From Penicillium oxalicum (Eukaryota; Ascomycota; Eurotiomycetes; Eurotiales; Aspergillaceae), in NCBI RefSeq assembly GCF_001723175.1, contig NC_064657.1:682001-746000 (forward strand): a DNA stretch of 64,000 nt, read 5' to 3'. The position numbers and the translations under genes are program-made. The number at the start of each line of letters is the position of its first letter. The first letter of the stretch is position 1. The notes below the pieces were generated by a model. It saw nothing but the letters and a program-made list of their open reading frames with translations, made no database searches and was not told where the DNA came from. Positions 1 to 64,000 of this stretch are shown piece after piece.

Positions 1-1
1 T

Positions 2-1512
2 TATGTGGGCACCATCTATATCAGTGGGTCGACGTCGCTTCTTTCCGCACACTTGGGCTGGCATGAGCTGACCTGGGCCTCAGGCAAGGGAGTGGAGGAG
101 ATCATCAGTGAATTCGAGAGCAAGGGACCGACCGCGGGTTATATGAGCGCCATGGTGGCAATCCTCTATTTTTTGACGATATGGACTCTGGAGAAGATTG
201 GCTCCAGTACCATCTGCCGCCCTAGTCTTCGAGGCTTACTGGCAGACTATGCATACCCGGTAGGCGTTGAGGCGTTGCGAGAATATGGACACACAAACAA
301 CTGACACAAACACTGCGTCTTGGTCTAGATCGGGACCATCTTCTGGGTAGGATTCACGCACATCCCCGGCCCATTGAAAGCGGCCGACGTGACTCGAGTG
401 CCCATCAGCCGAGCGTTCTACCCAACTCAACCGCGCAGCTGGCTGATTCCATTCTGGGAGCTCGATGCCAAGTGGGTTTTCGCAGCCCTTCCCTTTGGGT
501 TTCTGGTCATGTTGCTCTTCTACTATGACCATGTAAGAAGCATCCGCGGGTCTAGTCCGACCTGTCATCCCTGATTCCTCCGAGTCTTGTTTAGTAACTT
601 GCAATCTTCATCTAGAACGTCAGCAGCTTAACCGCACAGGCCCGTCAGTTCCCGCTGAAGAAACCTTCCGGCTTTCACTGGGACTTTTTCCTTCTCGGAT
701 GTACAACCTTTATTGCGGGAATCATCGGGATTCCATTCCCCAACGGCTTGGTTCCCCAGGCTCCCGTGCATACCGACTCGCTGACAATCTATGAGACTGA
801 ACTCCGGATCATACCCACCGGCGAAGGTGAGGGCGAAGAGATTCGGCGTCCCATCGTCAACCCGACTGCCGTCGTGGAGCAGAGAGTGTCTCATTTCGTG
901 ATGGGCTTGGCCATTATCGGCACCATGACCGGTCCATTACTGGTTGTACTCCATACGATGCCGTCGGCGGTTTTCGCAGGCGTCTTTTTCATCGTCGGTT
1001 GGGGGTCTATCGGGTCCAACGGCATTGTGAACAAGGCGCTGCAACTTATCCAGGAAGATCGGTTTATTTCGCGCGCAGAACCTCTGCTCAGAGTGCCCAG
1101 TCGGAAAATCCTGCTGTGGATTTTTTGCCAACTGGTAGATGTTGCCGCCTGCGTTGCAATTTCCCAGACCATCGCTGCTATTGGTATGTCATGATATACG
1201 ATCTTCTCCTTGCTTTGTTCATCCATCAAACCAGATCACTGATGAAAAGGGAAATGATTGTCAGGGTTTCCCGTGTTGATCATCGCTCTCATTCCCTTCA
1301 GAGTCTGGGCGATTCCCAAGATGTTTACCGCTGATGAGATCAGCGTGCTCGATGACATGACAGCCAACAATGAAGCTGTTCTCCGCAGTCTCGGTGGAGC
1401 GCCGCGATTCCCGGAAGAAAAAGAAGGACCCCGGCAATATGGTCTTGAACGCCGCTACTCTGAACGGAAGAAGGGCCCTGAGAGGCAGAGAGCAGGTAGC
1501 ATCCACCGCTGA
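2..1512 (+). CDS. SLC4/Bor1-type anion (bicarbonate/borate) transporter, 3' part; exons 2-259, 329-532, 616-1183, 1265-1512
   Basis: The gene enters from the left edge; about 425 residues are visible and the N-terminus is missing. Members of the HCO3-/boron transporter family are polytopic membrane proteins that move borate or bicarbonate-type anions. Joined exons give hydrophobic segments separated by family-like loops: LADYAYP followed by IGTIFWVGF across intron 1, a DHNVSSLTAQ loop across intron 2, then IAGIIGIPFPNGLVPQAPVHT and a late FFIVGWGSIGSNGI segment. Introns are 69, 83 and 81 nt with donors GTAGGC, GTAAGA and GTATGT. The first two fall between codons; the third splits a Gly codon. 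The reading frame stays open across all joins. The C-terminus is charged and ends ...GSIHR. Family membership is well supported; the substrate (borate or bicarbonate) is inference. Base use is normal and I see no decay. Confidence 0.85.
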
Positions 1513-1937
1513 GGGAGGACGCTTTCTTGCGTCGAGGCGCGATCTCGAACAGGGACACGTCGTTCGAGGCTTACTTGTTGATACGAGGCCCATTGGATCG
1601 GTATCGAACGAAGCATCCAGTATTGGTCCAACAGACAGACCAGAGTCCACTTTTCAAGAGAGCCGGGACAAAGGGGTGAAGGTCTTGATGGCGCGCAGAC
1701 GTGCCGGCATAAACTATAGTCCACTTGAACAAATAATGCATTCGCACCATCTGTGTGTCATCCTCCCTATGTTTAGACATGGCTTGTTCAGAAGAACTCG
1801 GTATGCTATACGGACGCCGAGGCAATTGAGTAGCAACACTTTGCTGGATCTATTTGCGAATCGTGGATAAAATCTCGTTTTTGCCACCTCTAGAGCTGCT
1901 ATGAACATTGATGTTTCTTTACACAACATTGTCTAGC
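1513..1937. other. Intergenic, 3' side of the transporter gene
   Basis: No convincing gene. Open frames across 1370-1870 overlap the transporter exon in other frames and show no recognisable motif. The region should contain the transporter 3' UTR and the upstream sequence of the 5S gene. Confidence 0.5.
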
Positions 1938-2056
1938 ACATACGACCATAGGGTGTGGAGAACAGGGCTTCCCGTCCGCTCAGCCGTACTTAAGCCACAC
2001 GCCGGTCAGTTAGTAGTATGGTGGGTGACCACATGCGAATCCTGACTGTTGTATGT
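1938..2056 (+). rRNA. 5S ribosomal RNA gene
   Basis: A 119 nt match to the fungal 5S rRNA: it begins ACATACGACCATAGGGTGTGG, continues CCGTCCGCTCAGCCGTACTTAAGCCACACGCC, which includes the internal control-region segment, and ends CTGACTGTTGTATGT. The terminal arms pair (ACATACGAC with TGTTGTATGT). The GGTCAG and CTGACT strands of the second arm also pair, so the differences I recall from common Eurotiales 5S look compensated and the gene looks functional. A T-run follows at once (GTTTTT), as expected for RNA polymerase III termination. 5S genes are dispersed singly in many filamentous fungi, which fits this isolated copy. Confidence 0.92.
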
Positions 2057-2262
2057 TTTTCAAGCATTTTTTTGCCTAGCCTTGGTACAATTCCGGGGAG
2101 AGTTTATTCTAAAATAGGGCTAAAGGAGGGAGTTTATACAGAACTTGATATTTTTATAAACATTTCTGGTCGCCATTTCTACTTATATAGTCTTACTTAC
2201 CTAGTCAGATATTCTTGAAGGATTATAAGCTATAGCTGTCGCTATCTAAGTGAAATCCACCG

Positions 2263-2467
2263 TAGGCCTTGCAATTACTCGCGGCGAGCCAGCCTTTTGG
2301 ACTCGACATTCCGGCTCGATCGACTCGACTACTAGTGTATCACCGTCGTACGGCTGGCGAGTCGGACTTTCTGGCGCGAACTCGCGAGTAATTTTCCGCG
2401 GACCGGCTTTCCTGGCTCGCTAGTCGAGTCCAAAAAGCCGACTGGCCGCGAGTAATCGCAAGGCCTA
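2263..2467. repeat. CTCGCGAG foldback repeat, copy 1 (205 bp, both ends present)
   Basis: It starts TAGGCCTTGCAATTACTCGCGG and ends with the near-exact inverse, CCGCGAGTAATCGCAAGGCCTA, so it has terminal inverted repeats of about 22 bp. The interior is built from short permutations of CTCGCGAG, GAGCCGGCTC, GGACTCGACT and GGAAAATTACTCGCG. It encodes nothing. Three relatives occur at 11022, 14702 and 52274. This copy lies in normal-composition DNA beside the 5S gene; the others are inside transposon blocks. It resembles a non-autonomous foldback or MITE-like element; no transposase source is visible here. Confidence 0.8.
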
Positions 2468-3179
2468 CTATACCAGCAAACCAAGCGCCAAGAGACTACC
2501 CTTCGAGCACAAATACACGCGTAAGCCTACCTGGCTTCCTCAGCAATCGCATAATAGTAGCAGCAGCACAGCTTCGAATCAATGCCTTGATCGATAATAC
2601 TAAATACTACTCTAATGACCATGTCAGATGACTCCATGGTCACGTATACCCCACTCACAATCCCATTCACAAGTAATTCCGTCATGCAGCGAACCTAGTA
2701 TGTCGTCGAGTTTGGGGATGCATCTACATCCACAGCACTGGCTGGCTCCAACATCTGTCCCGTGGGATAAGCTTGGTGCATCGATCAATCAGTAAATATT
2801 TGAAACGGATGCTCTATAGAGCGGGCGTATGATAACGTTTGTGTGTATATATGGCGATATTTCATGATGCGTAATTCTCTTGTTTTATGATTCTTGATGA
2901 AGAAGCTAAGTAGATGCTGCTTTCGATAGTCCTGACGAGGTCCAAATTGCTAGATATTAAGGAAAGCAATGACAAAAGAGGGACTGTAGTGCATCCCTAT
3001 TAATCACAGCCGAGACCGAAACACAAACTGCTTCCAAAAATATAGAAATATGAGGCGTCTTGACAAGGCGGTAAATCTCATGGTTCCTTAGCTTTTCGCT
3101 CATCATCACTGCGACAGGAAACGCTCTCTTTGTCCGCTTTGTGAAGCTCGAGAGCGTTCTTGGGGATAGCCTTGGATTT
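2468..3179. other. Intergenic, no gene seen
   Basis: I see no convincing coding potential. A minus-strand open frame runs across part of 2957-3292 but shows no motif and overlaps the end of the broken gene at 3180-4320; it may be that gene's 3' region. Confidence 0.4.
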
Positions 3180-4320
3180 CTAGACAGATTCATCGATAGT
3201 TCTGCGGGATTGAGTCTCACTAGTGACATACTCGGACTCCACTTGATCATCACCGAATTCAACGTCTGCCCCATCGTATGGCACGCTGGCATGGTAGCGA
3301 AGGAGAAAGAGATTCCACGGCGCCTCGTCTCTTTTCACGAAAGAATAGATTGGCGAAGCCCTAACCTTTAAGATCCCGAACTTGTTGTATTGTGCCTGGA
3401 TGAGACGGCCATGTCGTGGTTCACAGAATGTCATCAGAAGAACCTATAGTATTTAAAAAATCCCATTGAGGAAATGATTAGTGTTCACAGCTTGCAATGT
3501 AACTCGATAGATCGTGGTGGGTACGTTATTGACGAAACGTACCGGAAACAGCGAGGTATCTTTGAGTTCATCCTGCTCTAGGCGATTCTTGATCGCCTGG
3601 GCAATACACGCCAGCTCGCAAAAAAGAAGTTTGCCCTGGAATACGACCCCTTCACTGCGCATAACGAGCATGAGATGCGGGTAAGTTAGGTTCTTATCTT
3701 TCCACTCGTATTTGCCCCTGATCATCCAATCTGCAACTTGCTGATTCCGTATACGGCCGCTAAGCTAGTCTCTCGGTGAAAGGCTACTGAGGAAGTCTGC
3801 TGGGATCTCTGAGAAAGGGCTGTCAATAAGGATTTGAGCCTAGCAAGAGATAGTAGAAAGTGACTTGAAGCGCTTGTTCTTCTTGCGTGTGTTATAATAG
3901 CGCGTTTCCAAGTAACAATAAATATATTCTGCGTTTTGCCCTATAAAGTTGAGCTCTTCTAGGTTAGGCTGGCGGCGACCTTCTATAACTTCTTTAGGGA
4001 CCTTATAAAAAGCCTCGTCGTACTAATCGTGTTCGTCGATAGCGCCTTGACACTCGTCGAATAAATCAAAGATGAAATTTTGGAGTTCCTCGGACTGAAG
4101 GCTTGAATAGACAGGCGTGCAACGCAATGAAGCCTGGATCTTCAGGGTTGAACGCTTCAAGGGTGACCCTGAGCTCCGTGAGATCAGTGGATGAGTAGGT
4201 GGACTTTGGATCGGATCTGAGTGTTTCTAAAAGGCCCTCGACAGCCGTCTTGTACTCTGCTCGGAAGGAGACGCTGCTTTTTTCAGTCATATCGAGTGAG
4301 GGATCTGTTTTATCATCCAA
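3180..4320 (-). pseudogene. Broken gene of unknown function (fungal hypothetical protein)
   Basis: Reading minus strand from an ATG at 4320 gives a protein-like frame of roughly 370 codons with several breaks. It begins MDDKTDPSLDMTEKSSVSF, has a frameshift near 4100, then continues through LFDECQGAIDEHD and EELNFIGQNAEYIYCYLETR. In-frame TAG codons lie at 4023-4025, 3840-3842 and 3765-3767, each where Gln or Trp would fit. A 45 nt intron (donor GTGAAC, CTAAT branch-like site, acceptor TATAG) joins an exon ending TIYRVTLQA to one starting VLLMTFCEPRHGRLIQAQ. The conserved look of the second half (GRLIQAQY, IYSFVKRDEAPWNLFLLRYH) suggests a real fungal family, but I cannot name it. The stop type matches CAG/TGG-to-TAG decay as in the transposons. 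Confidence 0.6.
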
Positions 4321-4692
4321 GGGGCGAGGGTAAAGGTGAATTGTAGGTAAGAAAAAAAAGGAAAGGGTAGAGAAGGAAAAAGGTCGATGAGGAGTAGGAG
4401 GGGCAATATCAGTACGATTCGGAGTGTGGTATGGAGGTAAACATTACATTAGCTAGTACAGTGGACAATGATACTACCAACTTATATTAAAAACCTTGGG
4501 TACCTCTAGCTGAGATTCCTGACACCGCGGAAGTAGTACTTTCACATCGCCACATGCATGACGGCTATCGCCTGCCAGCCTTGGCGTTGATGCCTGAGTC
4601 AGCACAGCAGACTTGAACCTCCGCGGCTGCAAAGGTGACGAGTCCGACGAGAAAGCGTACGGCCGTAGTTCGCTCCCCACATCCTCCACACC
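4321..4692. promoter_or_regulatory. Intergenic region between divergent genes (probable shared promoter region)
   Basis: This 372 bp stretch separates the start of the broken minus-strand gene (ATG at 4320) from the SET gene (ATG at 4693). It has a purine-rich tract near 4345-4400 and no open frame of interest. A role as promoter for the SET gene is inferred from position only. Confidence 0.4.
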
Positions 4693-6977
4693 ATGCATCC
4701 GATGGTGCATCACCCGGTGGTGAACAAGTTGGCAGTTTTGTTTGAGAATACAGATTTTATACCAAGCCTAGCTTCTCTGTTGGAGTCCCTCGGCCCAAAA
4801 GGTGAGGGTGTCTGTCTACGTATCGACGCAGTATTGTGTGCTTCATCAAGCACCTTGAACTTGAATGGAGCAAAAGAGAATGTCAACCCGCTGCCATTGG
4901 TATGGATTCTTACATCTCTCTCCCTGGAATAATGGGGTATTCAGCGTCCGTATGATTGACTCTTTCTTCTTTTTTTGCTTCTGTATAGGGATGGTTGAGT
5001 GTTGAAAACAATCATGCCTTGACCATCACGCCGGGGCAGACCGAGTCCTTGAAATCGTCACCGCGAGTAAGTTCCACTCGGTGCATTGCAGGATCCAGAT
5101 CGCGAGGACTTGGAAATGCTTATTGACCTTCATTAGCCCGGTTCTGTCTCGCAACTCGATAACGTGGAATGTCAATCCCCAGTGACCCCACAGTCTTTAT
5201 TCTACGAATGCCACAGTCCCAGACGCAAAACCGTCAGCGGGTTGCGACCATCTGTTTCATCGATTCCGCTAGCGAGGACTGAGCCATCAGTAGCAGACAG
5301 TGATTCGAATGATGAGGATGATCCAAATTCACATGGTGTATTGAATCAACCCATAGTTCGCCAGCTTCATAGCGCGCGCTTTCCCCAACGCCAGAACCCA
5401 ACGACAGGAACGGAGGCACCTACTCTGCAACCTTCTTCCATTGACAAACTCATCTGTGGAATCTGGCGTCAAGTGCACTCGCCTACCACATTGAGTGTGT
5501 CATTCCCGGTATTTGACTCCCTTGCATCAGTCTTGCTCTTGCCAATTAGTCACCGCTGACTGGAGCACAGGACCGCCGACCCGGGATTAGTCTTAGTACT
5601 GGTGTTAGTCAAGAAGTGAGCATTACTCTTTCTCTCTCCTTGCGAAGGCGCCCTGGTCTTTCGTTGACCCCGTTGCCGACATAGGTCTTTCGAGCAATCA
5701 GTGGTCTGTGCAAAGAATACTACAATCAAAGCCGATCTTCACGAGCTCTGGAGATGGTGGTTCAAGCCCACTGGGTGGAATGCTATGAAGCTCGTATTGC
5801 ATCTATTGCCCTGGAACATCCCAGTTGTACGAAGACGGAAGCCCGGATCATGGCCCTCAAAGAAGCCTGCAACACGCTAGCCTGGCAGGAAAAAGAGCTC
5901 AGGAATCGACTGTATGTCGTCCCCTCCTTCTCTTTCTCTCTCCCGTCTATGTGGACGATAAAAACTGACGATGAGCCAGTGCGATTTGGCGTGGTTACAA
6001 AGAGATCAAGGATTCTGGGGGCTGGGCAAGCCTTGTTTTCGCCGGATCGGGGGTCTATCGCTTTTGCAAATACCGAATCGGGTTTAGAGACGGTCTCACT
6101 ACTCGTCTGCGTCATATTGCCTCTAGTCTCGAAGTTGCGGCGGATACCCTGCACCCTGGCTGGCGGGACCTTCTTCGGATCGTGAGCCCTGACGAACAGC
6201 GTCGCTATTTTGGCCACCCCCATGAGTGGGTAACCGTCGACACCGGACCCCCTCTGCCGCTCAACAGTACCTACTCTCACCTTTCACTGCCCGAGGGCTT
6301 TCAATTCGAGTTTGTGGATGACTGTGTCCTCGATTATGACATTTTTGGCCAAGACGATCCCCGCCGGGTTCCGCAGATCGATCCTGATATCTGTGAAATA
6401 TGTGGGAAGAAGCAGGCGGACGATATTGTCACCAACCAATGCTACTGCTTTCCGACATTATTTGGGAGTGTGCGGTATCCTCCACCTGTCCAATTATATC
6501 ATACTGCAAGTGGAAAGAACAATGGGGTCATTGCGCGCTGCGTAAGTACGGGAATGAAACACTCTTTGCTTTTTCTGTTTTCTTTCATGACGTTTCCTAC
6601 TCCCTCAAACACCAGCTAAACCTAACCTTCGACAGCAATTCGAGAGAGGAACAGCGATTGCCGAATTCGTGGGATACATTACGCGTGGAATTGACGGGCT
6701 CGACGTCATGATGGGTGGAACTCAGGAACGGCCCTATCAAATTTTCCAGGGTAAGATGGGAAATTTCACACGCTTCATCAATCACTCTTGTCGCCCAAAT
6801 AGTCAGTTCCAGAGATTCTACTGGCGCGGGATAGAGCGTGTTCTTGTGGTCTCGCGGGGAGTCCCGGCCGGAAATGAGATCACGGTGGATTATTCGGATT
6901 TTTATTGGAGGAAGTTGAAGAAAAATTGTTTATGCGGAGAGCGCGCTTGTCGTTATGCCCATCAAGCAGAATCATAA
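4693..6977 (+). CDS. SET-domain protein; exons 4693-4899, 4989-5066, 5137-5508, 5571-5615, 5685-5911, 5980-6541, 6636-6977
   Basis: Seven exons join in one frame to a 610-residue protein with no internal stop. Every intron is 62-94 nt with a GT...AG boundary (donors GTATGG, GTAAGT, GTATTT, GTGAGC, GTATGT, GTAAGT). Residues 1-300 are poorly structured, with an acidic stretch (SDSNDEDD) and an Arg/Glu-rich helical part. Before the SET domain there is a CEIC...CYCF cysteine cluster (Cys448, 451, 464, 466), resembling a pre-SET zinc site. The SET domain starts about residue 498 with RGTAIAEF, carries NHSCRPN (546-552) and ITVDYSDFYW, and ends in a post-SET-like CLCGERAC (Cys595, 597, 602). These motifs bind S-adenosylmethionine and the target lysine in SET methyltransferases. 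The substrate, histone or other, cannot be told. Exon choice rests on frame continuity, not on transcript data. Confidence 0.85.
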
Positions 6978-7219
6978 GGGGTTGGGGTGGTCAGCGTGGC
7001 AACTCACGTCTACACAGCATGATTTTTTGGGCAGCATTTTGACTCCACTTTGTATATTCACTTAGTTTTCTCAGAGACGAGGCAAGTCTGAGAATCAACT
7101 AATCGCAAGGCAGAGAATCTGTCCAAGAAGAGCGATATTGTTTCATTTCTGATATAATTTTAACATAGTTACCTCGAATGAGTCTGTCAATCTTAACGAA
7201 TCTTTCACATCACCTTCTG

Positions 7220-9864
7220 TCAACGTAGGGAAAAGGTAAACCAATTTTGCGCGTGCGACTGTCGCTTGGCAATGGGATTCTGAAAATTGAGCTCGCGTCG
7301 GCTCCGCTTGTCTAAGCGATTGGGATTCCAGTCATCAGTGAGGCAACCCCCCAGAACATCTTCTAGACTGAGCCAGGAATAGACCAGCTCTTCTGTCTTC
7401 CCCTTGTCATAGCCCATGTCGTCATGAATCGGCTTCTTGTTCTTGCAGAGCACCTTGAGTTCTCGGCATGCAACGTCTCCGTTCTTCTCCAGATATGTGC
7501 GCATCACGTCGCCAGCGCTTGTCACAATTCGGCTCATCACTTGACGGTGATTGATCCCCATTTCTTTGGCGCTTTGAGCTGAGCCGTCTGAGACATGAAG
7601 TATTAGAAGGACGAGGTTGGATATGAGTGATTCATCCGGCATGTACGCCGAAGTGAAGTACTGGACAAACTTCTCGTGCTCTTTGTCCCGGATGAGTCTG
7701 AGTAACTCAATGGAGCGTCTGTGCATCCCGAAGCAGTTGTACAGAATAATAGGCTCCTCTTCGAACAGCTTGGCCTTCAGAAAGGCGAGAAGCGGCAGTG
7801 GATCGAGGTTGTGCGCGCTTAACCATCTCCGGGTGATGATTTGTTCTGGATTAGACTTGTCTAGCTCCTTGGCGGGTAGTGACTCGAGTGATATCTTCTG
7901 GGAAAGCTCATCCAGGACTCGGTGGGTGCTTTGATCCTAGCAGATTCTTCAGATCTAGGTCCATACTTAGCAAAGAGTAATTCGGCTACTGCTGTCGTAG
8001 ACTTGACTAAGCCTGGGTTCTTGCCGTTGGGCTTATGAAATCTTGAGCTCTGTAGCCGACGAGATGCCCGTGGCTAGCTAAAGCCGGTTTAAGGATTCCT
8101 TCGCGGTCTTGGGTCGTGATCTAATGAAAATATGAAATTCTCTATGAATCTTGACGAAAACGTCTATATCAGGCTACCTTAGGTTCTTGTGCGTGGGGGT
8201 CTTGATGATTAGATTATGCAAGAAGGCTAGTTGCTGCACATTATACCACTGGCTTATAAGGTGCTGACTGACAATTTGCATTCTTATGTTGAGGTAGTAG
8301 AGTATCAACCTACAGAGAATAGCATGCTTTGAGAGAAACTCGTGTTTCTCGGGTGGAGATCCTACTCCGTTGAGCTTCGAACGAGCGCGAGCATCCTGGA
8401 AGAAGTCTTGGATAATCTATGTCTCCATGGTCATCCCGATGTTTTGAATTTCTCTGTCGCCTTCCTTTGGCCAAAACTTCGGCTGGGGGTAAGTTTCAGA
8501 TAGTTGGAAGTAGTTATCGATAGTCTTCTAATCCGAAGTCTAGACATTCGCAGATCCTGGAACGCGCTCAAGTTACTGTGTCGTATCGTGTGATGAACGT
8601 CGAGGAAGATCTGCGACGCAAAGCAGAGCCAGAGAGAAACTTTTTTGGTTTTGGTATACTCCGAAAGACCTTCTGAGATCGCATCTCTAACAGGAAGCCT
8701 GATTTTGAATGTATCGATCATGCAAAACTCTGGCAGAATCGACAATAAGATGATTTTGTCCTTATTGAACCTCTGACCTAGATATATCCGCTCTCTGTCC
8801 GCTTTCGAATTGTAGGTGCCAAAATATCCTTTCTTGAAGACTGGTAGGTGGCCGTCCTCAATGATATCTGCAAATGATTCGAGCAGAACCTTGGTTGGCA
8901 AATAGCACTACTTAGCTATATCCGCTGTATTCTTGTTGTTTGGTAAGCCAATCTCCATCGATAAAGCAGCGGAGATACCACGTCTCAGAACCGCGATGTG
9001 GTAGATCATTTCCTGTATATCTTTCCTCTGCCTGCGAAGGGCAACCCTCTATTCCATTTCCACTTCCCGCACTAGGTCTTGAGCAAGTGTCAGAGCGCTA
9101 TCTGTGACCACGGAGGTGTTCATAAGGTCGATTTTCTTATCCCGGTATTCTGCCCAAGTGATCGAAATGAACGTGCGTATGTTGTTGAGATCTTGAAGCA
9201 AGCACAGGTTTTTGAAGTATAACTGCCCTAGGAATAACTCTGCATCATCACTTTCCTCCTCCTCGACAACATTCACCTTGACAATCTTCTTCGATTCAAC
9301 GGGTGCTGGTGCTTGCTGGGATCTTGTAGCCTCCTGCGGTTCCTCGATTGTGAGAACAACAAATTTGTTTAAGAATCTGATACCATGAGGATCGTCACGG
9401 TCTGACTCCAAGGTTTGTGGTGTGGGCTTGGCGTCTGACTTTGAGGGCTGCTTAGACATCCATTCCAGGTCACCACAAATCTGCTCCAGCACAGTGACGA
9501 AATGGGCATGTCGATCATTTCCTGCGGAATCACCCTGACCCAAGAACCAGGAAGTCACGGCTTTTCTCAGTTTGATGGCACGTTTTGCAATGGCGAGTAT
9601 TGACGCAGGGACCGGAAGAGCAGAGTTTGCAATCACCCCGGCAAACTTTTGCAGATCTTTGGTAGTCGCACTATATTGAAACGGTTCTGCATTTGAATCG
9701 TTGCGTTTGCTCTCGCGTTTGCCTTTCTTTACAGCGGAATGCGCGACTTCAAGGCCGGGCGGATAGTAGCCGCATTTACTCGCCGTCTCGAGCAGCCAAG
9801 CTGCGAATGTATTGGTGTCTGTTTTGTAGCGTTCATAACTGCTTTGAAGAAACTCAGGCAACAT
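7220..9864 (-). pseudogene. DUF6604-family gene, broken
   Basis: The first 271 codons from the ATG at 9864 are open. They begin MLPEFLQSSYERYKTDTNTF and AAWLLETASKCGYYPPG, the N-terminal pattern I associate with the fungal DUF6604 domain. A highly acidic VVEEEESDDAELFLG linker follows. A TAG at 9049-9051 then interrupts, but the same frame goes on (RVALRRQRKDIQEMIYHIAV), with another TAG at 8908-8910. A frameshift lies near 8520, after FQDLRMSRLRI. Many more TAGs occur between about 7940 and 8430, and the frame reopens for the last 170 codons (MHRRSIELLRLIRDKEHEK to the stop at 7220). A full-length protein would be about 870 residues. Function of the family is unknown to me. The decay is uneven: nearly clean ends and a damaged middle. 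Stop-codon readthrough is unlikely given their number. Confidence 0.75.
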
Positions 9865-10548
9865 GATTCTACACCCACTAGCCGAGCCAGCGATGCAAAG
9901 TCACAAAAAGCCAAAAGAGATTAGCTTGTAGCTCGTGAAACCGAGGAGAATGAGGCTTCTCAAAAACAGCGAATCAGAATATAGCGTGGTGTGTGTTGAA
10001 TTTAGCAAGCTTAGGAGAAACTTTTGCATGAAGCAGTAGAAGCTCGGTTGATGATTGCGAAGCAAAGCAACGACATGGAAACGACAAGTTCTCACTTCCG
10101 ACAGAATCCCTGCGCAATGATTCGTTGCTAGAAGCGGTGTAAATTGAGGATATCAGTGGTGTGACAACAGGAGCAACTTCGCGTTTTACATATACAAGGT
10201 TTGGTGGCCGCGCTTGCGCGGCCCCTGTTCCTTTTTGTACTAAAGGAAATATTATAGGTAATCGCAGAGATTTGTATTCCGTGCCCTTAGGGTAGGGAAA
10301 CTATATTAGCTAGTTAGAGCAGATATATCAGTGGCCTATGTAAATATACTACGACCCACCCACTGCGCGAATTCACGTCTCATGCGCAGATTTTCAACAT
10401 ATTTAGCAGCACCCCTCCAAAATTAATTTAACGCCCCCCTGAATTAACATACATCTCAAAATCGGCGGATTTGGAAAAGTTCCTCATCCGGTAGATTCGC
10501 TAAGATATTATCTGGGCTATAAAGATCGTATTTTTCTGTCTCTTCTGC
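9865..10548. other. Intergenic transition from gene arm to transposon block
   Basis: No gene is visible on either strand up to the minus-strand open frame at 10549. A perfect 8 bp-arm hairpin (GGCCGCGC-TT-GCGCGGCC) sits at 10206-10223, followed by a pyrimidine/T-rich run. Dinucleotide use is still normal here, with many CA and TG, unlike the sequence beyond about 10740. Confidence 0.5.
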
Positions 10549-10731
10549 CTATTTCTTACCCCGCAGCTTCTTAGAAGGGGGCTTCGAAGGGGTTAGTTTA
10601 TCTACCTCGATACCTATAATACTACAATCTTTCTCAAGTTTTTTAAGAAGATCCCTCTTGTAACGAGATCTACTTGCACAAGGTAGAAAGACTTGATCGT
10701 CAGGGAAGAAGAGGGCGCCGCTAGTCAGCAT
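10549..10731 (-). pseudogene. Remnant open frame, Lys-rich C-terminus, family not recognised
   Basis: A 60-codon frame (MLTSGALFFPDDQVFLPCAS... KLTPSKPPSKKLRGKK) ends in TAG. The same frame then continues (AEETEKYDLYSPDNILANLPDEE) for another 30 codons before a second TAG, so the stop at 10549 may be a CAG-to-TAG change. The basic tail and position at the edge of the block suggest a transposon-encoded protein fragment. I cannot assign it. Confidence 0.35.
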
Positions 10732-11021
10732 TGAATTCCAAGACTAATTCTTAAGGATCCCTCGAGGTAAGAAGACCTTAATCTTTTATATATATACTAG
10801 ATAAATATACTATTTTTACTAATCTTATTATTAACCTACTAGTATCTATTAGGACCTAGAAAGGATATCTAATAGCGAGAGTCCTTAATCTACTGAATCT
10901 TAATATTATCCTAGATTAGGACTTCTTAGCTACTAGTAATCCCTCTATTAACTATGTTATCTTTATAATAACTATCCGTAACTATAAATAATTATATTAG
11001 ATCGAATTACTTATTTCGCTC
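10732..11021. other. AT-rich, CpA/TpG-depleted sequence
   Basis: From about 10740 the dinucleotides CA and TG almost vanish while TA, CG and CT persist, the expected residue of RIP. No motif can be recognised. Confidence 0.5.
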
Positions 11022-11084
11022 TAGGCCTTGCAATTACTCGCGAGCCAAGGACTCGCGAGTTCGAGTCAGAAAGTCTGGCTCACG
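11022..11084. repeat. CTCGCGAG foldback repeat, copy 2 (left end only)
   Basis: It begins TAGGCCTTGCAATTACTCGCGAG, the left terminus of the family at 2263, continues through CCAAGGACTCGCGAGTTCGAG and TCTGGCTCACG, then stops without the right terminus. It abuts the LTR-like repeat at 11098. Confidence 0.7.
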
Positions 11085-11097
11085 ATATTAGGGGGTT

Positions 11098-11339
11098 TGT
11101 ATCGCAGGACAGAGAACCTGTTAGCTAGGCAAAGAGTAAGTCTATAGGGTCTGATTTCAAAGACTGAATCTTGGAGTCCGGGTAGGCTCTACTAGTTCCT
11201 ATAATATATATATAGCGTTTCCGCGTACCGAGTTCCTACAGCCCTACATAGAGTCCTTAGGGTTGTTACCCCAAGGCGACGCGGGGTCGATTTAACAGTG
11301 AATCGTCTCGAGTTATCACGTATAATATATACTATAATA
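11098..11339. repeat. LTR-like repeat C, left copy
   Basis: This 242 bp stretch starts TGTATCGCAGGACAGAG and matches 45563-45806 closely along its length, including GCGTTTCCGCGTACCGAGTTC and GTTGTTACCCCAAGGCGAC. The copies differ mostly by C-to-T or G-to-A changes. Starting TG and ending in what would be CGTAACA before decay, it looks like an LTR. No target duplication matches between the two copies, so I cannot say they belong to one insertion. Confidence 0.55.
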
Positions 11340-12850
11340 ACTATTCCCTCCTTCTATACTAGTCGCCCTAACTAGGGATATTTTATTTAGGAGATACTAT
11401 AACTCAGACTTTATTGTATTACTAAGAGAATAAATCGTAGGTATATCGTATACAGAACGCTACGTCCTTAAATTTAGGAGATATAGGTATAAATAAAGGA
11501 TTCTTATATTACGTAGCTATACTTTCCTACTACTATCGGCGATACTATTTAAAAGAAAGCGCGCTAGGGCGTTTAATCCTTATTTAATAGATTAGCGTTA
11601 GTTAGGGAGCTAAGAATCTATCCGTAATAGAGTATTTTATTAATAATTCGCTCTCGAAGATTTATAGAATCGATATTCCCGCGGATAAGGATATTTTAAC
11701 TTTAATCTATTTCCCTTACTTAAACTTAGTTCTAGAATACCCTATTATTATCAGAATTATTATCGCTACGAGGCTACTAGTAGGATAGGCTATATACCTC
11801 CTACGCTAAACTTCGTAACTATAAGCCCTAATTTTCTCTAGTATCTAAAGTATTTCGGTAGGGCTAAGATAGAGTATAACTATCTAGTTATATAGTCCCT
11901 TTCGCTATAGAGTACGAGTTTAACTACTTAGGGTTAGTACTCTATAATACCTATAAGAGTAACTATAATATATATAAGACTATAAGTTTTCCTCTTTCCC
12001 GAAATAATTCCGAATTACTAATAGGTTATAAGACTCCTATATTAATAATCTAGGATATATAGGTATTTATTTTCTCTTAAAGATTTATTAGGTAATCTTT
12101 AATAGTACCTAGGAGATTATTATAGCGCCTAGGCTATCGTACGTTCCAGTTTAGCTAGTCGGTATTTATTCTAATCTATTTTAGATAAGTAAGGATTACT
12201 ATAACTTTCTTAGGGGTCGTATAGGCCTATAAGAAGAAATATATTTTCGAAGGTCCGAAGTATATATAAAGGTATAGATTACCTATAATTCCTTAACGAT
12301 TCGTTCTAATAAATTCCCTTTATAAGATACCGTCGTTTTTATTCGGAAAAGATAGTATTATTCGCTAGAACCTTATTATACTTTTAGTCCTCTCTTAATA
12401 CGTACAGACTAATATCTAGTCTTAAAGAAGGGATACTAGGTTTATATTATAGTAGACTAGGCTAGTAAACTTTACTAAGTACTTAGAGACTATAATAATA
12501 GCGAATAGTATACTTATAGTAGAAGCGACCGCGATAAAGAATATAGTATTAGAGTTTATAGAGTATTTCTAAATAAATTATAGTAGATTCGATCTAGTTT
12601 ATCTTATACGTTTCTATATATTTTTAAACTTCGCGATAGATTATTTTATATTTTATATATTCTTTTAGGTACCTATTTATTATATTTAGAGGGCTAGTCC
12701 TTCTATTTAACTAGGAAATAAAGTTATCTACTAATCTTCGTCTTCCTTTAACTTCTTCGACTTCGTATTCTTAGTTATCTTTAATAAGATTAGGAAGCAG
12801 GAGTATTTTAGGAGCGCTTATAATAGATTATTATACTATTTTTCTAGAAG
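11340..12850. other. Decayed transposon-like sequence, no domain recognised
   Basis: The sequence is strongly CpA/TpG depleted. On the plus strand several frames become long if TAG is read through (around 12380-12700), which hints at former coding, but I recognise no motif. It may be internal sequence of the element owning the repeat at 11098. Confidence 0.35.
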
Positions 12851-13244
12851 TATGATTCGAAGAGTAAAGAAAGGTTGATTTTTGAAGTATATCTATAGTA
12901 TCTCTTAAATATTAGGTCTATAAGGATAGTTACAGGACTATATAGGGCTAAATAGGGGTATTTACGTAAGCTATAACTTACGTAACTATCCTTCCGGGAT
13001 CTTATCCTCCCCTACTTAGACTAAACTCGTCCCGAGCTTTAGGATAATATAGTCTAAGCTTACTATCGCTCCGTTCGGTTATATTTATAGGTTCCTATCT
13101 TAGTATATTTATATATATAGGGTAAAGTTAAAAATAGTAAGGGTTTAATAAAGGAAAAGGTATAATATTATTTCTAGCTACTTATAACTACTATATATAG
13201 CTAACGGTCGCTAGAAGCTCCTATTAGGGTAGTCCGGAGGAATA
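12851..13244 (-). repeat. Family B 3' LTR, copy 1
   Basis: Begins TATGATTCGAAGAGTAAAG (TGTGATTC in the other copies) and matches 53648-54040 throughout. The end is placed at GGAGGAATA, aligned with GGGGGAACA in copy 2. The LTR end is inferred from the CA terminus, not from a second LTR in this copy. Confidence 0.7.
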
Positions 13245-13299
13245 AAGGATCCCTTATTATAAATATAGGTAAATTCCCCTAATCGCTTCTTCTTCTCTT

Positions 13300-14644
13300 T
13301 ATCCTTCTTTCTTATCTCTTCTAATACTATCTAGGTTATCCTATATATTCTAAGACTTTTTCCTAGGCTAGGTAGCTTACTCTAAGTCTAAACTAGATCT
13401 TTAAGTAGCTAATAGGTTTTTAGTTCCTCCTTATCCTTCTTCTAAGCTAGTAGTCGATCCTCCTATTAAGTTCTCTTCTACCCCTTTATCTTCTCTCGTT
13501 CTTAACCTCCTCCTGCTAGCTACTCTATTAAGCCCTTAGTAGTCTAAGAACTAGTCTATAAGTAATTAGGAGCTTCCGGAGTCTCGTACTCCTATTCTAT
13601 CGCCTTCTCCTAAGCCTTCCTCTAGCGACTTTATAGAGTATTAGGTCTAGACCGCTTAGTCCCGGATAGCTCTATTAATAAGGAAGAGGGCTATTAAGAT
13701 AAAGTATTCCCTAGCTAAGATCTTTATAAATACGCGCAAGAGTAGATTCCACGCGTATAACGCGTAGACTAAAGGGCTATAGATAGGCTTAGATACCTAT
13801 AGGAATCCCTTAGTAAGCTAGTTTAAGACTAATTATATAAAGGACTCCTAGACTTATAGCGCGCGGATCCGAGACGTAGACTAGAGAAATATTAATCCGA
13901 AGGATTATAGTACTCTTACGAAGCTTTAGGCGGCTTTTACTTAATAGGTCGGTAAACTAGCCCCTACTAGTACGAAGTACTAGTTATATAGTAACTAGAA
14001 TAGCTTATTTAATTCTTGCTATATCTTCGGGACCCTATAAGAGGATCTATTAGGAGGCGGAGGCTATAGAAATTACTAGTTTAATAGTAACGCGTCCTAG
14101 TATTTCTTACGAAAGGATAAGCTCCTCGATCCTTAGATATAGGAGTATTATAATAGGATATACCCCTCCTATATATTAGTTAAAGATAGGAAGGTACGTC
14201 TCCCTCTATTCGTCTATAATACCCTATACTAACTATTAGTAGCGCGATCTAAAGGACAAGAAGCGGTCCTATAATAACGATAGTAGCGAGGGTAGCTCTA
14301 AGAAGAAGAAGAAGAATAGCTAGGGTAGTAAACCCGAGAAGGGGAAGGATAAGGGTAAGGATAAGACTAAGAATAATAGTAATTTCTTTAAGAATTCGTA
14401 GCTATCTAGTCCCCTAAAGGATCCTTAGGTTTACGATAAGAACGACTTTATAGTCGCGTTAGAGACCTATAAGGCGATTCCGGAGATAATCGCGGCTTTA
14501 GAGAGCGATCTTAAGGTCCTAGAGGCGTACCTAGTTAAGAATAGGTAGATTAAGCTTAAGGATAATAATAACGATAATAATAATAATAATAGTAATAGCG
14601 ACAAGAACCTATTCGTCTCTATTAAGAAGTATTTAGGGAAGTAA
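13300..14644 (+). pseudogene. Antisense accessory frame of family B, copy 1
   Basis: Matches the better preserved frame at 54110-55434. Here it carries many TAG stops, but the C-terminal part is open: TYKAIPEIIAALESDLKVLE is nearly preserved around 14466-14530, followed by a tail of Asp/Asn codons and a TAA at 14642-14644, the same stop as copy 2. A Lys-rich patch near 14300-14370 is also shared. Function unknown. Confidence 0.55.
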
Positions 14645-14701
14645 TCTCCTTTTCGTATACTTTCGGCGTTAGTATAGATAGTTAAATTTAATATACTTTA
14701 T

Positions 14702-15127
14702 TAGACCTTGCAATTACTCGCGGCGAGCCGGCTTTTTGGACTCGACTCGCGAGCCGGCTCGTACCTCTGGCTCGAACTCGCGAGCCGGAAGACTCGCGAG
14801 TCCCTGGCTCGCGGAAAATTACTTGCGAGCCGGAAAGACTGGCTCGAACTCGCGAGTCAAGTCTTCCCGCTCGTACGGTATTGTAAAATCGAGCCGGTAA
14901 TTTATTATTATATATAGCGAGCCAGAAAAACTCGCGGTTCGATTGGCTCGATTACTAGTGTATTACCGTCGTACGGCTCGCGAGCCGGACTTTCTGACTC
15001 GAACTCGCGAGTAATTTTCCGCGGGCCGGCCTTCCCGGCTCGAACTCGCGAGTCCTTGGCTCGCGAGTCCTGCGAGCCGGTTCGCGAGTAGCGCGAGCCG
15101 AGGACTCGCGAGTAATTGCAAGGCCTA
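14702..15127. repeat. CTCGCGAG foldback repeat, copy 3 (426 bp, both ends present)
   Basis: It starts TAGACCTTGCAATTACTCGCGG and ends CGCGAGTAATTGCAAGGCCTA, inverted ends as in copy 1 with one decayed base. It is about twice the length of copy 1, by extra internal units of CTCGCGAGCCGG and GGCTCGAACTCGCGAG. It lies where family B lost about 850 bp, between the antisense frame and the integrase. Confidence 0.8.
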
Positions 15128-15671
15128 CTACGTATTCCCGGACCTATATAGCTAGGGTCGCCTACGCTAGGTATAGGTCCTACGCCTTTATTAGCTTTCC
15201 TATAAGATACTTTATTAATATACAGCCAAGTAGACTATTAAGGTTTTCTACTTTCCTATTCGTATAGGGGTAGTAAGGGGTAGTTAGCTAGTACTAAGTT
15301 TTTAGTAGGTTTAGGTAGTAGCTAACTATACCCGAAAGAAGATTTAAACTATTATTAGAGAGGATCTTGAGTAGCGCTCCGTAATTTATAAAGATTTCCT
15401 TATGGAGGAAGGTTCTAAGTACTTCTTCCGTAGCTTCCGGGATAGCTCTAGCTACTAGCTATCCGGTTATATAGTCGATTACTATAATAATCTATCTATT
15501 ACCGTTCGGTATTATTAGTAGTTATCTAATAAGGTCGATCCCCTACTTCTAGAAAGGCCTAATCCCTTTAGTTACTAGATAGTAGGCCGTTTCCTATTCT
15601 AGGGCCTTCTTTAATCCCTAAGAAACCTAGTACTAAGGGCACTTGCGTGCTATAGTCTCTATATCCGCTCC
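15128..15671 (-). pseudogene. Family B integrase fragment, copy 1
   Basis: Collinear with about 56348-56830 in copy 2, starting at TATTCCCGGACCTATATAGC (TGTTCCCGG in copy 2). In copy 2 this belongs to the minus-strand integrase. Here it is truncated at the inverted copia segment and riddled with stops. Confidence 0.6.
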
Positions 15672-15896
15672 TTACGAGATATAGGGAATTCTTTAAACCC
15701 GGCCGCTTAGCCGAGATCTTCTTTAGCTATGGTTAGTATTTAGGAATATAATTAAGGTTTAGGTAAATTTAATAATTTAGGTGATTTGGATAGGATTTAG
15801 GGATAGAATTTAGTAAGAAGGGAGGTTTGTAGGGGATATATAGTATTGTTATTATTAGTATATTATAGTAGGGTCTGAAGTAAGAGATATTAATAT
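15672..15896 (-). repeat. Inverted fragment of the copia 5' internal region
   Basis: The reverse complement of this segment matches about 16360-16585, the leader and start of gag of the copia element that begins at 15897 (shared text includes GCGGCCGG, TAAAGAATTCCCTATATCTCG and the AGTAAGAAGG tract). The two arms face each other around the LTR, with a spacer of about 460 bp. Confidence 0.65.
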
Positions 15897-16075
15897 TGAG
15901 AGAGTTTGCCCTCTCCAGATGTTTGCTAGGCCTAGTAGCGGTTATATATCTTGAGGGTTTTTCCCCTATCGTGGGTTTTCCCTCTCTCTCTCTTCTTCCT
16001 TCTCCCTAGACTTCCTAATCCCAGTTATCTCGCCTCTAGATTGCTTCCTTGCCTTGTAGACCTATAGGTCTATTA
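15897..16075 (+). repeat. Copia D 5' LTR (179 bp)
   Basis: TGAGAGAGTTTGCCCTCTCC at the left, ending GACCTATAGGTCTATTA (TCA in other copies). Matches 44527-44707 and 50602-50780. A pyrimidine tract (CCCTCTCTCTCTCTTCTTCC) lies in the middle. The end carries the short palindrome GACCTATAGGTC. Confidence 0.85.
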
Positions 16076-16098
16076 GGTTATAAGCCCGATCGCAATAG
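16076..16098 (+). other. Copia D primer-binding site (initiator tRNA-Met, internal)
   Basis: GGTTATAAGCCCGATCGCAATAG directly follows the LTR. Reversed, it reads CTATTGCGATCGGGCTTATAACC, which resembles the anticodon-arm half of an initiator tRNA-Met (GGGCTCATAACC with one decayed base). Copia-type elements are known to prime from an internal half of this tRNA. Confidence 0.6.
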
Positions 16099-16529
16099 TA
16101 AGGCCTAAATTTGTGAAAACCACAGGTTCTCAAATTTTCAATTACTAAATCTATTAAATTCGGCTATAGAAGCTATAATCACGAAAATCACTAAATCACT
16201 AAATTCTAAATTCAAATCATCAAATCTAATATAAATTTAACAAATTCAACTAGGCTATAGAAGCCAGAAATTCACTAAATATAATATAATTAACTAGGCT
16301 ATAGAAGCTAAATCTAATATTAACAAAAGGAAAGACGCGTCTGTTAATATTTGTTAGGACTACTATAACATTAATATCTCTTATTTCAAACCCTACTATA
16401 ATACACTAACACTATATATCCCCTATAAACCTTCCTTCTTACTAAATTCTATCTCTAAATCCTACCTAAATTATTAAATTTACCTAAACCTCTATTATTA
16501 TATTCCTAAATACTAACTATAGCTAAAGA

Positions 16530-17491
16530 AGACCTTAGCTAAGCGGCCGGTGTTAAGGAATTCCCTATATCTCGCGAGGACTATAGTAAGTTCTTTACCC
16601 TAAAATCCTAAGGCTAACTAGTAAACTAACTTACTAGCGCCCCTAAAGAATTTACCCTTAACCTACTTAAAATATTAGAAAGAACAGAAGACTTCGAGGA
16701 CTAGTTCAGAGATATATACTAAATCCTTAAAAAGAAAGGACTCTATCGTCTCGTTAACCTAAAATATAATAGACCTAAAGTAATATCTAACGAAGCAGAA
16801 ACTTAGGTCGAATACTCCTATACTATATAGATATAGCTCTAATAGTCTATTTCGAAGGATATCGATATAATAGTCAAAGCTATAAGATTCCGATACGAAT
16901 TCGCTAATAAATATATTATTAGCTTAAAAAAGGCCCTCTATACTACTAGCTTTATTCCTAGCAAAAAGAAGGTAACTAGGGTTCTACGAACCTACCGAGC
17001 TAACTACCTATCGGTAATCGATTTTATATATAAATTTCGTAGTACCTATACTAAAGTAACAGAAGAAGTCTAACTTACCCTAGGTATAATCGTTTCCCTA
17101 CTTCTTAATAAACTACAAAGTAATATCCTAACTTTTATAGCTACTAGACTATTAGACTACTCTAATAGATATAAGAATATCGTAAAGATTACCGCCCTAG
17201 ACCTTTTCCGAACCTTTACTAAGGTAATCTATAAACTAGAAATTATAAATTACTAATTCTCGAGCGTTATAACCACGATAACTAGAAAATCCTTAAAACC
17301 CTTATTAGACAAATATAAATACCTCCTATTAAAATATATATCCCTAAGAGGTAAATCGCTATAGGAATAGGTAAAAGAGTAGACTAAAGGCCTAAATTAG
17401 GTTACTCCGAATAGTAACTACTTCTTTTACGGAAGAAAGGGCTATACTACTAAGGACTACGCCTATTTAGTTATTATATCGCGAATCCTAG
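16530..17491 (+). pseudogene. Copia D gag region
   Basis: Collinear with 51250-52210 in copia E. With stops read through, the frame gives copia gag-like text (for example APLKNLPLTYL followed by a Glu/Lys-rich helix). Many TAG and frame breaks. It is cut by the family A insertion at 17497; the same sequence resumes at 29288 after the ATTAG duplication. Confidence 0.55.
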
Positions 17492-17496
17492 ATTAG

Positions 17497-18230
17497 TGTT
17501 ACGCGGTGCCGACTGGTCACTGTGAGTTAGAACGTCCTAGGCCGATACTTGCCTGCTATCCTAACTTCCAATCCTAAGACCTAGTCTCTCAATCGTACCG
17601 TTGCTTCGCAAAGCCTTACTGCGGGTTAGATCCTGTCGAGTGTCTTGCAAGACGTGCTAGAGGTGCGCGCTAAGTAGGTTAATCACTAAGTATTACCACT
17701 GAGTGAATCCCCTACCTGTAGGTTGGTTTGTCTTAGAGTTGAACCGTGGAGTGCAAAGTGCTTTAAGGTAGTAACTAAGTAATAATGTGCAATTAATCGC
17801 GAAGAACTAAATATATAATGCTAAAAAGAGTGTCCTTATATATCCAGTCCTTCCTATTACTAATAAGTCGAGACTTATTACTAATACGCTAGGACTTATC
17901 ACCGATAAGTCTATCCTATCACCGATAGGATATAGTCACGTGCGGGTTTACCGTTCTTGTATTTATAGTGTAATTCCGGTGCTAGTAAAATAGCGGCCGT
18001 TTCCTGCGTCGCGCTAACCGTCTTATAGAGTAAGAGGGTATCGTTTATATCGGTTAGCTATAGGCTACTTCTAGTACCTACCCTAAATATCTCCTCCCGG
18101 GTCCCTCGGGGCACGCCTAAGTATACCAAAACGCACGTAACAACGCTATTCCCTAGTGTCCGTAGAATAATTAGTCCTTAGTCGTCACTCAAATAACTAC
18201 GGCCCCCGCGCTTCTTTGAGGTCCGTAATA
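17497..18230 (-). repeat. Family A1 3' LTR
   Basis: TGTTACGCGGTGCCGACTGG to GGTCCGTAATA (TAACA in other copies), the reverse complement of the A2 LTRs. Followed at 18231 by TTATCCCCTCCTTCCC, the complement of a polypurine tract, which marks this as the 3' LTR of a minus-strand element. Confidence 0.85.
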
Positions 18231-18350
18231 TTATCCCCTCCTTCCCTATCCTTTGTCCTTAAAGGATTTAAGCGTTAGTATCCCCTTAGGTTTGTTTACT
18301 ATTTTTCTGTTTTCTCCCTATTTCTTTTCTTATAGCCTATTCTGCTAACT

Positions 18351-18980
18351 ATATCTTCTAAGGCTTCTATTCGTAAGAACGCTTTAACTCGTCGTATCGA
18401 AGACGAAGGTTTTTAATCTATAATTCCTTGCGAACGTTGCGTTCGCTTAAAACGAGTGTATATTCGCGCTAATTGTTCCGATCGCTATAGTAACTACGTA
18501 CGCGCTAGCGATAGTATAAAGTGTATAATGCCGTCTCCTTCGTTTACTAATACAGAGTGGCGTCGTTTAGTTAAGTCTTAAAATTAAATTAAGGAGGAGG
18601 AGGAGGCTATCCTAGCCAAGCTCCTTCGGCTCCGAAAGCAGAAATATTTGTTACAAAAACGTGCTAGCGATTTTATCGCTCGAGACTTTAAGGAAGTCGC
18701 CGAGTTAGAAGAGTTAGAGCGTCGCGAGGTTGAAGAGCGCGAACGCCTTGAAAAAGAGAGGCTCGAATAAGAGCGTCTCGAATCCGAACAAAATAAGCGT
18801 GCTACAGAGAGTACCCGTACCGCGACCAAGGTTCCTTTATCTGCTATAGCCGACGGCTAAGTCCTTACGGCGTCGTTAGAGGATCCTACTCTAACTTAGT
18901 TATTAAATAATCCTTCCTTTTCTTAGGCCGACCTAGATTCCTCTTGTTAGTTAGGAATACCGGTCGCCCTCTCCTATCAG
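18351..18980 (+). pseudogene. Antisense Zn(II)2Cys6-like frame of family A, copy A1
   Basis: Antisense to A1 gag-pol, beside its 3' LTR. It reads from an ATA (probably a decayed ATG) through RKNALTRRIEDEGF, then CERCVRLKRV with the later cysteines partly replaced by Tyr. A Glu-rich helix EEEEAILAKLLRLRKQK follows, then long runs of ELEELERREVEERERLEKER, which should form a coiled coil. Stops are few and are TAG or TAA where Gln is expected. The last part overlaps the opposite-strand chromodomain coding end near 18950. In A2 the same frame has more intact cysteines. Confidence 0.6.
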
Positions 18981-19860
18981 TAAAACCGTCGAACCAGCTA
19001 GTAGCAGCCCCTTAGGTTCTTAATAGGTTCCTATATATTTTCTGAGGTATCGTATCCTTTCTACTTTACTAAGTAGTAAGGCTTTCCGCTAATTTTGTTA
19101 GTATCTAGGATTTCTTCGACCTTATATTTATTTTCGGTTTCTTCTCCGATTTCCACGTTAGTAGCGATTTTAGCGTTCTTAGGTGCTTTTTCTAATAATA
19201 AGACATAAAATATAGCATAGATACGTCGCATGCTATTAGGTAGCTTCAATCGGTAATTAAGCAGTCCTGTTTTTGCTTCGATTTTAAATAGTCCCAATTT
19301 AAGGTAGTCGAGCTTTGCGCTAGGTCGTATAGTGCGAATATTACGTCGTAAGAGGTAACTTTCTCCCCCTTTCGAAAGTCCGGCGCCTCCTAGCGCGACT
19401 AATCGTAGTAGTTTTTTATGCGTAGATTAAGAAACTCGATATCCCTTATCAGTTACAAATATAGTTGCTTAAGCCTAGTCGCTAGTAGTCTCGACGATTC
19501 TGCGAGTAGCTATTTTCCGATAGTTTTCCCGATAATAGTAGGATTAAACCTATAGTTAGCGAAGAATAGTATTTCTCTGGTAGTAGCGTACATAGCGTTA
19601 TTATACGCCAACTGCGCTATTAGTAACAATCCTACCTAGTCATCCTATTAGTAATTGACGTAGTGTCGTAGATATTATTCTAGAGTTTAGTTAACTCTTT
19701 CGGTTTGTCCGTTAGTTTGCGGGTAGTACGCGGTAGAGAGTCTATGCTTAATACCGAGTTGATCCGCCAATAACTACTATATATTCGATATAAATAGTTT
19801 GTCTCTGTCCGAGGTAATCTTACTCGGTGTTCCATAGTTAGCAAACACATATTTAAGTAG
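18950..19860 (-). pseudogene. Family A1 integrase C-terminus with chromodomain
   Basis: On the minus strand the integrase core text YSSYWRINSVLSIDSLPRT lies at the A2 insertion site. Near 19297-19061 there is LLNYRLKLPNSMRRIYAIF followed by the chromodomain pattern KVEEILDTNKISGKPYYLVK and, with stops read through, a KGYDTSEN continuation. Chromodomains at the integrase C-terminus define chromoviruses and guide insertion to modified chromatin. Frame broken by several stops. Confidence 0.75.
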
Positions 19861-19865
19861 TAGGT

Positions 19866-20603
19866 TGTTACGGACCTCAAAGAAGCGCGGGGGCCGCAGT
19901 TATTTGAGTAACGACTGAGGGCCAATCATTCTGCGGACACTAGGGAATAGCGTTATCACATGCGTTTCGGTATACTTGGGCGTGCCCCGAGGGACCCAAG
20001 AAGGAGATATTTAGGACAGGTACCAGAAGCAGCCTATAGCTAACCGACACAAACGATACCCTCTTACTCTATAAGACGGTTAGCGCGACGCAGGAAACGG
20101 CCGCCATTTTACTAGCACCGGAATTACGCTATAAGTGCGAGTGACTAGTAACTTATCACGTGACTATATCCTATCGGTGATAGGATAGACTCATCGGTGA
20201 TGAGTCCTGGCGTATCAGTGATGAGTCTCGACTTATTAGTGATAGGAAGGACTGGATATATAAGGACACTCTTTTCAACATCATGTATTTAGTTCTTCGC
20301 GATTAATTGCACATTATTACTTGGTTACTACCTTGAAGCACTTTGCACTCCACGGTTTAACTCTAAGACAAACCCAACCTATAGGTAGGGGATTCACTTA
20401 GTAGTAATACTTAGTGATTGACCTACTTAGCGCGTACCTCTAGCACGTCTTGTAAGACACTCAACAGGATTCAACCCGTAGTAAGGCTTTGCGAAGCAAC
20501 GGTACGATTGAGAGACTAGGTCTTAGGATTAGAAGTTAGGATAGCAGGCAAGTATCGGCCTAGGACGTTCTAACTCACAGTGACCAGTCGGCACCGCGTA
20601 ACA
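19866..20603 (+). repeat. Family A2 5' LTR (738 bp)
   Basis: TGTTACGGACCTCAAAGAAG to CGGCACCGCGTAACA. Matches 26693-27420 and, reversed, 17497-18230 and 28685-29287. Internal sequence starts CATTGATCGCCCTGTC; no standard TGG-type primer site is obvious. Confidence 0.9.
20157..20263 (+). promoter_or_regulatory. Family A LTR promoter: CACGTGAC box, dyad array, TATA box
   Basis: CACGTGAC (20157-20164) precedes a cluster of related dyads: CCTATCGGTGATAGG, ACTCATCGGTGATGAGT, GTATCAGTGATGAGT and TTATTAGTGATAGG. TATATAA follows at 20257-20263. The right LTR repeats the arrangement, with TATATAA at 27078-27084. The position of a repeated dyad just upstream of a TATA box suggests a binding-site array for the promoter; the factor is unknown. 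Confidence 0.55.
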
Positions 20604-20643
20604 CATTGATCGCCCTGTCTTTGGACCGTGAAGCATAGTTATT

Positions 20644-21720
20644 ATGGTAGGTAACGACAGTACCCCGAAAGGAAAAACTCCTACTCGAACTACGATAACC
20701 GAACCCGACTCAGACGACGAACGTGATATGGAGATTCAGAATCTCAAAACTATCGTCGGATAACTTCGAGAACATCTTGATTAACTAGGCGCGAACTACA
20801 ACGTCTATTCGATAAGCGTGAAGGACCACTTAGAGCAACTCCATGCTTAAGTCGTCGCTTCAGCCCTAGTAACTGCCGTTAGAGCACCTAAACTCCCGAA
20901 GGCTAAGACCTTCGATAGCAATAGACAGAAATTGCGAGGATTCCTGACGCAGATAGATATCCATATCGACGTCAACAAAGGACGCCTTGTTAGCGAAGGC
21001 AGCAAGGTCATTTTCGTGTTAGCCTACCTGCGAGGATAGGCATAGGACTAGCTCGAACCATATATCCGCGAGTACTACGAAAAAGATAGCGATAAATAGA
21101 ACACGACCACGCAATCAATCTTTAGCAGCTACACTACGTTTCGATAGCACCTCGAACGAACTTTTGGCGATATTAATACCAAGAAGATAGCTAAACGCAA
21201 ATTGAAACGAATTCGATAAACAGGATTAGTATCCGCCTACACGGCCGAGTTCATGTAACTTGCAGCGATACTATAATAGGAAGACTACGCTTTGATTCCG
21301 TACTACGACCACGGACTTAAACCCTATATTAAGGACGAGCTTGCGCGGATCGATCGACTAGACACTATAGAAAAACTTATCGACGTAGTAGTACGAATCG
21401 ACAATCGCCTATACGATCGACAAATAGAAAAAAGGGAAATTAAAGGATAGCGCCGAGGCACTAGCCGACCATTATACTATCGGTACGACAAACGACCAAA
21501 CAGACTATAAGGGATAGCGACCCCTATAGACTAAAGCTAATAGAGCTCGACGTAGCGAGACTCCTAAGCAATGAAGAGAAACGACGAAGAGACAACAACT
21601 TATGCTTTGAATATAGAAAAGCAGGGCACAGAGCGCGTAAGTGCAAGGAAAAGCACAATAACGCAAAGCCATAGGCGCGTGAGCGCAGCGACAGACGCAA
21701 CAACGCAAGGCTATAACAAA
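20644..21720 (+). pseudogene. Family A2 gag
   Basis: Begins ATG at 20644 (MVGNDSTPKGKTPTRTTIT). The capsid-like part reads KLRGFLTQIDIHIDVNKGRL and EPYIREYYEKDSDK, with TAG at expected Gln/Trp positions (three within ten codons near 21040). A CCHC zinc knuckle lies near 21600 as CFEYRKAGHRARKC, where the second Cys has become Tyr by a TG-to-TA change. A frameshift separates it from the frame of the capsid part. Gag would package the element's RNA in virus-like particles; this copy cannot make it. Confidence 0.75.
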
Positions 21721-22479
21721 TGAGGGCAACCCAGGACGATTAGGTTCCGCCTTAGCAGCTACGAGCCACCGACGATAGCTCTAAGACGCCGCTACGTAAC
21801 GGCAAGAAGGTACGCATCGCCACTACCCGCGAAGGGGACCGGGCGAGTATACGGAACCAAACCAAGAAGGGTAAAACCTTAGACACCTTCGACGACTACG
21901 AAGAACGGGCGGGAGTAATACGACAAATTACTAAGGATATAACCCCCGGAACCTTCGCAGACGATATAGTTCACCGCGGCCTAATCAGCGCAGAGCACGC
22001 GACGGAAGAATTTCCCGAAATAGATTAGGAGAATATCGAGAGTCAAGGGTGGACCCAGTACGGCCTATAGGACCCTACCGACTCCTAGGAGTTATCCTAC
22101 GAAACCCAGGAAGGAGCGGGACGGACCCCGGGAACACCAAGCGAAATCCCAGAAACTCCACCGCAACTCCCAGGGAAGGATACCACTGCACAGCCTCAGG
22201 AAAGGAACCCCCAAGAGAATACAGAACAATGTCTATGTAACAACCCAAGGTGTGCATGCAGAGGATACGCACGATACCCTTAGCACGATCTCAGAGCCGT
22301 GTAGGTTATTACGACGATAGATGCTAGGTACACGCATCAGGAAAGGTCGAGAAGAGCCTCGAACCTAGACCTCTATAATAGGAAAAGAAACCTAACTAGA
22401 AACCAGAATACGTAGGAGTCTGGTTTGAAAAAGAAAACTACGCGACGAACAGCGGTAACTCGTAGCGATAGCCTAGGGA

Positions 22480-25400
22480 CGACACATGAGGATTACGGCC
22501 AACATCATGCTCAGATCAACTATAGTAATAATCGACTCGGGAGCAGCTAGTAACTTTATGGATCCCAGGTACAAGAACCGCTATCAGATTAAAGGACAAG
22601 AAAAACCCCAGGTCGTGCTAATTATCGGACTTAACGGAGAAAGTCTTGACTAGGGATTACCTACGAAAGCGGACCCCTACTAATAGTTATTAGAGACCAC
22701 TTCGAAGTTATTAACTTCGACGTGACCCTACTAGGACAGTACGATATCGTTTTGGGCGTTCCTTGGTTAAGGAAGCATAACCCCGATATTAACTAGCAAA
22801 CTAATACCTACTCTTTAGGTGTAACTGTCGAGTCACGAGCGAGAAATAGACCGGAAGGAAACAGAACACGCTAACGATACTTAGCTATAGGGTGGCAGGT
22901 GCTCACGAGAACCCTCACGAAGGCGAACTTAAGAGGAGTTTTCGGCCAGGAGGCAGGCCTAACAGAAACACGATCGATACACGAGACATCGCGACGGTTA
23001 AGCAAGGAAGTAATATGACCGACCAGGAACTAGAGGAATATGTCCTCGTTCACGACGTAGCAATAGCTCTATGCGCCACGGAAGCGCTAGAAGAAGAACA
23101 CAAAATACTAGCGGAATATGCGGAATTCTAAGACGTGTTCACGCTACTAAGGGATAGTGAGCTACTAGAGTATAGTCCGTTCGACCATAAGATAAAGATC
23201 AAGGACGGCGAGGAACTAAAGTTTATGCCGATCTACCTACTATCGCAGAAAGAGTTAGCGACACTAGAAGAATATATAAGGATAACCTTAAGAAGGGGAA
23301 TATTCAACACTCGAAATCTTTAGCAGGATATCTAATCCTATTTGTACCGAAGAAAGGAGGGGAACTTAGAATGTGCGTTAACTACCGACAGCTCAACGAT
23401 ATTACGATTAAGGACCGGCACCCGTTACCGTTAATTAACGAAATCCAAGATATTATCAAGGAGCGAAATATTTCAGCAAGTACGATATTACTAACGCGTA
23501 CATCGACTCCGAATCAAGGAAGGAGATAGTGAAGACGGCGTTCAGAACTAAATACGGGCACTACGAGTACAAGGTTATGCCGTTTAGTCTTACTAACGCA
23601 CCCGTATTATTTCAACGGTTTATCTTCTATATCTACAAGGATACCTCGACAAGTTCGTGATCGTATACCTCGACGATATCCTAGTGTTCTCCAAAACCGA
23701 GGAAGAACACATCAGCATAACAGGAAAGTACTATAACGACTTAGGGAAGCAGAGGTAACGCTTAAACTTAAGAAATACGAGTTTTATATCCAACAGACAA
23801 GTTTCCTCGGATATACTATTAGCCTACGACTAGGAATAGAACAAGATAAAGTCAAGATACTCGAATAGCTAACGCTAATATGCGTCAAGGACGTACAGAG
23901 TTTTCTTGGACTTACGAACTACTATCGAAAATTAATACCGCAGTACTTAAAGTATATGCAGGACTATACCGATTCACCAAAAAGGGGATACCGTTCTAGT
24001 AGGACGAAGAAGCAGAAAATCATTTACCGCACTCAAGGGAATATATAACAAAAAGGCAGGAGAAGCGATCCTAGCTATATTTAACTACGATACCAATTAT
24101 TATAGAAACCGACGCATCTGATTTCGCGCTTAGAGTATAGCTCATACAACTAGGACAAGACGGCAAGCTCAGACCTATCGCTTTCTGTCTCGCAAGATAA
24201 TACCCGCGGAAATCAACTACGACGTACACGACAAGGAACTGCTAGCTATATAGTGTCAGCATTTCAGACGTGGAGCCTACTTAGAAGGGGCCAAGCACAT
24301 AGTGATCGTTCGGACAGATCACCACAATCTCACGTACTTTACGACTACGAAGAAACTTACAAGGCGACAAGCTAGATAGGCGGAGACCTTAGCCTAATAC
24401 GACTTCAAGATCGTGCACTATAAAGGGACCGAAAACACGGTCGCGGACGCGCTTAGTCGACGACCCGACTATGAACTAGGTACCAAGGAGGTAGTACTAG
24501 CAATCTTAGCAAAAGATAACGAAGGAAACATCGTCTATAATTACTAGACGCTCGCAGCGACTAGCGAGGTCCAGAACGACGAATAGATCGAAAGGATTCG
24601 AGACGGTATACGGACCGACGAATTACTACAAAAGGTTCTAGGCAACAACACAGCCCTACGAATAACGGCTTAGTCTACATTCATAGACTAGTGTACGTTC
24701 CCAGAAACCTCCAAACACAGATTATATAGCTACATCACGACGAACTAATACAGGGACACCCTAGTATCGAAAAAACCATCGAAAAATCACGCGGAATTAC
24801 TATATCCGGCACTATACAGAAAAGTCCGGAGTACATTCAGCAATATAACTCGTGTCAACGAAACAAGACGTCACGACACGCACTATACAGGGAGATAGAA
24901 TTGGCCGAAGTACCATAATAACCATAGGAATAGATTATAATAGACTTCATAACGAAGTTACCTGTCTCAGAAGGAAATATATAATAATGTAGTCGTCGAT
25001 CGACTACTAAGTACGCACACATAATACCGACAACGGAAACTATCGATACACGACAGATAGCCAACCTACTACTTAAATATGTGTTTGCTAACCATAGGAA
25101 CCGAGCAAGATTACCTCGGACAGAGACAAACTGTTTATATCGAATATATAGCAGTCATTGGCGGATTAACTCGGTATTGAGCATAGACTCTCTACCGCGT
25201 ACCCCGCAAACTAACGGACAAACCGAAAGAGTCAACTAAACTCTAGAACAATACCTACGACACTACGTTAATTACTAACAGGATAACTAGGCAGGATTGT
25301 TGCTAATAGCGCAGTTAGCGTACAATAACGCCATACACGCTACCACCAGAGAAACACCATTCTTCGCTAACTATAGGTTTAATCCTACTATTATCGGGAA

Positions 25401-25965
25401 AACTATCGGAAAACAGCCACTCGCAGAATCGTCGAGACTACTAGCGACTAGGCTTAAGTAACTGCATTTGCAACTAATAAGGGACATCGAGTTTCTTCTT
25501 AATCTGCGCATAAAAAACTACTACGATTAGTCGCGCCAGGAGGCGCCGGACTTTCGAAAGGGGGAGAAAGTTTACCTCTTACGACGCAACATCGCACTAT
25601 ACGACCTAGCGCAAAGCTCGACCACCTTAAATTAGGACTATTTGAAATCGAAGCAAAAACAGGACCGCTTAATTACCGATTAAAGCTACCTAATAGTATG
25701 CGACGCATCTATGCCATATTTTATGTCTTATTATTAGAAAAAGCACCTAAGAGCGCCAAAATCGCTACCAACGTGAAATCGGAGAAGAAACCGAAAATAA
25801 TATAAGGTCGAAGAAATCCTAGACACCAACAAAATCAGCGGAAAGCCTTACTACTTAGTAAGTGAAAGGATACGATACCTCAGAAAATATATAGGAACCT
25901 ATTAAGAACCTAAGGGGCTGCTACTAGCTAGTTCGACGGTTTCACCACAGGAGAGGGCGACCCGG
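22480..25965 (+). pseudogene. Family A2 pol: protease, RT, RNase H, integrase, chromodomain
   Basis: Domains in order: aspartic protease (IDSGAASNFMD near 22540); reverse transcriptase with [10 protein letters not shown] and [10 protein letters not shown] (23371-23450), then YLDDILVFSKT (about 23665-23698); RNase H around 24100-24460, where a FKIVHYKGTENTVADALSR-type end is visible near 24405-24465; integrase zinc-binding part near 24720-24890 (HHDE ... CQRNKTSRHA), core to about 25250; chromodomain KVEEILDTNKISGKPYYLV near 25805-25862. It is broken by frequent TAGs and several frameshifts. The order (integrase after RNase H) and chromodomain place it in Ty3/gypsy chromoviruses. Confidence 0.85.
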
Positions 25966-25979
25966 TATTCCTAACTAAC

Positions 25980-26572
25980 TAAGAGGAATCTAGGTCGGCC
26001 AAGAAAAGGAAGGATTATTTAATAACTAAGTCAGAGTAGGATCCTCTGACGACGCCGCAAGGACTTAGCCGTCGGCCATAGCAGATAAAGGAACCCGGTC
26101 GCGGCACGGGTACTCTCTGTAGCACGCTTATTTTGTTCGGATTCGAGACGCTCTTGTTCGAGCCTCTCTTTTTCAAGGCGTTCGCGCTCTTCAACCTCGC
26201 GACGCTCTAACTCTTCTAACTCGGCGACTTCCTTGAAGTCTCGAGCGATGAAATCGCTAGCACGTTTTTGTAACAAACGTTTCTGCTTTCGGAGCCGAAG
26301 GAGCTTAGCTAGGATAGCCTCCTCCTCCTCCTTAATTTGATTTTAGACTTAACTAAACGACGCCACTCCGTATCAGTAAACGAAGGAGACGGTATCATAC
26401 ACTTTACACTACCGCTAGCGCGCACGCAGTTACTATAGCGATCGGAATAATCGGCGCGAATACACACTCGTTTCAAGCGAACGCAACGTTCGCAAGGAAT
26501 CACAGATTAAAAACCTTCGTCTTCGATACGACGAGTTAAAGCGTTCTTACGAACAGAAGCCTTGGAAGATAT
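25980..26572 (-). pseudogene. Antisense Zn(II)2Cys6-like/coiled-coil frame of family A, copy A2
   Basis: Antisense to pol, between the chromodomain and the 3' LTR. From a probable start at 26572 (ATA in place of ATG) it reads KASVRKNALTRRIEDEGF, one TAA, then CERCVRLKRVCIRAD and YSDRYSNCVRASGSVKC. Cys spacing is C-2-C-6-C-8-[Tyr]-2-C-8-C, which fits the fungal Zn(II)2Cys6 DNA-binding cluster if the Tyr was once Cys (TG-to-TA change). One base is missing near 26335 relative to A1. After it comes a long Glu/Arg-rich coiled coil (VAELEELERREVEERERLE). Zinc-cluster proteins are fungal transcription factors; that role here is inference. Confidence 0.65.
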
Positions 26573-26692
26573 AGTTAGCAGAATAGGCTATAAGAAAAGA
26601 AATAGGGAGAAAACAGAAAAACAAGCAAATAAACCTGAGGGGACACTAACGCTTAAATCCTTTGGGACAAAGGACAGGGAAGGAGGGGATAA

Positions 26693-27420
26693 TATTACGG
26701 ACCTTAAAGAAGCGCGGGGGCAGTTATTTGAGTAACGACTAAGGACTAATCATTCTGCGGACACTAGGGAATAGCGTTGTTACGTGCGTTTCGGTATACT
26801 TAGGCGTGCCCCGAGGGACCCAAGGAGGAGACATTCAGGGCAGGCACCAGAAGCAGCCTACAGCTAACCGACACAAACGACACCCTCTTACTCTATAAGA
26901 CGGTTAGCGCGACGCAGGAAACGGCCGCTATTTTACTAGCACCGGAATTACGCCATAGTGCGAGTACTAGTAACTTATCACGTGACTATATCCTATCGGT
27001 GATAGGATGGACTTATCGGTGATGAGTCCTGGCGCATTAGTGATAGTCTCGACTTATTAGTGATAGGAAGGACTGGATATATAAGGACACTCTTTTCATC
27101 ATGTATTTAGTTCTTCGCGATCAATTGCATATTGTTACTTGGTTACTACCTTAAAGCACTTTGCACTCCACGGTTCAACTCTAAGATAAACCTAACCTAC
27201 AGGTAGGGGATTCACTCAGTAGTAACACTTAGTGATTACCTACTTGGCGCGCACCTCTGGCACGTCTTGCAAGACACTCAACAGGATTCAACCCGCAGTA
27301 AGGCTTTGCGAAGCAACGGTACGATTGAGAGACCAGGTCTTAGGATTGGAAGTTAGGATAGCAGGCAAGTATCGGCCCAGGACGTTCTAACTCACAGTGA
27401 CCAGTCGGCACCGCGTAACA
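26693..27420 (+). repeat. Family A2 3' LTR (728 bp)
   Basis: Starts TATTACGGACC (decayed TGTTACGG) and ends CCGCGTAACA. It is preceded by the polypurine tract GGACAAAGGACAGGGAAGGAGGGGATAA at 26665-26692. It differs from the left LTR by scattered C/T and G/A changes and short indels. Confidence 0.9.
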
Positions 27421-27425
27421 TAGGT

Positions 27426-28184
27426 TAGCTATCTGTCGTGCATCGATGGTTTCCGTTGTCGGTATCATGTGTGCGTACTTAGTCAGTCGATCGACGACTA
27501 CTATTATTATATCATTTCCTTCTAAGATAGGTAACTTCGTTATAAAGTCTATTATGATCTATTCCTATGGTTGTTATAGTACTTCGGCTAATTCTATCTC
27601 TCCGTATAGTGCGTATCGTAACGCCTTGTTTCGTTAACACGAGTTATATTACTAAATATACCTCCGGACTTTTCTGTATAGTACCGGAATATAGTAATTC
27701 CGCGTAATCTTTTCGATAGTTTTTCGATACTAGGGTGTCCCTGTGTTAGTTCGTCGTGATATAGCTATATAATCTGTGTTTAGAGGTTTCTAGGAACGTA
27801 CACTAGTCTATAAATATAGACTAAGCCGTTATTCGTTAGGGCTGTGTTATTGCCTAGAACCTTTTGTAGTAATTCGTCGGTCCGTATGCCGTCTCGAATC
27901 CTTTCGATCTATTCGTCGTTCTAGACCTCGCTAGTCGCTACGAGCGTCTAGTAATTATAGATGATATTTCCTTCGTTATCTTTTACCAAGATTGCTAGTG
28001 CTACCTCCTTAGTACCTAGTTTATAGTCGGGTCGTCGACTAAGCGCGTCCGCGACCGTGTTTTCGGTCCCTTTATAGTACACGATCTTGAAGTCGTATTA
28101 GGCTAAGGTCTCCGCCTATCTAGCTTATCGCCTTGTAAGTTTCTTTATAGTCGTAAAGTACGTGAGATTATAGTGATCTATCCG
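27426..28184 (-). pseudogene. Family A1 RNase H / integrase N-terminal fragment
   Basis: Minus-strand counterpart of about 24311-25088 in A2, resuming A1 after the A2 insertion and its TAGGT repeat. It carries the RNase H end and integrase zinc-binding region in decayed form, and runs into the N gap. Confidence 0.7.
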
Positions 28185-28684
28185 NNNNNNNNNNNNNNNN
28201 NNNNNNNNNNNNNNNNNNNNNNNNNNNNNNNNNNNNNNNNNNNNNNNNNNNNNNNNNNNNNNNNNNNNNNNNNNNNNNNNNNNNNNNNNNNNNNNNNNNN
28301 NNNNNNNNNNNNNNNNNNNNNNNNNNNNNNNNNNNNNNNNNNNNNNNNNNNNNNNNNNNNNNNNNNNNNNNNNNNNNNNNNNNNNNNNNNNNNNNNNNNN
28401 NNNNNNNNNNNNNNNNNNNNNNNNNNNNNNNNNNNNNNNNNNNNNNNNNNNNNNNNNNNNNNNNNNNNNNNNNNNNNNNNNNNNNNNNNNNNNNNNNNNN
28501 NNNNNNNNNNNNNNNNNNNNNNNNNNNNNNNNNNNNNNNNNNNNNNNNNNNNNNNNNNNNNNNNNNNNNNNNNNNNNNNNNNNNNNNNNNNNNNNNNNNN
28601 NNNNNNNNNNNNNNNNNNNNNNNNNNNNNNNNNNNNNNNNNNNNNNNNNNNNNNNNNNNNNNNNNNNNNNNNNNNNNNNNNNNN
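28185..28684. other. Assembly gap (500 N)
   Basis: Exactly 500 N, so probably a placeholder length. Comparison with A2 shows the missing part of A1 equals roughly 20465-24311 there, about 3.8 kb. Confidence 0.95.
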
Positions 28685-29287
28685 CCTGTCGAGTATCTTG
28701 TAAGATATACTAGAGGTGCGCGCTAAGTAGGTCAATCACTAAGTATTATCACTAAGTAAATCCCCTACCTATAGGTTAGGTTTGTCTTAGAGTTGAACCG
28801 TAGAGTACAAAGTGCTTCAAGGTAGTAACTAAGTAACAATATACAATTAATCGCGAAGAACTAAATATATAATACTAAAAAGAGTATCCTTATATATCCA
28901 GTCCTTCCTATCACTAATAAGTCGAGACTCATCACTAATACGCCAGGACTTATCACCGATAAGTCTATCCTATCACCGATAGGATATGGTCACGTGCGGG
29001 TTCACCGGGTTCTTGCATTTATAGTGTAATTCCGGTGCTAGTAAAATAGCGGCCGTTTCCTGCGTCGCGCTAACCGTCTTATAGAGTAAGAGGGTATCGT
29101 TTGTGTCGGTTAGCTGTAGGCTGCTTCTGGTGCCTGCCCTGAATGTCTCCTCCCCGGGTCCCTCGGGGCACGCCCAAGTATACCGAAACGCACGTGACAA
29201 CGCTATTCCCTAGTGTCCGTAGAATGATTGGTCCTCAGTCGTCACTCAAATAACTGCGGCCCCCGCGCTTCTTTGAGGTCCGTAACA
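28685..29287 (-). repeat. Family A1 5' LTR, incomplete
   Basis: Same sequence as 17635-18230 with different decay, ending GGTCCGTAACA followed by ATTAG. About 135 bp of the LTR are hidden in the gap. It holds the same dyad array and TATA-type motif in inverse orientation. Confidence 0.85.
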
Positions 29288-29292
29288 ATTAG

Positions 29293-30972
29293 AAACCTAT
29301 TAAAGATATCTAGGTAAATATCCTATAGAGGAATATAGATAATCTAAATAGACTACCGCTAGAAGGGTAGACTAAAATATATAATAATAGAATTAAGAAG
29401 AACGGAGGTAATACCTAGAATTCTACCTAAATATTCTAAAATTCTTAGAAGAGCTATTAAAATCTAATAATACTAATTTCTATTAGAAAGAATAATAGGA
29501 ATAAGAATTCGATTACCTTAAAGGGAACCTAATCCTAATCCTAACTATATAGAAGGGATCTTAAAGAGGAAGATAGTAATATAGGCGATAACGCGAATAA
29601 TAATACGAGTATAAATATAGTAATATAGATTAATAAAGAAGAAGATAAGTACTACTACGCCCTTATAGTAGTAGAATTCGACTTCGCCGACAGCCTAGAT
29701 CCCTAACTTACTATAGCCTTAATTAAAAGAAACCACTCTACTAAGTAGATCGTTAACTTAGGTATATTACGCTTAATTTATATTAATAGAAATATAATTA
29801 TAAAATTCTAAAGTAACCTATATAGCTATTAATACTAGACCTCTGATAGAAGAACTGTTAAATCTCTTAGAAAAGCGATCGCTCGAATTAAATTAATCCT
29901 CCTAGAAGGTACTAAAACCCTTAATATATAATATAAATATATACTAATAGGTAACTTTAACCTCCTATCTACGACCTAAATATACAAGGACTATAAAATA
30001 GGCTAGAAAGACTAGAAGAATATTTTTATTAACCTAGATAATAAACAAAAGATTATAGTATATATATATAGGAAACGAGGTATCCTATTTCTGAAGGCTA
30101 CTTCAATTAAACTATCTATAGCGTACGAAAAGAAGGCCCTCCTAATCATAGCGACCGTATATTCCTTTGCTATAATTTTGCTAGAAGTAGCCTATTACCG
30201 TCTAGATTATATTAGATAGCCTACCGCAAAAATTAACTATTATAAAATCAGTAAGGAGGTCTATAGTAATAAATATTTTAATTATAAAGCTTATAAGATT
30301 GTAAAATCTAAGAGGATTATATCCTATACAAACTAAATACGCTCTAAGATACTATAGGAATTTATCTATATTAATATCTAGCTATGCACCCCCCTTAGAA
30401 TCGGGAATATATTATACGTCCTAATCGTAGTTAACGATACTACTAGGTTTAGATAGGCTATTCTAATAAAGATAAAAGGCTAAGCCTCGGATATCCTAAT
30501 CTAAATACTAAAGCGTATCTTTACTTCTACTAGTACTTAGCCTTCCGAGATCCGTATAGATAGAGATAGAAGTTTCTTTAAATTTAAAGAATAGGCTAAG
30601 CAGAAGAGTTATACTTTCTTAATAAGCGCCCCTTATACCTATAAACAAAATAGTATTACTAAAAGCTCTAGATATCTTATTATATAGGGGGCCCGAATCC
30701 TTATAGTAGCTACGCCCTAAGCTCCTGTATTTTTATAGCCTAAAGCTATAGTTACTACTACCTATATTATAAACCGAATCCGTAAGCTAAATAAAAAATT
30801 ATCCCCTTTAGAAAGATAGAATAAGTACTAGTATAATACTAATAGCTCTAGGATAAAGTAACTAATCGATTTAGGGTTTTTATATATCTAGTATTCTAAA
30901 GCCTATATCTATATTCTAAAAGAATAATAAACCTAAGGATAAAAGATAGCCCCGAGGGTATAGATTAGATAC
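29293..30972 (+). pseudogene. Copia D protease/integrase region
   Basis: Continues copia after the A1 insertion. With stops read through, the frame contains a pre-integrase part and then the integrase core ending ISAPYTYKQNSITKSSRYLI and GARILIVATP, which correspond to the copia pattern SAPYTPEQNG...RAR. Broken by many TAG codons. Interrupted at 30973 by family F. Confidence 0.6.
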
Positions 30973-30976
30973 CTAG

Positions 30977-31314
30977 TAAAGAGGGAATGCTCACGGCAGT
31001 CTGATCTCACTAGATAGGTCGAGTTATAGAGGAACCAAACCAAACCCACAAGCACGTAAGTCCTAGAATCCTCTAAGTAATCGTGAGATCCGATATCAGG
31101 TACCAAAGGCAGGAATCAAAAAGAGTGTGATATTTAAGTGTAAGGAATCCGACTATAAAGACTATCCTGAATCCTCCGTCTAAACTGTTTAAGTATAATA
31201 ATAATACTGATCCCGCAAGCTAGGTCCTAGATAACCTTCCTCGGCGGTAAGGCTCTTAGGTATCTCCTACTACTAATATCCGCCTTTAAGTATATAACCG
31301 AATCCCCTACTATA
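30977..31314 (-). repeat. Family F 3' LTR (338 bp)
   Basis: TAAAGAGGGAATGCTCACGGCAGTCTGATC to CCCCTACTATA, matching 41452-41800 and, inverted, 63864 onward. CA has mostly become TA compared with the right LTR. Confidence 0.8.
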
Positions 31315-31449
31315 TAACCTCCCCCCCTATAATTTACCGTCCCTTAGTTAATTTCCCGTATCCCTCGATAGTAATATTAGATCTCCTAAAGACCCTTAGG
31401 CTAACTTACTAGGCTCACAAAATTTAGCAAAACCGATAGGCCCTTCTCT

Positions 31450-33250
31450 TTCGCAGAAAATAAGAGTATACGCTAAATTGCTACCGTTCGGCCTTTATCG
31501 TTATCTTAAAATATAGTAGGTAGGCCCTCTCCCGGTCGCGCTACTCCTAGATTAATCTATACGCTCGTTACTAATTCCGGCTAAAAAGAACGTCTAATTC
31601 TTCGATAACTACAGGGGAATCCTATCTTTCGCGACTATTAGCGTATCTCCGATCGGACTTAATTCTAGCAACCGAATTAATACAGAAAAAGGATACGCAA
31701 GCCGACTACTATATTTCTACTAGACTACCCGGAAGGAGTCTATTTAGGTAACGAAAAATCGCGATAATAAGCCGAAAGTTTAGACTAAGTACCTAATTTA
31801 GGACTATCTAGGGTCTTATAATCTTCCCTAATACTAACAAACTAGGGCAAAACCGTTCGCCGAAGATAAGTCGCTAGTCCTATTAATCTATAAGGAAGGT
31901 ATAGCTTCGAAATACGTATATCTCCCTGTTTATAGATAACTTTTTCCTAGGAGAGACTAAATTTCTCCTTATCTTCTGCCGTCTATATCGTAGCCGATAT
32001 CTTATAGATTAAACTATCTTTCTAGTAACTATATCGCGCAGATTCTGCTACTACTCGGCGAGGTAGTTTTATATCCTAAGTAGTATTTTAGTACAATTTC
32101 GTGGTTCTTATCTATTAAAGAAACTATCCCCTAGATTATATTCGCTATTCGTTAGGATATAAGGAGATCCGTTATATTAATATTAAGATAGCGGAAAGCA
32201 GTCTGTTTACTAGGGTATATACTCTTCGCGTAGTAAGGAAACGAAATTAGCCGATATTAATCTCCGTCGTAGTAGAATATAGAGTAGGTAGTAGGTATAG
32301 TCGCGCCGTACTAGTTACTAGATACTACTATACTATGCGTTTTTAGCCTATCTAACCCTTAGTATATACTTTCGCGATTAGTAATACTAGTTATATATTA
32401 AATTCCTCCTCGATTATATCTATTAGACCGCGAGGATAATAGCCGTCCTAATCGTTACGTAGCTATACAAAAATTAGTACTACTACGCTTCCGTTAACGT
32501 TCTAATCCCTCTCTATTTTCTTCCTAAAACTTAGTAGAACCCTTCTAAAATAGCGAAAACTTATATCCTAAAAAGTCAGATACTATATCTTCTCGAAATT
32601 CGATAAAGGTTTTCGTATCTTAGGAGGGAATCGAAAGTAGCTCCTAAGTTCTTTTCTAGAGGATAGTTTAAACTAAACCTTAAATTCCTTCTTAGCCCTA
32701 TCCTAGTCACCGAGCTAGGCGTAAAGGTCGCAAGCGTTATACTAGAGTCCCGTAATCGATACCGTTAGTATAAATATATAAAAGATATACTAGCTAAGTT
32801 ATATACCCCTTACAAATCGAATCAGGGCTAATTTCGGTCGTATTTTCGCGGATAGACCTACTAACAAGCCGAAAAATTACTAGCGCTTCGCGCTTACTTT
32901 TAGTATCTAATTTCGTCTTCGGAACTACTTTAGCTAGCCTAGAAGTATCTATCTTGTATCCGTAGGGTGCTAACTTTAATAAACCTTACGATATCTTCGG
33001 TTTCTTAGTAGTAGACTCCGTTAATAGTTCTGATTCCTACGATCGTTTATCGTTATCGTTATCGTTATCGTTTAGTTCCGGGCTCTGTTTCGCGGTTAGA
33101 TTTCTTCTGCAGAAGAAATTCGGCTTCCTTCTAGATCTAGGTTTTACGATTAGATTTCTTCTACAGAAGAAATTTAGCTTTTATCCTTATCTAGAGCTAG
33201 GCTCTATCCTTATCTACCTTATCTAAAATTCGCGGTATCCGATAATATTC
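31450..33250 (+). pseudogene. Possible antisense accessory frame of family F
   Basis: On the plus strand, opposite to gag-pol and next to the 3' LTR, reading through TAG gives long coding-like stretches, best between about 32350 and 33175 (for example KSDTISSRNSIKVFVS and IDLLTSRKITSASRLLLVSN). The FLLQKK palindrome occurs twice near the end. No known motif is seen, and the opposite strand is not fully excluded as the coding one. Confidence 0.35.
33100..33119. repeat. TTTCTTCTGCAGAAGAAA palindrome (type copy of a dispersed set in F)
   Basis: A perfect 20 bp palindrome centred on CTGCAG. Full or near-full copies also lie at about 33154-33173, 33907-33926, 33972-33990, 35692-35711, 38717-38735, 38776-38794 and 40696-40713. 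Shorter cores lie at about 36549, 39892 and 41101. All are inside family F. Confidence 0.75.
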
Positions 33251-34249
33251 GTATATAAATCTATCTTTATTAATCGATAGATAGTGTTTTAATAACCGTT
33301 CTAGCGTTAGTTCCGTTAAATCTAGCGATTTATAGGCGTTATCGAGATTACCTTATATAACTTCTTTAGCTCTTCGGATCCCCCGCCTATATATTCCTTT
33401 CTTAAGTCGTTAGAGAATAGCGTTATTAACTCGGAGCTATATCTCTTCGAAACTAATCCCGCTCCTTACTAGTTTGCTAACCTTTTCGGCGAACGTTTTC
33501 GTTCGGACTCTGATTATAATCTTTTTAGCGTCCCTATTCTAAGCTTATAGCGCTACGTATATTACTTACTAGATATAGTTCTTGTTATATTCGCGACGAT
33601 TAATTACTTCTCTTGCTACCGTCTAGCTATCCTCAAAATCTTCCTAAGTCTTATATCCCTTCTAAAATTCGCTATCCTTTACAAAGGTATAGAGTTCGAT
33701 CGCGACTAGTCTAAAAATACCTACCCTTTTTCGCAAATCTTATATAGATAGAGCTTTGCTCTTATAGACCTAGTCCGTAGGTAGCGTACGTAATTCTTCG
33801 ATAATCTTAGTAGGGAAGTAATTTATATTAAACGATTACTTAGTATCGAAGGTATAATATTAAGATATTAGCTTATAGCGGATATCGTAGCCTAGTCTTA
33901 TATTAAATTCTTCCGCAGAAGAAATTTCGCGGAAGAAATTCGCAGAGTTTAACGTATCGTTATAGGTCGATATCTTCTGCAGAAGAAATTTATAGTACTT
34001 AGCGAAAAATTATTATAATTTAAGCTCTCTCCGGAGACTTCCCTCCCCTCCTAAAAATCTTGCCGTCCCTAGTAAGCTCCTTTTCTATTACCTTTTAAAA
34101 TAGTCTCAAAAACTACTAAATTTCTAAATAAAGACAAAATTTAGTAAATCTAATAAATTTAATCTACTTCTAAGAGAAATCAACAAAAATACAAAAAATC
34201 CGAAATATTCGTATTAAACAGACTAATTAATATACCTTTTTAATAAAGA

Positions 34250-35620
34250 AAAATATCGAATTAAATTAACCCTATCCCTCTCGCGGCGGCTCCTCTTCTG
34301 CGCCTTTACGTAGTAGGTAGCAATCCGTTCTTAGCCTTAATTCTTTTATCCTTATCTAAATTTCTTTTATCCTAGAGCGCCTAGTAATAAAATCTTTTTA
34401 GCCTACTACTATTAATACTAGCGCTTACCTTATTTATCTATCGGTATAGGGTGCCGTCTAATTCTTTAATTTCGTATACGCTATTTTTTAGATCTTTTCT
34501 GATTCGATACGGCCCTATCTATCTAAATCGGAGCTTATTTCTAGATATTATATCGTCCTCTAACCTAGTATTATAGAGAAGGACTAAATCTTTTTCTTTT
34601 AGGGGCGCAATTCGCAGGTTTCTGTGCGAGTCGTGATATTCTTTATTCTAAGCTCTTAGCCTCTATAGCCGTATTATCGTATCAGAGATATCCTAGTCTC
34701 GTCTTTTAATTTATTTAGCTCGTAACGTAATTAGATCTGCGCGTGTCTCTACCTTTTCCTAGGGTAGTATCGACTAGGTAGGTATATCTAATTCTACTAG
34801 TAAGATAGTATCTTATCTATAAATAAATCGGAAGGGTAATACCGGTATACGTATACAAAGTCGCTCTGTTAGTAAGTATCGCGGCCGGTAGCTTTTAGGA
34901 CTATTTTAGTTTAATACCTTCTAATAGTTTATACCTATTGTTATTTTAGATAAGGCGTCTTTTAGAGTTCGTATTACTCTCTTAATCGCCCTATTCGCCT
35001 ACGGGTTATATACCGAAATTAAAATAGCGTATAACGCGGTACGATTTCAAAAAATTTCGTATTTCCGAACGTATTTTAGGACTAAAATTAATAATAATCT
35101 CCTAAGGCACCCTATACCTACAGATAATATCCTCCTAAACGAATCCGGTAGCGCTTTTGCTCTACTTCTAGAGAATCCTTGCTTCTAGCTACCTACTAGC
35201 TAAATCTCTTGCTTAGATAACTCCTTTTTAACCTTCCTTTTAGGTAGCGGGGTAGTATTAATATACTATTTCTCCTAGATTCGTATCATCTTGCGCTTCC
35301 GTAGGTTTATATAGTCTAACGGATCACGCGCCTAGTATTCGAAGCATACGCGCACAAATTTCGTAGTCTCGTATATATTCCTAACTAATAGTACCGCGTA
35401 GCTAATAGGTTATAAGTAGCTTCGCGGCCTTTATAGCCTAATTCTTTATATAAGCGCTATAGCGTCTCTTTTCGTATCCTAATATCGTCTAAAACCCTTC
35501 GTATAATTAGCTCTCTGCTATACCCTCTATAAAACAGATATCGATCTTAGACTACAAATCTTAAAGCCTTTTTCTTAAACGTGCTAAATTTACTACGAGA
35601 TATCTTAGCGGGCCTACGTA
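34250..35620 (-). pseudogene. Family F integrase
   Basis: Minus-strand text from about 34660 down to 34300 reads RNLRIAPLKEKDLVLLYNTR, LEDDIISRNKLRF, RWIGPYRIRKDLKNSVYEIK and ELDGTLYRW, the integrase C-terminal GPF/Y-type module of large fungal gypsy elements. Upstream parts of the core are too decayed to place catalytic residues. Confidence 0.65.
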
Positions 35621-36549
35621 GTATCGTTAAGAACCTTGCAATTTTCTAAGATTCTTCTAAATATAATCCGTCTAGAATTTCTATAATAGTCGTTTCTTCT
35701 ATAGAAGAAATCTCCTAAGAAATAGGAATTTTAATAGAAACTATAGTTTCTACTAGGGAAACCGTAACGCGAAGATAAGAGATTTTAGCTACGATAAATT
35801 TATTAATATCTCTCTCCTTTTCTTGCTCTTCTATTTCTTTAGGCGTAGCGGGCTTCCTAGATAGGCTATTAGCGTACTATTTTTCGTCCTAGGAATATAC
35901 TTTATATCAAAATCGAAGAGCCGAATCTAAGTAAGCTATCGCGTTACTAAGGCCCTAGGTAAGTCTAAAGCTAGTCGATTTAACTACGTAACTAGTATAT
36001 TAGTATTAGTTTCTAATATAAACCTTACCCGTATAGCTAATACTATAGCTTTTTAAACGCTTTATTACTCCTCGATATTCTAATTTTCTAGTATCGTATA
36101 TTTATCTGATTTAGACTAAACCCCTAACTCGTATCGTGCTACTCTCGTATACCCTTCTCTTTTCTATATCAAAACGCTACCCTATCCTATTTTTAACGCG
36201 TCTACTATAAGCGTTAGGTCTAACGGATTCTAGCTATAATCGACTAGTATAACCGCCGAAAACTATATAGTATCTCCTTGATCTTCTTAAAGGTATTCTA
36301 TTTATTATTACCCTAATCGAATATCGTATCCTTCCGTAATATCGTATATAATAGCGCTATAATATACTAAAAATCCTTTACTAGAATTCGAAAGTAGACT
36401 AAGACTAATAAAAGAGCGTACCTTATCGCGATTAATAGGGACCGGCTAGTCGGCTAACTTAGAAATTTTCCGCTTATTAGGTCTACGCCCGTTAGAATCG
36501 TATACCTAGCCTATAATTTTAAGGCCGGATATTATAAGTTACGATTTTT

Positions 36550-37300
36550 CTGCAGAAACTCTCGCTCCCGCAAGTTCTAAAAGGTATAGGGTCTTATCTA
36601 GATTTTGTATATATTCTAAGATAAACCTCCTAATCCCTAGTCTTGCAAACTCGTTATTATACCGGGTCTTAGGTCCTTTAACCGGAATTTATCTATAAAA
36701 GGTTTAGTAATATACAGAATATTAGCTAGGATCTATATAACTACTCTTTAGAATTACGGTACAGAATTCGAAGCCCCTTACAATAATATAGTCTGCCTTA
36801 GCAAACCGATCAGGGTCTAAATCGCTATTATATTTCGATCGCGACTATCTAGAGTTATCTAGTTATACCCGGAAAATAGATTAATAGCGGACGATATTAC
36901 TATACCTAAAAATTCTTTAACGAATTCGTCCGTATTAGGGGATATTCGTATCTCGTACTATTACTTTGTTAATATATATTATAGCGTTTACTATACGATA
37001 TTTTCTATTCTTCTTGCGTACTAAAAACTAAGGATTTCGGTAGGGACTATCGCAATATTCTAGGACCCCTTTTTATATCTTTCCTGTAATATCTCTTTAA
37101 CTATACCTTTTAGCGCTAGCGGGATTCGAAATCTAGGATACTACTAGGCCTTATACCGAATCGTCTTAATACGTTATAGCGGTATTACTTCCGGGAAAAT
37201 CAAAGATATATAGGACTAATCCTACGCAAAATAACCTTCTCTTTTAAATAGTATCTCGCGTAATAATCCTTTTTCTTTCGTAGAAGATCCTTTCTAATTA
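36550..37300 (-). pseudogene. Family F reverse transcriptase
   Basis: In the minus-strand frames about 37080-36840 one sees an RT start (KGVLEYCDSPYRNP-like text), then KYRIVNA-like, DANIPPNTDEF, AINLFSGYNQ and TLDSRDRN-like elements spread over adjacent frames. These match the fingers/palm of gypsy RT. Many stops. A second, truncated copy lies at 49327-50601. Confidence 0.65.
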
Positions 37301-37849
37301 ATATTTTCTGCTCCCTTTTAGGTATTAGACGCGTACCTCTTACGATCGTAGAGATCCGCGGTATTAGTAGATTATTAAATTTACTTTTAATATTAGACGC
37401 GCGATATTTAGTAAAGTATTTCTTTTCGCAGATTTCCTTCTAATTCGCATAACTAGTTAGCACCGATCTATCGTTTTCGGTCGCGTTAACTAGTTTAATC
37501 TTATCCGCTACTCTTTTAAACAAAGTATAAACTAGTATACCTATACCTATAGGGTTAGGGCTCGGATTTATAGTTAAAAGATACCTTAGTCGTAGAAATC
37601 TTATAGTAATATCCTGCGGCTACCTACGCGGAATCTTATAGTTATAGCTAAATCTTAATTTATCTAAAATTTTTAATATCTTTCCTCTCTTATATTTTTA
37701 AATATTTTTAGTACTTTTATAGCGTTTTTAGAGGGTACTATTAAAACGTATAGTAAATTATAGCCTATTTTTAGTCGGTCTTATTTTTATACCGGAAGTA
37801 TCGCTAATTAGGCTTCCGGATATCCTAAAAAATCTACCTCCGTATTCGT

Positions 37850-38200
37850 AGGTTCTGCAAAATCTTTAGGCTATAGCTAGTATCCTAGACCGAAGTTTTC
37901 TTACTCGGAGAATATACCTTAAAGACTAACTTCCTAGTCCGGTCTTCCGAAAAGACTACTATTTTAACAGAACTATTAATTTTCTCCGTAGTAGAAGCTA
38001 TTATATCGCGTAACTAGATTCGTCCTAGGAGAATCTCTGCTATATAATCCTTTAATTATATAGTAAGAGTACGTTATAATATCGCCGATTAAAATAGGTA
38101 AGCCTTCCGTAACTCCGTAAAAGGGACGCGTTCGGCTATTAACAGGCACTATATATAGCTTTAGATCTTTTCGAATATTAAGGTTCAATACGTACCGTTT
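37850..38200 (-). pseudogene. Family F retroviral-type protease region
   Basis: An open minus-strand stretch 38188-37976 reads VPVNSRTRPFYGVTEGLPI then IGDIITYSYYIIKGLYSRD, the region that follows the catalytic Asp-Ser-Gly in gypsy proteases. The catalytic motif itself would lie just upstream and is not clear. Confidence 0.5.
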
Positions 38201-41200
38201 CTAGGGAAATAAGATTAACTAATAATCCCTAATCAATCGTAGCTTTAAGCTTATACCTATACACGTATACCTTTATACGCAAGAGCCCTCTAGATATTCC
38301 TTAAGTACCCGAATTTCGCGGCGCAGAGATTCGTACCGATCTCCTAAGATCCTACCCGCGCGGTTACTTTATCTACTTTTGCAACTCGCTAAGTAGTAGC
38401 GAAGTATACGGGCGTAGTTCGTAGCATTCGTAGTATCCGTAGTAATCATAGGCACCGAAGGTTCGAAGGAATTCGCAATATTTCTGACTTAGCTACAGTT
38501 ACGGTGATATAAATATCAGATCACCTAGTATAATCGTAGGCGTATAGGAAAGCTAGCAATTTTCTAGCAATTTCTTCCTTACGTTAGGTAGTAGCATCCG
38601 CGGAAGGTTTTAGGCGCTTTTAGATAGTCGACGAATTTCCCGGTCTAGACAGGTAAGCAGGCGTCGAAAATCTTACGTCTTAACTAGCTCTCTAGGTCTA
38701 ACTACCCTAGTCTTAGATTTCTTCTACAGAAGAATCTCGCGGCTAACTTTAGTTAGCGATCCTTTCCCGCCTATAAATTTCTTCTAGAAGAAATTCGCAA
38801 AGGGGCTAGTACTATATCCGCTATTATATCGTCTTTATTAATAGTCGCTAGACGGTATCTACTCGGATACTACGCACTTTCGCATAATTTCCAGACTAGT
38901 TAGAGCGCTTACGACCGGCTAGTTATCTATTAATAGCGAAGACTTCTCCCTTACACATTTCGTCTTCGCTCCCTTCTAATCCTTCGAAATTAGCGTCTTT
39001 TCTAAGGAAATCCCTACTAAATCTACCTAAGTAGTATAAATTTACGGAGTATAGTAAGAATAGACCCCTAAATATAATTAAGGCGTAGTAATAGTAGAGA
39101 TAGCGTTAACGCTTACGCGTTAATCTTCTACTACTAGTACTAGTCCGGAACTATATCCTTCCAAAATTAGTTACCTCTCTTGCGCGCCTCCGTCTATTCT
39201 TACTAACCCTTCCGAGTACTACCCGATTTAGTTTATTCCGGTAGTATAGTCCTTTATTTTATATACTTAGATAGACAGGATAACTAGTTACCCGATACCC
39301 TTTATTCCTATACTAGTAGTAACTATTAGATATCTATCTTATAGGTATATAAGCAGGGTTATTTCGGTTATTATTTTTCGCGATTAGGTACTAAACTAAG
39401 ACTCTCTGTTTATCGTAGCCTTCCGCTAGTCTTTAATAACCTTTAGTATATTTACTACAGACCGTTAAAAGCTTTCGTTAAACTTTCTAAATCCTATCCT
39501 CTTAGAGAGCTCGTATTCTTAATCGCAGAACTCTATTTTTCGGAGTATCTATTATTTTCCGTCTCGTACGATTTTTCTCTAGAATCCGCGTAGACCTAGA
39601 TTCCTTTCTCGGGCACTATATAGCCTATCGCGAGATCGTAATCCTTCTAGTCCTAATTTAGATCCCTAGTAGCTTTTTATCTAATCGAAAGAGATCCGTC
39701 TTTTACTCCTAGAAGGGTAGTTAATATTAATTTTCTCCTTCTTAATTAATTTCGATCTTAACTTTTCGGGTAGTCCTTCGATAAACTAAGTATATCGTTC
39801 TAAATCGCTAATATCTCCTCTCTTTACTAGATAATAAACAGAAAAAGGTAGTTAAGTATATATAAAAGTCGTCCTATTCGATACGATTCCTGCAGAAACT
39901 CTATAGCTAGGTATAGTATAGGTAGCCTATAGGCTATCCGTATCGCGATACTAATCTTTAAAGTCCTAGAAAAACTCTTCCTTATTCTTCGCTTACTAGT
40001 TAGCATTCGCCTTAACCTATACACGCTATAGCTAACCGTAGTAATCTAGAAGGATCTCCAAAATTCGCGCGTTGTTTCTTATATTATAGCGCTTATATAT
40101 ACGTTCAAAACTATCTAAGAATTCTAATATTTCTACCTTCGAATCGTAGCGTACTAGGGGTCCCTAGCTTAGGCATAGTCCTAACTATATATCGCAAAGT
40201 TTATATCTCTGAATTAGGCGTATAAACTTGCGTTAGTATCGCGAAGGAGCTAGTCTCGGTAGTAGCGGCGGCGGTAGCGGTACTCTCTCGCTAAACCCTT
40301 TAGGCGATCCTTTAGCAGACTCAGAAGGGGCTCGATTACTAGGATCACGATAGGTCGAAAGAGGTTATATTTGTAGGTATATCTAAAGATATTCTATAGT
40401 CGTTTAGTTATTCAGATTACGATAATTACTTTAGCTTCGTAGGCTCTGTCTAGTCCGGATATTTTTAGGGTTTTTTAGGTTTTTTAGGTATAATAGTATC
40501 TAGAGGGATATAGCAAGATTCGCAAGGTAATTAACTCTTTAAATTTAACGAAGTCGTAAAATTAGTAGCTAGTCTAGATAGTAGCGCTATTCCTAATTCT
40601 TTTCGATTTTTCTTCTAGTTTTTCACTCTCTTTTATAGCTTTCCTTTCTTTTTTATCGCTTTTCGTCGTCTATTTAGTATACGTTTTTCTCGTGTTTTCT
40701 TCTACAGAAGAACTTTATAACTACCGTTTTAGTATAGCATTCTCTTCTAGTAAGATCTTTATATTAGCCGCCTATAGAAATCTTTCCAAAGCAATAAACT
40801 AACTCTATATAAAGTTCGGATAGACCAAGTTTATCTATTAATATAATTAGTCCGGAGACATTTTTAGCAATCGAATCAATATCTCTCGATCCTCTTAGTA
40901 TCGATCGGCTAATAATCCGCGAATAAGCTAGGTATACCAGTCGAATAAAGGCATAGTATTAGCCGTAAGACCCTCGGTAGGAGTAGCCCCCTATATATAG
41001 CTAAAAGTCGCGTATTTAGCTATAATATAAGGTATTAGTTTCGAATAGTAGTCTCAATTTCTCTCAATTTTTCGTTAGGGTCAAACGCATTACCTACTTT
41101 TTCTGCAGAAAAAAACAGAATTTCTTAATCATAGCGGTAGTCGTAACAGTAGCGGTCGTAGCGGTCGCAGTAGTCGTTCCAGTCGTCTCAGTCTTAGCAG

Positions 41201-41400
41201 TCTTAGTAGCAATCTCAGCAGCAATCTTAGCAGCAATCTCAGCAGCAATCTTAGCAGCAATCTCAGCAGCAATCTTAGCAGCAATCTCAGCAGCAATCTC
41301 AGCAGCAATCTTAGTAGCAATCTTAGCAGCAATCTCAGCAGCAATCTCAGCAGCAATCTTAGTAGCGGATCCTTTTATAATCGCATCGTAGGAATAGTAT
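38200..41400 (-). pseudogene. Family F gag region
   Basis: Lies between the 5' LTR (right) and protease. The first part carries a 12 bp tandem repeat that reads EIAAKIAA on the gag strand (41206-41363), followed by a Thr/Ala-rich segment. The rest is decayed; an open stretch at 40024-39827 (RRMLTSKRRIRKSFSRTLK) is basic. No zinc knuckle could be placed. Confidence 0.45.
41206..41363. repeat. 12 bp tandem repeat AGCAGCAATCTC/T
   Basis: About 13 units alternating AGCAGCAATCTC and AGCAGCAATCTT. On the minus strand in the likely gag frame this encodes (E/K)IAA repeats. It keeps CA dinucleotides (all in GCA, or CTCAGCA) although surrounding sequence has lost most of them. Confidence 0.85.
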
Positions 41401-41451
41401 AGTCCTCTATCTCAGCCACCTTTATTACAAAACCCCTACGTCGGTCACTAA

Positions 41452-41800
41452 TAGAGAGGGGAATACTCACGGCAGTCTGATCTCACCAGACAGGTCGAGT
41501 TATAGAGGAACCAAACCAAACCTACAAAGCACGCAAGTCCTAGAATCCTCCAAGGTAATCGTAAGATCCGATATTAGGTACTAAAGGCAGGAATCAAAAA
41601 GAGTGTGACATTACAAGTGTAAGGAATCCGACTATAAAGACTGTCCTAAATCCTCCGTCTAAACTGTTAATCAAGCATAATAATAATACCGGATCCTGCA
41701 AGCTAGGTCCTAGATAACCTTCCTCGACGGTAAGGCTCTCAGGCATCTCCTACTACTAAACATCCGCCTTTAAGTACATGCAACCGAATCCCCTACTACA
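41452..41800 (-). repeat. Family F 5' LTR (349 bp)
   Basis: TAGAGAGGGGAATACTCACGG to CCCCTACTACA. It retains more CA than the left LTR (for example CACCAGACAGG against CACTAGATAGG). Confidence 0.8.
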
Positions 41801-41804
41801 CTAG

Positions 41805-44480
41805 TTAGATATAATAGTAAGAATAGCTACTAATATAGGATTTACGACCTAAGCAAGAGAAAAGTTATAATTAGAAGAGATATAGACTTTTAGGAAGAAC
41901 TATCTATACTACTATTAGACCTAGATAATCGAATTAAATAGATTATATAAGAAAGGCTCTATAATATAAAGATCTAAAATATTAAAAAGATAACCGATAT
42001 AACTATAAAACGATTAAATAGGCCTACCTAAAATACTACCCGCGCGGATAACGACTACTATAAAGATCCCGACTATAATACCTACTCTAATATAAGCCTA
42101 GATACCTACGAAGAAATCTAAATTTTATAAACTTCCTATACTCTAAAAATTCTACCTCTCTAATAGGAAAGAGGAAGGGGATATAATCTTCTACCTCCTT
42201 AAGTCTAATTCCTAAAAGACCTAGAATTACGCGAGGGACGAATTTTTTCCTAACCCGCTCTAATCCCTCTAAGTATACTACTAACCATACCAGAGGACTA
42301 AAATATCCTAATTTTATAACCTTTCTATCATCGCAAAATTTTACTAATACAACCGAGGAAAAGAGCCCCTAATATAGGAATTTTTTCACGCTAGAACCCG
42401 GATAGTCTAATCCTGTTAATTAAGAGAAGGACTATACCAGGATAATTCCTATCTATACCAGAATCTGACCTAAACCCTACTATTAAAAAGTCTAAGATAC
42501 TATCCTAATCAATTTAACTATAAATTCCTCCTCTAGTAGTAATTCCTTAGAGGTTCCGTAGCTACCTAATATTATAAGCTTTATTAGCAGACCCTATCGA
42601 TACTATTATAATAAACTAGCTAGATTTCACGAGCGACTAGAGACGCTCTATCTCTCTAGTAAGAAGAAGCCTACGGAGATATACTCCGAGATAACTTATA
42701 GAAGGAATAGTTAGATATACTATAAAAGGACTAGTTTAGGAAGAGTATAAAGAGAGAACGAAAGGAAGTTTATACTTCGCTACGTCTACTAAAGATAACT
42801 TAATTAGACCTAGTATATTAAGTATAGCTACTAAGATAATATAGTTAGTAATAGTTAAAATCCCTTAAATCTATAGGGAAGCTATAAAATTCTAATTCGC
42901 TAATTAATAGCTTAAAGCTAAAGAGACCTAATTAAAGAATTTTAAATTATCTAATATAATAACTTTAGTAACTAAACCCCTAAAAGGTACTAAAATCCTT
43001 CTAGGTAAATAGGTCTATAATATTAAATAGGATACCGAAGGATATATCCTAGAATTCCGAGCTAGATAGGTTATATATAGTAACTGCTAAAGTCTAGGCG
43101 TAGACTTCTAACCTAACGAAAGATATATCCTAGTTATCTTAGATATATCGGCTAAGTTATTTATTACTATAGCTACTATCTATAATTAGAAAAAGGAATA
43201 GTAGGATATAATTAGAGCCTATCTTAATACTACTATTAATAACTATATTATATTTATAAAGTAACTAACTAGATATAAATAATTTAGCCTAAAAGGAGAA
43301 GATCTAGTATATATACTAAACTAGACGCTTTATAGATTACGATAAGCAAGATACCTCTAGTATAAACTTTTTAAAGATAACCTATCTAGCCTAGGCCTCT
43401 CTCTAATCCCCTCCGAACTATATATCTTTACTAATAAGGACTATACTATATTTATTATAATCTATATAGATAATATCCTCGCGACTAGATATAAGGATCA
43501 ATTAAACTCTATAAAAAAGGGCCTTTCAAACAAAAGAAAACTAAAGACCCTCCTATTCAAAAGATTCCTTGGATATAATATAATTAAAGAACCCTCTAGC
43601 TATATCTTTATGAGCTAATAGGCTTATTTAACAAATTTAATCCATAATAAGGGCTATAAAAATTGCAATCCTTCGCTAATTCTAATAAATCCCTCTTAGA
43701 AAATCCCCTATCTAAATAATCTAACAGAGGATAACGCATTCGATCAGGGTGCCTATACTAAAATAATAGGAAATATCGGTTAGCTCTTAATTAAAATACG
43801 CCCGGATATTATAGCAACCATATCTAAACTATAGCGCTATAATATATACCCGAGAAAAGATAATATAGTAGCGTACAAAGTTTTGTTATAATACCTTATA
43901 GGCACTACAAATTTAGGAATCCTATTTAGAAAAGAACCCTTAAAGGGTCTAGAAGGATTTATCGACTTATCATACGCTAATATAGAGGATAGAAAATCTA
44001 CCGAAGTATATATTTAGTTCTTTGCTAGAACCTAATCTTATAGAGCTTAAAAAGATAAGATATCGTAGTAGCCTTATTAACTATAGCCGAATACTATACC
44101 CTTATAACTATAGCGAAAGAGGGACTCTATCTTACTAAAATTACTACTAATCTTTTACTTATATCCCTATTAAACTAAGATAAAGAATTCGACAAAAATA
44201 TCCTAATTACCCTATTTTATAATTCCGATAATACTATCACGACTATTATAAACCCTTAAGTTAGCCTAAAATTATCCTAGATTAGCACGAGATACCATTT
44301 GATCAGAGACCTTATTAAAAGGAACCTTATCTAACTAACTAGTATCCCGAGCAAGAATAATACCGCTAATATACTTACTAAAACTAAGCCTAATAGGATT
44401 TTTCAAAATAATCGTACTAGATTATTATATATAAGAGATCCTAACTAACCCTCCCCTTCTAAATTTTATTATATTACACT
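41805..44480 (+). pseudogene. Copia D reverse transcriptase and RNase H
   Basis: After family F the copia frame resumes. RT: KGTKILLGK.VYNIK.DTEGY near 42985-43045, GVDF near 43105, KLFKDNLSSLGLSLIPSEL (43360-43425) and the catalytic box as IIYIDNILATRY (43459-43490, expected YVDDIL). RNase H: EDRKSTE near 43985, AEYYALTIAAKEGLYLTK near 44080-44140, STRYHLIRDLIKRNLIQLTS and IPSKNNTANILTK (44285-44390). Stops are mainly TAG. The element's purine tract follows. Confidence 0.8.
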
Positions 44481-44526
44481 ACTACATATATTATTCTTTA
44501 TATTGCTACTAGTCCTAGGAGGGGTG

Positions 44527-44707
44527 TAAGAGAGTTTGCCCTCTCTAGATATTTACTAGGCCTAGTAGCGGTTATATATCTTAAGGTTTTTTCCCCTATC
44601 GTGGGTTTTCCCTCTCTCTCTCTCTTCTTCCTTCTCCCTAGACTTCCCAATCCTAGTTATCTCGCCTCTAGATTGCTTCCTTGCCTTGTAGACCTATAGG
44701 TCTATCA
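44527..44707 (+). repeat. Copia D 3' LTR (181 bp)
   Basis: TAAGAGAGTTTGCCCTCTC to GGTCTATCA; matches 15897-16075 and 50602-50780. Confidence 0.85.
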
Positions 44708-45562
44708 GTCCGTAATACTAGGAAGGTCCTATAAGAACTTAGAGTAAGAGTAGAAGGACCTATAGGGTCTAGATCGTATTTAAACTAATCGTTAAGGATT
44801 CTATATCCTTCTGCCTTCTTCCGCCCATATCTCCTAGCCCGTAGGTTATATAACCTATAGTCCTACAGATTATTAGTAGTCCCGGTTCCTTCCCGCCCTA
44901 GTCCTAGGTTAGGTAATCCTAGGGTCCTAGGGCCCCTTAGGCTTCCGGGCTATCCTATATAGGCCTTTACCTGGCTAGTCTAGATATAAGTACCGTAATA
45001 CTATTAGGCTATAAACTCGGTCTTTTTATAATTTATCTACTAAGCCTATTAGGTTAGTTCTAATATAAAGAATCCGATAAGAATCTTATATAAATTACTT
45101 ATATATTAGTCGGGACTCGCTTCGAAAATATATTCTAATTTGTCGAGCTACTAGATATATTACTCTAGGGTTAATATAGAGCTTAAGTAGTACAAGATAT
45201 TATTAATTTTAATCTCTATATCTTAGGATCGATAAGGAAGAGGAGGCGCTAGTTAAGATTCGGGAGTATCTTATCGCCGAATCGTAGCTTTATATTTAAG
45301 TTATTAGATCCGCGCTAAAAGACGATCGAGAGTATTTTATTTATTAGGTTCGGTCTATTTAGGAGACCGTATCTTATAGCTAGACCTATCTTCTAGGTCC
45401 CGAGGGGTTAGGCTAAGCCTACTAGAGGGTTATCTAAGTCCCTTACTAACTCGTTAGGATCGTTCCGTTACTATAAGATAGGCGGATTATTAATAGATTA
45501 TTAGTATAGATATTTCTCCTCTAGGTAGCTAAATAGGAAGATTTAGTAATTATTAGGGGATC
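44708..45562. other. Decayed sequence between copia D and repeat C
   Basis: CpA/TpG-depleted, no motif or open frame that I can interpret. It may belong to the element owning repeat C. Confidence 0.4.
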
Positions 45563-45806
45563 TATATCGCAGGATAGAGAACCTGTTAGCTAGGTAGAGA
45601 GTCTAAGTCTATAGGGTCTAATTTCAAAGACTAATTCTTAGAGTCTAGGTAGACTCTACTAGTTCCTATAATATATACATAGCGTTTCCGCGTACCGAGT
45701 TCCTACAGCCCTACATAGAGTCCTTAGGGTTGTTACCCCAAGGCGACACGGGGTCGATTCAACAGTGAAACGCCTCGAGTTATCACGTATGATATGCGCC
45801 GTAATA
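45563..45806. repeat. LTR-like repeat C, right copy
   Basis: TATATCGCAGGATAGAG to GCGCCGTAATA; see 11098. It marks the exact edge of the transposon block: normal-composition DNA starts right after it. Confidence 0.55.
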
Positions 45807-46763
45807 TAGCTCGTATTTATCTTCTCTTTTACTTTGAGGTGACTTGGCTATACTCTAGGGTAGACATGTTTCTTTTGCGCTATTGTACCTGTTTTTCGGA
45901 GTACTCGTCGGCCTCTTCCAGAGCCAGATAGCGCTTATATGGAGTCAGATTATCTTTGGCTTTACACCAATCCTCCCTTCTCTACAAGCGGTGTGTCCTG
46001 TCCTTTCGCATAATATATGAAGTTAGCTGACTAGTTGCAGTATTTGAGGATAAGGTTTCAGCAACGTCGCCTTCTAACCCCTTCGCGCTTATCAATCATC
46101 CTCTGCCCCTTTTTCGCTTTGTCATCAACGCTAGCAATAATTGCAATAATGTTAGGCGGCATATTTTACATACGCAGTGTTCACCTGGGCAGTCTGTTTA
46201 TCCTTGTCGGGGACTACTTGGGCGTGGCCTGGTAGTATTGGTGGTTAGCCAGCTAAATAACTGAAGGCCGAGCAAAAGTCCGACGTGTTTCATACTATTT
46301 ACTAGCAATGACACTTTTCTTGCTGATAATTGCTATCATAGGCACTGTCTGGAAACCTCGGATCGTCGCGCTTGAGGTATGCTAATCTTCCTTCCCGCCA
46401 TCTCTGGGAAATGCTGACAGCAACAAGGGTCAGTTGTGTATTATCGTCATCTGGACGACCTTTCTGCAAATAGTTGCGTGACAATCCTCCAGTGTCAGCA
46501 CAGAGAGGAATAGATTTAGTCTCGTGGTATCTGCTAGGCACAACTACCGAGTAAGGGAGATTTCTGTCAAGTTTGTCGCTGTGTTATGTATCTAGCAGAC
46601 CGAAACCCTTGTAGTCCTTCACAAAAGAACGCATAGGTAGAGGAATGAGAAGAAGATCATAGACAAAATCAATTTGGGGCCTTAAATGATGGTGCAAGGA
46701 ACAAGATTGGCAGCTGACACCTTGCATATGAGGCCCAAAGTCTCGTAACATCTCGCAAGGTTT
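45807..46763. other. Normal-composition intergenic sequence
   Basis: No supported gene. A minus-strand open frame at 46541-46302 (79 codons, MPSRYHETKSIPLCADTGG...) and a plus-strand hydrophobic one at 46035-46235 are possible short genes, but neither has a motif or a credible exon structure. The former could be 3' sequence of the gene at 46764. Confidence 0.4.
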
Positions 46764-47908
46764 TCAATTGCCTCGTTTTCGTCGCTTCCGTAACTTCAAA
46801 TCAGACAAATTGAAGGGAGGAACAGGTACATAGCCGTAAGTAGACAGACCTGAGCCGCCACTGTGGCTAGTAGGGCGAAAATAAGTAGAAGAGACCACTT
46901 CATAAGTCTCCCTGTTTCCATCGCCATAGTCATGGAACACGACCCGTGTCTCTCGCTCCTTTTGTCTGCGAGCCTCTGTCCCTATTTGTCGCGCCATTTC
47001 AGTTTCTGACAGATTTGTAGATATGTCCAAAGAACCAGAAACATTATTTGGCCCCGGTAGCGGTTGTTGAAAACTCATTCTCGACGGTAGGGGAGTTTCC
47101 GTAGGTGGAGACATGGGGATAGGAGAACCGGGAATATTCTCCTTGATCAAGGCTTCTGCCTCGGCAATGGGTTCTTTCTTTATCTCTTGCATAATCACAA
47201 CCATATTTTTTGTATTTATTACCCATTTTGGTTGGGAGTCGGTGTTCATAAACCCGTCCATCTTCTTGGCCAGACGTCGCAGACATCTCTCCTGGCGGTT
47301 GATCATTCTTCTCAAATGTTTTCTGGGGCTCGAAATAGTCCATTAGATATCTGAGCTTGAAGGGTCAGAGCAGACATTTATCCTTACATTTGTAAAATCA
47401 TGGTTTCCTTCTCGCTCTCTGAGATGGACTGGCTCCTCAGATCTGCCATGGAAGAATCGAGGACCAAGAGACAGGTGAGGGCCGTCAAACTTAGTTTCAC
47501 GCTATTCAGCGTGATAAGCGGAACCTGGGCCTCGTCTTTGGTCAAATGCCATCTTAGTTTTGCAATAAATTTGTCAAAACGAGTAGCATTAGCGTCTGCT
47601 TTTAACGGCTCAAGTTTCAACACAATGTCGTCAATATGGCCAAAGGCCAAAGTTGCCTGAGAGTTGAGAATTTTCTCAAGTTGTTGCTCACGAGCCAACT
47701 GCATTACGCGGTTTTCCAGAGGACGGCTAATATGCCTAAAAATCCCGAAAAGGCTCTGACAAGCTGACACCTCATCTGCGAGAAGATTAACCTCTTGCTT
47801 AGCGACTCGGAAATTGTGCTTTAATTGATGTAGACGTTTTGCACATTGCTCGAGTTGATTGTAAATCGCAAAAACCGAGGCTACCGTGCCGATAGCTTCC
47901 ATTATCAC
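46764..47908 (-). CDS. Protein with fungal STAND/NLR-type helical N-terminal domain; exons 47908-47388 and 47322-46764
   Basis: Two exons join to 359 residues. Exon 1 starts MIMEAIGTVASVFAIYNQLE then QCAKRLHQLKHNF and NLLADEVSACQSLFGIF. This is the leading-helix pattern (hydrophobic start, long amphipathic helices) of the N-terminal domain that precedes ankyrin, NACHT or unknown modules in many fungal proteins (Fungal_N/PigL_N type). The 65 nt intron has donor GTAAGG, a CTGAC branch site and acceptor CCCCAG; an alternative acceptor TCGAG is 6 nt earlier. Exon 2 has a basic helix (RRMINRQERCLRRLAKKMD), a Pro-rich linker, and a C-terminus rich in Tyr/Gly with a final KLRKRRKRGN that could act as a nuclear signal. 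No nucleotide-binding motif follows. Function unknown; signalling or incompatibility roles are inference. Confidence 0.65.
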
Positions 47909-48511
47909 GGAAAGTGAAGCCTTGTTTTGAATCCATCCTCGGTTTTAGAATTACATTACATCTCAACCTTGCAATGCGGGGCTTGAGGCTCAAAAGAACC
48001 TGATGTTTGAACCCTACATAATAACTCCTCAATGAACCAATCAACTCACGCCACGGTCATCCTACATTACAGCCCTGTATTGCATCATGCCTGATTACAG
48101 GCGTGATGGCCGCTTCACTTTTTTGTCGAATCAGAATGTTTAGAGAAACCGCCATGCCCGCATAAAGACCGGCGCCTAGCACTTCCAACCTATCTGACGC
48201 CGGGACCTAGCGCTTTGCCAGCTCTATATGCACATGGAGGCGGGGCCATACATGCATATTCACGTGTGGCTGGCGATTCGAATTGATGGTCCATACGCAT
48301 GTCGAGGCGACCATATCTTCAATTCCCGACTGTCCGTCGCAGCTGCGATTCTTGGGGGGCGTCTGTTATGGAAAAGGCTGGGAAGCAGAAAGATGATCAT
48401 ATTCCTATGTAAAGCTAACGTAATTCACGGCCGGTCGGGACACACGGCCGGCCGGGATACCCACTCCAAAATCGCGTATTCCTACCACCCTACCTAATTC
48501 AACCACCTACT
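47909..48511. other. Normal-composition intergenic, upstream of the STAND-type gene
   Basis: Should hold the promoter of the minus-strand gene. A short open frame on the plus strand (48228-48497) has no motif. A GC-rich direct repeat, CACGGCCGGTCGGGACACACGGCCGGCCGGGATACC, lies at 48426-48461. Confidence 0.4.
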
Positions 48512-49193
48512 ATGCCACTAATTCGCACTGAATCTTCGCAGAAATTAGCCAATCAGGAGGGCAGGATTCTATTAGCTCTTGATGATATGGAAAATGGCTG
48601 TATCAAATCTTTTCGCGCAGTAGCGGAGCTATATAGTATACTGCGTTCTATACTACACGCGCGCGCGCATAGAAGATCCTCACACGTTGATAAACGCCTA
48701 TTAGGTTATAAATTAACTTAATTAGAAGAGGATTCGCTTACTAAATAGACTCTCTCTATAGATTCGCGTGGGGTAGCGCCTAGGCCCTCTACTATTCGAG
48801 AGATAGCTAATATCTTTCTTGTAGCGCGTAGAACTAACCTCCTATTAACGGTTAGCGTTAATTAGGTATTAACCTTCGTTAAACGGCGCGATAAGCTTTA
48901 ACCACGCTATTCTAAACGATATAATTATTAGCGCGCTCTTAACGAGGATCCAAAGGCTATTAAAGAGTAGTTTTTGATAGTATAACGTGCGATTAAGGAG
49001 AATAGGATTTAACCGGAGGATATCTATAACTTTGATAAGATAGGCTTTGCGATAGGCCTTATATCCTCGCAAAAGGTAGTTACGCGCGCTAAATAATACG
49101 GTCGGCGATCGATTCTATAGCCTAGTAATCGCGAATAGGTTACTACGATCGAAGCAATATGCGCTAATAGCTATACGCTACCGCCCTATATTA
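48512..49193 (+). pseudogene. pogo/Fot1-type DDE transposase, 5' fragment
   Basis: From ATG 48512: MPLIRTESSQKLANQEGRIL, ALDDMENGCIKSFRAVAELY then the CENP-B-type helix-turn-helix text, and, with TAGs read through, EDPKAIKEWF-like, EDIYNFDKIGFAIGLISSQK and VTTIEAICA before truncation near YIML. NFDKIGF corresponds to the first catalytic Asp region (NFDETGF) of pogo-family transposases, here altered at E and T. The first 69 codons are open; decay increases downstream. Confidence 0.75.
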
Positions 49194-49326
49194 TGTTACG
49201 GCGTAGCCGAACAAGTTGCGATACCATACTATATATACCGGACTCTGGGCAGTATCCGCAACTGCGGATATTAGTGATCTTTTATGGTCTTGTTGGTTAG
49301 TGTCCGCCCAGAACGCTTCCGTAACA
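49194..49326. repeat. 133 bp element with TGTTACGG...CCGTAACA ends
   Basis: Begins TGTTACGGCGTAGCCGAACAAG and ends CAGAACGCTTCCGTAACA. Termini resemble those of the family A LTR (TGTTACGG...CGTAACA), but the interior differs. It has little RIP-type decay although its neighbours are decayed. It may be a tiny LTR-like or MITE-like element; no clear target duplication. Confidence 0.45.
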
Positions 49327-50601
49327 ATTTCGATCGCGACTATCTGGAGTTATCTAGTTATACCCGGAAAATAGATTAATAGCAGACGATATTACTATAC
49401 CTAAAAGTTCTTTAACGAATTCGTCTATATTAGGGGGTATATTCGTATCTCGTACTATTACCTTATTAATATATATTACTACGTTTACTATATAATATTT
49501 TCTATTTTTCTTACGTTAAGAACTAAGGATTTCGGTATGGACTATCGTAATATTCTAGGACCCCTTTTTTTAATCTTTCCTATAATATCTCTTTAACTAT
49601 ACCTTTTAGCGCTAGCGGAATTCGAAATCTAGGATACTACTAGGCCTTATACGGAATTATCTTAATATATTATAGCGGTATTACTTTAGGGAAGATTAAA
49701 GATATATAGGACTAATCCTACACAAAATAACCTTCTCTTTTAAATAGTATCTCGCGTAATAACCCTCTTTCCTTTAGTAGAAGATCCTTTCTAATTAATA
49801 TTTTCTGCTCCCTTTTAGGTATTAGACGCGTACCTCTTATAATTATAGAGATCCGCGGTATTAGTAGATTATTAAATTTACTTTTAATATTAGACGCGCG
49901 ATATTTAGTAAAGTATTTCTTTTCGTAGATTTCCTTCTAATTCGTATAACTAGTTAGCACTGATCTATCGTTTTTAGTCGCGTTAACTAGTTTAATCTTG
50001 TCCGCTACTCTTTTAAATAAAGTATAAATAGGTATACCTATAACTATAGGTCTAGGGCTCGAATTTATAGTTAAAAGATACCTTAGTCGTAGAAATCTTA
50101 TAGTAATATCCTACGGCTACCTACACGGAATCTTATAGTCGTAGCTAAATCTTAATTTATCTAAAATTTTTAATATCTTTCCGTCTTTCGTATTTTTAAA
50201 TATTTTTAGCGCTTTTATAGTATTTTTAGAGGGTACTATTAAAACGTATAATAAATTATAGCCTATTTTTAGTATCGGTATCTTAATTATTGTACTAGAA
50301 GTATCGCTAATTAGGCTTCCGGATATCCTAAAAAATCTACCTCTATATTTATAGGTTCTGCAAAATCTTTAGGCTATAGCTAATATTCCTAGACTAAAGT
50401 TTTCTTACTCGGAGAATATATCCTAAAGACTAACTTCCTAGTCCGGTCTTCCGAAAAGACTACTATTTTAATAGAACTATTAACTTTCTCCGTAGTAGAA
50501 GCTATTATATCGCGTAACTAGATCCGTCCTAGAAGAATCTCTGCTATATAATCCTTTATAATTATATAGTAAGAGTACGGTATAATATCGCCGATCGAAA
50601 T
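49327..50601 (-). pseudogene. Family F fragment (protease-RT), truncated copy
   Basis: Collinear with 36832-38095, with many single C/T and G/A differences. Cut on the left by the 133 bp element and on the right by the copia E LTR. Covers protease and the N-terminal half of RT. Confidence 0.8.
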
Positions 50602-50780
50602 TGAGAGAGTTTGCCCTCTCCAGATATTTGCTAGGCCTAGCAGCGGTTATGTGTCTTGAGGGTTTTTCCCCTATCGTGGGTTTTCCCTCTCTCTCTCTTC
50701 TTCCTTCTCCCTAGACTTCCTAATCCTAGTTATCTCGCCTCTAGATTGCTTCCTTGCCTTGTAGACCTATAGGTCTATCA
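50602..50780 (+). repeat. Copia E 5' LTR (179 bp)
   Basis: TGAGAGAGTTTGCC to GGTCTATCA, the least decayed of the three copies (CAGCGGTTATGTGTC against TAGCGGTTATATATC). Confidence 0.85.
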
Positions 50781-51239
50781 GGTTATAAGCCCGATCGCAA
50801 TAGTAAGGCCTATATTTATAAAAACCGCAAGTTCTCAAATTTTTAATTACTAAATCTATCAAATTCGGCTATAGAAGCCATAATCACTAAATTACTAAAT
50901 TCAAATTCAAATTATTAAACCTAATACAAATTTAACAAACTCAACCAGGCTATAGAAGCCAGAAATTTACTAAATACAACATAATCAACTAGGCTATAGA
51001 AGCTAAATCCAAGATTAACAAAAGAAAGACGCGTCTGTTAATATTTATTAGGACTACTATAATATTAATATCTCTTACTTTAGACCCTACTATAACATAC
51101 TAATAATAATAATAATATATATTCCCCACAAACCTCCCTTCTTACTAAATTCTATCCCTAAATCCTATCCAAATTACCTAAATTATCAAATTTACCTAAA
51201 CCTCAATTATATTCCTAAATACTAACTATAGCTAAAGAA

Positions 51240-52260
51240 GATCTCGGCTAAGCGGCCGGGGTTAAAGAATTCCCTATATCTTGTAAGGACTATAGTAAGT
51301 TCTTTACCCTGAAATCCCGAGGCTAGCTAGTAAACTAACTTACTAGCGCCCCTAAAGAATTTACCCTTAACCTACTTAAATTATTAGAAAGAACAGAAGA
51401 CTTCGAGGACTAGTTTAGAGATATATACTAAATCCTTAAAAAGAAAGGACTCTATCGCCTTATTAACCTAAAATACGATAGGCCTAAAGTAATATCTAAC
51501 GAAGCAGAAACTTAGGTCGAGTACTCCTATACTATACAGATATAACTATAATAATCTATCTCGAAGGATATTAATATAATAGTTAAAGCTATAAGATTCC
51601 GATACAAATTCGCTAATAAATATATTATTAGCTTAAAAAAGGCCCTTTATACTACTAGCTTTATTCCTAGCAAAAAGAAGGTAACTAGGGTTCTACGAAC
51701 CTACCGAGCTAACTACCTATCAGTAATCGATTTTATATATAAATTTCATAGTACCTATACTAAAGTAGCGGAAGAAGTCTAACTTACCCTAGGTATAATC
51801 GTTTCCCTACTTCTTAATAAATTACAAAGTAGTATCCTAACCTTTATAGCTACTAGACTAGCAGATTATTCTAACAGATACGAAAATATTACAAAGATTA
51901 TAGTACTAGACCTTTTCCGAACCTTTACTAAGGTAATCTATAAACTAGAAATTATAAATTATTAATTCTAGAGCGTCATAACTACGATAACCAGAAAATC
52001 TATAAAACCCTTATTAGATAAATATAAATACCTCCCGTTAAAGTATATGCCTCCGAGAGGTAAATCGCTATAGGAATAGGTAAAAGAATAGACTAAAGGC
52101 CTAAATTAGGTTGCCCCGAATAGTAACTACTTCTTTTACGAGAGAAAAGGCTATACTACTAAGGACTACGCCTATTTAGTTATTATATCGCGAACCCTAG
52201 ATTGGAAGCCTATTAAAGGTATCTAGGTAAATACCCTATAGAGGAATATAGACAATCTAA
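51240..52260 (+). pseudogene. Copia E gag
   Basis: Same region as 16530-17491. The frame has fragments such as LLAPLKNLPLTYLNYQKEQK, with TAG stops at likely Gln/Trp positions. It would encode the virus-like particle protein; not functional here. Confidence 0.55.
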
Positions 52261-52273
52261 ATAGACTACTACT

Positions 52274-52430
52274 TAGGCCTTACAATTACTCGCGAGTCCT
52301 ACGAGCCGGTTCGCGAGTAGCGCGAGCCAAGGACTCGCGAGTTCGAGTCAGAAGGGCCGGCTCGCGGAAAATTACTCGCGAGTTCGAGTTAGAAGGGCCG
52401 GCTCGCGAGTTTCTGACTCGACTCGCGAGC
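52274..52430. repeat. CTCGCGAG foldback repeat, copy 4 (left end and body)
   Basis: Starts TAGGCCTTACAATTACTCGCGAG and carries TTCGAGT(C/T)AGAAGGGCCGGCTCGCG twice. The right terminus is absent; it ends in ACTCGCGAGC. Confidence 0.75.
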
Positions 52431-52644
52431 TTTTTATAATATAAGATTTTATACTACTAAGCTAAGTTACTCTAAAGAGGTTTATTACTAATAAGAAAAA
52501 TTCTTCTTATATAGTATTAGGCCTTATAAAAGTAATTAAGATTAGAAAAAAAAAGTTAAAGGATAAAAATTTAATATTTACAACCTATTATATATTCTAC
52601 TACTAAGTCTAATCATATATCTAAGTCGAACTCCGCCGTTTATA

Positions 52645-52733
52645 CTAATCCTGTTACTAATTTAAACCCTATTACTAATATAAACCCTACTACTAATATA
52701 AACCCTGTTACTAATATAAACCCTACTACTAAG
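52645..52733. repeat. 18 bp tandem repeat TAAACCCTACTACTAATA
   Basis: Five imperfect units. In one plus-strand frame they read NPTTNI/NPVTNI, so they may be part of a decayed coding region running on to about 53070. Confidence 0.75.
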
Positions 52734-53079
52734 CTAAACTTCGTCGCCTAGTTTGATCCTGTCGTAGGGTCTAGTCCTAATATATAGAAGTCTGCTATAA
52801 GCGAGAATCTAATAGCGACGCGGAGGGCCCTACCGATAAGGTTAACGTAGGCGTGCTAAAACGGAGCCATAGAGTACTCTATAAAGATAGGTTGACTTAG
52901 GACGAGGAAAGGCTCTGCGATATTACTAGGGTCTGCGGTTAGTAAGGATCCGGTACTAAGCGGGGTACTAAGGGACGATTTTGGGCTAGGGTCCTCAGTA
53001 GTAGCGATAAGGAATAAGGGTGCTATCTTTGCTAAGATTGTAGCCTCTGCTAATCTTGGGTACGATATATGCCCTATAT

Positions 53080-53440
53080 ACCCTGCGTGCCCTACGTGCT
53101 CTATATGCCCTGCGTGCCCTGTATACCTTAGGTGCCTTAGGTGCCGTAGGTGTCTTAGATGCCCTAGGTGTCTTAGGTACCGTAGGTGTCTTAGGTGCCG
53201 TAGGTGTCTTAGGTACCTTAGGTATCTTAGGTACCGTGGGTGTCTTAGGTGCCGTGGGTGTCTTAGGTGCCGTGGGTGTCTTAGGTGCCGTAGGTATCTT
53301 AGGTGCTAAGGGTGTCTTAGGTGCTAAGGGTGTCTTAGGTGCTAAGGGTGTCTTAGGTAGCCTGCGTTTCTAGGGTGCTAAGGGTGTCTTAGGTAGCCTA
53401 TATTTCTAGGGTGCCCTACGTCTCTAGGGTACCTTATATA
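53080..53440. repeat. Minisatellite, unit GGTGTCTTAGGTGCCGTG
   Basis: About 18 bp units with 6 and 12 bp sub-periodicity, preceded by CCCTGCGTGCCCTACGTG-type units. In one frame it encodes GVLGAV repeats, in another CLRCRG. TG dinucleotides are abundant in this array although the flanks have lost most of them. Confidence 0.8.
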
Positions 53441-53647
53441 CCCTATAGTTCCTATAGTTCCTGTGATATAAACAGTAGACCTAGAGGCGGAAGATTATCC
53501 CTATTACTACGGTCCTACTCTAGCTAAATCTTATTCGTCTAGCTAGTAGCTAGATTAATAAACCCTAGTATTACCTCCGATAGCCCTATCCTCTTCCGAT
53601 TAAAGTATAAGAACTCCCTATATATCCTTAGCTCTATAGCTTCCTAG

Positions 53648-54040
53648 TGTGATTCGAAGAGTAAAGAAAGGTTGATTTTTGGAGTATCTCTACAGTATCT
53701 CTTAAAAATCGGGTCTATAAGGATAGTCACGGGGCTATACGGGGCCGAACGGGGGTACTTACGTGAGTTATGACTCACGTGACTACCCTTCCGGGATCTT
53801 ATCCTCCCCTACTTAGACTGAACTCGCCCCGAGCTTCAGGGTAACTTAGCCTAAGCTTACTGCTGCTCCGTTCGGTTATATCCGTAGGTTCCCGCCTTGG
53901 TGCGTTTGTATATATACGGTAAAGTCAAAATAGCAGGGGTTTAACAAAGGAAAAGGTGCAATATTATTTTCGGCTACTTATAACCACTGTGTGCGGCTAA
54001 TAGTCGCCAAAAGCTCCTATTAGGGTAGTCCGGGGGAACA
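53648..54040 (-). repeat. Family B 3' LTR, copy 2
   Basis: TGTGATTCGAAGAGTAAAG to GGGGGAACA, matching 12851-13244, and over its first 150 bp 60827-60978. Near 53760-53783 it contains an inverted repeat, ACGTGAGT-TATG-ACTCACGT. Confidence 0.75.
53771..53783. promoter_or_regulatory. TGACTCACGTGAC motif in family B LTR
   Basis: Overlapping TGACTCA (the Gcn4/CpcA-type site of fungi) and CACGTGAC (an E-box-type site). Kept in the other copy-2 LTR remnant (TGACTCACGTGAC at 60953-60965) and decayed in copy 1. Regulatory meaning is inference. Confidence 0.4.
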
Positions 54041-54109
54041 AAGGATCCCCCGTTATAAATATAGGTGAATCCCCTCGATCGCTTCTTCTTCTCTCTATCT
54101 TTCTTCCTT

Positions 54110-55434
54110 ATCCCTTCTAACACTATCTAGGTTATCCCGTATATTCTAAGACTTTTTCCTAGGCCGGGTAGCTTACTCCGAGTCTAAACTAGACTCTTAA
54201 GTAGCTAATAGGTCTTTAGTTCCTCCTTATCCTCTTTCTGAGCTAGTAGTTAATCCTCCTGCTAAGTTCGCTCCTGCCCCTTTGTCTCCTCTCGTCCTTA
54301 AACTTCCTATACTAGACGCTCTATCGAGCCCTCGGTAATCTAAGGACTAGCTTATAAGCGATCGGGAGTTTTCAGAGTCTCGTGCTCCTATTCTGTCGTC
54401 TTCTCCTGAGCCTTTCCTTAGTAGCTCTATCGAGTATTAGGTCTAGACCGCTTAGTCGCGGATAGCTCCGGTAATAAGGAAGAGGGCCGTCGCGGTAAAG
54501 TATACTCCGGCCTAGATTTTCGTATATACGCATAAGAAGGACTTCGATCTGAATACCGCGCAGACTAACAGGCTATAGACGGGCTTAGATACCCGTAGTA
54601 ATCCTCTAGGGAGTTAGTTTAAGACTGACTATACGAAGGACTTCTAGATAAATAGCTTGCGAGTCCGAGACGTGGACTAGAGGAACGATAACCCGAAGGA
54701 TTACGGTACTCTTACGAAGGTTCGGGTAGCCTTTACCTAATAGGTCGGTAAATAGGCTCCTAACGGTAAGGAATACTAGTTATATAGTAACCTAAATAGT
54801 CCGTTCGATTCCTATCGCGTTTTCGGGACTAAGCGAGAGGGTCCGTTAGGGGCCGGAGGCTATAGAAATTGCTAATTTAATAGTAATACGTCCTAGTGCT
54901 CCTTGCGGAGGGACAAGCTCCTCGACCCTTAGATATAGGAATATTATAATAAGATATGTCCCTCCTATGTGCTAGTTAAGGATAAAAAGGTATGTTCCCC
55001 TTCGTTTATTCCCGATCTCCTTAGCTAATCTTTAGTAGCGCGATCTAAAGGGTAAGAAGCGGGCCCGTAATAACGATAGCGGCGAGGGTAGCTCTAAAAA
55101 GAAGAAGGGCTAGGATAATAAGCCTAAGAAGGGGAAGGATAAGGGTAAGGGTAAGGCTAAGGATAACGGCACCTTCTTTAAGAATTCGTGGCTGTCTAGT
55201 CCCCTAAAGGATTCTTAGGTTTATAACAAGAACGACTTTACGGTCGCGTTAGAGGCCTATAAGGCGATTCCGGAGATAATCGCGGCTTTAGAGAGCGATC
55301 TCGAGATCCTAGAGGCGTACCTAGTCGAGAATAGGCAGATTAAGCTCGAGGATAACGATAACGATAATAACGATAATAATAGTAATAGCGACGATAACCC
55401 GTTTGTCTCTATTAAGAAGCGTTTAGGGAAGTAA
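54110..55434 (+). pseudogene. Antisense accessory frame of family B, copy 2
   Basis: Opposite to gag-pol, between integrase end and 3' LTR. Reading through TAG/TAA, one frame runs about 440 codons. It has a Pro/Ser-rich start (VVNPPAKFAPAPLSPL), then IAPVIRKRAVAVKYTPA, FDLNTAQTNRL.TGLDTRSNPL, a Lys-rich patch and a fully open end, FTVALEAYKAIPEIIAALES then ESDLEILEAYLVENRQIKLE, an Asp/Asn run and FVSIKKRLGK with TAA at 55432-55434. The same C-terminus and stop occur in copy 1. Cysteines (WCSLRR, KICPSY, KKVCSP) are scattered but I see no named motif. An accessory retroelement gene is the best guess. Confidence 0.55.
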
Positions 55435-55559
55435 TCTCCTTTTCGTGTGCTTTCGGCGTTAGTATAGGTAGTTAAATTCGATATGCTTTGTATTAGTATT
55501 AGTACCTCGTAGGGACTACGACGGCGAGAGGTCCGTTAAATAAATCCCGTTCGTCTTAG

Positions 55560-58500
55560 TTAGCGTCCTAGCTATTCCGAACGTCCCCTAGTAGTAGTCT
55601 ACTAGATCCTAACGAGTCCGTGTCCTAGAGCTCGTCCCTAGATATAGGTACTTAGAGCTCCTCCTAGTCTGTTGCGCGTTTCTTAGTCTTTCTGTTTTCC
55701 CTGTCGATACGTTTGCGGCTCTGATCGAGGGCTTCCGTTATAATATTCTCCTCCCCTACTTTGCTCGGGCGTACACCGTTAGCCCGGTCTGTTAGGAATT
55801 AATTCTATTCTTCCTTCGTAAAGGTAGATAAGTCCCTATACGTAGAGGGAGTATTATCCTGTTCGATGATTTTTAGTAGCTCTTAGGGTCGTCTTAGTCG
55901 GATCCCCTGTCTCCGGAGTGCTACTTATACCGCCTGTGATATCTATAGGGCTCCCGGGTCCTTTACGTTAGCTCTGACTAGCCGCGAACTATTAATTAGG
56001 TTCTTTAGGACCCGTCCGTTTAGTTCTTCTAGTGTATATATACTAAGTGGGTGTGCTATAAGGACTTTGAAAGGTCCGAACTACTTGCTCTCGAATTTCT
56101 GTACTGATTCGTTCCGAACGAGGACTTAATCTCCCTTTTCGAAGCTTGTCTTCGTTACCTAGCTATCTCTAATCCTGTTAGTCCGGATCGCTCGGGATAG
56201 TAGTAGTTTATTCGCTTTAGTACGGGCGTCGCTTACGTCCTAGAGCTCTTTAGTCTGTCCTACGAATGCTAAGGGTTCTTTTGTTAGGTCGTTACCTAGT
56301 AAGCGAGGGTAGACCCCGTAAACTAGAAAGAATAGGCTATACCTAGTTACCGCGTGTTCCCGGACCTATATAGCTAGGATCGCCTACGCTAGATATAGGT
56401 CCTACGCCTTCGTTAGCTTTCCTATAAGGTACTTTGTTAATATACGGCCGAGTAGACCGTTAAGATTTTCTACTTTCCCGTTTATACGGGGGTAGTAGGG
56501 GGTAGTTAGTCGGTGCCGAGTTTTTAGTAGGTTTAGGTAGTAGCTAACCGTACCTGAAAGGAGGTTTGAACTATTATCGGAGAGGATCTCGAGTAGCGCT
56601 CCGTAATTTATAAAGATTTCCTCGTGGAGGAAGGTCCTAAGCGCTTCTTCCGTAGCTTCCGGGACGGCCTTGGCTATCGGCCATCCGGTCGCGTAGTCGA
56701 TTACTATAATAATCTATCTATTACCGTTCGGTGTTATCGGTAGTCGTCTGATAAGGTTGATCCCCTATCTCTAGAAAGGCCTGATCCGTGCCGCGGTCTC
56801 TATATCCGCTCTTATCTAGGGCTACTAAGCTCTCGGTCTTAGGACACCGTTTAGGCCGGCTATCCTAGATATCCGTATTATAAGTATATCTTATTGATTA
56901 GATCACCCCTGAACACCGGTTCTAGGTAGGGCACTTTTAGGCTATCTTTATACGTAAAGGTTAGTTAGCGGTCGTTAGCGTCTTCCCGGTCTTATATAGA
57001 GAGGTGATCCGAGTATCGAGTTACTACCTTGGATAGGAGCTTATTATTAGGAAGCACTCCCGTATCAAGAAGTTAACGGTCGCGGCTAACTATTTATCCT
57101 CGGCTACCTTTTAAATAGTTACGTTTAGCCGTTAGGGCGGCCTTCTATATAGGTCGATCTCGTGTAACGTTAGCAGGTAACCTTTTAATAAAATCCGGTC
57201 GTCGGCTAAGGCGTCGGGCACGATAGCTTTAGTGCCCGGACGGTATCGGATCTTAAGATTATACTCCTAAAATTCGCTAACCTAGCGGGCGAGGCGCTTA
57301 CTATAGGTAACAGTCGTCTGTAGGTACTATAGGCTAGCGTAGTCCGTCACGATTTCTGTTTAGGTTCTGTTATTAATATATTTATCCTAAAGCCGTAGGG
57401 CCTCTTTAATAGCTAGTAACTCCTTCTCGTGCACCGGGTAGTTAAGCTAGCGCCTATAAGCTTCCGCCCGTCGTATACGATAGGGTAGAGTGCCTCTTCT
57501 AGTCCCTTCTAGAGTAGGACTAGGCCGATCGCCTATTTAGAAGTATCGGTCTCGATAGTGAATAGCTACGTAAGATCCGGTTATAAGAGAACGGGCTTCC
57601 GATAACTTCTTCTTTAGCTTTCGGAAGGTAGCCTTATAAGCTATATTCTACCGGACAGGGCGGAACTTAAGCTTCCGGAGCTTAGCGTCCGATTCTTTTA
57701 GGAGTTCGTGTAGGGGTACGTATATCTTCGCGAACCCGTAGATAAACCGCTAATAGTATATCGCGAGGCCGAGGAACTATCGTAGCTCGTGTACGTTCTA
57801 AGGTTATAGCTACGTGCGGATAATATCGATCTTGGCCGGTATTAGCCGTACGCTCCCGTTCCCGACGATATATCCGCAGAATTCTAGTTCGTTAGTTATA
57901 ATCTCGCACTTCCCTAGTTAGACGATTAGTCGTTCCCTCTCGAGGATCTCGAGTACCTTTTTAAGTGTACTATAATACTCTTCTATACTATCCGAGAAGA
58001 TAAGGATATCGTCGAGGTATACGACTACGAACTTACTAAGGTAGGGCTAAAGGGCCTTGTTTATAACCGTCTAGAAGGTTACAGGGGCGTTATAAAGACT
58101 AAAGGGTATCGCAAGCTACTTATATTTTCCCTAGATAGTATTAAAAGTAGTTTTAGGTACTGCGCGGTCGGTTAGGCGTACTTGCTAGAATCTAGACGCG
58201 AGGTCGATCTTTGTTAGGACCTATACGCTCCCGATTTAGTCGAGAAGGTCTTAGATCCGGGGTAACGGATACCCGTTCTTCTTAGTTAGGTTATTTAGGG
58301 TATAGTAATCGATATATATCCTCTACTTACTATTAGACTTAGGGGCGAATAGGACTAGAAACCCCTAGGGGCTAGCTAAAGGGCGGATTAGTCCCTTCTT
58401 TAAGAGGAGATCGACTTAGCGTATCTATTCGTCTAGTTTCTCTTTAGAGAGAGAATAGGCATAGATATTTACGGGCTTCGCGTCGCTAGTATTAATATTA

Positions 58501-59130
58501 TACTAGATCTCTCTTTCCGGAGGCAAGGTGTTAGGGAGTTCGTCGCGGATAATCTTCCTATATTTCCCTATAAGGATCCGGATCCGGGGGTCCGGGTATA
58601 AGATAGGAGCCTCTAGAGGAGGGGAGTTATCTCGAGGAGCCCTAATAGAGATTATAAGGGTCCCTCGTCTTTCTTACGTATTTACTTACGTATCTATTTA
58701 GAATATTAGGAAGATACCCGCTTCTTCGAGTTCGTGATTAGGTCGAGCCTCGCAAGGTTCGATAAGGTATATTCGCTAGTAATTACAGGATAGTTAGCCG
58801 AGAGCTAACCTAATTAATAGTCGGGTTCTGTTACTTTAGAAAGTCCCGACTAAGGACGATCTTAAGGTCGGGTATATCTAGGATCTAGGCCTTTACGCTT
58901 CTAGTCTATATCCCTATTTTTAGCAGGACGCGAGCGCGTCCTTCTGTATATAGGGACCGCCTATTAGGTAGCCTTACCTAGAGGGCGTCCGGAGGCTTCT
59001 TTAGGCGAACGGATCCTCTTAGTAACGTTATAGCTCGAGAGGAGAAATATAGGAGGAACCGGAGTCTAAGAGGGCGCGTATTAGTACTTCCCGAGGGCTA
59101 ACTCGGGCCTAATAGAGTAGGAGACCCGCT
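55560..59130 (-). pseudogene. Family B pol: protease, RT, RNase H, integrase
   Basis: Minus strand. Protease-like DSGSSY near 59080-59040. RT has an AIPFSLYNAPVTF stretch, then KFVVVYLDDILIFSDS at about 58035-57985 and RFIYGFAKIYVPLHELLKES near 57750-57700. Integrase end reads SLFFLVYGVYPRLL (about 56330), KTSFEKGD and FGPFKVLIAHPLSIYTLEE down to NGRVLKNLINSSRLVRA near 55990. Most stops are TAG at Trp or Gln positions. No chromodomain was recognised. Confidence 0.8.
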
Positions 59131-60622
59131 TAGATAGCGAGCAGGGAGGCTTCGTATGCGTTAGGTTCGAGGGGTTAGGTCCTAGAACGGGGGCACGCAA
59201 GAGGCGGCTCGGAGCTAGCTAGCGAAGGCCTCTAATTCGTCTAGCCGCTTATATTTTTTGCTATAAAGGGACTCCTTAGGGCAGTCTCTCTTGATATAAC
59301 CTAGCTTCCCGTATATATAGTATTTTATAGGGGCCCGTCTACGTACCTTCCCTCGCGGGCCGTGCTCGAGCTATCGCGACCGCCGGCTATAGCGTTTATC
59401 CGGAAATCGCTATTAGCGTCTCTAGCCTTAGAGGGGAGTAGTTTCCGATCTAACCGGAGATTATTTCTCCCCTCTTATACTAGATAAAGCGGTCGATCAC
59501 GGCTCGGAGAGTAGTTAGGTATTCGCGATCCTTAGCCTACTTCTTCTAGAGGTAGCTTTCGTACCCTTTCGGAGGTATTAGATAACGACTTCTTCTAGAA
59601 GGGGCACCTCGGTATTAATAGCTACTTACTATAGGTTTATAGCGTATTTAGCGAAAGTAAGGGATCCTTGATATATATTAGCGAAGCGATCCTAGCGCTT
59701 TTTAGGGCTAAGGTATTCGGAAAATTCCCGAAGGATCTAGGCGCGATAACCTTCCTAGGTCTTAATCGGTTCCGCGTACTAGTTAACGATCTGTTAGCGA
59801 TAGGTATTCTATACCTTCTTAGCTCGCCTGGTTAGGGACCCTTAGGCGTAGAGATTTTTAGTGTCCGGAATTCCTGCGCCTACGAGGTACGAGACCTTAT
59901 AGAAGAACCTTTCGTAATCGCGTAGGTGCACGCGAGTAGCGTCTTAGGCGATCGTTCCGAGTAGGGACGGATACTAGGTACCTTTTTTATTAAGACCTTG
60001 CGGATCTCTAGGAGATTTAAGCTAACTACCGGAGACGGAGAAGAGCTAGTTTAGTCGGTCTCCTCCGGGGTAGTAGCGGGCGCCGCCCAGGAGGAAGAGG
60101 AGGTATTCGACTACGCCTAGGTACCGTTCTGTTGTAGGTAGATACTAAAGGCGGTAGTCTTAATGTCCTGTACGGCCTTAGCGTAGTCGTCCGGGATATA
60201 GTTTCGAAGCTACGTTCGGTAGGCTTTAGCCACGATCGGAGGTAAGAAGGAGAGGGCCGGTCGGTTTTAGGAGTATTTAGGCGTTCCTCTCGCGGGAGAG
60301 GGTCCGCGGAGGTAGGTCCGTGAGTCGAAGTAGTATCTATTAGAAATAGGAAGGATCAAGGAGAATACAGGGAGTATCGTGAATAGTAGCCTCTTATGCC
60401 TATAGGGGTTTCCCCTTTCTTTAGTTCATTCCTAGGTGTAAGGGTCCGTAAGGAGCTGTATAGGGGTGTCCGGACTCTTCTGAGAAGGTGGTAAGGGTCT
60501 GCTAGTAACCGAGGTCCTCGGGTATTATAGCGGATCGGTGACGTAGGAGGAGAGGTAGGGCCGTGAGGGCTATATCGGGGGTAAACGCCCTCCTCCCCCG
60601 GGACTATTTTTCGAGGGTTCAC
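59130..60622 (-). pseudogene. Family B gag
   Basis: From ATG 60622: MNPRKIVPGEEGVYPRYSPH, a Pro/Arg/Tyr-rich start, open for 88 codons. Further on, capsid-like text is visible with TAG for Trp (FSEYLSPKKR, RFANIYQGSLTFAKYAINL). A zinc knuckle follows at about 59320-59270 as YYIYGKLGYIKRDCPKES, in which two Cys have become Tyr (expected CxxCxxxGHxxxxC). Confidence 0.7.
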
Positions 60623-60826
60623 GAGGTCCCCCCTAAGCCGGTCCCTTATTATCTTTGTTCGTGAGTCCTTTGGATAAGGGTTACCTTCCTTCTCTACGAG
60701 TGCTTATTTTTGTAAGGATTAGGGAGGGAGGGAGAAGTATATAGGGCTTCGCGCTTCCTTTCGGAAGGGGTCCCCCCTCCGGGGAGGGCCGTAGAAGGCG
60801 CCTCCTTTTAAGGGTTTGCTACTAGA

Positions 60827-60978
60827 TGTGATTCGAAGAGTAAAGAAAGGTTGATTTTTAGAGTATCTCTATAGTATCTCTTAAAAATCGGGTCTGTAAG
60901 GACAGTCACGGGGCTATACGGGGCCGAACGGGGGTACTCACATGACTCACGTGACCACCATTCCGGGATCTCACTAGT
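60827..60978 (-). repeat. Family B 5' LTR remnant
   Basis: TGTGATTCGAAGAGTAAAG to ATTCCGGGATCTCAC, matching the first 150 bp of the LTR at 53648, then diverging. The outer part of the LTR is lost. Confidence 0.75.
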
Positions 60979-62710
60979 ACGTAAGAGCCTTAAGAAGTAT
61001 ATATTTCGCTCGTGCCCTCTAGGACCTAATAAACTAAGCAAAAACCATCTAATCCCGATAGAATAGGATATCTAGATTATACAAGACTATAGGTAACTCC
61101 TATAACTCGCGACTAATAAGTGCGTCCGAGATAGAGTAAATTCTACAGAGTAGACTCTATATCAGGGAAGGCTCCTTAGGAGTACTAAATATATTGCTAC
61201 TAGCGCTAGTAGCTAGATATACTAGAGATATTCTATCGTGATTACCTCGTAAGACTTCTTCTACTATTAGTAAAGAATAATTATCGAGACAGTTACTAGA
61301 GTTAGAGATTCCGATCAGATTTATAGGAATAGCTTTTCGCGGACGAGTAGCTAGGGTTATTTCGCTAGTAGGTATTAAAGACAAGGTTATAATAGTATCT
61401 CTAGGCTACGTTATAAGATAGCGCTAGGCGAGACCGTACTTTACTTTATCGTGCTATATCTATATCGAAGAAGGAAAGCTATCGTCGATTTAGGCGGTAG
61501 GGACTCCTCGGGCTAGAAGATTATATAACTATATTAGTAGGATCTAGTACGTACTAAGTAGATACTCTATATAATTATTTTAGTCCTCTAGATTAAAAAT
61601 AATAGTACTCTAGAGTATAGCGCTCCGGCTCTCTAAAGAAAGGGTACTATCGAGAGGTATTAGGAAATAACGCTTTAGAAACTATTCGCTAGGGTAAATA
61701 CTTTTTATATAATATAGGACAGAGATTAGGCGATACTTATAATCCGGCCGAAGAAGTATGTAAGCTATATAGGTTAATAGATACTATCTAATAAGCTCTT
61801 AGATAGCTAAGAACTAGTAGTTTCGTGCGAGTCCTTATCTAGCTCTTTAGGGATCCTTATTATAATACTAGTCGAATATACGGAAATAATCAAGAATCCT
61901 TTTATATAATTAGGTACTATTATCCCCTTTAAAAAGCTACTAGAAGGTCGGTAGAATAATAGCGCCTGACTAACGCTACTCTGATATAGCAAAGCGATAG
62001 GCTATTATATAGCTATCCTAGGTAATATTAATACTATAAAGCCGCGCCTAGATAGTATTAAAGGAAAGATAGCTATATCTTAACTATTCCGTAACTATTA
62101 GGACTTATACCCTCGCTAGTTATCGATTATACGTATATAACGTATAAGGCTAGTAAGAATCTATAGCCGCGGATAGTCTATCTAGGAGGAACTATAAGGG
62201 ATATCGCTCTTGTATTTACCCGATCGACCTACTAATATATAGGTCTATATATAGAGTCTCGAGACGCCTCGCCTATTTATTTAGATCTATATAACTTATA
62301 ACTAAATAGAGCTTTAAGCAGAGGTTAAATATATAGGCCTAGCAAAGAAAGGCAGTCGTAAGATTATAATTAGGCAAATGCGTAGCTCCGATATAGTATA
62401 GGTAAAGAAGGCCGAGAGGGTAGCTAATAAAATATAGTAACGAAAGGTAATTATTAATTACTCTCTCCTATAACAGATATCTATAAGGTAAGGGGTGCCC
62501 TAGGATTTATAACAGATTATCTGCTATATTATTAGCCTAATTCGATTCCAGAGCGAGATTAGCGCGCTATACTCCTTCGCGTTATCAGGCTTCTTTAAGT
62601 TCTCGTTAATATGCCTATTTACGTAACCATGCCGCTATACTTTGTGTAAGCGGATGATTCGAAGGAGATATATTACCGCTACTACTACCGGAACTATTAT
62701 CCGATAGAGT
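60979..62710. other. Decayed sequence, probable transposon, unassigned
   Basis: CpA/TpG-depleted. Open stretches on the plus strand around 61160-61400 (KTSSTISKE, LELEIPIRFIGIAFRGRVAR) and on the opposite strand in the same place make the coding strand uncertain. No motif recognised. Confidence 0.35.
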
Positions 62711-62838
62711 CTGGCTAGTCTAGTTAGTCTGATTAGTCTAGCTAGTCTAGTTAGTCTAGTTAGTCTAGCCGGTCTAGTTAGTCTAGTTAGTCTAGCTAGT
62801 CTAGTTAGTCTAGTTAGTCTGATTAGTCTAGTTAGTCC
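62711..62838. repeat. Short tandem repeat, unit about TAGTCTAGTT
   Basis: About 13 imperfect 9-10 bp units of AGTCTAGTT with GATTAGTCTAGC variants, probably once CTGGTTAGTCTGG-like before decay. Confidence 0.8.
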
Positions 62839-63863
62839 TGTTCGAGGCCGTTATACTACCTATAGTAAGTCGATCCGCCGCGTACTAGCTAAAAAGAGTA
62901 GCGATAGCTCTCTCGGTAGCAGAGAGGCTCTGTCCGATATTCGTAGCATAACAAAACCTATCTAGGTTAAGGCTAAGGTAGGCTACGTCGAGGCGCTCTT
63001 ATATTAACGAGGTTAAACGCCTTGCTTAATAAGCCTTATAAGGAATAATTATATTAGCTTTATATATAGTTAGCTAAGCGTTTAGAAATAGTAAGACTTA
63101 TCTTCTGGATATTACTTAGAAGAATATATAGATCCTTTTTCTAGCGACGAGTAGGCCCTACCTATTACGTATATCGATAGATAACCTTGTTATTAATATA
63201 AAGACGAAATATATCCTATATAATATTACTCCTAAGATATATACTAATATATTCTGCTATAGCCTTAGTTTTAACCCGGGTAAAGAAAAGTTCTGCTTCG
63301 CGCTTACCCTATTAACTAATTACTTAACGTTTAATCCGGTCGATAGCGACCCGTCGTGACTCGCGAGCCTACTCCTCCTTAATTACTATATTCTAAATAG
63401 ACTAGAACGCCTCCTTATCGGTCTTATACTCTTACTAGAGTTAGTTATCCTAAACGTACTTAAAGATCTTAATTATTATATCTATATACAAGATTAGCGA
63501 ATTCGGTAGTATAATAATAGAGATTAAGCGTAACTACGTAAACTTTATCCTATAGATAGTTTTAAAGAACGCTAATAACCTCGTCTGCTATTCTAATCGG
63601 TTAGCCTTCGAAGAGTCCTATAGAAAGGGAGCTACGACGAGCGTTAAAGGCTATAGTTAAGGAGGCGAGGCAAGAGATTTTATAATATATTAGAATCGTA
63701 GTTAAGCTTAAGAGGAAAAAAACTAGAGTCGGTAGTTATTAGTAATAAGATTCTAGGAGAGGTAATAACTCTATATACTTACTTTACCTCTTGTAGAGCG
63801 GCTATAATTACTAGGTATATACCCTATATCTTTCCTATATCCGAGTAGTAAAAAGATACCTAC
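62839..63863. other. Decayed sequence, unassigned
   Basis: Continues the CpA/TpG-depleted tract up to the F LTR. No domain recognised, and no polypurine tract at its end, so it does not look like the 3' end of an F element. Confidence 0.35.
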
Positions 63864-64000
63864 TATAGTAGGGGATTCGGTTATATATACTTAAAGGCGG
63901 ATATTTAGTAGTAGGAGATACCTAAGAGCCTTACCGTCAAGGAAGGTTATCTAGGACCTAGCTTACAGGATCCGGCATTATTATTATACTTAATCAACAG
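63864..64000 (+). repeat. Family F LTR, start (cut by window end)
   Basis: TATAGTAGGGGATTCGG onward is the inverse of the F LTR end at 31314/41800 and runs to the window edge. The absence of a polypurine tract before it suggests a 5' or solo LTR of a plus-strand F copy. Confidence 0.7.

What the first reader, a model, noticed from the sequence alone, without database searches (positions are those of the whole stretch)
25980..26572. Ty3/gypsy family A carries an antisense Zn(II)2Cys6-like coiled-coil gene
Opposite to pol and next to the 3' LTR lies a frame with cysteine spacing C-2-C-6-C-8-[C>Y]-2-C-8-C followed by a long Glu/Arg coiled coil, the layout of fungal zinc-cluster regulators. It occurs in both A copies (18351-18980, 25980-26572), in the same place, with different point decay, so it belongs to the element. 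A retrotransposon that encodes its own zinc-cluster protein on the opposite strand would be new to me; it might act on the LTR dyad array or on host chromatin. Spacing and copies are seen; function is inference.
Basis: partly seen in the sequence, partly recalled or inferred. Interest (0 to 1): 0.88.

Follow-up and report, generated by a model that had tools for sequence, protein, structure and literature searches.

The report
Retrotransposon's antisense zinc-cluster gene (BRTN)
A fungal jumping gene carries, on its opposite strand, a decayed copy of a small gene for a protein that probably binds zinc and pairs up; it is related to a gene already reported from grey-mould retrotransposons, and may help the element control its own expression.

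Summary
The antisense gene is real, but the kind is known. The host is Penicillium oxalicum. The window holds two nested copies of one Ty3/gypsy chromodomain element; B (19866-27420) sits inside A. Both carry the frame between pol and the 3' LTR, broken mainly by RIP (CpA to TpA). The genome search found 20 copies of the stretch; 145 of 168 in-frame stops are C-to-T or G-to-A type, 19 of the rest one shared TAG.

Three protein searches gave 201 relatives. One is the Botrytis protein "Putative BRTN", product of the published antisense gene brtn. Among 147 non-redundant relatives the six cysteines are the six most conserved columns (98.5-100%), spaced as in fungal zinc clusters, followed by a coil with a 3.5-residue repeat.

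The window's own frames do not match Pfam Zn_clus, and relatives match weakly, so it may work like a zinc cluster but is not filed as one. I read it as a minimal DNA-binding dimer regulating the element, perhaps through four dyads (20-21 bp apart) just upstream of the LTR TATA box. DNA binding, target and expression are inferred. Codon-position counts within this genome gave no sign of selection, and no DNA from other species was found.

The parts
26026..26572 (-). antisense gene of copy B, BRTN family (RIP-decayed; start codon reads ATA; up to the shared TAG, placed by alignment to copy A)
26399..26494 (-). six-cysteine box of copy B (fourth Cys reads Tyr)
   Evidence: conservation
18351..18899 (+). 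antisense gene of copy A (RIP-decayed; three of six Cys read Tyr; coil in the same frame)
19866..27420 (+). element B, Ty3/gypsy with chromodomain, inserted in element A; target duplication TAGGT at 19861-19865 and 27421-27425
19866..20603 (+). 5' LTR of element B (TGTTACG...CGTAACA)
26693..27420 (+). 3' LTR of element B (starts TATTACG); its edge lies 120 bp from the antisense start codon
26991..27068 (.). LTR dyad array: four ATCRGTGAT-type cores 20-21 bp apart in little-RIPped copies; also in the 5' LTR near 20169-20246
27078..27086 (+). TATA-like TATATAAGG of the LTR just downstream of the array
23457..23788 (+). reverse transcriptase remains of element B (sense strand)
   Evidence: RVT_1, two weak matches below the cut-off
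17497..18230 (-). 3' LTR of element A (ends approximate, from the repeat pairs)

Best explanation
The frame is a RIP-decayed copy of the BRTN-family antisense gene of a Boty-like (chromodomain Ty3/gypsy) retrotransposon in Penicillium oxalicum. Shown: place, orientation, many copies, homology to BRTN, six near-invariant cysteines with zinc-cluster spacing, and a heptad repeat after them. Inferred: the six cysteines bind two zinc ions as in fungal zinc clusters; the coil makes a dimer; the protein is made from an antisense transcript starting in or near the 3' LTR; and the dimer binds DNA and regulates the element, most likely at the dyad array upstream of the LTR TATA box. Many relatives have an acidic, aromatic C-terminal tail that could activate transcription. 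In P. oxalicum the shared TAG removes that tail, so here the protein would lean towards repression or competition.
For: Homology to BRTN: P0138 found at E 1.6e-59 with profile A3; pairwise E 1e-15 with the P. oxalicum frame L011 and 2e-17 with P0001. Cysteines: the six most conserved columns among 147 non-redundant relatives; 124 of 131 that span the box keep all six, six of the seven exceptions being C to Y and one C to W. Nearest solved structures by sequence: with profile A4, 19 PDB sequences at E up to 10, PUT3 1ajy first (0.075), 1zme fourth (0.36), LAC9 1cld (2.7); with A3, 7 sequences, PUT3 second (0.47) and fourth (0.79). Pfam Zn_clus is the family matched by most members (43 of 65 at E up to 10, best 0.0028; the next family 8 of 65). 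Coil: hydrophobic repeat of 3.50 residues in 137 segments, power 0.94 against at most 0.25 in 50 shuffles. Coding outside pol: in two of the three little-RIPped copies the pol stop lies 14 nt inside the end of the antisense frame (in the third the pol tail was not found), so pol cannot explain conservation of box and coil. Tail: 108 of 158 relatives of at least 150 aa fit a loose aromatic-then-acid pattern of mine, mean net charge of the last 50 residues -5.9 in 127. LTR array: 8 short dyad windows in the L011 LTR against a mean of 0.27, largest 3, in 300 shuffles; the two-core pattern occurs 38 times in the genome against 0 for the reversed control.
Against: No Zn_clus match for the window's frames or L011. 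Relatives match only weakly, and single coil-type families reach similar values in a few members (GRXCR1-2_C 0.0019 in 3 of 65). The other top PDB matches are coiled coils or unrelated. Profile comparison with eight zinc clusters of this genome aligned only half of the box and out of register (probability 25% and 42%). The loop between the third and fourth cysteine is 8 residues here and 9 in BRTN against 6 in those eight, without their proline and [K/R]-C-D, so classical base contact is doubtful. No codon-position bias within this genome. All 19 copies covering it carry a TAG at codon 183, so the copies that spread here probably lacked the tail. No structure model was obtained (job failed). 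No expression data, and no DNA of relatives to test selection or LTR arrays elsewhere (searches found none).
Confidence: 0.6

Rival explanations
1. The protein is real but is not a transcription regulator: the zinc box and coil bind RNA or nucleoprotein, for instance to package or import the element.
For: Residues typical of the host's DNA-binding clusters are missing and Zn_clus matches are weak. Passages of a review on plant antisense ORFs suggest accessory roles such as entry into the nucleus, and report that some of these peptides (Grande's) localise there.
Against: Cysteine spacing and the best relevant solved-structure matches are those of DNA-binding zinc clusters with a following coil; zinc knuckles of gag have another spacing (recalled).
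Confidence: 0.25
2. The strand matters as antisense RNA: transcription from the 3' LTR makes double-stranded RNA or interferes with gag-pol, and the protein is secondary.
For: The gene lies tail to tail with pol and ends inside it; the review raises dsRNA as an alternative; passages of the Botrytis paper report small RNAs from BcGypsy1, the subfamily with brtn.
Against: RNA function alone does not keep six cysteines and a heptad repeat in relatives this diverse.
Confidence: 0.1
3. No gene: a chance open frame opposite pol whose conservation is borrowed from pol.
For: Past the TAG the frame does overlap the chromodomain tail of pol, and reads there what relatives read; codon positions vary evenly within this genome.
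Against: Box and coil lie beyond the pol stop; relatives in other genera with near-invariant cysteines.
Confidence: 0.02
4. The dyad array is read by a host factor (GATA or bZIP type) and has nothing to do with the antisense protein.
For: 4-5 HGATAR-type matches (both strands) stand in the 156-bp stretch of the little-RIPped copies; TATC-N3-GATA occurs 10 times in the window against 3.5 expected, at most 8 in 100 shuffles; other units have ATGAGTC-like halves. Motif identities are recalled. There is no direct link between protein and array.
Against: In little-RIPped copies three of the four cores begin CATC rather than TATC, so part of the GATA look comes from RIP; by eye the 38 array matches in the genome share the LTR's spacer letters, so none looks like a host promoter.
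Confidence: 0.45

Closest known systems
brtn / BRTN of Boty-like retrotransposons (Botrytis cinerea; Zhao et al. 2011, Virology 417:248)
   Same: Antisense gene at the 3' end of a gypsy element whose gag-pol ends with a chromodomain (passages); homologous protein with the same six-cysteine box and coil (P0138)
   Different: 36-38% identical over the aligned part; other host class; here decayed by RIP and cut by a shared TAG. I could not read the paper, so I cannot say whether it named the zinc box
Antisense ORFs between pol and the 3' LTR in plant elements (Grande, RIRE2, Retand, PvRetro13; PMC7264820, passages read)
   Same: Position and orientation
   Different: 'zinc' occurs 0 times in the main text, and the passages report no clear similarity to other proteins; no homology tested here
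Fungal zinc-cluster regulators such as PUT3, LAC9, GAL4
   Same: Cysteine order and approximate spacing; coil follows; PUT3 and LAC9 among PDB sequence matches
   Different: Longer third loop, no proline or [K/R]-C-D signature, weak or no Pfam match, only about 200 aa without the regulator domains (recalled)
HBZ of HTLV-1 (recalled)
   Same: Antisense gene started from the 3' LTR, coiled-coil nuclear regulator of the element's own promoter
   Different: bZIP, no zinc cluster; no relation claimed; here the antisense transcript is only inferred

Membership tests
BRTN family (antisense gene of Boty-like elements) | Sequence homology to BRTN | tested here: met
BRTN family (antisense gene of Boty-like elements) | Antisense, between pol and 3' LTR | tested here: met
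BRTN family (antisense gene of Boty-like elements) | Transcribed from the antisense strand | not testable with these tools
   no RNA data; one Monilinia transcript similar to pol and BRTN is reported, strand not stated in the passage (PMC5987419)
Zn(II)2Cys6 zinc cluster (PF00172) | Six cysteines, C-x2-C-x6-C-x5-12-C-x2-C-x6-8-C (pattern recalled) | tested here: met
   little-RIPped copies; 140 of 201 relatives carry a loose form of it
Zn(II)2Cys6 zinc cluster (PF00172) | Match to the Pfam profile | tested here: not met
   no match for the window's frames or L011; weak matches in 43 of 65 relatives at E up to 10, best 0.0028 (whether any passes the curated cut-off is not shown there)
Zn(II)2Cys6 zinc cluster (PF00172) | [K/R]-C-D and proline loop of the host's own clusters | tested here: not met
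   compare
Zn(II)2Cys6 zinc cluster (PF00172) | Strict PROSITE-type signature (recalled) | tested here: inconclusive
   11 of 201 relatives fit; UniRef labels P0032, P0077, P0145 and P0192 'Zn(2)-C6 fungal-type'
Zn(II)2Cys6 zinc cluster (PF00172) | Binuclear zinc fold, DNA binding | not testable with these tools
   structure job failed, then tool switched off
Ty3/gypsy chromodomain element | LTRs TG...CA with 5-bp target duplication | tested here: met
   (the 3' LTR of copy B starts TA)
Ty3/gypsy chromodomain element | RT, then integrase, then chromodomain at the pol end | tested here: met
   RVT_1 in the copies of L011 (C5:1368526-1369005) and L014 (C7:1676147-1676629), upstream of the L011 and L014 pol ends; integrase H2C2 in L011, SH3_Tf2-1 in L011 and L014; Chromo in L010, L011, L014. 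RT is weak in window copy B
Ty3/gypsy chromodomain element | tRNA primer site and gag | not tested
   not looked for; five RIP-broken pieces of copy B gave no Pfam match

The most novel reading that the evidence does not exclude
Across Pezizomycotina, BRTN-type antisense genes are a family of minimal zinc-cluster dimers that each element carries to read a dyad array in its own LTR: a fungal parallel to the antisense regulator of HTLV-1, and a class of zinc-cluster protein without base contacts of the GAL4 kind.
Probability: 0.28. Interest if true: 0.75.

Novelty: new member of a known kind. Interest (0 to 1): 0.42.

Why it matters
What antisense genes of LTR retrotransposons do is not known (PMC7264820, passages). 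A conserved six-cysteine box plus heptad coil gives the fungal ones a concrete, testable biochemical hypothesis, and the dyad array next to the LTR TATA box gives a candidate target. It also explains some short 'Zn(2)-C6' or hypothetical proteins in annotations: P0003, listed as hypothetical protein POX_g09116 of P. oxalicum on a contig as long as C7, has the sequence of the broken frame in copy L014.

Tried and rejected
Rejected: chance frame; conservation borrowed from pol (box and coil lie outside pol). Tried without result: codon-position test among copies (even counts); relatives in viral contigs and in prokaryote genome contigs, none; profile comparison with host zinc clusters (half-register only); NCBIfam (nothing relevant); a structure model. 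GATA sites as the sense of the dyads: not excluded; RIP creates part of the GATA look, but 4-5 matches remain in little-RIPped copies. Literature: eight searches. I opened passages of five papers (PMC8365987, PMC4227169, PMC7264820, PMC8773270, PMC5987419); the fourth had nothing relevant; all other listed papers were seen as listings only. Nothing seen calls an antisense retrotransposon product a zinc cluster, but the key paper is not held.

Limits of counts. Alignment A4 holds 65 of the 123 relatives known then, 63 of them picked from the 81 with the motif; therefore aligned all 201 (147 after an 80% identity filter), though to a profile built from A4. Searches scored only 8000 candidates each. 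The stop count runs over 208 codon columns in the register of L014, skips gapped codons, and does not require the CpA context. Two of 20 copies are partial.

Full report
Where it is. The window is G000:C8:682001-746000 of a 30.8-Mb genome in 17 contigs. The host is Penicillium oxalicum: the relative P0003 carries that name and lies on a contig of 2,593,408 bases, the length of contig C7. The window holds two copies of one element. Copy B spans 19866-27420 on the plus strand, with LTRs of 738 and 728 bases that begin TGTTACG (TATTACG in the 3' copy) and end CGTAACA, flanked by TAGGT on both sides. It is inserted in copy A, which runs on the minus strand and is interrupted further by a run of N at 28185-28684.

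What the element is. In little-RIPped copies the pol end shows integrase H2C2 (8.7e-21, L011), the SH3_Tf2-1 domain (4.4e-18, L014) and a chromodomain (9.2e-09 to 4.5e-07 in three pieces); reverse transcriptase lies upstream in the copies of L011 and L014. In the window's copy B, reverse transcriptase remains lie at 23457-23788 on the plus strand, both matches weak and below the cut-off, and five RIP-broken pieces gave no Pfam match. It is a Ty3/gypsy element with a chromodomain, as Boty is in a passage of PMC4227169.

The antisense frame. Both window copies carry it as described, copy B with a frameshift before the coil. The genome search found 20 copies of the 651-bp stretch, 20 of 20 candidates scored. 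Three have near-normal CpA/TpG content (ratio 0.92-0.94); the other 17 are graded down from 0.53 to 0.04, the mark of RIP. Of 168 in-frame stops over the 20 copies, 145 are explained by a C-to-T or G-to-A change from a little-RIPped copy (context not required), 19 are one TAG at codon 183 shared by all 19 copies that cover it, and 4 are neither. Aligned relatives have Gln there (P0001) and read on across the tail of pol. In two of three little-RIPped copies the pol stop lies 14 nt inside the antisense frame as cut by that TAG (not found in the third); box and coil therefore lie outside pol.

Relatives. Three protein searches gave 201 different proteins, a lower bound. P0138 is the Botrytis cinerea protein that UniRef labels 'Putative BRTN'; it matches the L011 frame at 38% identity over 104 aligned positions and P0001 at 36% over 184. 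brtn is a published antisense gene of Boty-like retrotransposons (title in reference lists; described in passages of PMC7264820, and PMC8365987). The paper itself is not held. A Monilinia transcript similar to truncated pol and BRTN is mentioned in PMC5987419 (passage).

The box and the coil. When all 201 relatives were aligned to a profile and thinned to 147 below 80% identity, the six cysteines were the six most conserved columns (98.5-100%); 124 of 131 that span the box keep all six; the exceptions are six C to Y and one C to W, and C to Y is what RIP makes of a cysteine codon. The residues after the box repeat their hydrophobic letters every 3.50 residues (137 segments; power 0.94 against at most 0.25 in 50 shuffles), the sign of a coiled coil. 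The mean net charge is +4.2 in the box and -5.9 in the last 50 residues (127 proteins).

Is it a zinc cluster? Spacing says yes, and PUT3 is the best PDB match for one profile and the second for another, at E 0.075 and 0.47, which is weak; other matches are coils or unrelated. Pfam Zn_clus matches 43 of 65 relatives at E up to 10, best 0.0028, while the next family matches 8; at E up to 1 it was 7 of 21 members of A1. Against this, the window's frames and the L011 frame have no match, a few members match single coil families as well, profile comparison with eight host zinc clusters was weak and half out of register, and the [K/R]-C-D and proline of those clusters are missing. I say that it probably works like a zinc cluster and do not file it in PF00172.

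Selection. Within this genome, variants by transversion fall 5, 5 and 4 on the three codon positions (182 columns each), which says nothing for selection; copies decay after insertion. The case for a working gene rests on protein conservation between genera. No DNA of relatives was found in the collections searched, so dN/dS between species is open.

The LTR array. In the three little-RIPped copies four cores of the form ATC-N-(G/C)-TGAT stand 20, 21 and 21 bp apart, just upstream of TATATAAGG. The L011 LTR has 8 dyad windows, which belong to three inverted repeats, all in the array, against a mean of 0.27 and at most 3 in 300 shuffles. The pattern of two neighbouring cores occurs 38 times in the genome and its reversed control 0 times; by eye all 38 show the spacer letters of this LTR. 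Two-turn spacing of dyads before a TATA box is what a dimeric regulator would use. That the antisense protein is that regulator is my inference; a host factor is at least as likely for the array itself, and GATA-type sites remain in it.

Verdict. A sharp and correct reading of raw sequence. The thing is a new member of a known kind, the BRTN genes, with a concrete biochemical hypothesis that I did not see in the papers I could open.

Noticed in passing
window 28185-28684: A run of 500 N; it makes all six frames look open for 178-198 codons in an ORF listing.
   Followed up: yes
window 26991-27068 and about 20169-20246: LTR array of four dyads 20-21 bp apart upstream of the TATA box; 38 two-core matches in the genome, by eye all with this LTR's spacers.
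   Followed up: partly
L014:1415-1588 (+): The pol tail after the chromodomain carries NPGRPKKRK, which looks like an AT-hook (motif recalled; sequence).
   Followed up: no
L009-L027, codon 183 of the antisense frame: All 19 copies that cover it share one TAG where P0001 has Gln, so the copies that spread in this genome had probably already lost the acidic tail.
   Followed up: partly
window 53124-53430: Minisatellite of 18-bp units and multiples.
   Followed up: no
window 1938-2057 (+): 5S ribosomal RNA gene.
   Followed up: no
P0079: A Pseudogymnoascus destructans gene model of 337 aa joins another N-terminal part to a BRTN-type box and coil; could be a model error or a fusion.
   Followed up: no
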